Shown here one piece after another: positions 1-40,243 of a stretch of 40,243 bases of DNA (position 1 is its first letter; every line of letters starts with the position of its first letter). Made by a program: the position numbers and the translations under genes. The notes under the pieces are model-generated. The model was not told the DNA's origin, did no database searches, and saw nothing but the letters and a program-made list of their open reading frames with translations. The stretch covers positions 1 to 40,243 of the forward strand of contig NZ_SPHL01000011.1 in assembly GCF_005844425.1 (NCBI RefSeq), written 5' to 3'. The stretch is from Anaerofustis stercorihominis. GTDB lineage: Bacteria > Bacillota > Clostridia > Eubacteriales > Anaerofustaceae.

Positions 1-2
1 TA

Positions 3-1028
3 ATAAAAGGATTCGATTTAATCACATTTAACAGTATTATGGTTGAGTTTTTTCTTTTGGTTATATTTTTTAGAGGTATTAATTTTAATGGTAATAATCC
101 AAAGAAAATACTATATCCATGTATGGTAATCATTACTGTTGTATGTGTATTTTTTGTTTTAAGGGCATTTTATTATATTGTGATTGGAAATAGCTTATTT
201 GATGCACTTTTAAAATCCCTTACTTTTAATATATCAGGAAGTGTTTTTGATGTTAATCCGAATGATCCGGGTATACTAGTTATGTTTGTATGTGCCTTTT
301 TACTTTCTTTTGTAGAGAAAAAGAATATATATATATATTTATTTTTAACATCACTTGTTGCATATTTACTTCTTTGTGGATGTAGAAGTGCATGTGTTGG
401 AATAATTGCTGTTTTAATATCTATGTTTATTTATAAAAAATATAAAAATATTAATTGCAATAAAATAATGCTTTCAATGCTGATATTTTCATTTATATAT
501 TTAATGAGCTTGTTTACCTGCACTATGATAAATAAGGACACAATTGTTTTTACACCTTTTGAAAAAAGCTGGAATCATTATAGCTCAACAAGGTATATGC
601 TTGATAAGTATACTATCTTATCTTTGGAAGATGATTTTCTTCTTGGGTTTGGTTCTTTTAAATATACGGGAGAAAAAAGATATGAATATTTAATGGAACA
701 TTTTCCTCAAGTTGTTGATGTTAGACTCGGAGCAGATGCAAACTATGCAAATAAATATAAAAGTTTAAATGCTCATAATGGATTTTTAGATTTTATTGCC
801 GGAAATGGTATAATATGTTTAGCATTGTTTTTATATTTTATTATAAGTAAAATAAAAAATATAGATGATAAAGTGTGCAGAAAATATTACTTACCGATTA
901 TTTTTATGATTGTTGTTTCAAATTTTGAAAATACAATTTTAAATATAATTCCATTTATGTTTTTCTTGATACTTTTATTTATATCATGTATGGAACATGA
1001 TAATTTGAATCTTGATAAATCAACTTAA
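3..1028 (+). CDS. O-antigen ligase/polymerase-like membrane protein (Wzy type), 5' partial
   Basis: This is a polytopic membrane protein of the Wzy_C/O-antigen ligase superfamily, which polymerises or transfers lipid-linked glycan repeats outside the membrane. The frame is open to the window edge, so the Met at base 39 is probably internal and the gene starts upstream. About 342 residues are visible against 400-450 for typical relatives. Seen: several hydrophobic helices rich in Phe, Ile and Leu, a loop with CGCRSAC that resembles the family's SRSA-type motif, and a long extracytoplasmic loop ending in AHNGFLDFIAGNGI, the typical Wzy_C His motif before a helix. It heads the visible part of the glycan operon and is 65 bases from the next gene. 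A second Wzy-like protein lies at 11175, so one may be a polymerase and the other a ligase. Family assignment is good; the exact reaction is not decidable. Confidence 0.75.
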   Translation: MKGFDLITFNSIMVEFFLLVIFFRGINFNGNNPKKILYPCMVIITVVCVFFVLRAFYYIVIGNSLFDALLKSLTFNISGSVFDVNPNDPGILVMFVCAFLLSFVEKKNIYIYLFLTSLVAYLLLCGCRSACVGIIAVLISMFIYKKYKNINCNKIMLSMLIFSFIYLMSLFTCTMINKDTIVFTPFEKSWNHYSSTRYMLDKYTILSLEDDFLLGFGSFKYTGEKRYEYLMEHFPQVVDVRLGADANYANKYKSLNAHNGFLDFIAGNGIICLALFLYFIISKIKNIDDKVCRKYYLPIIFMIVVSNFENTILNIIPFMFFLILLFISCMEHDNLNLDKST

Positions 1029-1093
1029 AAGGAAAATTTTAAGTGTAGAAAATAAAAAATTAAAATATATAATATTTTTAATAGGAGTTAAAA

Positions 1094-2245
1094 ATGGGAA
1101 ATAATGAAAGAATTTTTTTAGCATCTCCTCATATGAGTGATGAAGGATATGAACAAGAATACATTAAAGAGGCTTTTGATACAAACTGGATAGCTCCTCT
1201 TGGTGCAAATGTAAATAACTTTGAAAAAGAAATATGTGATTACACAGGTGCAAAAGATGCAGCTGCTTTAGTTAGCGGAACATCTGCAATTCATCTTGCA
1301 ATTAAACTTTTAAACATTGGTAAAGATGATATTGTATTTTGTCAAAGTCTTACTTTCTCAGCAAGTGCTAATCCAATAATTTATGAAAATGCAACACCTG
1401 TTTTTATAGACAGTGATTTTGAAACATGGAATATGAGTCCAAAAGCACTAAGGGAAGCTTTTGAAAAATATAAAGAACAAGGAATAAAACCAAAAGCTGT
1501 TATAGTTGTTCATCTTTATGGTATTTGTGCTAATTTAGATGAAATAGTATCAATTTGTAAAGAATATGATGTGCCTTTGGTTGAAGATGCTGCTGAAAGT
1601 TTAGGAAGTATTTATAAAGGTCAAATGACAGGAACTTTTGGTGATTATGGAATACTTTCTTTTAACGGAAATAAAATCATAACATCTTCAGGTGGAGGTA
1701 TGCTTCTTGTAAATACTCCTGATAGCAGTGAAAAAGCAGCAAGAGCAAGATTTTTATCGACACAAGCAAGAGAAAATAAAAGATATTATTATCATAAAGA
1801 AGCAGGATATAACTACAGAATGAGTAATATTGTTGCCGGTATTGGAAGAGGTCAGCTTAAGGTATTAGATAAAAGAGTTGAACAAAAAAGAGAAATATAT
1901 TTCCATTATAAAGATGCTTTCAAAGATATTAAAGAAATAAAAATGATGCCTATTGATGACGAAAATACAAGATGTAACTGCTGGTTATCTTCAATACTTA
2001 TTGATGAAAAATCAAAAGTTAAACCTCTTGATATTATTTTAAAATTGGAAGAAAACAATATAGAAGCAAGACATATTTGGAATCCAATGCATAAACAACC
2101 ATTCTTTGAAAAATATGATTATATTGATAACGGAGGAGTAGGAGAGTATATCTTTAATAACGGTGTATGTCTTCCATCTGATACAAAAATGACGAAAGAA
2201 GATATGCAAAGAGTAAGCGACATAATAAAGACTCTTTTTGAATAA
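1094..2245 (+). CDS. pglE: PglE-like UDP-sugar 4-aminotransferase (DegT/DnrJ/EryC1 family)
   Basis: PLP-dependent aminotransferase of fold type I, 383 aa, full length for the family. It is predicted to aminate a UDP-4-keto-6-deoxy-GlcNAc at C4 with glutamate as donor, the middle step to UDP-bacillosamine. Seen: NWIAPLG near residue 31, which is characteristic of PglE-type enzymes, VEDAAES with Asp165 for the pyridine nitrogen, and SFNGNKIITSSGGG with Lys194 as the Schiff-base lysine. The ATG follows AGGAG by about 7 bases. It is 2 bases from a PglC-like transferase, which is followed by a PglD-like acetyltransferase; this order supports the bacillosamine assignment. The PglF 4,6-dehydratase is not in the window. 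Another 4-amino sugar (for example a perosamine type) is possible but less likely given the neighbours. Confidence 0.85.
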   Translation: MGNNERIFLASPHMSDEGYEQEYIKEAFDTNWIAPLGANVNNFEKEICDYTGAKDAAALVSGTSAIHLAIKLLNIGKDDIVFCQSLTFSASANPIIYENATPVFIDSDFETWNMSPKALREAFEKYKEQGIKPKAVIVVHLYGICANLDEIVSICKEYDVPLVEDAAESLGSIYKGQMTGTFGDYGILSFNGNKIITSSGGGMLLVNTPDSSEKAARARFLSTQARENKRYYYHKEAGYNYRMSNIVAGIGRGQLKVLDKRVEQKREIYFHYKDAFKDIKEIKMMPIDDENTRCNCWLSSILIDEKSKVKPLDIILKLEENNIEARHIWNPMHKQPFFEKYDYIDNGGVGEYIFNNGVCLPSDTKMTKEDMQRVSDIIKTLFE

Positions 2246-2247
2246 TT

Positions 2248-2889
2248 ATGATTAGAAAAAGAACCTTTTACGACAAGTACATAAAAAGAATTATAGATTT
2301 TTTACTTTCTTTAATCGGGATAATTATTTTAAGTCCTGTTTTATTGATTGTTTCTATTATGGTAAGAACAAAATTAGGTTCTCCTATTTTATTTAAACAG
2401 GAAAGACCTGGGTTAAATGGTAAAATTTTTAAAATGTATAAATTTAGAACTATGACAAATGAGACTGATGAAAACGGAGAGCTTCTTCCTGATGAAGTTA
2501 GGCTTACAAAATTCGGTCAATTCCTTAGATCATCAAGTCTTGATGAACTTCCGGAAATGTTTAATATATTAAAAGGTGATATGAGTATTGTAGGTCCAAG
2601 ACCTCTTTTAGTAAAATATCTTCCTTTATATAGTGAAAGACAATCTCACAGACATGATGTAAGACCGGGGCTTACAGGTTATGCACAGGTTAATGGCAGA
2701 AATGCGATAAGCTGGGAAGAAAAGTTTGAACTTGATATATTTTATGTAAACAATTCTTCTTTTATGGTGGATTTAATGATATTCTTTAAAACCATTAAAA
2801 AGGTTTTTGACAGAGAAGGAATAAGCAGTGATACTTCTGTAACAATGGAAGAATTTAAAGGTTCAAGAGAAGCTGAAGAGGTTGTATAA
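2248..2889 (+). CDS. pglC: PglC-like monotopic phosphoglycosyl transferase (initiating enzyme)
   Basis: This enzyme moves a sugar phosphate from a UDP-sugar to undecaprenyl phosphate and so starts glycan assembly on the inner face of the membrane. At 213 aa it is the minimal PglC form without the long multi-helix N terminus of WbaP. Seen: one N-terminal hydrophobic segment (about 16-38) containing Ser-Pro at 29-30, as in the re-entrant helix of this family; KFRTMT near 65; the catalytic Asp-Glu pair at 99-100 in SSLDELPE; VGPRPL near 115; and RPGLTGYAQVNG near 139. The gene is 2 bases after the aminotransferase and overlaps the next gene by 1 base. The likely substrate is UDP-di-N-acetylbacillosamine, inferred from the neighbours. 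Confidence 0.9.
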   Translation: MIRKRTFYDKYIKRIIDFLLSLIGIIILSPVLLIVSIMVRTKLGSPILFKQERPGLNGKIFKMYKFRTMTNETDENGELLPDEVRLTKFGQFLRSSSLDELPEMFNILKGDMSIVGPRPLLVKYLPLYSERQSHRHDVRPGLTGYAQVNGRNAISWEEKFELDIFYVNNSSFMVDLMIFFKTIKKVFDREGISSDTSVTMEEFKGSREAEEVV

Positions 2890-3515
2890 TGAATAAAGTT
2901 GTTGTAATAGGCGGCGGTGGACATGCTAAGGTTGTTATTGACATTATAAAGAAAAACGGTTATAAAGATGATGAAATAGCTGTTTTAGATGATAATTTGA
3001 ATATAGGAACAAAAATTCTAAATGTAGAAGTAAGGGGAAAAGTTAAAGATTGTATTCAATTTCCCAAAGATACAAAGTTTATTATTGCAATTGGAAATAA
3101 TAAAGTAAGAGAAAAAATAGCAAATGAATATAAATTTAACTATACATCATTTATTCATCCCAAAAGTATAATCGCTGAAGATGTAAAGATAGGTGATGGT
3201 TGTGTAGTAATGGCAGGAGCAGTAATAAACAGTGGTAGTGTAATATCAGATCATGTTATTGTTAATACATCAGTTTCAATAGACCATGACAGCAAAATTG
3301 ATGATTTTGCTCATCTTTCTCCCGGAGTTCATATGGGAGGAACTGTTAAAATAGGTAAAAGAAGCTGGATTGGTGTAGGAAGCAGTGTAAAAAACAATAT
3401 TACAATATGCGAAGATGTTACTGTTGGTGTAGGCAGTGTCGTAGTTAAAGATATAAAAGAAAAAGGTGTTTATATCGGCTGTCCTACTAAAAAATTAAAC
3501 AAGTGTATGGAGTAA
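2889..3515 (+). CDS. pglD: PglD-like sugar O/N-acetyltransferase (NeuD family, left-handed beta helix)
   Basis: Acetyl-CoA-dependent acetyltransferase of the NeuD/PglD family, 208 aa, predicted to N-acetylate the 4-amino group made by the upstream aminotransferase. Seen: an N-terminal Rossmann-like half with VVVIGGGGHAKVV at 4-16 for UDP-sugar binding, then hexapeptide repeats from about 95 to 195. His133 in SIDHDSKI matches the catalytic His of PglD, and GCPTKKL near the C terminus is typical. The start ATG overlaps the stop of the PglC-like gene (TAATG), which implies translational coupling. A sialic-acid type NeuD is unlikely because no neuA, neuB or neuC homologue is present here. Confidence 0.85.
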   Translation: MNKVVVIGGGGHAKVVIDIIKKNGYKDDEIAVLDDNLNIGTKILNVEVRGKVKDCIQFPKDTKFIIAIGNNKVREKIANEYKFNYTSFIHPKSIIAEDVKIGDGCVVMAGAVINSGSVISDHVIVNTSVSIDHDSKIDDFAHLSPGVHMGGTVKIGKRSWIGVGSSVKNNITICEDVTVGVGSVVVKDIKEKGVYIGCPTKKLNKCME

Positions 3516-3518
3516 TAA

Positions 3519-4772
3519 ATGAAGATTTGGATTTTAAACCATTATGCTACAAATATGTATTTTGACGGACTTGGCAGACATCAAAGTTTTGCAAAATACT
3601 TAATAAAAAAAGGACATGAAGTAAAAATATTTTGTGCCAGTACGGTTCATAACAGCGATGAAGTTGTTGATCTTGGTGGCAGACAATATATTGAAAAAAA
3701 AGGTATGGATAATGTTCCTTACATTTTTGTAGATACATCTATATATAAAGGTAACGGTGTTTCAAGAATAAAAAATATGTATTCTTATTACAAAAATGTA
3801 AAAAAAGTTGTAAGTGAATATATACAAAAAGAAGGAAAACCTGATGTAATATATGCTTCGTCTGTTCATCCTCTTGCACTTGTTGCTGGAATAAAATTAA
3901 AGAAAAAATTTAATATACCATGTATAAATGAAATAAGAGATCTTTGGCCCGAAAGTCTTATAGAATATGGTATAATAAATAGAAATAGTTTTATTGCAAA
4001 GATTCTTTATAAAGGTGAAAAATGGATTTATAAAAAATCTGATGCAGTACTTTTTACAATTCCCGGTGGAGAAAAATATATTGTTGACAGAAACTGGATA
4101 TTAGATATTCCGTTAAGTAAAATATTTTATATAAATAACGGCGTTGATCTTGAAGAATTTGAATATAATAAACAAACTTATCAGTTAGATGATGAGGATT
4201 TAGAAAATGATCAAATATTTAAAATCGTATATGCAGGTTCAATCAGAGATGTAAACAATGTTGATGAAATATTGTCAATGGCAGATATCTATAAAGAAAA
4301 GGGAATAAACAATATTAAATTTATAATTTACGGAGACGGTCCAAGAAAAGAACCGCTTGAAAATTTAGCTTTAAAATTAAGACTTGACAATGTTGTATTT
4401 AAAGGAAGAGTAGAAAAGAAATATATTCCATTTATTCTTTCAAAAAGTAATCTTAATTTAATAAGCGGTATTTCCGGTAATATAGGTGCTTATGGCGTAA
4501 GTTGGAATAAACTTTTTGAATACATGGCAAGCGGTAAACCTATATGTGCAAATTATAATCTTGGAGATTTTAATTTAATAGAGGATAATAAAGTAGGAAT
4601 TTGTAAGAAGTATACTGATTTAAAACAGTACTGTGACGATATAGAAAAAATTGTTTTAGATAATGAAAATTATAATGAACTTTGTGAAAATGCGAAAAAC
4701 GCAAGCATTGAGTTTAGTTTTGATAAATTAACCGATAAATTAATTGATGTGATAAATTATATTATTAAGTAA
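3519..4772 (+). CDS. Glycosyltransferase, GT-B fold, GT4-like
   Basis: Retaining-type GT-B glycosyltransferase of 417 aa, related to the WbuB/PglA-like group of family GT4 enzymes. It probably adds a sugar to the undecaprenyl-linked acceptor at the cytoplasmic face. Seen: N-terminal LNHYATNMYFDGLGRH typical of WbuB-like proteins, EIRDLWPES near 147, which is common in this subgroup, a C-terminal Rossmann half starting at KIVYAGSIRDVNN near 235, YGDGPRKEPLE near 274, and KLFEYMASGKP near 333 in place of the E-x7-E nucleotide-sugar motif. No transmembrane segment stands out. It is 3 bases after the acetyltransferase gene and ahead of the WbpA-like gene. Its position makes it a candidate for the second sugar, but donor and acceptor cannot be read from sequence. 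Confidence 0.8.
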   Translation: MKIWILNHYATNMYFDGLGRHQSFAKYLIKKGHEVKIFCASTVHNSDEVVDLGGRQYIEKKGMDNVPYIFVDTSIYKGNGVSRIKNMYSYYKNVKKVVSEYIQKEGKPDVIYASSVHPLALVAGIKLKKKFNIPCINEIRDLWPESLIEYGIINRNSFIAKILYKGEKWIYKKSDAVLFTIPGGEKYIVDRNWILDIPLSKIFYINNGVDLEEFEYNKQTYQLDDEDLENDQIFKIVYAGSIRDVNNVDEILSMADIYKEKGINNIKFIIYGDGPRKEPLENLALKLRLDNVVFKGRVEKKYIPFILSKSNLNLISGISGNIGAYGVSWNKLFEYMASGKPICANYNLGDFNLIEDNKVGICKKYTDLKQYCDDIEKIVLDNENYNELCENAKNASIEFSFDKLTDKLIDVINYIIK

Positions 4773-4787
4773 AGTAGGGTGAAACGT

Positions 4788-6101
4788 ATGAAAAATGAAC
4801 TTTTAAAGAAAATTGAAAACAAAGAAATAGTTGTAGGTGTTGTAGGTCTTGGATATGTAGGTCTTCCTCTTGCAGTTGAAAAGGCAAAAGCAGGATATAA
4901 AACAATAGGTTTTGACGTTCAAGCAAGCAAAGTACAAATGGTAAATGAAGCAAAAAACTATATTGGAGATGTTGTTGACAGCGATTTAAAAGAGCTTGTT
5001 GAATCTAAGATGTTATCTGCAACAACTGATTTTAGTTTTGTAAAAGATGTTGATTTTATTGCGATTTGTGTTCCAACACCTCTTGATAAACATCAACAAC
5101 CTGATATTTCTTATGTAAAGAATTCAAGCATAGAAATAGCAAAATATTTAACAAAAGGTACAATGGTTGTATTGGAATCAACAACTTATCCTGGTACAAC
5201 AGAAGAGCTTATTAAACCAATTTTGGAAGAAGGTTCCGGATTAAAATGCGGAGAAGATTTTTATTTAGGTTTCTCTCCTGAAAGAGTTGACCCAGGTAAC
5301 TTAATATATAAAACAAAGAATACACCTAAAGTTGTTGGAGCAATAGGTGAAGATGCAACAGAAGTAATTGCAAAAATGTATAGTTCAGTTTTAGAAGGTG
5401 ATATTTATACAGTTTCATCTCCTGCTGTTGCAGAAATGGAAAAGATTCTTGAAAACACATATAGAAACATTAATATCGGTTTGGTAAACGAACTTGCAAT
5501 GCTTTGTCATGAAATGGGAATAAGCTTATGGGAAGTAGTTGATGCTGCAAAAACAAAACCATATGGTTTCCAAGCTTTTTATCCAGGTCCAGGTCTTGGT
5601 GGACATTGTATTCCTCTTGATCCATATTATTTATCATGGAAAGCAAGAGAATATGGTTTTCATACATCAATGATTGAAAGTTCAATGATGATTAATGATA
5701 AAATGCCTGAATACTGTGTAGAAAGAGCAATGAAAATATTAAATAAACATGGAAAAGCTTTAAGCAAATCAAATGTACTTGTTCTTGGGGTTGCTTATAA
5801 ACAAGATATTGACGATTACAGAGAATCTCCGGCAATAGATGTAATTGAAATACTTGAACAAAACGGTGCTAATACTGAGTTTTATGATCCATATATAAGT
5901 GAATACAAACACGAAGGAAAAGTAAAAAAAGGTATTGAAAAAATTGACGGAGAAATTATTTCTTCATATGATTTAATAGTAATAACTGCATCTCATAGCA
6001 ATGTTGATTATGAAATGGTAAGTAAAAATGCTAAGGCAATTTTTGATACAAAAAATGCCATGAAAGAAATTGAAAACAGAGATAATATTGAAGTTTTATA
6101 A
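4788..6101 (+). CDS. wbpA: UDP-N-acetyl-D-glucosamine 6-dehydrogenase (WbpA-like)
   Basis: NAD-dependent nucleotide-sugar dehydrogenase that oxidises C6 of UDP-GlcNAc to UDP-GlcNAcA in two steps. I start at 4788, because AGGGTG lies 6 bases before this ATG; a GTG at 4779 is in frame but has no room for a binding site. The protein is then 437 aa, normal for the family. Seen: GLGYVGLPLA at 20-29 (NAD site), SPERVDPGN at 163-171, typical of the GlcNAc-type enzymes, the central helix around NTYRNINIGLVNEL, and the catalytic Cys274 in LGGHCIPLDPYYL. The C-terminal domain has YKQDIDDYRESP. Together with the WbpB, WbpD and WbpE homologues that follow, it completes the route to UDP-2,3-diacetamido-2,3-dideoxyglucuronic acid. 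A UDP-ManNAc dehydrogenase (WecC) is the alternative. Confidence 0.9.
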   Translation: MKNELLKKIENKEIVVGVVGLGYVGLPLAVEKAKAGYKTIGFDVQASKVQMVNEAKNYIGDVVDSDLKELVESKMLSATTDFSFVKDVDFIAICVPTPLDKHQQPDISYVKNSSIEIAKYLTKGTMVVLESTTYPGTTEELIKPILEEGSGLKCGEDFYLGFSPERVDPGNLIYKTKNTPKVVGAIGEDATEVIAKMYSSVLEGDIYTVSSPAVAEMEKILENTYRNINIGLVNELAMLCHEMGISLWEVVDAAKTKPYGFQAFYPGPGLGGHCIPLDPYYLSWKAREYGFHTSMIESSMMINDKMPEYCVERAMKILNKHGKALSKSNVLVLGVAYKQDIDDYRESPAIDVIEILEQNGANTEFYDPYISEYKHEGKVKKGIEKIDGEIISSYDLIVITASHSNVDYEMVSKNAKAIFDTKNAMKEIENRDNIEVL

Positions 6102-6115
6102 TTAGGAGAATGAAA

Positions 6116-7189
6116 ATGAAATATGCATTAATTGGTTGTGGAAGAATATCAACAAATCATATAAAAGCAGCCGTAAACAATAAATTGGAAATTGTCGCTG
6201 TTTGCGATATTTTAGATGAAAGAATGGAAGAGCTTCTTTCTAAACATGATTTACAAAATGATGAAAGTATAAAAAGATACAATGATTATAAGGTTATGGT
6301 TGAAGAAGTTAAACCTGAGCTTGTTAGTATTGCAACAGAAAGTGGTTCTCATGCTGAAATAGCTTTATATTTAATAGATAAAGGAATAAACGTAATAATT
6401 GAAAAACCTATGGCGATGAGCATTAAAGATGCTGATGAAATAATAAAAAGATCAGAAGAAAAAGGTGTAAAAGTATCTGCTTGTCATCAAAACAGATTTA
6501 ATATTGCAGTTCAAGAAATGAGAAAGGCTCTTGAAAGCGGAAGATTCGGTAAACTTTCTCATGGTTCAATTCATGTTAGATGGAACAGAAATAAAAATTA
6601 TTATGAACAAGCACTATGGAGAGGAACATGGAAAGAAGACGGCGGAGCCTTAATGAATCAATGTATTCATGGAATTGACTTGCTTAGATGGATGATGGGA
6701 GATGAAATCGAAGAAGTTTACGGAGTTACAAAACAACAATTTCATGACTATCTTGAAGCCGAAGATGTTGGAATGGCTGTAGTGAAATTTAAAAATGGTG
6801 CAGTTGGAACAATAGAAGGAACAACAAATGTATATCCTAAAAATCTTGAAGAAACTTTATATTTATTCGGAGAAAAAGGAACTGTTAAACTTGGCGGAAA
6901 ATCTACAAACAATATTGATGTTTGGGATTTTGCAGATGAAACAGATGAAGACAATAAAAATAAAGGTCTTGAAGAACAAACAAGTAATGTTTACGGAAAC
7001 GGGCATACATCTTTATTCAGAGATGTTATAGAAGCAATTGAACAAGACAGAAAACCTTATGTTGATGCAGTTGCAGGAAGAAATGCTCTTGAACTTGTTT
7101 TAAGTATATATAAATCACAAAAAGAAGGTAAAGCCGTAAAACTTCCTTTAGATGATTTTGCAAGTACTGATATGAAAGGTGAATTTTAA
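6116..7189 (+). CDS. wbpB: UDP-GlcNAcA 3-dehydrogenase-like oxidoreductase (WbpB; Gfo/Idh/MocA family)
   Basis: Gfo/Idh/MocA-family NAD(P)-dependent oxidoreductase, 357 aa from the chosen start. It is predicted to oxidise the 3-hydroxyl of UDP-GlcNAcA to the 3-keto sugar, the substrate of the WbpE-type aminotransferase. I use the ATG at 6116 because AGGAG sits 7 bases before it; the earlier ATG at 6110 is only 1 base from that site. Seen: ALIGCGRIS at the N terminus for the nucleotide, EKPMA at 96-100 with the family lysine, HQNRF near 124, and NQCIHGIDLLRWMMG near 181, with the substrate-side His185. Its 3' end overlaps the WbpD-like gene by 1 base. Specificity is inferred from the conserved WbpA/B/D/E company. 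Confidence 0.87.
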   Translation: MKYALIGCGRISTNHIKAAVNNKLEIVAVCDILDERMEELLSKHDLQNDESIKRYNDYKVMVEEVKPELVSIATESGSHAEIALYLIDKGINVIIEKPMAMSIKDADEIIKRSEEKGVKVSACHQNRFNIAVQEMRKALESGRFGKLSHGSIHVRWNRNKNYYEQALWRGTWKEDGGALMNQCIHGIDLLRWMMGDEIEEVYGVTKQQFHDYLEAEDVGMAVVKFKNGAVGTIEGTTNVYPKNLEETLYLFGEKGTVKLGGKSTNNIDVWDFADETDEDNKNKGLEEQTSNVYGNGHTSLFRDVIEAIEQDRKPYVDAVAGRNALELVLSIYKSQKEGKAVKLPLDDFASTDMKGEF

Positions 7190-7758
7190 TGAGTGAATAT
7201 TTCGTTCATGAATCCAGCTATATAGATGAAGATGTCATAATTGGTAAAAATACCAAGATATGGCATTTTTGTCATATTCAAAAGGGTGCAAGAATAGGTG
7301 ATAACTGTTCTTTCGGTCAAAATGTTAATGTATCAAATAACGTAAAAATAGGTAATGGTTGTAAAGTTCAAAACAATGTATCAATATACGAAGGTGTAGA
7401 ACTTAAAGATTATGTTTTTTGCGGCCCTTCAATGGTTTTTACAAATGATTTAACACCAAGAGCAAAATATCCAAAAGGACCGAGTGGTTATAAAAAAACA
7501 TTACTTGACACAGGCTGTAGTATAGGTGCAAATGCGACAATCGTTTGTGGAAATAAAATCGGTAAATGGGCAATGATTGCATCCGGTGCTGTTGTAACAA
7601 AAGATGTGCCAGATCATGCTCTTTATGCAGGTGTTCCTGCAAGACAAATTGGATATGTATGCGAATGTGGAAATGTACTAAATGAAGATTTGAAATGCAG
7701 TTGTGGAAGAGAGTATAGAAAAGAAAGTAATGGTCTTGTAAGGAGTAATAATGATTAA
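7189..7758 (+). CDS. wbpD: UDP-GlcNAc3NA N-acetyltransferase-like protein (WbpD)
   Basis: Left-handed beta-helix acetyltransferase of 189 aa, matching WbpD-type enzymes that N-acetylate the 3-amino group of UDP-GlcNAc(3NH2)A. Seen: hexapeptide repeats from about residue 15 to 150 (for example IGDNCSFGQNVNV and IGNGCKVQNNVSI), the conserved NDLTPRAKYP segment, VTKDVPDHALYAGVPARQIG, and a Cys-rich tail with four cysteines (CEC..C.C) that looks like a small metal-binding ribbon and is common in this subgroup. It begins 1 base inside the WbpB-like gene and ends 8 bases inside the next glycosyltransferase, so it lies in the middle of a tightly coupled operon. Confidence 0.87.
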   Translation: MSEYFVHESSYIDEDVIIGKNTKIWHFCHIQKGARIGDNCSFGQNVNVSNNVKIGNGCKVQNNVSIYEGVELKDYVFCGPSMVFTNDLTPRAKYPKGPSGYKKTLLDTGCSIGANATIVCGNKIGKWAMIASGAVVTKDVPDHALYAGVPARQIGYVCECGNVLNEDLKCSCGREYRKESNGLVRSNND

Positions 7759-8869
7759 GGTTTGTCATATGACCAGCGCACATAAACCTAATGATATTAG
7801 AATTTTTGAAAAAGAATGTGTTTCTTTGGCAAAAAAAGAAGAATACGATGTGTATCTGGTTGCAAAAGGTGAAAGTTATCAAAGTAAAAATGTAAATATT
7901 GTAGGAATAGGTGAAATAAATAGAGGCAGAATATCAAGAATGCTTTTTACAGCTAAGGATATTTATAAAAAAGCTCTTGAAGTAGATGCTGATATATATC
8001 ATTTTCATGACCCTGAGCTTCTTCCTTACGGTTTGAAATTAAAGAAAAAAGGTAAGAAGGTAATTTTTGACAGTCATGAAAATTACAGTGAACAAATAAA
8101 GGAAAAGTATTATATTCCAAAGATTTTAAGAGGATTTATTTCAAAAGTATTTAAAAGTTATGAAAGCAAAGTAACGAAAAAAATAGATGCTGTCATCTTT
8201 CCTTGTCCAATGTTTGGAAAGCATCCTTTTGAGGGTAGAAGTAAAAGATGTGTATATATAAATAATACTCCTATACTTGAAGAATTATATGATAAATATA
8301 ATGAAAAAGATAAAGATTATTCTAAACCTGTTGTATGTTATGCCGGAGGACTTAATGTAAACAGAGGAATAACAAAATTAATAGAAGGTAGCTATAAAGC
8401 CGATGCTAAATTAATTCTTGGAGGAAATTTTGTTCCTAACTCATATGGTGAAGAATTAAAGCAAAAGGAAGAATATAAATGTGTAGACTTTAGAGGATAT
8501 TTAAATAGAGATGAAGTATTGAATATGTATGAAGAATCTACAATTGGCGCAAATGTTCTTTTAAATATTGGGCAGTATTCTGTTCTTTCAAATTTATCTA
8601 CCAAGATATATGAATTTATGTCTATGGGGCTTCCTGTTATAAGTAATGATTATCCATACGCAAGAGAAGTAATGGAAGAATATAAATTTGGTTTGGTTGT
8701 TGATTCAAGTAATAGTGATGAAATTGCTAAAGCTATAACTTATTTAAGTAATAATCCCGATATTGCAAAACAAATGGGTGAAAACGGAAGAAAAGCAATT
8801 AAAGAACATTTTAATTGGAGTGTAGATGAAAAAGTTTTATATGATTTATATTTAGATATATTGAAATAG
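7751..8869 (+). CDS. Glycosyltransferase, GT-B fold, GT4-like
   Basis: Predicted cytoplasmic glycosyltransferase of 372 aa. Seen: N-terminal MIKVCHMTSAHKPNDIRIFEKEC, in which HxPxDxRIFxKE is the usual opening of one GT4 subgroup; HFHDPELLP near 83; FDSHENYSEQ near 104; the C-terminal domain from VVCYAGGLNVNRG near 194; and KIYEFMSMGLPVI near 282 in the nucleotide-sugar region. The ATG lies within the end of the WbpD-like gene and is preceded by AGGAG at 5 bases. It is sandwiched between wbpD and wbpE homologues, so the diacetamido uronic acid made by those enzymes is a plausible donor, though this is only an inference from position. Confidence 0.8.
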   Translation: MIKVCHMTSAHKPNDIRIFEKECVSLAKKEEYDVYLVAKGESYQSKNVNIVGIGEINRGRISRMLFTAKDIYKKALEVDADIYHFHDPELLPYGLKLKKKGKKVIFDSHENYSEQIKEKYYIPKILRGFISKVFKSYESKVTKKIDAVIFPCPMFGKHPFEGRSKRCVYINNTPILEELYDKYNEKDKDYSKPVVCYAGGLNVNRGITKLIEGSYKADAKLILGGNFVPNSYGEELKQKEEYKCVDFRGYLNRDEVLNMYEESTIGANVLLNIGQYSVLSNLSTKIYEFMSMGLPVISNDYPYAREVMEEYKFGLVVDSSNSDEIAKAITYLSNNPDIAKQMGENGRKAIKEHFNWSVDEKVLYDLYLDILK

Positions 8870-8880
8870 TGAGGATAGAT

Positions 8881-10017
8881 ATGGAATTTAGAGATTTAAA
8901 AACTCAATACAGAGTATTGAAAGATGATATAGACAAAGCATGTGAAGAAGTAATGTTAAACTGCAATTTTATAAGTGGAAAACAAGTTGAAGAACTTGAA
9001 AAAGAACTTGCAGAATATGTAGGTGTTAAACATTGTGTAACTTGTGCAAATGGTACAGATGCTCTTTCTCTTGCTTTAATGTCTTGGAATATTGGTAAGG
9101 GAGATGCTGTTTTTGTTCCTGATTTTACTTTCTTTGCTTCAGGTGAAGTAGTATCACATATAGGGGCCACTCCTATATTTGTAGATGTAGATAAAGACAG
9201 CTTTAATATTTGTCCTAAAAAGCTTGAAAAAGCTATTTTAAAAATTAAGGAAGAGGGAAAACTAACTCCTAAAGTTATTGTTGCTGTTGATTTATTTGGA
9301 CTTCCTGCAGATTATAAAGAAATAAGAAAAATAGCTGATAAATATGGTTTATTTATTCTTGAAGACGGAGCACAAGGCTTTGGTGGTGAACAAGATGGTA
9401 AAAAAGCATGTAGTTTTGGGGATATAAGTACAACTTCTTTCTTCCCTGCAAAACCTCTTGGCTGTTACGGAGACGGTGGAGCTGTATTTACTAACGATGA
9501 TAACATTTGTGAACTTTTAAAATCTTATAGAGTACATGGAAAAGGTTCTATGAAATACGATAACGTAAGAATTGGTGTTAATTCAAGATTAGACACAATT
9601 CAGGCTGCAATTTTAAAAATAAAACTTAGAGCATTTAAAGATTATGAATTAAAAGATGTTAATGATGCCTCAAAAAAATATACAAAAGCATTAAAAGATA
9701 TTGTTAAAACTCCTGTAATTAAAGATGGGTTTTATTCAAGTTATGCTCAGTACACTCTTACTTTGGAAAGTAGAGAAATAAGAGAAGGTCTTCAAGCTTT
9801 CTTAAAAGACAATGGTATTCCTACGATGATATATTATCCAAAACCAATGCATGAACAAAAAGCATTTGATTATTTAGATTATAAAGGTGAAGATTTTGAA
9901 AACACAAATATGCTTTGCGATTGTGTTTTATCAATTCCAATGCATCCTTATTTAAAAGATGAAGATATTGATTTTGTTGCAGATAAAATCAAAGAATTTT
10001 TCAGTGGCAGGAAATAA
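8881..10017 (+). CDS. wbpE: UDP-3-keto-GlcNAcA aminotransferase-like enzyme (WbpE; DegT/DnrJ/EryC1 family)
   Basis: PLP aminotransferase of 378 aa, predicted to aminate the 3-keto group made by the WbpB homologue using glutamate. I start at the ATG at 8881, preceded by GAGG at 6 bases; a GTG at 8869 overlaps the previous stop codon and lacks a binding site. The protein then begins MEFRDLKTQYR, as WbpE-type proteins do. Seen: NGTDALSLAL near 57, LEDGAQGFGG with Asp162, and FFPAKPLGCYGDGGA with the Schiff-base Lys191. It is a different branch from the PglE-like aminotransferase at 1094. Together with wbpA, wbpB and wbpD this gives all four activities for UDP-GlcNAc3NAcA. A C2 epimerase (WbpI) was not seen, so the gluco form is expected. 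Confidence 0.88.
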   Translation: MEFRDLKTQYRVLKDDIDKACEEVMLNCNFISGKQVEELEKELAEYVGVKHCVTCANGTDALSLALMSWNIGKGDAVFVPDFTFFASGEVVSHIGATPIFVDVDKDSFNICPKKLEKAILKIKEEGKLTPKVIVAVDLFGLPADYKEIRKIADKYGLFILEDGAQGFGGEQDGKKACSFGDISTTSFFPAKPLGCYGDGGAVFTNDDNICELLKSYRVHGKGSMKYDNVRIGVNSRLDTIQAAILKIKLRAFKDYELKDVNDASKKYTKALKDIVKTPVIKDGFYSSYAQYTLTLESREIREGLQAFLKDNGIPTMIYYPKPMHEQKAFDYLDYKGEDFENTNMLCDCVLSIPMHPYLKDEDIDFVADKIKEFFSGRK

Positions 10018-11157
10018 ATGAAAATTTTATTAATAGGGAATGCAAATTCTTTTTGGATAAAAGAATATGTACAATATGTACTTTTAAATGAGGAAAATGA
10101 TATTTTCATCGTATCAAAACCGGTGACAAATAAGGAATTTAAGTATTTTTATTCAAATAGTTCTGTTCAAATTTTAAATACAGATAAGGGAACATTTTTA
10201 ATTGACTTTATCCCCAAAATCAGAACTCTTGTAAATATGAGAAAAAAAGTAAAAAAAGAGTTCAAAAGAGGAATGTTTGATGTGATTCATATTCATTCTG
10301 TTCCAAGCAATTTTATGATTAAATTCTTAAGTAAGAAAATAATAAAATATGGTAAGAGCCTAATTTGCACATACTGGGGATCTGATTTATTATCAAAAAG
10401 CAAGGAACAGTTAGAAAATGCCATACCTTGCCTTGAAAAAGCTAAGTACATATCTTATTCTTCTGATGGAATGGATAAATATTTCCATGATGTATTTGGA
10501 GATATTTATAATAGTAAAATTCAACGTGCTAAGTTTGGTATATCAATTTATGATGTTATAAACCAAGTAAAAAAAGAAAAAACAAAAGAAGAATGTAAAG
10601 AATTTTTAGGGATAAATAAAAATAAAATAAGTGTTGCAATAGGGTATAATGGTAACAAAAGACAACATCACTTAGATGTAATAAAAGAGATTGCAAAATT
10701 AAATAAAGAAACATTGGATAAAGTATGCTTGATAGTTCAATTAAGTTATGGGCTTTCAAGTGAGGAATATCGACAAGAAATTTTAGATGAATTAAATAAA
10801 ATAGATGTTGAATTTGTTGTAATAGATGATTTCTTGGATAAATTAAAATCAGCAATGTTAAGACTTGCAACTGATATTTTTGTTCATGCACAGGAAAGTG
10901 ATGCATTTTCTGCATCAATACAAGAATGTGTATATGGAGGAAGTATTCTTATAAATCCATCTTGGATAATGTATAAAGAATTTGATAATGTTGGAATAGA
11001 TTATTTAACATATAATTCTTATAAACAAATAGGAGAATATATAAATAATATTATTGAGGGGAAAGTTGATATAGACAATTCTGATAAAGTCAATCTTTTA
11101 TATGATAAATATTCATGGCAAGCAGTAAAAGAAGATTGGTTAAAGTTATATAGTTAA
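10018..11157 (+). CDS. Glycosyltransferase-like protein, GT-B fold
   Basis: Predicted glycosyltransferase of 379 aa, less typical than the other two. Seen: N-terminal MKILLIGNANSFWIKEYVQYV typical of GT-B proteins, DVIHIHSVPSNF near 90, CTYWGSDLLS near 118 (the YWGSD segment occurs in a glycosyltransferase subgroup), ISYSSDGMDKYF near 145, and a C-terminal half with IFVHAQESDAFSASIQE near 288, which holds the acidic donor-site region. The ATG follows the preceding TAA directly, with AGG a few bases upstream. Donor and linkage are unknown. It is probably the last of three transferases elongating the repeat before the Wzy and Wzx genes. Confidence 0.7.
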   Translation: MKILLIGNANSFWIKEYVQYVLLNEENDIFIVSKPVTNKEFKYFYSNSSVQILNTDKGTFLIDFIPKIRTLVNMRKKVKKEFKRGMFDVIHIHSVPSNFMIKFLSKKIIKYGKSLICTYWGSDLLSKSKEQLENAIPCLEKAKYISYSSDGMDKYFHDVFGDIYNSKIQRAKFGISIYDVINQVKKEKTKEECKEFLGINKNKISVAIGYNGNKRQHHLDVIKEIAKLNKETLDKVCLIVQLSYGLSSEEYRQEILDELNKIDVEFVVIDDFLDKLKSAMLRLATDIFVHAQESDAFSASIQECVYGGSILINPSWIMYKEFDNVGIDYLTYNSYKQIGEYINNIIEGKVDIDNSDKVNLLYDKYSWQAVKEDWLKLYS

Positions 11158-11174
11158 TACATTGGAGTAAAGTT

Positions 11175-12539
11175 ATGAATAACCTTTTAATTAACGTTAT
11201 TAATAAAATAAGTAATTGGAATCAAAGAGTATCAAATGAGAATAAAGCTAAAATACTTGTTTTTAGCTTTTTCTTATTATTTGTCAATATGATGCTTTCT
11301 ACATCGGGTGTATATAAAGGCAGTACATCAATAGCAGCATTTATAGGTGTAGTTATTACTTTTGTAATAATGTGCTTAAGTATACATAAAATAGATAAAA
11401 TTGAATTTAACAAAGCAGTAATGATTTTATACTATATAGTTGGACTTTGTTTTCTAATGTCAGCAATTTTGCATAAAGTTGTTGCTTTTGTTTTGCTTGC
11501 ATTGATACTTTTGTTTTTATTTCCTGTTTTTTACATAATTTTTAATGCAAAGAAAAACTATAATGAATTTTTAATCTTACTTTCAAAAGGGGCAAAGTAT
11601 AGTTATATTTTAATGATAATTGTTTCAATTATTATTTCTCCATTATCAGATGGACAGTATGCATCTTTTTTAGGTAATCCAAATGGTCTGGGAGCTTTTG
11701 TTTCTGTGATATTTGCTTCTTTGCTTTACTTATATGAAGTACAAGAAGGAAAAAAGAATAAAATAATAAATATGTTTTTAATAGGAAGTATATTTGCTTT
11801 TACAATATTCACTAAATCAAGAACGACTTATTTATGTTTGGGATTTTCATTTATTGTATATTTAATATATTTGTTTATAAACAAAAGATATACAATAAAA
11901 AATATAATAATGAAAATATTAAAGATTTTTATTTCTGCTGTTTTAGGCACAGTAATAATATTTGTTTGTCTAACATATGTAAATGGATTTATTTTAAAAA
12001 TGGAAGAAAATATCCTTGGCTCATCCTTTAAGGTTGTGTTTGATCCTCATAGCAGTTATAACGAAATTACAGATTTGGGAAGTCAAATTTCCAGTGCTGC
12101 CGATAGAGGAAAAAAAGGAATAGGAAACAGCGATTCTTTGTCTTCAGGAAGAGCTGAAATATGGAGAACTTATCTAAATGATTTAAATATTACAGGTCAT
12201 AATGCAGATAAACTTAAAGTTTTGTATCAAGGTGGGTATATAGAAGCAAATGCACATAATACATATTTGCAAATAGCACATAGCGCAGGTATAATAGCAG
12301 GAATAAGCTTTATTGTCTTAAATTTAATGTTTGCATACTATCTACTCAGAATTCTTTTTAAGGGAATAAAAGAAAGATATTTAGATGAAAAATATTTATT
12401 TTTAGGTGGTATGTTAATAAGCTGTGAGATAACAATGGTTTTATCGTCAGTATATTATCCATATATAAGTGCAGTTTCGTTGTTTTATTATTTTATAATA
12501 GGGTATTTGTTTAACAAAAAGAAATATTTAGATATTTAA
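11175..12539 (+). CDS. O-antigen ligase/polymerase-like membrane protein (Wzy type)
   Basis: Polytopic membrane protein of 454 aa with roughly ten to twelve hydrophobic helices, belonging to the Wzy_C/O-antigen ligase superfamily. Seen: an FTKSRTTYLCLGF segment near 212 matching the family's SRT/SRS motif, a large extracytoplasmic loop (about 280-365) with SGRAEIWRTYLNDL near 326, and NAHNTYLQIAHSAGI near 358 with the conserved His before the next helix. It should polymerise undecaprenyl-linked repeats, or ligate the glycan to an acceptor, outside the membrane. GGAG lies 7 bases before the ATG. It is the second such protein in the operon, after the partial one at the window start. Confidence 0.82.
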   Translation: MNNLLINVINKISNWNQRVSNENKAKILVFSFFLLFVNMMLSTSGVYKGSTSIAAFIGVVITFVIMCLSIHKIDKIEFNKAVMILYYIVGLCFLMSAILHKVVAFVLLALILLFLFPVFYIIFNAKKNYNEFLILLSKGAKYSYILMIIVSIIISPLSDGQYASFLGNPNGLGAFVSVIFASLLYLYEVQEGKKNKIINMFLIGSIFAFTIFTKSRTTYLCLGFSFIVYLIYLFINKRYTIKNIIMKILKIFISAVLGTVIIFVCLTYVNGFILKMEENILGSSFKVVFDPHSSYNEITDLGSQISSAADRGKKGIGNSDSLSSGRAEIWRTYLNDLNITGHNADKLKVLYQGGYIEANAHNTYLQIAHSAGIIAGISFIVLNLMFAYYLLRILFKGIKERYLDEKYLFLGGMLISCEITMVLSSVYYPYISAVSLFYYFIIGYLFNKKKYLDI

Positions 12540-12573
12540 TTGAAATAATGTATAAAGTAAATTGGAGAGTAAT

Positions 12574-14028
12574 ATGAGTCAAAAAATATCTTCAGGGAAT
12601 GTTGTGATAAATCTAATATGGAAGTTTATGGAGCGTATCAGTGTACAAGCCATTAATTTAATTATTCAAATTCTTCTTTCAAGAAAACTTTTTCCGGAAG
12701 ATTTTGCGGCAGTGGCTATTATTACTGTATTTATAAACATTGCTACAATATTTGTTCAAAGCGGTTTTGGAACGGCTTTAATTCAAAAAGCGGAAATAGA
12801 TGAAATTGACAGTTCTTCTATATTTTATTTTAGCATCACCGCTTCAATAGTATTATATGTTGTGTTATATTTTATTTCACCCCTTGTTTCTGCTTATTAT
12901 AATATTGAAATTTTAAAATATCTTCTTAGAGCGGAAGGAATAATACTTGTATTTGGGGCATTCAATACAGTACAACAGGCAATTATGGCAAGAAATCTTG
13001 AATTTAGAAAAAACTTCAGAGCAAGTTTACTTGGTTGTATTTCTGCCGGGATTTCAGGCGTAGCTCTTGCATATGCGGGAGCGGGGATTTGGGCCCTTGC
13101 AATATCAACAATAGTTAATAATTTTGTTTTGACGGTTGTATTGTGGTTTAGCGTAAAATGGAGACCAAAGCTCGTTTTTTCTGCAAAAAGAGTAAAAACA
13201 TTATTTTCATTTAGCTGGAAACTTGTTTGTTCATCTCTTGTAAGCACCTTTTATACAAATATCAGAACCTTAATAATAGGTAAGGCTTTTAATCAAAAAA
13301 CACTTGGGTATTACAATAGGGGGGACATGCTTGGTTCAAGTCTTATGAACGGACTTACAGGTGCAATTTCATCAGTAATGTTGCCTGTTCTTTCAACAAA
13401 GCAGGATAGGGTAGATGAACTTAAGAAAATGCTTAGAAGAACAATGTCTATAAACTGTTTTGTTATTTTTCCTGTTATGTTTGGTCTTGTTGCTGTTTCT
13501 AAACCTTTAATAGTAATTTTATTTACGGGAAAATGGCTTCCTGCTGTTCCTTTCATGAGGATAGTTTGTATAGCCTATGCTTTTTATCCAATGCATTCTG
13601 CAAATCTACAAGCTATTAACGCAATAGGAAGAAGTGATGTTTCTTTAAAGCTTGAAGTTATAAAGAGAGTTATGGGGCTATGTTTAATAGGACTTAGTTT
13701 CCCGTTTGGTGTTTATGCAATTGTTGGAAGTGAAATAGTATTTTCATTGCTTGCAACAGTTGTAAACGGATTTCCGAATAAAAAACTTATTAACTATTCA
13801 ATAAAAGAACAATGGAGAGATATTTTCCCATATTTATTGGTGTCAATAGTAATGTGCGTTATTGTATATGGTATAAGTCTTGTTTTAAGCGTAAATAATA
13901 TTATTTTGTTATTAATTCAAATATTATCCGGTATATGTATTTATGTTTTAGGATGCCATTTATTAAAACTTGAAGCATATGCATATATGGTTGGTAAAAT
14001 AAAGGGATTTATAAGAAAAAGAAAATAA
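12574..14028 (+). CDS. wzx: Wzx-type polysaccharide flippase (MOP/PST superfamily)
   Basis: Integral membrane flippase of 484 aa that would move undecaprenyl-linked repeat units across the membrane. I start at the ATG at 12574 because GGAG is 6 bases before it; a TTG at 12562 is in frame but unsupported. Seen: about 12-14 hydrophobic helices and the opening pattern VVINLIWKFMERISVQ with LLSRKLFPEDFAAVAI typical of the WzxC/TuaB-like subgroup, also NRGDMLGSS near 248 and FTGKWLPAVPFMRI near 320, both usual in that subgroup. It is the last gene of the glycan operon and is followed directly by an intrinsic terminator. Confidence 0.88.
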   Translation: MSQKISSGNVVINLIWKFMERISVQAINLIIQILLSRKLFPEDFAAVAIITVFINIATIFVQSGFGTALIQKAEIDEIDSSSIFYFSITASIVLYVVLYFISPLVSAYYNIEILKYLLRAEGIILVFGAFNTVQQAIMARNLEFRKNFRASLLGCISAGISGVALAYAGAGIWALAISTIVNNFVLTVVLWFSVKWRPKLVFSAKRVKTLFSFSWKLVCSSLVSTFYTNIRTLIIGKAFNQKTLGYYNRGDMLGSSLMNGLTGAISSVMLPVLSTKQDRVDELKKMLRRTMSINCFVIFPVMFGLVAVSKPLIVILFTGKWLPAVPFMRIVCIAYAFYPMHSANLQAINAIGRSDVSLKLEVIKRVMGLCLIGLSFPFGVYAIVGSEIVFSLLATVVNGFPNKKLINYSIKEQWRDIFPYLLVSIVMCVIVYGISLVLSVNNIILLLIQILSGICIYVLGCHLLKLEAYAYMVGKIKGFIRKRK

Positions 14029-14060
14029 AGCAAGGATTTATTTTTCCTTGCTTTTTTTAT
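14027..14060 (+). terminator. Bidirectional intrinsic terminator after the glycan operon
   Basis: Stem AAAGCAAGGA (14027-14036) pairs perfectly with TCCTTGCTTT (14045-14054) around an 8-base loop, and a T run follows on the plus strand. The tepA stop codon on the minus strand lies in the loop, so the hairpin probably serves both convergent units. Confidence 0.85.
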
Positions 14061-14775
14061 TTTTTCCTGTATGCTCATATTCTTTAATTAATTCAAGCAG
14101 TTTATTTCTCGCATCTTTAAGAGATCCTACTTCATCAATAAGTCCAATTTTAACTGCGTCTTCACCCACTAAAACAGAACCCATATCGTTTACCAGCTCA
14201 TCTGTATTTAACATTATTTTTGTAAAAACATCTTTATCTACATTTGAATGTTCTATTACAAAGTCTGTTATTCTTTCCTGCATTTTCTGGAAATATAAGA
14301 AACTTTGCAAAACTCCTATTACAAGCCCTGTTGTTCTTATAGGGTGTATCATCATGGTTGCAGAAGGTGTAATAAAAGAATAGTTACCGCTTACGGCTAA
14401 TGGGACACCAATGCTGTGACTTCCTCCAAGCACCAATGTTACGCAAGGTTTACTCATTCCGGAGATTAATTCTGATATTGCAAGCCCCGCTTCTACATCT
14501 CCTCCCATTGTATTTAAAATAAGAAGAACTCCTTTTATTTCTTCTTTTTCTTCAACATCCATAATCATCGGAATAATATGTTCGTATTTTGTTGATTTTT
14601 TTGGAGAAGAAGCTTCAACATGCCCTTCAATTTCTCCGATTATCGTTATAGTTTGAATTCCGCTTGAATAAAAGTCATTTGTTTGTCCAAGCTCTTTTAA
14701 CTTGTTTATGGTTTCCTCATCAAAATTTTCTTCATGAGACATATCAAACTCTATTTCATTATTTATTTTTTTCAT
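14038..14775 (-). CDS. tepA: TepA-like ClpP-family serine protease
   Basis: ClpP-fold peptidase of 245 aa, related to Bacillus TepA/YmfB (translocation-enhancing protein), an unconventional cytoplasmic ClpP relative. Seen: LLILNTMGGDVEAGLAI near 84-100, the oxyanion Gly-Gly region of the fold; GGSHSIGVPLA, where alignment to ClpP puts the nucleophile at Ser121; MMIHPIRTTG with the active-site His144; and VGEDAVKIGLIDEVGS near the C terminus, the usual ClpP ending. AAGGAT precedes the ATG. In Bacillus the order dapG-dapA-ymfA-tepA is known; here tepA follows the aspartate kinase directly, a shortened version of that layout. The native substrates are not known. Confidence 0.85.
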   Translation of the reverse strand: MKKINNEIEFDMSHEENFDEETINKLKELGQTNDFYSSGIQTITIIGEIEGHVEASSPKKSTKYEHIIPMIMDVEEKEEIKGVLLILNTMGGDVEAGLAISELISGMSKPCVTLVLGGSHSIGVPLAVSGNYSFITPSATMMIHPIRTTGLVIGVLQSFLYFQKMQERITDFVIEHSNVDKDVFTKIMLNTDELVNDMGSVLVGEDAVKIGLIDEVGSLKDARNKLLELIKEYEHTGKNKKSKEK

Positions 14776-14872
14776 TTTCTATCCTTTCAAAAGTAATAAA
14801 ATAAGAAGGAACTTTGTTCTGTTTTATTTTGTCTGTTAATGAAAAAAATATGTGTTATATTTTGCATAAAAT

Positions 14873-14902
14873 AAAAAAAGAACGGGTAACCGTTCTTTTT
14901 TT
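14873..14902 (-). terminator. Intrinsic terminator of the aspartate kinase unit
   Basis: GAACGG (14880-14885) pairs with CCGTTC (14890-14895) around GTAA, and the stem is extended by an A run at 14873-14879 facing T at 14896-14902. Read on the minus strand it ends in a T run directly after the aspartate kinase stop codon. This separates the kinase from tepA. Confidence 0.85.
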
Positions 14903-14903
14903 A

Positions 14904-16094
14904 CTATTTAATAAGGTTTGTATGTAATACGTTAACCGCATCTTTTGCTTGTTTTGTATCAACAAGTACTGATACTGTTGTACTTGAGTCAGAAGATTGA
15001 TGAACAAAAATATTGTTTGAGTATAAAGCTGCAATTATTTTTGCAACAACTCCCGGAACACCTTTCATTCTTCCCATAATTGTTATTTTTGTAAATCCTT
15101 CTGTTATTGTATATTCAAGACCTAATTTTGTCATTACTCTATCAACTATATGTTGTTTATCTGTATCAATTATAAATGTTTTTCTGTCAGGGAAAATATT
15201 TATCATATCAATAGAAACTTCTTGATCTGCAAGAACTTCGAATAATTTATCTTCTTTCTTAATATCTGTAAATTTAATATCAACTTGGCTACAACCATCC
15301 ATTGAAGTAACTGCAGAGAAATGTTTGTCACTGAAAATATCTTGTGGAGTATCTTCGATTCTTGTTCCACCATAATATCTTCCTTTTTGTGTATTTAAAA
15401 TTGCAATAGGAACATCTGCTTTCATTGCATATTCTACTGCTCTTGGGTGAATAACCTTTGCACCATATTCTGCAAGTTGGAATACTTCATCGTAGTCTAC
15501 TGTTTCAATTAATTCTGCATTTTCAACAACTCTTGGGTCTGCTGTCATTACACCGTCAACATCTGTATAAATTTCAACAAGTTCAGCATTTAAAGCTGCA
15601 CCAAGCGCTGTTGCTGTAATATCACTTCCGCCTCTTCCAAGAGTTAGGATTTGTCCGTTTTTGCTCATTCCTTGGAATCCTGCAACAACAGGAACGATAT
15701 CTTGATTTAGAAGTTCTAATAATCTGCTTGTATCTATTTTTACTATTTTTCCATCACCATAATTTTCGTTTGTAACAATACCAGCTTGTCCACCTGTAAG
15801 AGCTCTTGCGTTTATTCCTTTTGCTCTTATTTCTTCACTTACAACAACTGTTGTAATAATTTCACCGCAGCTTGCAAGTAAATCTTTGTTTCTTAAGTTA
15901 GCATTTTTTGTATCGGGAAGTAAACTTAAAAGAGAATCTGTGGCGTATGGTTCAGGTTTTCTTCCCATAGCCGAAACTACAATAATAGGTTTAAGTCCAT
16001 CATCGATTGCATCGATCATGTTTTTTATAATCATACTTCTTGATTTTGCTGTATTTACACTTGTTCCACCATATTTTTGCACAATAATTTTCAT
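14904..16094 (-). CDS. dapG: Aspartate kinase (DapG-like)
   Basis: Monofunctional aspartokinase, 396 aa, catalysing ATP-dependent phosphorylation of aspartate, the first step towards diaminopimelate, lysine, threonine and methionine. Seen: VQKYGGTSV at 5-13 (nucleotide and aspartate site), VVSAMGRKPEPYATDSLL at 39-56, closer to Bacillus DapG than to LysC, GRGGSDITATALGAAL near 154, TDVDGVMTADPRVV near 178, and two ACT domains in the last about 130 residues (for example TIMGRMKGVPGVVAKI) for allosteric control. Only 19 bases separate it from the upstream YmxH-like gene, so there is no space for a lysine riboswitch in front of it. It shares the ymxH-dapG-tepA order of endospore formers, without asd and dapA. 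Confidence 0.92.
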   Translation of the reverse strand: MKIIVQKYGGTSVNTAKSRSMIIKNMIDAIDDGLKPIIVVSAMGRKPEPYATDSLLSLLPDTKNANLRNKDLLASCGEIITTVVVSEEIRAKGINARALTGGQAGIVTNENYGDGKIVKIDTSRLLELLNQDIVPVVAGFQGMSKNGQILTLGRGGSDITATALGAALNAELVEIYTDVDGVMTADPRVVENAELIETVDYDEVFQLAEYGAKVIHPRAVEYAMKADVPIAILNTQKGRYYGGTRIEDTPQDIFSDKHFSAVTSMDGCSQVDIKFTDIKKEDKLFEVLADQEVSIDMINIFPDRKTFIIDTDKQHIVDRVMTKLGLEYTITEGFTKITIMGRMKGVPGVVAKIIAALYSNNIFVHQSSDSSTTVSVLVDTKQAKDAVNVLHTNLIK

Positions 16095-16113
16095 GTTTTA
16101 AACCTCTGTATAC

Positions 16114-16353
16114 TTAATTTTTTATATCTACCATTATTGTATCCATTCCAATTTTTACAATGTTTTCCCAAGCTATTGCACGGTATTGTACTTCACCTGA
16201 AAAGAAGGTTCTGACCTTTCCTTGTGGAATTAATACTGCTTCTATTTTACCTTCTTTTTCATTAATTTTCAAGTCGCAATTGCCTAAAACCCCCATTTTT
16301 TCACCGTTATTTATATTTACAATTATTCTATCCTTTAAATCAGACAAATTCAT
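16114..16353 (-). CDS. ymxH: YlmC/YmxH family PRC-barrel protein
   Basis: Small protein of 79 aa of the YlmC/YmxH family, a PRC-barrel domain found mostly in endospore-forming Bacillota; its biochemical role is not established. I choose the ATG at 16353 (MNLSDLKDR), which has AGGTG 7 bases upstream; the in-frame GTG at 16362 is part of that region. Seen: the family opening LSDLKDRIIVNINNGEKMG, then IEAVLIPQG and AIAWENIVKIGMDTIMVD near the C terminus, a typical PRC-barrel ending. It lies 19 bases before the aspartate kinase gene and is probably cotranscribed with it. Confidence 0.83.
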   Translation of the reverse strand: MNLSDLKDRIIVNINNGEKMGVLGNCDLKINEKEGKIEAVLIPQGKVRTFFSGEVQYRAIAWENIVKIGMDTIMVDIKN

Positions 16354-16443
16354 ATGTTTCACCTCTTTTAAGTATATGAAAATATCTATGGAATATTAAT
16401 GAAACTTTATGTAAATATATAGTTTTATGTATATTATATTTTC

Positions 16444-16472
16444 TTGAAATTGTTTGCATTTGTATATATAAT
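16444..16472 (+). promoter_or_regulatory. Sigma-A promoter of the 16508 membrane protein gene
   Basis: TTGAAA (16444-16449), a 17-base spacer, then TATAAT (16467-16472). The predicted start site is near 16479, giving a short leader of about 29 bases with AAAGGA before the gene. Confidence 0.8.
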
Positions 16473-16507
16473 TAAATTAAGATAAAGTATGAAAGGATGT
16501 GAGGGAA

Positions 16508-17623
16508 ATGCTAGATGCAGAACAAAAAAAATTGGTAAAAAAATACTGCCTTTATCCAAGTCTTTCATTAACATTTTTAATTGTTTGTTTAACAATTGGA
16601 ATTCTTTGGTTAATTTTAAACATGCTTGGAGATTTGGTTTTTAATTCTACTACAGTTTATACTATAGGTATTTGGGTGTATATTGGTATTGTATTGGTTT
16701 ATTTGATACTTTTTGTTTATTGTTTTTTATGTACAAAGCTTGGAATGAGAAAAGAAAAGTGGACTAAAATTGTAGAGTATGCAGATGTTAGATTATCAAA
16801 TAAAGATTATTCAAAAAGTATAAGCGCTCTTTTAGGTGCAAGAGGAGTTTCAACTTTACTTGATTTATCTGATAATCAGAGTTTAAAAAACGCTTCTGAT
16901 GCTTTAGATGTTGCTTCTGCCATAGGTAGTGTTGCAATGGTTGCTTCAATGACAAATGAATTAAGTTCTAATGCAAAAACAGTCGCAAGAGTTTTTGATG
17001 TTGAAATTCCTAAAGCAAGAAAATACGTTTTATCAATAGTATTTATTCCGATTATTTTGTTGGTAGCTACATATATTCCTCATTTTATTTTTTCCGCAAA
17101 TAATGCAAATAATCAAACTCTGCTTGCATCAAAATCTGTATATGCATTACAACGCTCATTTGAAACAGATTGCGTGAATGTAAGAATTGATGATCCTCTT
17201 GAAAAATATAATTCTCATGGATATGATGTTGCGGGATATTTATATGATTATGATGAAGAGTATAATTCAAATATAAATGTAAGTGTAAATAATGAAGGAT
17301 TAATAGAAGAGATAACTTACAGTATTGATATTGATATAAATAAAAGCAAAGAAGAAAATTTAGAAAAAGCTAAATTAGATATTTTAAAATTAAATGTAAT
17401 GTTAAATGATGCAAATGTAAAAGCATTGTTTAATGAACTTCTTGAAGAGTATGAACTACCTAAAGAATTTTGTGATAAATTTATGGAAGGTTCATATTAC
17501 GAAAAAATAAATTATAGCGTTAATGAAAATGTTGATATAGATTACTTTACAGAAACTAGGGAAGATTATGATGAGTATAGTTCATCTTATATTTATTTCA
17601 CAATAGAAGCAGCTGAAAAATAA
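16508..17623 (+). CDS. Membrane protein of unknown function with extracytoplasmic C-terminal domain
   Basis: I do not recognise this protein. From the ATG at 16508 it has 371 aa (AAAGGA lies 10 bases upstream; a GTG at 16499 is the alternative). Seen: two hydrophobic helices near residues 19-41 and 51-76, a polar stretch of about 95 residues that is rich in Ser, Ala and Leu (SISALLGARGVSTLLDLSDN), a third helix near 174-196, and then about 175 acidic, Asp/Glu/Asn/Tyr-rich residues. With three helices the long C-terminal part would sit on the opposite side from the N terminus, probably outside the cell. No catalytic motif or lipobox is visible. It is a single-gene unit with its own strong promoter and terminator, next to dut. 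Monocistronic expression suggests a stand-alone role. Confidence 0.75.
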   Translation: MLDAEQKKLVKKYCLYPSLSLTFLIVCLTIGILWLILNMLGDLVFNSTTVYTIGIWVYIGIVLVYLILFVYCFLCTKLGMRKEKWTKIVEYADVRLSNKDYSKSISALLGARGVSTLLDLSDNQSLKNASDALDVASAIGSVAMVASMTNELSSNAKTVARVFDVEIPKARKYVLSIVFIPIILLVATYIPHFIFSANNANNQTLLASKSVYALQRSFETDCVNVRIDDPLEKYNSHGYDVAGYLYDYDEEYNSNINVSVNNEGLIEEITYSIDIDINKSKEENLEKAKLDILKLNVMLNDANVKALFNELLEEYELPKEFCDKFMEGSYYEKINYSVNENVDIDYFTETREDYDEYSSSYIYFTIEAAEK

Positions 17624-17648
17624 AAAGAAAGCAATATGCTTTCTTTTT
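17622..17648 (+). terminator. Bidirectional terminator between the 16508 gene and dut
   Basis: AAAAAGAAAGCA (17622-17633) and TGCTTTCTTTTT (17637-17648) form a perfect 12-bp stem with a 3-base loop and T runs on both strands. It joins the ends of two convergent genes. Confidence 0.85.
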
Positions 17649-18088
17649 TATATTCCGCTGTGGCCGAATCCTCCAGCCCCTCTTTTTGTATCGTCAAGTT
17701 TTTCTACCTCAACAAATTCTGCAATTTCATGTTTTGCAATGATCATTTGAGCTATTTTCATTCCCGGAGTTATTGTAAATGGTTCGTTTTTTAATGTTGT
17801 AAGTATTATTCCTATTTCTCCTCTGTAATCAGAATCAATAGTACCTATTCCGTTTACTAAAGTTACACCATGTTTTAAACTAAGTCCGCTTCTTGCTCTT
17901 ATTTGTGCCTCGTATCCCAAAGGAAGTTTTATAAATATTCCTGTAGGTATAAGTTTAATTTCCCCCATGTTTACCGTAATATCTTCATCAATATTTGCAT
18001 ATAAGTCTACTCCTGCGCTTCCACTTGTTGCATATTCCGGTAGGGGATATTTTGATTTATTTATTATTTCTATTTTAATTTTATCCAT
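17648..18088 (-). CDS. dut: Deoxyuridine 5'-triphosphate nucleotidohydrolase (dUTPase)
   Basis: Trimeric dUTPase, 146 aa, hydrolysing dUTP to dUMP and pyrophosphate, which keeps uracil out of DNA and supplies dTMP synthesis. I start at the ATG at 18088 (MDKIKIEII), preceded by GGAG; the frame is open further upstream but has no binding site there. Seen: all five family motifs in order: GSAGVDLYA near 23-31, RARSGLS near 65, [15 protein letters not shown] near 79-93 with the catalytic Asp, [10 protein letters not shown] near 109, and [11 protein letters not shown] at the end. It lies divergent from rpsO. Confidence 0.93.
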
Positions 18089-18178
18089 TTTTTTCTCCAA
18101 AAATTTATATAAATTATAGTTTTTTGTTAAGTATATCATATATAATATTTAATGCCTAATTTTTTATAAAAAAACTTG

Positions 18179-18228
18179 ATGAAAATTGTTTTATTAATGC
18201 ATTTAAAATGCTTTACAATGATTTTCAT
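18179..18228. repeat. Nested inverted repeats overlapping the rpsO promoter
   Basis: The palindrome GCATTTAAAATGC (18199-18211) ends exactly one base before the rpsO -35 box. It is flanked by ATGAAAAT (18179-18186) and its complement ATTTTCAT (18221-18228), so two nearly concentric dyads cover the upstream edge and spacer of the promoter in the dut-rpsO divergent region. The region is AT-rich and chance is possible. Confidence 0.4.
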
Positions 18229-18240
18229 TTATGATATAAT
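18212..18240 (+). promoter_or_regulatory. Sigma-A promoter of rpsO with extended -10
   Basis: TTTACA (18212-18217), a 17-base spacer, and TGATATAAT ending at 18240, an extended -10 with perfect TATAAT. Transcription should start near 18247, just where the leader hairpin begins. Confidence 0.85.
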
Positions 18241-18247
18241 TTTTAAG

Positions 18248-18300
18248 CTATGTACCTTAGGCTTAGTTTATGGAATCTCCGACTTTAAGCTAGGTTATAG
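18248..18300 (+). promoter_or_regulatory. Structured rpsO 5' leader, likely S15 autoregulatory element
   Basis: CTAT (18248-18251), ACCT (18254-18257) and GGCTTA (18260-18265) pair with TAAGCT (18286-18291), AGGT (18292-18295) and ATAG (18297-18300), leaving small internal bulges. Loop bases 18276-18280 (TCTCC) are complementary to GGAGA at 18321-18325, which contains the rpsO ribosome binding site. S15 is known to repress its own translation through leader RNA in several bacteria, and this architecture is consistent with that; direct control here is inferred. Confidence 0.65.
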
Positions 18301-18332
18301 GCGAATAAAATTAATATAAAGGAGACAGATAA

Positions 18333-18602
18333 ATGTCAATAACAAAAGAAAAAAAACAAGAAGTAATAAGCAAATTTCAAAAACATGATAAGGATACAGG
18401 TTCTCCTGAAATCCAAATCGCTATTTTAACAAGCAGAATCAATACTTTAAATGAACATTTCAAAAAGAATCCTAAAGATCATCATTCAAGAAGAGGTCTT
18501 CTTATGATGGTAGGTAAAAGAAGAAGACTTTTAGATTATGTTGCTAAAAAAGATATTGAAAAATACAGAAAATTAGTTAAAGAACTTAACTTAAGAAAAT
18601 AA
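18333..18602 (+). CDS. rpsO: 30S ribosomal protein S15
   Basis: Full-length S15, 89 aa, the primary binder of the 16S rRNA central domain three-way junction. Seen: [17 protein letters not shown] near 19, the signature [18 protein letters not shown] near 38, and [13 protein letters not shown] near 63. GGAG lies 8 bases before the ATG. It has its own promoter and leader and is followed by a terminator-like hairpin before pnp, the order conserved across many bacteria. Confidence 0.97.
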
Positions 18603-18611
18603 TTTAGCATT

Positions 18612-18640
18612 AAAAAGGCGGATTTTTTTCGCCTTTTTTT
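18612..18640 (+). terminator. Intrinsic terminator/attenuator between rpsO and pnp
   Basis: AAAAAGGCG (18612-18620) pairs with CGCCTTTTT (18630-18638), with a T run to 18640. The pnp ribosome binding site follows about 10 bases later and no separate pnp promoter is obvious, so partial readthrough into pnp is likely. Confidence 0.8.
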
Positions 18641-18665
18641 ATGATATGTGGAGGAAAGATTTTAA

Positions 18666-20804
18666 ATGAAGAAAGTGTTTACAACTGATTTCCTTGGCAG
18701 AGAATTAAGCGTTGAAGTTGGCGAACTTGCCCAAATGGCAAATGGCAGTGTATTTATTTCTTATGGAGATACACAAGTACTTGTAAATGCATGTATGGCT
18801 AAGGAAGCAAAAGAGGGAATAGATTTTTTCCCATTAAGTGTATATTATGAAGAAAAAATGTATTCTGTAGGTAAAATTCCCGGTGGATTCTTAAAAAGAG
18901 AAGGTAAAGCCAGCGAAAAAGCAACTCTTACTTGCAGACTTATAGATAGACCTCTTAGACCATTATTTGACAAAGGATTTAGAAACGAAGTTCAAGTAGT
19001 TGCAACAGTTATGGGTGTTGAACAAGATAATTCACCTGAAATAACAAGTATTCTTGGTGCATCTCTTGCTCTTGGAATTTCTGATATTCCTTTTGACGGC
19101 CCTGTAGGAGCTGTTCAAGTTGGATTAATAGATGGTGAACTTGTTTATAATCCAACAAGTGAACAAAGAGCAAAAAGTGATTTAAACTTAACTGTAGCAG
19201 GCACAAGCGAAGCTGTTTTAATGGTTGAAGCTGGTGCAAACGAAGTAAGCGAAGAAACTATGATTGATGCAATAATGGGAGCTCATGAACATATTAAAGA
19301 AATTATTAAGTTCCAAGAAGAAATCATCAAAGAAGTAGGAAAAGAAAAAGCTGATCTTCCTTACTACAGACCAAGTGAAGAAATTAAAGAAAAAATTTAT
19401 GAAGAAGCTAAAAAAGGATTTAGAGAAGCTTATAATATTCATGAAAAACAAGCAAGAGAAGACAGAGTTGAAGAAGTAAAAGCAGAAATCCTTGATAAAT
19501 ATTTAGAAGAGTATCCTGATAATGAGCTTGACTTTAATGAAATCTTTACTAAGATTTTAAAACAAATAGTAAGGGATATGATTACTAACGAAGGAATCAG
19601 ACCTGACGGTAGAAAGGTTGATGAAATAAGACCAATTACTTGTGAAGTAGGAAAAGTAAGAAGAGCTCATGGCTCAGGCCTTTTCACAAGAGGACAAACT
19701 CAAGTTATGTCTATGGCTACTCTTGGTGCTATCAGTGATGAACAAATTATTGACGGTATCGGAGAAGAAACAAGTAAAAAATATATGCACCACTATAATT
19801 TCCCATCATATTCAGTTGGGGAAACAGGTCCAATGAGAGGTCCTGGAAGAAGAGAAATTGGACATGGTGCTTTAGCTGAAAGAGCATTACTTCCTGTAAT
19901 TCCTTCACAAGATAAATTCCCATATACAATAAGAGTTGTATCTGAAGTTCTTGCTTCAAACGGCTCAACATCACAAGCAAGTGTTTGTGGTTCTACTCTT
20001 TCATTAATGGATGCAGGTGTTCCAATTAAAGCTCCTGTTGCCGGAATTGCTATGGGACTTATAAAAGAAGAAAGCAAAGTGTCTGTTCTTTCTGATATTC
20101 AAGGTGTAGAAGACTTCTACGGAGACATGGACTTTAAAGTTGCCGGTACAAGAAAAGGTATCACAGCTATTCAAATGGATATCAAAATCAAAGGTATTGA
20201 TAAAGCTATTTTAACTGAAGCTTTAGCAAGAGCTAAAAAAGGTAGATATCACATATTAGATAAAATGAGTACTGCTATTGAAACTCCAAGAGAAGAAGTA
20301 AGCAAATATGCTCCTAAAATTTTAACACTTAAAATAGACGAAGATAAAATCAAAGATGTAATTGGACCAAGCGGTAAAATGATTAACAAGATCATAGATG
20401 CAACTGGTGTTAAAATTGATATTCTTGAAGATGGACAAACTTATGTAGGTGCTGTTGAATTAGATGCAGCTAAAAAAGCTGTTCAAATGATTGAAGATAT
20501 TACAAGAGAAGTTCAAGAAGGCGATACTTATGTAGGTAAAGTAGTAAGAATTATGGACTTTGGTGCTTTTGTTGAAATTCCTGGTGGAAAAGAAGGACTT
20601 GTTCATATTTCAAAATTAGCTCATGAAAGAGTTAATAAAGTAACAGATATTCTTAATGTAGGTGATGAAGTTAATGTTAAGGTTATCGAAATAGATAAAC
20701 AAGGAAGAATCAATTTATCAAGAAAAGCATTACTTCCAAAACCTAAAAAAGAAGAAAAAAAGATTGACGAAAATAAAAACGAAGATAAAAAAACAGAAGA
20801 ATAA
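18666..20804 (+). CDS. pnp: Polyribonucleotide nucleotidyltransferase (PNPase)
   Basis: Phosphorolytic 3'-5' exoribonuclease, 712 aa, working as a trimer in mRNA decay. Seen: the first RNase PH-like core with [19 protein letters not shown] near 46 and [13 protein letters not shown] near 74; an all-helical linker rich in Glu and Lys (about 230-290); the second catalytic core with [15 protein letters not shown] near 396 and [10 protein letters not shown] near 485; a KH domain with [14 protein letters not shown] near 558; an S1 domain at about 618-690 ([14 protein letters not shown]); and a Lys/Glu-rich tail to 712. GGAGG precedes the ATG by about 11 bases. It is followed by uppP. Confidence 0.97.
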
Positions 20805-20807
20805 AAA

Positions 20808-20839
20808 TTTAAAAGCGGGGTGTTAACTTCGCTTTTAAA
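20808..20839 (+). terminator. Hairpin after pnp, possible weak terminator
   Basis: TTTAAAAGCG (20808-20817) pairs with CGCTTTTAAA (20830-20839) around a 12-base loop. The T run is in the stem only, so termination may be partial; uppP begins 31 bases later. Confidence 0.5.
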
Positions 20840-20870
20840 GCATATAAATAGATATATAACGGAGGATATT

Positions 20871-21707
20871 ATGACTACAATTCAAGCCATAATTTTAGGT
20901 ATAGTTCAAGGGCTTACAGAGTTTTTACCTGTAAGTAGTTCCGGACATTTGGTAATTTTACAAAATTTTATGGGAATAGGGGAAGGTAGTTTAGAATTTA
21001 CTATTGTACTTCATTTAGGGACTTTGCTTGCTGTTGTTATAGCATATTATGGATCAATATGGAATATGTTTAAAGAATTCTTCTTAATGCTTGCAGATAT
21101 TATTACATTGAAAGGTCCAATGCTTGATAAAAGTAAATACAGAAGATACATAGTATATATTTTATGTGCATCAGTTCCTGCTGGTATAGTAGGTGTGTTA
21201 TTTGAAGATTTTATAAGTGAAAAATTTGGTTCACTTGTTATTGTTGGAATAACTCTTATGATTACAGGTGTTTTACTTGTTCTTGGAGATGCTCTTGGAA
21301 AGAATAATAGCAAACATATAGAGGCGTTAGGGCCAAAGAAATCTTTTATAATTGGTATATTCCAAATGTTTGCAATTACTCCTGGTATTTCAAGATCTGG
21401 TTCTACTATTGTAGGCGGACTTCTTTCAGGTCTTAAAAAAGAAGAAGCTATTGAGTTTTCTTTCTTAATGTCTATACCTGCTGTACTTGGATCTTTACTT
21501 TTAAAATTTAAAGATATTTTAGCAATAGGAGCTTCAACTTCTTTTGTTCCACTTATAGTAGGTTTCTTATGTGCGGCTGTTATTGGTTATTTTTCTATTG
21601 TTTTACTTAACAGCATTGTTAAGAAAGGAAAACTTTATTATTTCTCAATTTATTGTTGGATAGTAGGTTTAGCACTTATTATCTATAATATTTTAATTAG
21701 ATTATAA
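20871..21707 (+). CDS. uppP: Undecaprenyl-diphosphatase (BacA/UppP family)
   Basis: Integral membrane phosphatase, 278 aa, that dephosphorylates undecaprenyl diphosphate outside the membrane to recycle the lipid carrier for peptidoglycan and polysaccharides; it also gives bacitracin tolerance. I start at the ATG at 20871, with GGAGG 5 bases upstream; the longer frame from 20820 runs through a hairpin and is not used. Seen: QGLTEFLPVSSSGHL at 13-27 with Glu17 and His26 of the active site, PGISRSGSTIVGGLL near 172, the second consensus region with Arg and Ser, and about eight hydrophobic helices. With uppS in region 3 it supports the carrier lipid cycle used by the glycan operon. Confidence 0.95.
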   Translation: MTTIQAIILGIVQGLTEFLPVSSSGHLVILQNFMGIGEGSLEFTIVLHLGTLLAVVIAYYGSIWNMFKEFFLMLADIITLKGPMLDKSKYRRYIVYILCASVPAGIVGVLFEDFISEKFGSLVIVGITLMITGVLLVLGDALGKNNSKHIEALGPKKSFIIGIFQMFAITPGISRSGSTIVGGLLSGLKKEEAIEFSFLMSIPAVLGSLLLKFKDILAIGASTSFVPLIVGFLCAAVIGYFSIVLLNSIVKKGKLYYFSIYCWIVGLALIIYNILIRL

Positions 21708-21735
21708 AAAAGACACCATTTGGTGTCTTTTTTAT
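21704..21735 (+). terminator. Bidirectional terminator between uppP and the GNAT gene
   Basis: ATAAAAAAGACACCA (21704-21718) and TGGTGTCTTTTTTAT (21721-21735) form a perfect 15-bp stem with a 2-base apex (in practice a 4-base loop) and T runs in both directions, at the meeting point of convergent genes. Confidence 0.88.
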
Positions 21736-22223
21736 AGTTCGTATATATAAGAAATAATATCTTCATAAGAATTGTCTTTTTTTAAATATCCATTTGGGAT
21801 TGTACCTAGTTTCTTAAATCCAAGTTCTTCATATAAATGAATTGCTGCTTTGTTTGATTTTACAACTGCGTTAAATTGAAGTATTTTAAAATTAAGTTCT
21901 TTTGCTTTTAAAAGAGAATGTTCTACAAGTTTTTTTCCTATATGTTTTCCTCTCATATTTTTATCTACTGCATAGCTTGCATTTGCGATATGGGCACATC
22001 TTCCTATATTATTTGGGTGTAATATATAAAGCCCAACAATTCTATCATTAATAGTTATAACAGCAGTAAAACTTTGACTTTTAAAAAATTCAAATCCGTC
22101 TTCTTCATTTAAACAATCAATTTGAGGAAAAGCATTTGCTTGTGATACAATTTCATTCCAAATGTCAATCATATCTTCTATATCATCTTTTTTAAATTCT
22201 CTGATTATTATTTCTTCTTCCAT
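21732..22223 (-). CDS. GNAT family N-acetyltransferase
   Basis: GCN5-related acetyltransferase of 163 aa, acetyl-CoA dependent, substrate unknown. Seen: N-terminal IIIREFKKDDIEDMIDIWNE typical of GNAT proteins, GLYILHPN near 64 (the beta4 strand), the acetyl-CoA loop RGKHIGKKLVEH near 90 fitting the R/Q-x-x-G-x-G/A pattern, and NKAAIHLYEELGFKKLGTIPNG near 124, the usual motif B end. It overall resembles phosphinothricin-acetyltransferase/YncA-like or RimI-like proteins. It is the last gene of the pyrH-frr-uppS-cdsA-rseP-ispG unit, 3 bases after the PHP gene, and probably a passenger of that operon. Confidence 0.82.
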   Translation of the reverse strand: MEEEIIIREFKKDDIEDMIDIWNEIVSQANAFPQIDCLNEEDGFEFFKSQSFTAVITINDRIVGLYILHPNNIGRCAHIANASYAVDKNMRGKHIGKKLVEHSLLKAKELNFKILQFNAVVKSNKAAIHLYEELGFKKLGTIPNGYLKKDNSYEDIISYIYEL

Positions 22224-22226
22224 TTT

Positions 22227-22964
22227 TTACTCCACATTCCATATTTTTTCTAAACTTATATTGCTTTGTTCGATAATTTTTTTTGCATTATTCCATTTTC
22301 CAATGTCATTTTTTGAATGTGCATCACTTCCTACTGCATACATAACGTTAATTCCTTCTTTTTCAATTGACTTAATATCTTCGGAATTTAATTTACTTTG
22401 TGTATCATTTATTTCAAGCATTATATTATGTTTATTAGCTTCTTTTGCAATTTTTATTATATCAACAGGTCCTCTCGTATCTGGATGAGTTATCATTTTA
22501 AGTGGATATTTATTCATTGCATTTATTATTGCATTTGTATTAATTTTCGTTTGTCTTCTCTTAAAAATACCAAATTTACAATATAGTGTGTTCATAAACT
22601 GTAAATTGAATAATGCACTTAAATTTTTAGGAATAGACATTAAATGAATTCCGCAGTATAATACTTCAATTATATCCAAAAGTTCATCATTTACATCCAA
22701 ATCACCTTTTGTAGAAATTATATTTGCTTCAAGTCCCATTAAAATTTCCATATCAGGATATTTTTTTCTTAAAGATATAATTTCTTCCTTCATTTTAAGG
22801 TATGTTTCGTTTGTGTTATGTCTGGCAACCATGTGTCCAGGTCCATGTTCGCTTATTATTATCTTTTTTATTCCTTTTTCTCTTGCCGCTAAAACATTAT
22901 CTTCAATTGTTCCCGTTCCATGAGAATAAACGGTGTGGCAATGAATTTCTGCTGTAAGTTTCAT
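22227..22964 (-). CDS. PHP-domain metal-dependent phosphoesterase (YcdX-like)
   Basis: PHP-domain hydrolase of 245 aa, probably a cytoplasmic phosphatase using a two- or three-metal centre. Seen: metal ligands in order: His8 and His10 (EIHCHT), His15, His40 (SEHGPGH), Glu79 (MGLEANI), His107 (CGIHLMS), His160 (THPDTRG), and Asp214/His216 (GSDAHSK). These cover the full set expected for YcdX-type PHP proteins. The substrate is unknown; histidinol phosphate is possible for related families, but no his genes are nearby. Its stop and start overlap: the ATG shares a base with the ispG stop, implying coupled translation with the MEP-pathway gene. Confidence 0.85.
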   Translation of the reverse strand: MKLTAEIHCHTVYSHGTGTIEDNVLAAREKGIKKIIISEHGPGHMVARHNTNETYLKMKEEIISLRKKYPDMEILMGLEANIISTKGDLDVNDELLDIIEVLYCGIHLMSIPKNLSALFNLQFMNTLYCKFGIFKRRQTKINTNAIINAMNKYPLKMITHPDTRGPVDIIKIAKEANKHNIMLEINDTQSKLNSEDIKSIEKEGINVMYAVGSDAHSKNDIGKWNNAKKIIEQSNISLEKIWNVE

Positions 22965-24013
22965 TATTTTATTCTTTCTTCAATCCTTTCTAAGATGAAA
23001 GATGCGATTTCATTGGTTTTAATGCTTGTAACTTGTTTTCCTTTTTCAAAGAAAACAGCATTCCCGTTACCACATGCAACCCCCATATCAGCTTCTTTTG
23101 CTTCTCCAGGTCCATTAACTGCACATCCCATAACAGCTACTGTAATAGGCTTTTTAATGTGCATTGTTTTTTTCTTTATCTCTTTTACAATTGATAGTGT
23201 GTCTGTCTTACATCTTCCACAAGTAGGGCAGGATACAATTCTTACCCCTTCTTCCATTAAACCAAGACTTGTTAAAATTTCTTTTCCTACAATTACTTCA
23301 TCTGAACTTTTACCTGTAAGAGAAACACGAATAGTATCTCCTATACCTTCTTTTAGAAGTGTTCCAAGTCCAACGCTGGATCTTACTATACCAGTAAGCT
23401 CAGCACCTGCTTCCGTAACACCAAGATGAAGTGGGTAGTTATACTTTTCACTAAATAATCTGTTAGCATCTATTGTTGTTGTTACATCACTTGATTTAAT
23501 TGATAATACAATATTATCATAATCAAATTCGTTAAAGTAAGATATGCTTCTATAAGCACTTTCCACCAATGCTTCCGCCGTAGGATGTTTATATTTTTCA
23601 AGCAAGTCTTTTTCAAGACTACCTGAATTTACACCGATTCTAACAGGGATATCATAGTCTTTTAAGCATTTAACAACTTCTCTTACTTTTTCTTTGCCTC
23701 CAATATTACCTGGATTAATTCTAACCTTATGTACGCCATTTTTGATTGCTGCAATTGCAACTTTATAATCAAAATGAATATCTGCAACAAAAGGTATATT
23801 TGTATTTTTTATTATTTCCGGAATAACTTCTGCTGCTTCCATATTGGGAATTGTTCCTCTTATTATATCGCATCCCAGCATTTCAAGGTCATTTATTTCT
23901 TTTATAATGCTTTTATAGTCTGTAGGAGGAAGTTTTAACATAGATTGAATTAATACAGGATTTCCTCCGCCTATAACTTTATTTCCAATTTTTACTACAT
24001 TAGTTTTTTTCAT
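22964..24013 (-). CDS. ispG: 4-hydroxy-3-methylbut-2-en-1-yl diphosphate synthase (IspG/GcpE)
   Basis: Iron-sulfur enzyme of the MEP isoprenoid pathway that converts MEcPP to HMBPP, 349 aa. Seen: N-terminal TIM-barrel half with VRINPGNIGGKEKV near 97 and IGVNSGSLEKDLLEKY near 126; and the C-terminal half carrying SCPTCGRC with Cys262 and Cys265, MGCAVNGPGEA with Cys297 and Glu304, which are the expected four ligands of the 4Fe-4S cluster. It lies between rseP and the PHP gene and shows that this organism uses the MEP route. The usual cluster member dxr is absent nearby (see findings). Confidence 0.96.
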   Translation of the reverse strand: MKKTNVVKIGNKVIGGGNPVLIQSMLKLPPTDYKSIIKEINDLEMLGCDIIRGTIPNMEAAEVIPEIIKNTNIPFVADIHFDYKVAIAAIKNGVHKVRINPGNIGGKEKVREVVKCLKDYDIPVRIGVNSGSLEKDLLEKYKHPTAEALVESAYRSISYFNEFDYDNIVLSIKSSDVTTTIDANRLFSEKYNYPLHLGVTEAGAELTGIVRSSVGLGTLLKEGIGDTIRVSLTGKSSDEVIVGKEILTSLGLMEEGVRIVSCPTCGRCKTDTLSIVKEIKKKTMHIKKPITVAVMGCAVNGPGEAKEADMGVACGNGNAVFFEKGKQVTSIKTNEIASFILERIEERIK

Positions 24014-24025
24014 TTTATAACTCTC

Positions 24026-25051
24026 CTAAAAAAGTTTTATTACATCCTGTACAGCTACAAATACCGCAAGTGCCATTAAAAGAATAAATCCAATGAAATG
24101 AATAGTTCCTTCTTTTTCACGATTAATAGGGAACCCTTTTATCATTTCTATAATACAAAATAGGATTCTGCTTCCATCTAAGGCTGGTATTGGAAGTAAA
24201 TTAAATATACCAATATTTATTGCTAGAAGTGCGGTTATGTTTAAAACAATTATGCTACCCATGCTCATCGCTTGATTTACGATTGTTGCAACGCCTATAG
24301 GTCCTGATAATTGGTTAATACCTATTACACCTCTAATTAAACTTACAATAGCTTCAAATGTTAAATATATATACATAAAGAACGCTTTAAAAGCATTAGT
24401 AATTGTTCCTATAAAACTCCTTGAATATTCAGGATTAATTCCTATTTTGTAAGAATTAGTTGACTCATCTAAAGTAGGTGTAATTGTAGTTTGTTTTGTT
24501 TGGTTATCAGATGTTGTATAAGTTACATTTATTTTTTTACCATTTGATGATGTAATTGCATTTGAAAGATCTTCCCAGCTATTTATATTTGTATCTTCTA
24601 TTTTTACAATAGTATCGCCGGCTCTAAGTCCCGAAGTATACGCAGGGGAATTTTCAAGTACATTTGATATTGTTGTTGTAGGTTCTGTACCTGCCATAGC
24701 GTATACAATCATTAAAATTATGATTGCAGTAATTAAATTCATAATAGCCCCTGCAGCTAAAACCAAAATACGTTTAAAAGGGGAAATTGAATTTAAAGAG
24801 CCTTCTCCAAATTCATTTTCATCTTCATCCTCTCCATACATTTTACAGTATCCGCCAACCGGAAGAAGTCTTAAGGAATAAAGAGTATCATCTTTTCCTT
24901 TTCTTTTAAAAAGAAGTGGTCCCATCCCAATAGAAAATTCTTCTACGATGACACCACATTTTTTTGCCACAATAAAGTGACCAAATTCATGAGTTGTTAT
25001 TAATACCCCGAATATTATCAGTGTGCAAATAATTGATAATGCTATGCTCAA
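24026..25051 (-). CDS. rseP: RseP/RasP-type site-2 intramembrane zinc metalloprotease
   Basis: Intramembrane protease of 341 aa that cleaves anti-sigma factors or remnant signal peptides within the membrane. Seen: first helix with HEFGH at 21-25 (zinc ligands His21 and His25, catalytic Glu22), LLPVGGYCKMYGEDED near 62, a single PDZ domain about 125-205 (SPAYTSGLRAGDTIVKI), LSGPIGVATI near 248, and the third zinc ligand Asp292 in LLPIPALDGSRI. About four hydrophobic helices. It is 12 bases from cdsA and 12 from ispG, within the conserved uppS-cdsA cluster. Confidence 0.94.
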   Translation of the reverse strand: MSIALSIICTLIIFGVLITTHEFGHFIVAKKCGVIVEEFSIGMGPLLFKRKGKDDTLYSLRLLPVGGYCKMYGEDEDENEFGEGSLNSISPFKRILVLAAGAIMNLITAIIILMIVYAMAGTEPTTTISNVLENSPAYTSGLRAGDTIVKIEDTNINSWEDLSNAITSSNGKKINVTYTTSDNQTKQTTITPTLDESTNSYKIGINPEYSRSFIGTITNAFKAFFMYIYLTFEAIVSLIRGVIGINQLSGPIGVATIVNQAMSMGSIIVLNITALLAINIGIFNLLPIPALDGSRILFCIIEMIKGFPINREKEGTIHFIGFILLMALAVFVAVQDVIKLF

Positions 25052-25063
25052 ATTAATCGTCTC

Positions 25064-25885
25064 CTAAAAAGTAAGTATATTTATAACGATATATACATAA
25101 AAGAACGTTCCTGCAAGGGAGAAAAGCATTCCGTCAATTCTATCAAGAATTCCACCATGTCCCGGAATTAATTTGCCGTAATCTTTAACACCGAAAGTTC
25201 TTTTTATCATTGATGCAGTTAAATCACCAAATTGACAAAGTATACTATCTATTATTGCCATTATTATAAAGTCTATTATAGAAATGTCAAGAATATTATA
25301 TTTTGTATAAATAAAATATAATATTATACCTGCTATAATACCAAATAATAATCCGTAAAAGCTTCCTTCAATGCTTTTTTTGGGGCTAATTGCAGGACAA
25401 AGTTTATGTTTGCCAAATTTAACTCCAAAAATATAAGCAAAAGAATCTGTTGCAACTGCGATTAAAATTCCGAAAGTAATAAGTGCTAATCCTTGATTAT
25501 TTGGTAAATAATTAATCATTATAACCATAAATGAAAGTATTAAAGATATATATATTATTCCAAATACAGAATAAATCGTTGTTTCAGAATGGTATTTTTT
25601 ATTTAATATATTATTTATTGTAATGAGTATTACAATAACAGGCAGAACAGGAACCAATAATTCTGGCATAATAATTGCAAAGAACATCATTATAGTTCCA
25701 AGCAGAATATATATTATTTTAGATAAATCTAAATGTTTTTTGTTATTGTCAACCACATTGATATATTCATATAGTGCTATTGCATTTACAATAAAACCCA
25801 AAGCTAAAAAAGCTTTATTTCCTATTATTAACGCAATAATCAGTAATAATATTAATGCGGCTGCACTTATTATTCTTTTTGTCAA
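25064..25885 (-). CDS. cdsA: Phosphatidate cytidylyltransferase (CDP-diglyceride synthase)
   Basis: Integral membrane enzyme of 273 aa that forms CDP-diacylglycerol from CTP and phosphatidic acid, the branch point of phospholipid synthesis. Seen: about seven to eight hydrophobic helices, FGVKFGKHKLCPAISPKKSIEGS near 152, typical of the family, and the C-terminal CDS signature from about 225 to 252 (IKRTFGVKDYGKLIPGHGG then LDRIDG). It is 1 base from uppS and 12 from rseP; in most relatives dxr would sit in that second gap. Confidence 0.95.
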   Translation of the reverse strand: MTKRIISAAALILLLIIALIIGNKAFLALGFIVNAIALYEYINVVDNNKKHLDLSKIIYILLGTIMMFFAIIMPELLVPVLPVIVILITINNILNKKYHSETTIYSVFGIIYISLILSFMVIMINYLPNNQGLALITFGILIAVATDSFAYIFGVKFGKHKLCPAISPKKSIEGSFYGLLFGIIAGIILYFIYTKYNILDISIIDFIIMAIIDSILCQFGDLTASMIKRTFGVKDYGKLIPGHGGILDRIDGMLFSLAGTFFYVYIVINILTF

Positions 25886-25886
25886 T

Positions 25887-26603
25887 TTATTTCACCAATC
25901 CTCCAAATCTTCTTTCTTTATGTTGGAAAGAGTAAATGGCTTTATGTAATTCTTCTACATTAAAATTAGGCCAAAGTGTATCACAAAAATACAACTCACT
26001 ATATGCAATCTGCCATAATAGGAAGTTACTTATTCTGATATCTCCGCCTGTTCTTATTAATAAATCAATGTCTGTATTTTCGTTATTATATAAATATTTG
26101 CTGAATAATTCTTCCGTAATGTCTTCAGCATTGATTCCCTCTTGTATTATCCTTTTTGTAGCATTTACTATTTCTTTTCTTCCTCCATAGTTAAGGGCAA
26201 TATGGACATGAAGTCCCGTACCGTTTTTAGTTCTTTCAATTGTATCTTTCATGCTGTTTAATGTTTTTTCAGGTAGAGATTCAATATCTCCTATGAAGTC
26301 CATTTTAACATTTTCCTTAACTAAATCATCGGTTTCTTTATTTAGATACTCGATAACAAGGTTCATGATAGTATTAATTTCATCTTTTGGTCTTTTCCAA
26401 TTTTCCGTAGAAAATGCATATAAAGTTAGATGTTTTATTTTTAGATTATTTACTTCCTTTATTATATCTTTTACGGTTTTTGCACCAAATTTATGACCAA
26501 AGCTTCTGATTTTCCCTTGTTGCTTTGCCCACCTTCCGTTGCCATCCATAATAATGGCAAGGTGGGCAGGCATATTGTTTTTATCTAATTCAAAATTATC
26601 CAT
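25887..26603 (-). CDS. uppS: Undecaprenyl diphosphate synthase (cis-prenyltransferase)
   Basis: Cytoplasmic cis-prenyltransferase of 238 aa that extends farnesyl diphosphate with eight isopentenyl units to make the C55 lipid carrier. Seen: AIIMDGNGRWAKQQG at 16-30 with catalytic Asp20, GHKFGAKTV near 36, AFSTENWKRP near 63, IDLLIRTGGDIRISNFLLWQ near 184, and FQHKERRFGGL at the C terminus. Its product is the acceptor for the PglC-like enzyme and for peptidoglycan synthesis. The position between frr and cdsA is the standard one. Confidence 0.96.
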   Translation of the reverse strand: MDNFELDKNNMPAHLAIIMDGNGRWAKQQGKIRSFGHKFGAKTVKDIIKEVNNLKIKHLTLYAFSTENWKRPKDEINTIMNLVIEYLNKETDDLVKENVKMDFIGDIESLPEKTLNSMKDTIERTKNGTGLHVHIALNYGGRKEIVNATKRIIQEGINAEDITEELFSKYLYNNENTDIDLLIRTGGDIRISNFLLWQIAYSELYFCDTLWPNFNVEELHKAIYSFQHKERRFGGLVK

Positions 26604-26627
26604 TTTATGTTTTCCTTAAATAAATAA

Positions 26628-27185
26628 TTATATTGTTGTAATTTCTTTTTCTTTTGTTTTGATTTTTCCGTCAATTTCTTTAACGTATTCATCTGTTAAT
26701 TTTTGAATTTCATCTTCAAAATCTTTTAATCCGTCTTCTGTAATTTCACCATTTTTTTGTGCTGCTTTTAAGTCATGTATAGCATTTCTTCTGATGTTTC
26801 TTACTGCAACTTTTGCATTTTCTCCTTCTTTTTGAGCAAGCTTGCAAAGTTCTTTTCTTCTTTCTTCTGTTAATTGAGGAATAGAAAGTCTTATAACTTT
26901 TCCATCATTTGAAGGATTTAAACCTAAATCAGAATTCATTATTGCTTTTTCGATTAATTTTAGAGCAGATTGATCCCAAGGTTGAACTGTTAAAGTTCTT
27001 GGTTCTGGCGCAGATATACTTGCCATTTGGTTTACTGGTGTTGGGCTTCCGTAGTAGTCAACTACAATTCTGTCTAGCATTGCAGGGTTTGCTCTTCCTG
27101 CTCTTAATGCATTTAAGTTTGATTGTAGATTTTCAACTGCTTTAATCATTTTTTCTTTTGTTTGGGCTTTTATTTCGTTACTCAT
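26628..27185 (-). CDS. frr: Ribosome recycling factor
   Basis: RRF of 185 aa, which with EF-G splits the post-termination ribosome. Seen: [23 protein letters not shown] near 12, the conserved NALRAGRA region, [21 protein letters not shown] near 55, [20 protein letters not shown] near 103, and [20 protein letters not shown] near 128. It is 12 bases downstream of pyrH and cotranscribed with it, a near-universal bacterial pair. Confidence 0.97.
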
Positions 27186-27197
27186 TTTTTTTCTCCT

Positions 27198-27902
27198 TTA
27201 TTTTATTATTGTACCGATTTTTTCTCCACATACTACCTTTTCGATATTTTCAGGTGGATCTATTGCGAATATAAGTAATGGAATATTATTGTCCATACAA
27301 AGTGATGCTGCTGTTGAGTCAATAACTTTTAATCCTTGATCTAAAATATCAAGATAAGTTAATTCGTCATATTTTATTGCATCATCATATAAATTAGGGT
27401 CTTTATTGTAAACTCCATCTATATTTTTTGCAGATAAAATAGCTTCAGCTTCTATTTCTGCAGCTCTTAGAGATGCTGCTGTATCTGTTGAGAAGAATGG
27501 GTTACCTGTTCCAGATGCAAATATTACAATTCTTCCTTTTTCTAAATGTCTTATTGCTCTTCTTCTTATATAACTTTCAGATATTTGTCTCATTTCTATT
27601 GCGCTTTGAACTCTTACTTGTAGATCTAATTGTTCAAGGCTGTCTTGAAGAGCTAATGCATTCATTACAGTTGCAAGCATACCGATATAATCAGCAGTTG
27701 CTCTGTCCATGCCTTCGCCTGTTCTTCCTCTCCAGAAGTTTCCTCCTCCTACAACTATGGCAATTTCAACTCCCATGTCGTGGCATTTTTTTATATGTTC
27801 GCTTATTTTATTTATAACAGATGTGTTTAAACCAAATCTCTTATCTCCGGCAAGAGCTTCACCGCTTACTTTCAATATAATTCTTTTGTATTTAGGTTCC
27901 AT
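27198..27902 (-). CDS. pyrH: Uridylate kinase (UMP kinase)
   Basis: Hexameric bacterial UMP kinase of the amino-acid kinase fold, 234 aa, making UDP from UMP. Seen: [11 protein letters not shown] near 9, the phosphate-binding Lys and Gly loop, [11 protein letters not shown] near 49, [21 protein letters not shown] near 64, [18 protein letters not shown] near 129, and [15 protein letters not shown] near 160. It opens the long unit that runs to the GNAT gene. A terminator after tsf and a candidate promoter directly in front of pyrH suggest it is expressed separately from rpsB-tsf. Confidence 0.97.
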
Positions 27903-27939
27903 AAAATACTCCTATCTATCATTTATCTTTTCTTTATAT

Positions 27940-27968
27940 ATAATACAATATTTACTTAAATAAAACAA
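27940..27968 (-). promoter_or_regulatory. Candidate promoter of the pyrH-frr-uppS-cdsA unit
   Basis: On the minus strand TTGTTT (27963-27968), a 17-base spacer, and TATTAT (27940-27945), directly downstream of the tsf terminator and about 40 bases before pyrH. The match is moderate. Confidence 0.5.
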
Positions 27969-27970
27969 TA

Positions 27971-28005
27971 AAAAAAGAACACAACTGAGTTAATTGTGTT
28001 CTTTT
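27971..28005 (-). terminator. Intrinsic terminator after tsf
   Basis: AAAAGAACACAA (27973-27984) pairs with TTGTGTTCTTTT (27994-28005) around a 9-base loop; on the minus strand the T run lies at 27971-27976. It closes the rpsB-tsf unit. Confidence 0.85.
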
Positions 28006-28014
28006 GTTTTGTCA

Positions 28015-28923
28015 TTATGCATTTAATTGTTTTTGAATTTCTTCAGCAAAGTTTTCTTCTTTCTTTTCAAGACCTTCGCCTGTTTCAAAACGAACAATTT
28101 TGTTGATTTTGATGTTTGCACCGGCTTGAGCAATGTATTTTTCAACTGTTAAATCAGGATCTTGAACATATGATTGGTCAAGAAGACAAACTTCTTTAAG
28201 TTCTTTGTTTAAACGTCCTGTAATCATTTTTTCAATGATATTGTCAGGTTTTTCAGGATGTTCTGTTTTTGCTTGGTGAAGTAAAATTTCTTTTTCTGAT
28301 TCAATATAATCGCTTGGAACTTCTTCTCTTGAAACATATTTAGGATTCATAGCTGCAACTTGCATAGCAACATTTCTAAGGCAAGTTTTAACAGCATCGT
28401 TTACTTCATTACAGTCTGCTTCTACAACAGCACCGATTTTTCCGTTTCCGTGAATGTAAGCAGCAACGCAACCTTCACTAACGATTTTTTCAAATCTTCT
28501 GATGTTTAAGTTTTCACCGATTACCGCAATTTTTTCGTTTAATACTTCTTTTACAGTTTTTCCTGCTTCTTTTGCCCATGATTCAGCTAAGAAAGCATCT
28601 AAATCTTTAGCATCGCTTACTAAAACTTGTTCAGCAACATCTTCAACAAAGTTTTGGAAGTCTTCGTTTTTAGCAACGAAGTCTGTTTCTGAGTTTACTT
28701 CAACGATACCAGCAACTTTATCGTCTTTAACTACTACTTTTACAGCACCTTCAGCAGCGATTCTTCCTGCTTTTTTGCTTGCAGCAGCAAGACCTTTTTC
28801 TCTTAAATATACGATGGCTTTTTCAATATCACCGTCTGTTTCAACAAGTGCTTTTTTGCAGTCCATCATACCAACGCCTGTTTTTTCTCTTAGTTCTTTA
28901 ATAAGTTTAGTTGTAATTGCCAT
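28015..28923 (-). CDS. tsf: Elongation factor Ts
   Basis: Guanine nucleotide exchange factor for EF-Tu, 302 aa. Seen: N-terminal UBA-like domain with LREKTGVGMMDCKKAL near 11, then EKGLAAASKKAGRIAAEGAV near 42, the exchange core ETDFVAKNEDFQNFVED near 79, and two dimerisation subdomains to LDQSYVQDPDLTVEKYI near 249. It is 21 bases downstream of rpsB and is followed by a terminator. Confidence 0.97.
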   Translation of the reverse strand: MAITTKLIKELREKTGVGMMDCKKALVETDGDIEKAIVYLREKGLAAASKKAGRIAAEGAVKVVVKDDKVAGIVEVNSETDFVAKNEDFQNFVEDVAEQVLVSDAKDLDAFLAESWAKEAGKTVKEVLNEKIAVIGENLNIRRFEKIVSEGCVAAYIHGNGKIGAVVEADCNEVNDAVKTCLRNVAMQVAAMNPKYVSREEVPSDYIESEKEILLHQAKTEHPEKPDNIIEKMITGRLNKELKEVCLLDQSYVQDPDLTVEKYIAQAGANIKINKIVRFETGEGLEKKEENFAEEIQKQLNA

Positions 28924-28944
28924 AATTATATCCCCTTGATAATA

Positions 28945-29679
28945 TTATTCTTCAACTTCTGTTGTAGCTTCTTCAACTACAGCATCTTCCATTTGTTCGC
29001 CTTGTTTACCTTCTAAAATAGCATTAGCAATAGTAGAAGCGATTAATGATACGGCTCTGATAGCATCATCATTACCTGGAATTGGGTAATCAATTTCATC
29101 AGGATCACAGTTTGTATCAACAATAGCGATAATTGGAATATTAAGTTTTTTAGCTTCTGAAATAGCAATTCTTTCTTTTTTAGGGTCGATTACGAATAAT
29201 GCTGATGGAAGTTTTTCCATGTTTTTAATTCCGCCTAGGAATTTTTCAAGTTTATCTCTTTGGTTTTTAAGTAAGATAACTTCTTTTTTAGGAAGTACAT
29301 CAAAAGTACCGTCTTCTTCCATTTGATTTAATTCGTGTAATTTTTTAATTCTTTTAGAAATAGTTTGGAAGTTTGTAAGTGTACCACCTAACCATCTTTG
29401 GTTAATGAAGTGACTTCCACTTTTAATTGCTTCAGTTTGGATAGCTTCTTGAGCTTGTTTTTTAGTTCCGATGAATAAGATTTCTCCGCCTTCTTCAGCG
29501 ATTTCTCTTGCAAATTTGCAAGCATCGTCAACTAATCCTACTGTTTGTTGTAAGTCAATGATATAAATACCATTTCTTTCTGTGAAGATGTATTTTTTCA
29601 TTTTTGGATTCCATCTTCTTGTTTGATGTCCGAATTGAACACCAGCTTCTAATAATTGTTTCATTTGAATGTAACTCAT
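28945..29679 (-). CDS. rpsB: 30S ribosomal protein S2
   Basis: S2 of 244 aa. I start at the ATG at 29679 ([13 protein letters not shown]), which has AGGAGG 7 bases upstream; the frame is open to 29715 but that extension covers the leader and contains the binding site. Seen: [15 protein letters not shown] near 14, [18 protein letters not shown] near 30, [13 protein letters not shown] near 95, and [25 protein letters not shown] near 180 with an acidic C-terminal tail rich in Glu and Val. It is first in the rpsB-tsf operon with its own near-consensus promoter. Confidence 0.96.
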
Positions 29680-29742
29680 TCTTTTTCCTCCTTGGTTTTT
29701 TCCTTGATATGCCAATTCAGCTCATAAACGAGAACCAAAGAA

Positions 29743-29771
29743 TTTAAAGCATATCTGTGATTTTTTGTCAA
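29743..29771 (-). promoter_or_regulatory. Sigma-A promoter of rpsB-tsf
   Basis: On the minus strand: perfect TTGACA (29766-29771), 17-base spacer ending in TGC, and TTTAAA (29743-29748), so an extended -10 compensates a weaker hexamer. Predicted start near 29736, leader about 57 bases. Confidence 0.8.
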
Positions 29772-29777
29772 CCTTGT

Positions 29778-29791
29778 TTATGATATCATAA
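29778..29791. repeat. 14-bp perfect palindrome upstream of the rpsB promoter
   Basis: TTATGATATCATAA is self-complementary over 14 bases and lies 6 bases upstream of the rpsB -35 box. It could be a protein-binding site; no known operator is recognised. Confidence 0.4.
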
Positions 29792-29895
29792 GGGGATTTT
29801 ATATGCAAGATAATATATGTATTTTTTTATATTTTTTTACCTAAAATTAAGGCTGTAAAGGCTTTTGAGGTGATTTTTAACTTAAATATTTATTT

Positions 29896-29924
29896 TTAAC
29901 TTATTAATTGTTTAATCATATAAA
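29896..29924 (+). promoter_or_regulatory. Weak candidate promoter for the 29949 gene
   Basis: TTAACT (29896-29901), 17 bases, TATAAA (29919-29924). The predicted start site near 29931 leaves a leader of under 20 bases, and no clear Shine-Dalgarno sequence precedes the ATG at 29949. The surrounding sequence is very AT-rich, so the match may be accidental. Confidence 0.35.
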
Positions 29925-29948
29925 AAATTAAAGTTCATATATTTTAGT

Positions 29949-30485
29949 ATGAAAAAAAGAAGAACATTAAAAGGTATAATTTATTTATTATTAATTATTT
30001 TCATAGGTCTTGTTATTTTTACATTTGTTTTTAACGGAATGTCATTTTCTGTTTCAAACATGGATTCAAATGTTCCTTATAACATAAAAGACTTGTTAAA
30101 GAAAGATTATGGGAAAAGTAAATATTATCTATCAAAAGGAGGAGTAAGTATAGATATAGAAAGGGTATTAAATGAAAATTATTTTATTACTTATTCTTGG
30201 ATGAGTGGAAATAAAAGCTCTTTTTATGTAGTTTTTTTAGTAGAAAACCAAAATAAAAATCCCATAAGTAATCATAAAATTAATAATTTAAAAGTTGTTG
30301 ATAATCTTGGAATGGAATATAAACCCATAAACTTTTATTTTGATGATTATCCTGTTGATGAGCCTTTAAAATATAAAGAAACTTTGAATTTTAGATTCCT
30401 TCCTTTTAATGAAAATGTAAAAAGTATTACAATATCATTTAATTATAATGGAAATGATTTTGTTTTTAAAAACATTCCAATATAA
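29949..30485 (+). CDS. Small membrane-anchored extracytoplasmic protein of unknown function
   Basis: I do not recognise a specific family. It is 178 aa with a basic N terminus (MKKRRTLKG), one hydrophobic segment (about 9-30) that acts as signal anchor, and a 145-residue outer part. That part has alternating strand-like segments (SSFYVVFLVENQNKNPIS near 90, NLKVVDNLGMEYKPI near 110, SITISFNYNGNDFVF near 158), which resembles the immunoglobulin-like DUF4352 type fold often found in Bacillota surface proteins. There is no lipobox Cys. It has no obvious ribosome binding site and its own terminator, and lies alone between the divergent rpsB and convergent comM. Confidence 0.7.
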   Translation: MKKRRTLKGIIYLLLIIFIGLVIFTFVFNGMSFSVSNMDSNVPYNIKDLLKKDYGKSKYYLSKGGVSIDIERVLNENYFITYSWMSGNKSSFYVVFLVENQNKNPISNHKINNLKVVDNLGMEYKPINFYFDDYPVDEPLKYKETLNFRFLPFNENVKSITISFNYNGNDFVFKNIPI

Positions 30486-30512
30486 AAAGCAGTATATTTT
30501 ATACTGCTTTTT
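30484..30512 (+). terminator. Bidirectional terminator between the 29949 gene and comM
   Basis: AAAAAGCAGTATA (30484-30496) and TATACTGCTTTTT (30500-30512) make a perfect 13-bp stem with a 3-base loop. Confidence 0.83.
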
Positions 30513-30525
30513 ATGATAAAACAAC

Positions 30526-32049
30526 TTACATTCCTCTATATTGTAATGCTTCGCTTATATGGGATGAATTTATATTTTCTTCTCCGTCAAGATCTGCTAT
30601 TGTTCGTGCAAGTTTTAAAATTCTATGATAGCCTCTTGCTGATAAATTCAAATTATCAAAAGCCATTTTCATAAGTTTTTCTTCTTCTTCTCCGATTTTG
30701 CACCACTGTTCTATTTTACTTGGAGTTAACATGGAGTTAAAAAGAATGTTAGTTCCTTTATATCGTTTTAGCTGGATTTCTCTTGCTTTATTTACTCTTT
30801 TTCTTATTTGTGCACTTGTTTCTGATTTAGTACTATTTATTCTTAATTTGTCATAGTCTTGTCTTGGAACTTTTACTTGAATGTCTATTCTGTCAAGTAA
30901 AGGTCCTGATATTTTGTTTTTATATCTTTCTTTTTGACTATCTGTGCATTTACATTCTATTTTACTGTCTCCAAGATATCCGCAAGGGCAAGGGTTCATA
31001 CTTGCAAGAAGCATAAAATCAGCAGGATAGGATAGGGAAGCATATACTCTTGAAATATTAACCTCTCCGTCTTCAAGGGGTTGTCTTAAAACTTCTAATA
31101 CTTTCTTTTGAAATTCTGGAAATTCATCTAAAAATAATACTCCAAGATGTGCAAGGCTTACTTCTCCCGGAATTGGTATTCTTCCTCCTCCAATTAAAGA
31201 TACATCTGATATTGTATGATGAGGACTTCTAAATGGTCTTGTTTTTATTAGTGGTTCATCTTTCTTTAAAAGTCCTGATACAGAATATATTTTTGTAACT
31301 TCCAAACTTTCTTCTAATGTCATTTTAGGAAGAATAGTTGAAAATCTTTTTGCAAGCATTGTTTTTCCGCTTCCTGGAGGTCCTATCATAAGAATGTTAT
31401 GTGCTCCCGCAGCTGCTATTTCCATTGCTCTTTTAACGCTTTCTTGTCCTTTTACATCTGCAAAATCAACTTCTGATAATATATCATCATTTTCAAAATA
31501 ATTATTGTTAAATTCTATCTTGTTTATTGGTTTTCTGTTATTAATATGAGAAACTACTTCTAAAATATTTCTTGCGGGATAAACATTTATACCATCTATA
31601 ATTGAAGCTTCTTTTGCGTTTTCAACAGGAACTACAATATTTGTTATTCCGTTATTTTTTGCTTCCATAACCATTGGAAGAACTCCATCTACTCCTCGAA
31701 GTGTTCCATCCAGTGAAAGTTCTCCGATAAATAAATACTTATTTAAATCAATATTTGAAAAAATCTGTGTTGAAGAAAGAAGTATACCAATTGCTATTGG
31801 TAAATCATAAAACGTTCCTTCTTTTTTTATATTTGCAGGTGCTAAGTTTATTGTTATTTTACCAAGTGGTATTTGGAAAGAACTGTTTTTTATTGCTGCA
31901 AAAACTCTTTCTTTTGATTCCTTAACTGCAATATCTCCAAGTCCAACAACAGCCATTGAAGGAAGGGCTTTGTTAATGATATCTGTTTCAACGCTTACGA
32001 TTATTCCGTCAACTCCCATAATGCTTCCTGAATATAATTTACTAAACAT
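30526..32049 (-). CDS. comM: ComM/YifB-like AAA+ ATPase (Mg-chelatase-like)
   Basis: Protein of 507 aa in the YifB/ComM family. ComM of Vibrio is a hexameric helicase that promotes branch migration during natural transformation. Seen: N-terminal Lon-protease-like ChlI domain (about 20-140, PSMAVVGLGDIAVKESKERV); Walker A GPPGSGKT at 223-230; RSPHHTISDVSLIGGG near 274; Walker B LFLDEF at 305-310; a Cys cluster NPCPCGYLGDSKIECKC (Cys354, Cys356, Cys366, Cys368) that may bind zinc; SGPLLDRIDI near 381; and a C-terminal domain with LSARGYHRILKLARTIADLDG near 471. In many Bacillota it sits next to dprA, but not here. Its promoter contains a LexA-like palindrome. Confidence 0.93.
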   Translation of the reverse strand: MFSKLYSGSIMGVDGIIVSVETDIINKALPSMAVVGLGDIAVKESKERVFAAIKNSSFQIPLGKITINLAPANIKKEGTFYDLPIAIGILLSSTQIFSNIDLNKYLFIGELSLDGTLRGVDGVLPMVMEAKNNGITNIVVPVENAKEASIIDGINVYPARNILEVVSHINNRKPINKIEFNNNYFENDDILSEVDFADVKGQESVKRAMEIAAAGAHNILMIGPPGSGKTMLAKRFSTILPKMTLEESLEVTKIYSVSGLLKKDEPLIKTRPFRSPHHTISDVSLIGGGRIPIPGEVSLAHLGVLFLDEFPEFQKKVLEVLRQPLEDGEVNISRVYASLSYPADFMLLASMNPCPCGYLGDSKIECKCTDSQKERYKNKISGPLLDRIDIQVKVPRQDYDKLRINSTKSETSAQIRKRVNKAREIQLKRYKGTNILFNSMLTPSKIEQWCKIGEEEEKLMKMAFDNLNLSARGYHRILKLARTIADLDGEENINSSHISEALQYRGM

Positions 32050-32081
32050 GTTTATTACCTCTATATTATTTCTTTTATTTA

Positions 32082-32110
32082 ATATTAGTAGAACATATGT
32101 TCATTGTCAA
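32082..32110 (-). promoter_or_regulatory. Sigma-A promoter of comM
   Basis: On the minus strand TTGACA (32105-32110), 17-base spacer, TAATAT (32082-32087). The start site should be near 32075, giving a 25-base leader with GAGGT before the comM ATG. The spacer is almost entirely occupied by the LexA-type palindrome listed separately. Confidence 0.8.
32091..32102. promoter_or_regulatory. LexA (DinR)-type SOS box in the comM promoter
   Basis: GAACATATGTTC is a perfect 12-base palindrome and fits the Bacillota LexA/DinR consensus GAAC-N4-GTTC. It sits between the -35 and -10 of the comM promoter, where a bound repressor would block RNA polymerase. The lexA gene is not in the window, so operation by LexA is inferred. 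Confidence 0.75.
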
Positions 32111-32125
32111 TAATATGAGAGTATC

Positions 32126-32143
32126 TGGTCACTTTTTGGTCAC
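32126..32143. repeat. Tandem TGGTCAC direct repeat, 11-base period
   Basis: TGGTCAC occurs at 32126-32132 and 32137-32143, each followed by a T-rich stretch, about 16 bases upstream of the comM -35 box and 17 bases before the rpmF terminator stem. The spacing is one helical turn, which would place both copies on the same DNA face. It may be a binding site or a remnant of a mobile element end. Confidence 0.45.
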
Positions 32144-32159
32144 ATTTTTTAATAAATAA

Positions 32160-32187
32160 AAAACACTGTACCTTAGTACAGTGTTTT
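32160..32187 (-). terminator. Intrinsic terminator after rpmF
   Basis: AAAACACTGTAC (32160-32171) and GTACAGTGTTTT (32176-32187) form a perfect 12-bp stem with a 4-base loop, 12 bases after the rpmF stop; on the minus strand a T-rich tract follows. Confidence 0.85.
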
Positions 32188-32199
32188 AATTTATCTTTA

Positions 32200-32379
32200 T
32201 TATTCAACATCAATAACAGTTACATCTTTATATGTTCCGCAAACGCTACATACTCTGTGAGGAGCTTTTACTTCTCCACATTTTGGACAAACGCTAGATG
32301 CAGGCATAGCGATTTTATAACTGTTAGCTCTTTTTTTGTCTCTTCTTGCTTTAGAAATTTTTCTCTTTGGTACTGCCAT
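32200..32379 (-). CDS. rpmF: 50S ribosomal protein L32 (zinc-ribbon form)
   Basis: Small gene of 59 codons. The protein begins MAVPKRKISKARRDKKRA, the L32 signature, continues with SYKIAMPASSV, and carries a zinc ribbon with Cys31, Cys34, Cys44 and Cys47 (CPKC and CSVC). All four cysteines are present, so it is the zinc-binding form rather than the Cys-less paralogue used under zinc limitation. AGGAGG lies 9-10 bases upstream and overlaps the stop codon of the DUF177 gene, so the two are translationally coupled. It is followed by an intrinsic terminator. Confidence 0.97.
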   Translation of the reverse strand: MAVPKRKISKARRDKKRANSYKIAMPASSVCPKCGEVKAPHRVCSVCGTYKDVTVIDVE

Positions 32380-32392
32380 GATTATTCACCTC

Positions 32393-32869
32393 CTAGTTTT
32401 CACCTTCGCCCTCTAATAGTTTACTAAGTGCTGCAAATTTTGGATTGATTTTATTTTTACCACAATCGCAGCTTTCTTTGTTTAGGTTTATACCACAATC
32501 TGGACAAAGGCCTAAACAATCATCCTTGCATAAAACTTTATTCGGCATATTTAATAAAATTTGTTCTCTTACAGCTTCTTTAAGGTCGATTCCTTCAGCT
32601 TCACTGTTTTCAATCTCTTTGATATCATACTGTTTTTCTAAAGGAAAATCTTCATTTTTTTGGATATCTTCCAAACATCTGTCGCAGGTTGTAAAATAAG
32701 TAAAAAGTATTTTACAACTTAACTGTAAAATATCAGACTGCTTAAATACTTCACCTTTTACATTAATGTTTGAAATTTGAAAATCTTTATAAGAAAAATC
32801 TTCAAGGTTTTCATCAATTAAAAGACACTGATTATCGCTATCTAATATTTTTTTAAGTTTAATAATCAA
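32393..32869 (-). CDS. DUF177/YceD family protein (rpmF partner)
   Basis: YceD/DUF177 family, 158 aa from a TTG start at 32869. AGGAGG lies 7 bases before this TTG, whereas the frame extension to a GTG at 32890 contains the binding site and is not used. YceD proteins are almost always encoded next to rpmF and are linked in other organisms to 23S rRNA accumulation or ribosome assembly. Seen: a Cys pair CDRC near 87 and the family's Cys-rich end CKDDCLGLCPDCGINL near 126-141, followed by CDCGK, likely a metal site. It is the first gene of the unit with rpmF and is driven by a perfect consensus promoter. Confidence 0.9.
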   Translation of the reverse strand: MIIKLKKILDSDNQCLLIDENLEDFSYKDFQISNINVKGEVFKQSDILQLSCKILFTYFTTCDRCLEDIQKNEDFPLEKQYDIKEIENSEAEGIDLKEAVREQILLNMPNKVLCKDDCLGLCPDCGINLNKESCDCGKNKINPKFAALSKLLEGEGEN

Positions 32870-32900
32870 CTTTTTTCCTCCTAGCGTCACAGTAAGAACA

Positions 32901-32929
32901 ATTATATATCTTTAGCTATAATTTGTCAA
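32901..32929 (-). promoter_or_regulatory. Consensus sigma-A promoter of the DUF177-rpmF unit
   Basis: On the minus strand TTGACA (32924-32929), 17-base spacer, TATAAT (32901-32906): perfect hexamers and spacing. The ackA stop codon is only about 20 bases upstream and no terminator is visible between them, so ackA transcripts may read into this unit. Confidence 0.9.
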
Positions 32930-32950
32930 TATATTATTATTAATTCTTGG

Positions 32951-34144
32951 CTATTTTAATATATTTATTGTTTCTTTTGCTATCATTAATTCTTCATTTG
33001 TTGGAACAACCATGCAAGTTGTTTTTGAAGAAGGTTTTGTTATAACTTGATCTTTTCCTCTTACATTGTTTGCTTCTTCGTCGAATTCGATACCGAAGAA
33101 TTCCATATCTTTTAATATTGCAGCTCTAACATCTGTTGAGTTTTCGCCAATACCACCTGTAAATGCGATGCAGTCAACTCCATTCATTGCAGCTGTGTAA
33201 GCTCCAATAGTTGTTTTTACTCTATATACAAATATATCAAACGCAAGTTTTGCTCTTTCGTTTCCTTTTTCCATAGCATCTGTTATGTCTCTAAAGTCTG
33301 AAGATACTCCTGAAACTCCAAGTAAACCTGATTCTTTGTTTAAAATTTCTTCAACTTCTTTTGGTGTTTTGTTTTCTTTTTCGCAAAGGAATGGAATTAC
33401 TGATGGGTCGATAGAACCGCTTCTTGTTCCCATTTCAAGACCATCAAGAGGAGTGAATCCCATTGAGTTTTCAATACATTCCCCTTTGTTTACGGCAGAA
33501 ATACTAGCACCATTACCTAAGTGACATACAATTACTTTTAAATCTTTTACATCTTTATTCATAAGTTCAGCTACTTTTTGTGATACAAATTGATGAGAGA
33601 TTCCGTGGAAACCGTATTTTCTTATACTATATTTTTCATAGTATTCATAAGGAATAGGATACATATAAGCTTGTTTTGGAATTGTTCTGTGGAAAGATGT
33701 ATCGAATACACATACCATTTCTTTTCCAGGGAATACTTCTTTACATCCTAAAAGACCCATTACTTGTCCAGGGATGTGAAGAGGTGCAAGCTCACTGCAT
33801 TCTTTTAATCCTTCGATTACTTCATCTGTTGCTTTGATTGATTCATTATATTTTTCGCCGCCTGTTGTTATTCTATGTCCGATTGCAGAAATTTCATCTA
33901 AACTGCTAATAACACCATATTCTTTATCAACAAGAGCCTTTACTAAAATTTGAAGAGCTTCTTTATGTGTAGGCATGTCTTCATTAAATACTACATTATC
34001 TTTTTCAGGTTGTTTATGTGTTAAAATTCCGTCCTCTAAACCTATTCTTTCAGCTACTCCATTAGCTAAAACATTGTTGTTATCCATATCAATAAGTTGA
34101 TATTTTAGCGAAGAGCTTCCGCAGTTAATTACAAGAACTTTCAT
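32951..34144 (-). CDS. ackA: Acetate kinase
   Basis: Acetate kinase, 397 aa, interconverting acetyl phosphate plus ADP with acetate plus ATP, the ATP-forming step of acetogenic fermentation. Seen: VLVINCGSSSLKYQLID at 3-19 (phosphate 1 motif), GHRITTGGEKY near 88 with the active-site Arg, VFDTSFHRTIPKQAYMYPIP near 145, GFHGISHQFV near 174, CHLGNGASISAVNKG near 201, and MGTRSGSIDPSVIPF near 233. AGGAGG lies 10 bases before the ATG. The usual partner pta is not adjacent; lemA is divergent upstream. Confidence 0.97.
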   Translation of the reverse strand: MKVLVINCGSSSLKYQLIDMDNNNVLANGVAERIGLEDGILTHKQPEKDNVVFNEDMPTHKEALQILVKALVDKEYGVISSLDEISAIGHRITTGGEKYNESIKATDEVIEGLKECSELAPLHIPGQVMGLLGCKEVFPGKEMVCVFDTSFHRTIPKQAYMYPIPYEYYEKYSIRKYGFHGISHQFVSQKVAELMNKDVKDLKVIVCHLGNGASISAVNKGECIENSMGFTPLDGLEMGTRSGSIDPSVIPFLCEKENKTPKEVEEILNKESGLLGVSGVSSDFRDITDAMEKGNERAKLAFDIFVYRVKTTIGAYTAAMNGVDCIAFTGGIGENSTDVRAAILKDMEFFGIEFDEEANNVRGKDQVITKPSSKTTCMVVPTNEELMIAKETINILK

Positions 34145-34205
34145 TAATATATTTCCTCCTAATAAATGTAAACTGTTTTTATTTGTATTTGAAAAATTCC
34201 TTATT

Positions 34206-34234
34206 ATTTTATACCCTTTTTGTTGTTTTGTAAA
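34206..34234 (-). promoter_or_regulatory. Candidate promoter of ackA
   Basis: On the minus strand TTTACA (34229-34234), 17 bases, TAAAAT (34206-34211), about 60 bases before the ackA ATG. No clear CcpA (cre) site was seen nearby. Confidence 0.55.
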
Positions 34235-34347
34235 TAATAATGTAGGTAAATATTTTCATAATTATTTTAATATTTTTATATAAAAGTATAATTAGATTTG
34301 AGTTTATATGATAAAATATAATAAAAATATTTTTAAAGGAGAAAGTT

Positions 34348-34902
34348 ATGATTGCATTAATTATCATTTTAATTGTTGCTGCTGTAATTATTCTATACTT
34401 AATATCAGCTTACAACAATTTCGTAAAGTTAAATAACAAAATAAAAGAAGCCTTTGCAACTATGGATGTTTATCTAAAGAAAAGATATGACCTTATTCCT
34501 AATTTAGTTGAAACAGTTAAAGGCTATGCAAAACATGAACAAGGCACTCTCGAAAAAGTTATAAGTGCAAGAAACATGGCAATGAATGCTTCTAATGTTG
34601 GAGATAAAATCGAAGGTGAAAATGTTCTTTCAGGTACTTTAAAATCATTATTTGCTCTTTCTGAAAATTATCCTGATTTAAAAGCAAATCAAAATTTTGT
34701 TTCTCTTCAAAATGATTTAAACAGAATGGAAGAAGAGATTGCTTCTTCAAGAAAATATTATAATGCTATAGTTAATACTTTTAATACAAAAACAGAAGTT
34801 TTTCCAACTAATATTATAGCAAATATGTTTGGTTTTTCTACCAAACCTTTATTTGAAGTAAACAGTGAAGAAGAAAGAGAAAACGTAAAAGTCGAATTTT
34901 AA
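34348..34902 (+). CDS. lemA: LemA family protein
   Basis: LemA family, 184 aa: an N-terminal membrane helix (about 2-22) with the rest a coiled-coil four-helix bundle, probably cytoplasmic-side-out anchored. Function is not established; family members often occur beside TPM or DUF2207 proteins. Seen: the hallmark YNNFVKLNNKIKEAFATMDVYLKKRYDLIPNLVETVKGY around 26-66 (listed in parts: FATMDVYLKKR, DLIPNLVETVKGY), LKANQNFVSLQNDLNRMEEEIASSRKYYN region near 112-140, and FPTNIIANMFGF near 152. AGGAG precedes the ATG. It is 15 bases before a DUF2207 gene and forms an operon with it. Confidence 0.93.
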   Translation: MIALIIILIVAAVIILYLISAYNNFVKLNNKIKEAFATMDVYLKKRYDLIPNLVETVKGYAKHEQGTLEKVISARNMAMNASNVGDKIEGENVLSGTLKSLFALSENYPDLKANQNFVSLQNDLNRMEEEIASSRKYYNAIVNTFNTKTEVFPTNIIANMFGFSTKPLFEVNSEEERENVKVEF

Positions 34903-34917
34903 CATTTAGGTATTAAT

Positions 34918-36813
34918 ATGAAAAGAACAAAAAAAATTGTAGGCTTAGTATTATTATCGCTTTTACTTTTGCTTCCATCAATAAATGTTTTTGCATCGGA
35001 AGCATTTACCATAGATAATTACAAAATAAACATGGTAGTAAATGATGATAACAGCTATACAATAGAAGAAACAATAGATGTAGATTTTGGATATAATCAA
35101 AAACATGGTATATTCAGAACAATCCCTACAATTTCTTCTGCTACAAGAAATATTGATGGAAAAGATGTAAAGAAAACACATTTAATTAAAGTAAAAGATA
35201 TTGATGTAGTTGGAAGTGATTATTCTACAGAAAGAAATTTTGATAATATAGTATTGCAAATAGGGGATAGTGACGAATATGTAACCGGTAAGCAAACTTA
35301 TAAAATTAAATATACTTATGTTGTCGGTAATGACGGAATAAATGAGTTTGATGATGTTTATTTTAACCTTATAGGAAACGACTGGGATACAACCATTGAT
35401 AAAGTAACCTTTACAATTAAAATGCCAAAAGATTTTGATACAAACTTAATTAATTTTACATCAGGTTCTTATGGCAATACAGACAGTAATGTAGAGTATA
35501 GTGTTGATAATAATGTAATAAAAGGATATACAACTTCTAAACTTTATAATCATGAAAGTGTTACAGTTAGAATAGAGCTTCCTGATGGATATTTTGTAAA
35601 TGCATCTTCAAATAATAAATTATTTGATGTTATCTTTCTTATAGTTTCAGTATTAATATTAATATTATCTTTATTTGTATTTACAAAACATGGGAAAGAT
35701 GAAAAAATAATAAAGACAGTTGAATTTTATCCTCCAAATAACATGACTCCGGCAGAGGTTGGATATATTGCAGGGGACAGTTGGAGTGATAAAAATCTAA
35801 CATCAATGATAATATATTTTGCATCTAAAGGATATCTTAAAATAAGAGAAGAAAGTGAAGAAGAACTTACTTTTATAAAGGTGAAAGATTTACCAAAAGA
35901 TGCAAAACTTTATGAAAAATGTTTGTTTGATAATTTGTTTGCTTCTTCTGATGAAGTGAAATTATCTTCACTTAAATATAAGTATTCTTCAGCACTAACA
36001 CTTGCAAGAGATGATTTGCAAAGTGAGTTTAGCGGAGAAAAGAGTTTAAGTGATAGAGTTGCTTTAAAAATGCAGCGTATAATGACCGGTGTAGTCTGTC
36101 TATTTACATTTATAAGCTATACTTATACTTTCTATCAAATATTTTATAGTATGCTTATAAGCTTAATTTTAGGATTTGCATCAACTGTTTTAATAGGCGG
36201 TATTTATATATCAATTATTTATTTGATAAGTAAGATACACACCGGAAGTAACAAAAGTAAAGTTTTTGGGATAGTATTTTGTTTGATTTTATATGCTTTA
36301 CTTATGGGAGCAATGTGTTTTGTTTTAAATATTTTATCTTTTAGCGTGATTTTTTATTTATTACAAAATATTATTTTAACCATAAGTGTATTTTTAACAG
36401 GTATGACATATAAAAGAAGTAAATATTTAGATAGTATTATTGGAAAGATACTTGGATTTAAAGACTTTTTGATTGTTACTGAAAAAGATAAACTTGAGGC
36501 ATTGGTTGAAGAAAATCCTTCATATTTTTATGATATAATGCCTTATACATTTGTACTTGGAATAAGTTCAAAGTGGATGGATAAATTTAAAGATATAACA
36601 ATGGAACCTCCTACATGGTATAGTTCTTATAATTCTCCTACATTTTGGGATTATTATATGATGTCACGTCTATATGATAGAATGTTGTTTATGAATAGCA
36701 CTGTAAGTGCAGTAGAAGTAAGCGATATTTCTTCAGGTGGTGGCGGTGGCTTTTCCGGTGGAGGAGGCTTCTCTGGAGGCGGCTTCGGCGGCGGTGGCGG
36801 CGGAAGCTGGTAG
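34918..36813 (+). CDS. DUF2207 (YciQ-like) membrane protein
   Basis: Secreted-anchored membrane protein of 631 aa with a DUF2207 layout; role unknown. Seen: a signal peptide (about 1-26, ending near VFASEA), an extracellular beta-rich domain about 27-228 with DVDFGYNQKHGIFRTIP near 54, which is the DUF2207 hallmark, a membrane helix near 237-255, a cytoplasmic segment with EFYPPNNMTPAEVGYIAGD near 269 and SMIIYFASKGYLKI near 294, several more helices near 395-500, another soluble part with a WMDKFKDI stretch, and a Gly/Ser-rich tail (about 607-631) ending in Ser-Trp. This tail is common in the family. It follows lemA and precedes a related protein without the outer domain. Confidence 0.9.
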   Translation: MKRTKKIVGLVLLSLLLLLPSINVFASEAFTIDNYKINMVVNDDNSYTIEETIDVDFGYNQKHGIFRTIPTISSATRNIDGKDVKKTHLIKVKDIDVVGSDYSTERNFDNIVLQIGDSDEYVTGKQTYKIKYTYVVGNDGINEFDDVYFNLIGNDWDTTIDKVTFTIKMPKDFDTNLINFTSGSYGNTDSNVEYSVDNNVIKGYTTSKLYNHESVTVRIELPDGYFVNASSNNKLFDVIFLIVSVLILILSLFVFTKHGKDEKIIKTVEFYPPNNMTPAEVGYIAGDSWSDKNLTSMIIYFASKGYLKIREESEEELTFIKVKDLPKDAKLYEKCLFDNLFASSDEVKLSSLKYKYSSALTLARDDLQSEFSGEKSLSDRVALKMQRIMTGVVCLFTFISYTYTFYQIFYSMLISLILGFASTVLIGGIYISIIYLISKIHTGSNKSKVFGIVFCLILYALLMGAMCFVLNILSFSVIFYLLQNIILTISVFLTGMTYKRSKYLDSIIGKILGFKDFLIVTEKDKLEALVEENPSYFYDIMPYTFVLGISSKWMDKFKDITMEPPTWYSSYNSPTFWDYYMMSRLYDRMLFMNSTVSAVEVSDISSGGGGGFSGGGGFSGGGFGGGGGGSW

Positions 36814-36819
36814 GAAATT

Positions 36820-38025
36820 ATGGATAGGAAAAAAGAAAAAGTTCAAGAAGGTGTAATTCTATTAATTTTAGCCATAGTTATAGGAGTTGTTATTTATGTA
36901 ACACAGAAGCTTTTTAGTAAAAAGCTTCCTCCAAATATATTAACTATACTTTTACTTTGTGCTGTGGCTTTACTTATTTTAAATTTAATAATTTATTTTA
37001 TATGGGGTAAAGATAAAAAGGTTAATCAAGAAAAAGCTGTTTATCCTCCAAGTGGTATGGATGGATTTGTTGCAGGATATTTAGATACAGGAGAAGTTCA
37101 AAGTAATCATTATGTATCCTTGATACTATCCCTTGCAATAAAAAAATATATTAGTATTTTTAAAGATATAGATGGAAAAATTATAATAAAGAAAATAAAA
37201 GAATTAGATAAATACACAACAAAGTTTGAAAGATTTATATATAAAATTCTTTTTAAAGGGAATAGAAATTCTGTTAGCAGCAAGGAATTGTTTGAAAATG
37301 AAGGACATTATTTTTCTAGAATGGAAAATATTATAAATAATTCTTATTCTAAAGATAGTAATATTGAAGATAAAACATCAAGATTTTTTAGAAGATTGAC
37401 AGGTGTATTATTTGCAATTCTTCTTATTGCGTCATTCATAATATATTCTTACTTTGCTTTTAGAGCATTAAGATTTAGAGTTGCTTTTACAATATTATTA
37501 TTGATTTTAGCGGGATTTATGTATTATCTATTGTCCCATTTAATTGTTGCATATCAAACCAGTAGTAGTACTTATGTTAAATATGCGGTGCTTGTTACAA
37601 GCATATTTATACTTTGCGGTAATATATCAGTTCCCTACTTTTCAATTCATTACAGTAATATTGGTATTATGTTTGTTTGCCAACTTAACTTGTTACTGTT
37701 ATGTGTTATTGTAAATGGGTTTATATTTAAAAGAAGTGAACACTTAAACTATGTGATATCACAATTAAGCGGGTTTAAAAATAATCTGAATCAGTTTGAT
37801 AAGGAAAGTTTAATATCGTTATATAACAATTATAGAGAATACTTTTTTGAAATACTTCCATATTTATTTTCTTTGGAACTATCAATAATTTTATTTGATG
37901 AAAATGAGGATAAAATAGAAATGCCTTATTTCTATTCGGTTTATGATGAAAGAAAAGAAATTTCATTGAATGATTTTAATAATGATATGGATATACTAGA
38001 TGATGCAATTATTCATTCGTATTAA
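36820..38025 (+). CDS. DUF2207-like membrane protein lacking the extracellular domain
   Basis: Protein of 401 aa that matches the C-terminal half of its upstream neighbour. Seen: an N-terminal pair of helices (about 11-27 and 37-62), then AVYPPSGMDGFVAGYLDTGE near 77, the counterpart of EFYPPNNMTPAEVGYIAGD in the upstream protein, SLILSLAIKKYISI near 100, further helices near 196-215, 218-240, 250-270 and 280-300, and a segment FKRSEHLNYVISQLSGFKNNL that parallels YKRSKYLDSIIGKILGFKDFL. It has neither a signal peptide with the outer domain nor the Gly-rich tail. Six bases after the previous gene, with the binding site in its 3' end, so coupled. Probably an ancient duplication; function unknown. 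Confidence 0.82.
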   Translation: MDRKKEKVQEGVILLILAIVIGVVIYVTQKLFSKKLPPNILTILLLCAVALLILNLIIYFIWGKDKKVNQEKAVYPPSGMDGFVAGYLDTGEVQSNHYVSLILSLAIKKYISIFKDIDGKIIIKKIKELDKYTTKFERFIYKILFKGNRNSVSSKELFENEGHYFSRMENIINNSYSKDSNIEDKTSRFFRRLTGVLFAILLIASFIIYSYFAFRALRFRVAFTILLLILAGFMYYLLSHLIVAYQTSSSTYVKYAVLVTSIFILCGNISVPYFSIHYSNIGIMFVCQLNLLLLCVIVNGFIFKRSEHLNYVISQLSGFKNNLNQFDKESLISLYNNYREYFFEILPYLFSLELSIILFDENEDKIEMPYFYSVYDERKEISLNDFNNDMDILDDAIIHSY

Positions 38026-38030
38026 AAAAT

Positions 38031-38060
38031 AAAAAGACTTACATTTTTGTAAGTCTTTTT
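38031..38060 (+). terminator. Bidirectional terminator between the DUF2207-like gene and hprK
   Basis: AAAAAGACTTACA (38031-38043) and TGTAAGTCTTTTT (38048-38060) form a perfect 13-bp stem with a 4-base loop and T runs on both strands; the hprK stop lies in the 3' arm. Confidence 0.86.
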
Positions 38061-38997
38061 ATTTTTTTACTTTTTTTGCATTTGCATTATTAAATGTTTC
38101 TATTCTTTCACAGAAAACCTTACCTGCGTTGTAATCCATTTCGTTTACACGATAATTTCTTGCTATCGTTTCTATTATTACAGCCATATTTCTTCCAGGT
38201 CTAACAGGTACTGTTAATTTGTCAAGAGAAACATCAAGTAATTCTTCTTTTTGATATTCTGTACCTAATCTTTCATAATGTTTTTCATTGTTCCAATGTT
38301 CGAGTCTAACTATTAATTCTATATCAACTTTATCCTTTATTGCACCCATTCCAAATAAAGCCTTTACATCAATAATACCGACTCCTCTTATTTCCATAAA
38401 ATATTGTAATATTTCAGGGCAAGAACCTTCCAAAGTATTGATGTTTAGTCTTTTAATTTCTACTAAATCGTCGCATACAAGTCTGTGACCTCTTTGAACA
38501 AGTTCAAGTGCTATTTCACTTTTACCTATACCACTTTCACCTTCAAGTAATATACCTACACCTAAAACTTCAACAAGAACACCATGTAGCTGCATTTTAG
38601 GAGCAAATAAGTCTTCTAAAAATGCTACTGTTTTATTTATACTTAAGTTTGTATTGAAGTTACTTCTTATAAGTATAACGTGTTCTTCTCTTGCAATTTT
38701 AACAAATTCATCATATTCTTTAACACCGTTTGTTAGTACTACACATGGAATGTCATGCTTAAATAATGCTCTTATTCTATTTTCTCTAACTTGAGGTGTA
38801 AGATGTTTTAAATAAGCATTTTCTGTATTTCCAATTATTTGTACTCTGTCATTATCAAAGTATTCAAAAAATCCCGTTAATTGTATTCCCGGTCTTGTTA
38901 AAAATGGTGTGTTTAGTTTGATATTTTTCCTAAAATCGCTGTATAATATTTCGCCTTCAAGATTCTTACAAAATTCTTCTAAAGATGCTCTTTTCAT
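38059..38997 (-). CDS. hprK: HPr kinase/phosphorylase
   Basis: Bifunctional sensor enzyme, 312 aa, that phosphorylates or dephosphorylates Ser46 of HPr in response to fructose bisphosphate and phosphate, controlling carbon catabolite repression. Seen: the N-terminal domain (about 1-130), LHGVLVEVLGVGIL with the catalytic His138, the P-loop GESGIGKS at 153-160, CDDLVEIKR with Asp176 and Asp177, and the family signature EIRGVGIIDVKALFG at 202-216, followed by PVRPGRNMAVIIE near 264. Its ATG overlaps the stop of the Cof-type gene by 1 base, so the two are cotranscribed and coupled. The more usual neighbours lgt, rapZ or whiA are not seen. Confidence 0.96.
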   Translation of the reverse strand: MKRASLEEFCKNLEGEILYSDFRKNIKLNTPFLTRPGIQLTGFFEYFDNDRVQIIGNTENAYLKHLTPQVRENRIRALFKHDIPCVVLTNGVKEYDEFVKIAREEHVILIRSNFNTNLSINKTVAFLEDLFAPKMQLHGVLVEVLGVGILLEGESGIGKSEIALELVQRGHRLVCDDLVEIKRLNINTLEGSCPEILQYFMEIRGVGIIDVKALFGMGAIKDKVDIELIVRLEHWNNEKHYERLGTEYQKEELLDVSLDKLTVPVRPGRNMAVIIETIARNYRVNEMDYNAGKVFCERIETFNNANAKKVKK

Positions 38998-39818
38998 TAT
39001 TCCTTACCTAACATATATTTATTTATTATATAAGCAACGCCTTCTTCATCATTGCTTGGTGCAACTATATCTGCAATTTTTAATACTTCTTTGTGTGCAT
39101 TTTTCATTGCAACTCCAAGGGAAGCATATTCAATCATTGGTATATCGTTTAATCCGTCTCCAATGCCTATTGTGTCTTCATGTTTTATGTTATAAGCTTT
39201 TGCCACTTGTTTTATAGCTTCTGCTTTATTTGCATTTTTATGAGTAAATTCAAGTAAAAAACTTTGGCTCGTTGCACTTATGGCATTTGTACCTTTTAAA
39301 AGTTCTTTACTGTAAGGAATATGCTCTTCTACTTTTTCAGGGTCATCCTGCCATAGTAATTTGGCAATTTTGTTGTCTTTATCGTCAAAATAACTTAAAT
39401 CATCACCTATGTATAAAACATCGTCTTTATAGTTTGAATTATCAAGATAATGTTTTGTGTGTCTGTTTTTTTCATTAAATGCAATTTTTCCGTCTAATGT
39501 CCAAATTATTACTCCGACATTTCTTTTACATCCTTCTTTATAAGTTAAAATTGCATCTTCTTTATCTAAACCTTTTTGATATAAAACTTTACCGTTTTTT
39601 CCGCTTAATATTTGTGCTCCATTGTAACAAGCAAGAGGCATATCAATATCAAGTTGATCTGTTATAAGGTCTAATGTTACCGGAGCTCTCCCCGAGCATA
39701 ACATTACCACAATTCCATTGTCAGAAGCTTCTTTAAGAACTTCTTTTGTGTTTTCTGTTAGAATTCTTTTTGAATTAATTAAAGTTCCATCGATGTCTGT
39801 TGCTATTAATTTATACAT
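38997..39818 (-). CDS. Cof-type HAD-superfamily phosphatase
   Basis: HAD hydrolase of the Cof/YidA subfamily (C2B cap), 273 aa, a cytoplasmic phosphatase acting on sugar phosphates or similar small molecules. Seen: motif I DIDGTLINSK with nucleophile Asp8 and Asp10, motif II MLCSGRAP near 39 with Ser42, the C2 cap with CYNGAQILSGKNGKVLYQKGL near 83, a conserved Lys in NKAEAIKQVA near 198, and motif III/IV GIGDGLNDIPMIEYASLGVAMKNA near 217. It is the first gene of the unit with hprK. The substrate is not decidable. Confidence 0.92.
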   Translation of the reverse strand: MYKLIATDIDGTLINSKRILTENTKEVLKEASDNGIVVMLCSGRAPVTLDLITDQLDIDMPLACYNGAQILSGKNGKVLYQKGLDKEDAILTYKEGCKRNVGVIIWTLDGKIAFNEKNRHTKHYLDNSNYKDDVLYIGDDLSYFDDKDNKIAKLLWQDDPEKVEEHIPYSKELLKGTNAISATSQSFLLEFTHKNANKAEAIKQVAKAYNIKHEDTIGIGDGLNDIPMIEYASLGVAMKNAHKEVLKIADIVAPSNDEEGVAYIINKYMLGKE

Positions 39819-39863
39819 TTTTTTCTCTCTTTCAAAAAGTTAATATATTGTTATTTCATTTTT

Positions 39864-39892
39864 ATTTTATATTATTTATTTTTTTTTTACAA
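39864..39892 (-). promoter_or_regulatory. Candidate promoter of the Cof-hprK unit
   Basis: On the minus strand TTGTAA (39887-39892), 17 bases, TAAAAT (39864-39869), about 46 bases before the Cof gene. The region is very AT-rich, so the match is only suggestive. Confidence 0.4.
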
Positions 39893-39977
39893 TATAAATA
39901 TAAAATAATACGTAAAGTATATGTTAATAGAGTATAATCTATTTAAATATAATTATATGTTATTTAGGAGAATAAAA

Positions 39978-40243
39978 ATGAAAATAATAGATTTATCTCA
40001 TAATATAATTAATAATTTACAAGTTTATCCGGGAGATCCTGAGACAAAAATAAGAAAACATTGTACTTTTGACAAAGATGGATATATGGTTAATGAACTT
40101 AGTATATCGACACATTGCGCTACACATATAGATGCTCCAAATCATTTTATAAAAGATGGAAAAGGAATTGATGAATATCCTATATCTAAATTTATTGGTA
40201 AAGGAATAGTTATAGATGTAAGTTATAAAAAAGAAGGTGAAAT
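39978..40243 (+). CDS. Cyclase-family / kynurenine formamidase-like hydrolase, 3' partial
   Basis: The first 88 codons of a gene cut by the window end. AGGAG lies 7 bases before the ATG. The protein begins MKIIDLSHNIINNLQVYPGD, a typical opening of the cyclase family (PF04199), and carries STHCATHIDAPNHF at residues 46-59, matching the family metal motif HxxTHxDxPxHF-like, with a Cys where Gly is more usual (His-Cys-Ala-Thr-His). Relatives hydrolyse amides or lactones, for example N-formylkynurenine in aerobes; in this probably anaerobic background the substrate is unknown. A TATAAT at 39933-39938 could be its -10 box but no good -35 accompanies it. Confidence 0.85.
   Translation, partial: MKIIDLSHNIINNLQVYPGDPETKIRKHCTFDKDGYMVNELSISTHCATHIDAPNHFIKDGKGIDEYPISKFIGKGIVIDVSYKKEGE

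Follow-up and report, generated by a model that had tools for sequence, protein, structure and literature searches.

It is highly probable that the comM/yifB gene of the window (the whole stretch of 40,243 nt analysed here) belongs to the SOS response. In this joint reading, the comM promoter holds a true LexA operator in the form of a 12-bp palindrome, comM is derepressed as an SOS gene, and ComM is probably a repair helicase. The region comprises the following features:

30526..32049, minus strand: comM/yifB, YifB-family Mg-chelatase-like AAA+ ATPase of 507 aa (ORF, Pfam, TIGR00368, structure match)
32057..32062, minus strand: AGAGGT, likely ribosome-binding site of comM (sequence reading)
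32082..32087, minus strand: -10 hexamer TAATAT (promoter scan)
32091..32102, no strand: predicted LexA operator of the Bacillota type, GAACATATGTTC (sequence and pattern; conserved in genomes G001 and G002)
32105..32110, minus strand: -35 hexamer TTGACA (promoter scan)
32127..32143, minus strand: GTGACCAAAAAGTGACC, a pair of GTGAC repeats with 11-bp periodicity, placed 16 nt before the -35 hexamer
32160..32187, minus strand: intrinsic terminator of rpmF (scan, 0.1 expected)
32200..32379, minus strand: rpmF (L32), upstream neighbour of comM (ORF MAVPKRKISKARRDKKRAN..., assigned by inspection)

Through sequence reading and a pattern scan, we found that the palindrome at 32091-32102 matches GAACN4GTTC, the Bacillota-type LexA site, exactly. 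The order on the minus strand is TTGACA (32110-32105), AT, GAACATATGTTC, TAC and TAATAT (32087-32082), so the palindrome is located inside an exact 17-nt spacer between the -35 and -10 hexamers; the initial annotation had described both the position and the spacer correctly. In the promoter scan, this hexamer pair scored highest in the region as a sigma-70-like promoter (10/12). Because the terminator at 32187-32160 lies between comM and rpmF, comM has its own promoter, a single one set apart from rpmF by this strong intrinsic terminator. The pattern GAACNNNNGTTC matched the window exactly once, at 32091-32102, against a chance expectation of 0.25 matches on average and at least one match in 24 of 100 shuffles. 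A single operator match in 40 kb is therefore unremarkable, and the comM operator is significant because of its promoter position and conservation, not because of the bare match.

The comM/yifB gene starts at 32049 on the minus strand, behind a good ribosome-binding site. The protein contains the Pfam domains ChlI, Mg_chelatase and Mg_chelatase_C, and it matched the solved ComM structure 8rxd over its full length (E 7e-131); the Walker A (GPPGSGK) and Walker B (LFLDE) motifs are invariant in the comM proteins. It scored 635 bits against the broader model TIGR00368 (cut-off 362) and 443 bits against the NCBI equivalog NF007365, below the cut-off of 530, and was therefore filed only as a member of the YifB/ComM family. 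Such proteins occur in 181 of 207 good-quality Clostridia genomes, although a recent paper stated that Firmicutes notably lack ComM (PMC11612176). A second, divergent gene of this family (L161-L167) is also present in some genomes of the order, mostly in genus g10, and its product is 47-49% identical to the window protein.

The genus was represented by the window's genome G000 (2.03 Mb, 85 contigs, rated 100% complete) and two further genomes, G001 and G002. From gene content, a role of ComM in recombinational repair is likelier than damage-induced transformation, because we found no ComGA/PilB-type (T2SSE) secretion ATPase over the family cut-off in G000. The alternative, in which LexA control of comM serves competence and more imported DNA is integrated after damage, has the LexA step in common with the repair reading and differs in purpose. 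It could draw on comEC and dprA, which are present in all three genus genomes, and on the GTGAC element common to comM and dprA; however, besides the missing motor in G000, only one such ATPase (353 aa) was found in G001 and G002, and dprA has no perfect LexA operator. We consider this alternative improbable. The stress laid on natural transformation by the initial annotation thus agrees with the presence of comEC and dprA, but it is weak in view of the ATPase result.

In both G001 and G002, GAACGAATGTTC occupies the comM promoter spacer, at a distance of 51 nt from the start codon. All eight half-site bases of the operator are kept and two of the four inner bases differ, and the rest of the 150-bp comM upstream region shows only 50-52% identity. 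When the comM upstream regions of 173 Clostridia genomes were compared, a perfect palindrome within 120 bp before comM was found in four, three of them from this genus and the fourth, G026, from another family of the same order; 11 permuted control palindromes at the same distance gave 0 or 1 match each and one match in total. The box of G026 is not firm support, because lexA was not detected in this draft genome (93% complete), and the independent support is small, because the positive genomes, with the exception of one in four, have a common ancestry. G023 has a one-mismatch site before comM, the other genera of the family have no perfect comM box, and among the matches listed in the comM alignment scan, which came from distant phyla and served as a remote control, none had a perfect box before comM. 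With the box in 4/173 genomes, three of them in the genus, the comM-LexA wiring is lineage-specific; it is confined to a small lineage and is probably a gain in the genus.

That GAACATATGTTC plays no part in LexA control and is merely incidental to the AT-rich promoter might be argued from the 24% of shuffled windows that hold such a match and from the genome-wide count of GAACN4GTTC in G000, which is lower than that of its reversed control (7 vs 11). We regard this as very unlikely, because the palindrome keeps the same promoter position in 3/3 genus genomes with all half-site bases retained and inner bases changed, permuted palindromes hardly ever occur before comM, and the non-coding sites are concentrated before SOS genes.

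Other motifs were observed upstream of comM. In family f10, a AAACAAATGTTC-like stretch close to the start of comM was rejected as LexA evidence, as it looks like a hairpin loop region; the comM leaders of this family (L263, L301, L308, L315, L317 and L331) show a recurring CTCC...GGAGG hairpin with a AAACAAATGTTC-like loop, and this CCTCC/GGAGG hairpin could sequester the comM ribosome-binding site. Five genomes of the family (L012, L013, L025, L034 and L122) have the sequence TTCGACA, which resembles a Spo0A box in reverse, in the DNA upstream of comM.

Seven GAACN4GTTC sites exist in the 2.03 Mb of G000. Two are coding, one in a nitroreductase-like gene and one in rplB, and the five non-coding sites precede the divergent lexA/yneA pair, uvrB, a radical-SAM gene of the Rv2578c type, a prophage-like locus and comM. 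The non-coding perfect sites of G001 and G002 precede dinB, uvrB, lexA/yneA and comM, and the other matches are coding, save that of the radical-SAM gene in G002, which lies just upstream of a likely start; two ORF calls with a beginning ahead of the probable start were interpreted manually, and the match of locus L136 in G001 was kept as coding. The radical-SAM gene with the perfect operator (L005:1501, G000:C36:3126; L129 in G002) may encode an SOS-controlled enzyme. recA carries the one-letter variant GAACAAATGTTT (GAACN4GTTT) in all three genus genomes, as does dinB of G000; LexA of C. difficile uses this form at recA and lexA (PMC4234289).

The LexA protein of G000 is an equivalog match (TIGR00498, 231 bits), GAACTTTTGTTC and GAACATAAGTTT are located upstream of its gene, and recA is also present. 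In 16 genomes of the order, lexA carries GAACN4GTTY-type boxes or one-mismatch versions. The initial annotation had tied its LexA reading to conservation of the palindrome in relatives and to the presence of lexA in the genome; in both other genus genomes the palindrome was found to occupy an unchanged place in the promoter, and lexA was found carrying its own operators. It is very unlikely that the palindrome serves a different repressor with a similar site, for instance a CI-like S24 repressor of a prophage: G000 does contain two further S24-peptidase repressors, one adjoining a GAACGTATGTTC site, but palindromes of this type stand before lexA, uvrB, recA and dinB in the genus and before lexA across the order, as expected of LexA, and the genus has conserved the comM site, which would not be expected of a prophage.

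Considering the position of the operator, its conservation in the genus, the presence of lexA and recA, and the company of SOS genes, direct repression of comM by LexA is very likely. We infer LexA binding, comM induction and the repair role of ComM as parts of the best explanation. In the undamaged cell, a LexA dimer would occupy the comM promoter between the -35 and -10 hexamers and block RNA polymerase. Upon DNA damage, RecA bound to single-stranded DNA would trigger the self-cleavage of LexA, and comM would be derepressed along with recA, uvrB, dinB, lexA/yneA and the radical-SAM gene. ComM, a hexameric AAA+ ATPase of the YifB family, would then probably drive branch migration as a helicase during RecA-dependent repair. 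The ComM helicase is thus probably made upon DNA damage in this small genus of gut-type Clostridia, so that a protein studied mostly for its part in natural transformation would join the DNA-damage response in one lineage of Clostridia; the predicted LexA control of comM suggests a repair role for the YifB/ComM proteins of Clostridia.

A second promoter element was an unexpected find. The element GTGACYAAAAWGTGACC lies exactly 16 nt upstream of the comM -35 hexamer, and the sequence GTGACCAAAAAGTGACC (32143-32127, minus strand) is 16/17 identical in G001 and G002. In the same register, the element also precedes dprA, a DUF6809 gene and loci that resemble type I toxins (32127-32143 on the minus strand; L179/L214, L182, L187, L189, L193, L196, L199 and L201), and in 11/11 tabulated promoters the distance from the end of the 17-mer to the -35 hexamer is 16 nt. 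The pattern GTGACN6GTGAC is found three times in each of G000, G001 and G002, against 0, 1 and 0 for its control, and the three copies of G000 are all in promoters, those of comM, dprA and the DUF6809 gene. In G001 and G002, the DUF6809 gene is preceded by the element with one or two mismatches and dprA by a degenerate form of 22 bp; at four further loci of G002 there are near-copies, and three of these loci encode a 27-residue hydrophobic peptide. As the pattern at up to three mismatches is not enriched over its control, only close promoter matches (0-2 mismatches, same register) were used as evidence, and the degenerate dprA form was not counted.

The promoters of these three G002 loci (L187, L193 and L201) contain the GTGAC element and the LexA-like GAACAAAYATTC, a one-mismatch site over the -35 hexamer, a two-part design like that of comM. 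The loci encode MKIDYVLIIKVLILLFEIAAAILSFFI or a near-identical peptide, with an apparent convergent antisense unit, similar to type I toxin-antitoxin systems. Separately, TTGACAAAAAAGTGACT, with a partial likeness to the GTGAC element, was found before an operon of an XRE regulator and an ImmA/IrrE peptidase in 3/3 genus genomes (L206, L195 and L211); these matches were left out of the GTGAC-element count.

The GTGAC element, with direct repeats 11 bp apart at this distance, resembles the sites of OmpR/PhoB-type activators and is a probable activator-binding site. We might tentatively speculate that the comM promoter is a two-input switch, with LexA in the spacer and an activator on the 11-bp GTGAC repeats upstream of the -35 hexamer, in a small recombination and stress regulon of comM, dprA, the DUF6809 gene and the type-I-toxin-like peptides. 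If true, this would be a new regulon through which these Clostridia link recombination to DNA damage, and the upstream element common to dprA and comM gives a handle on their regulation.

The ComM of structure 8rxd, a Gram-negative transformation helicase, belongs to the same family as the window protein over the full length, and a 2024 structural paper described ComM as exclusively involved in transformation where tested (PMC11612176); in contrast, the uptake motor was not found in the window's genome, and its comM is under predicted LexA control. The LexA/DinR regulon of Bacillota (GAACN4GTTC in B. subtilis; C. difficile, PMC4234289) has the same operator sequence and promoter overlap as found here, and lexA, recA and uvrB are members in common with this genus. 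The text on the C. difficile regulon contains neither comM nor the words "chelatase" or "competence" (PMC4234289), and our literature search found no paper reporting SOS-regulated comM in Bacillota. The initial annotation did not count comM among the standard SOS genes; comM has an SOS precedent, however, being reported as SOS-regulated under LexA in Caulobacter crescentus (PMC3323433), as predicted here, and it is listed among the alphaproteobacterial core SOS proteins (PMC6473078). Caulobacter crescentus belongs to the Alphaproteobacteria and the window's genus to the Clostridia. Because the alphaproteobacterial LexA reads a different operator, the two comM-LexA wirings are probably convergent, and the Clostridia case would be independent of the alphaproteobacterial one. 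With such wiring already on record for Caulobacter, the comM operator of this genus is a convincing but modest addition to the known network.
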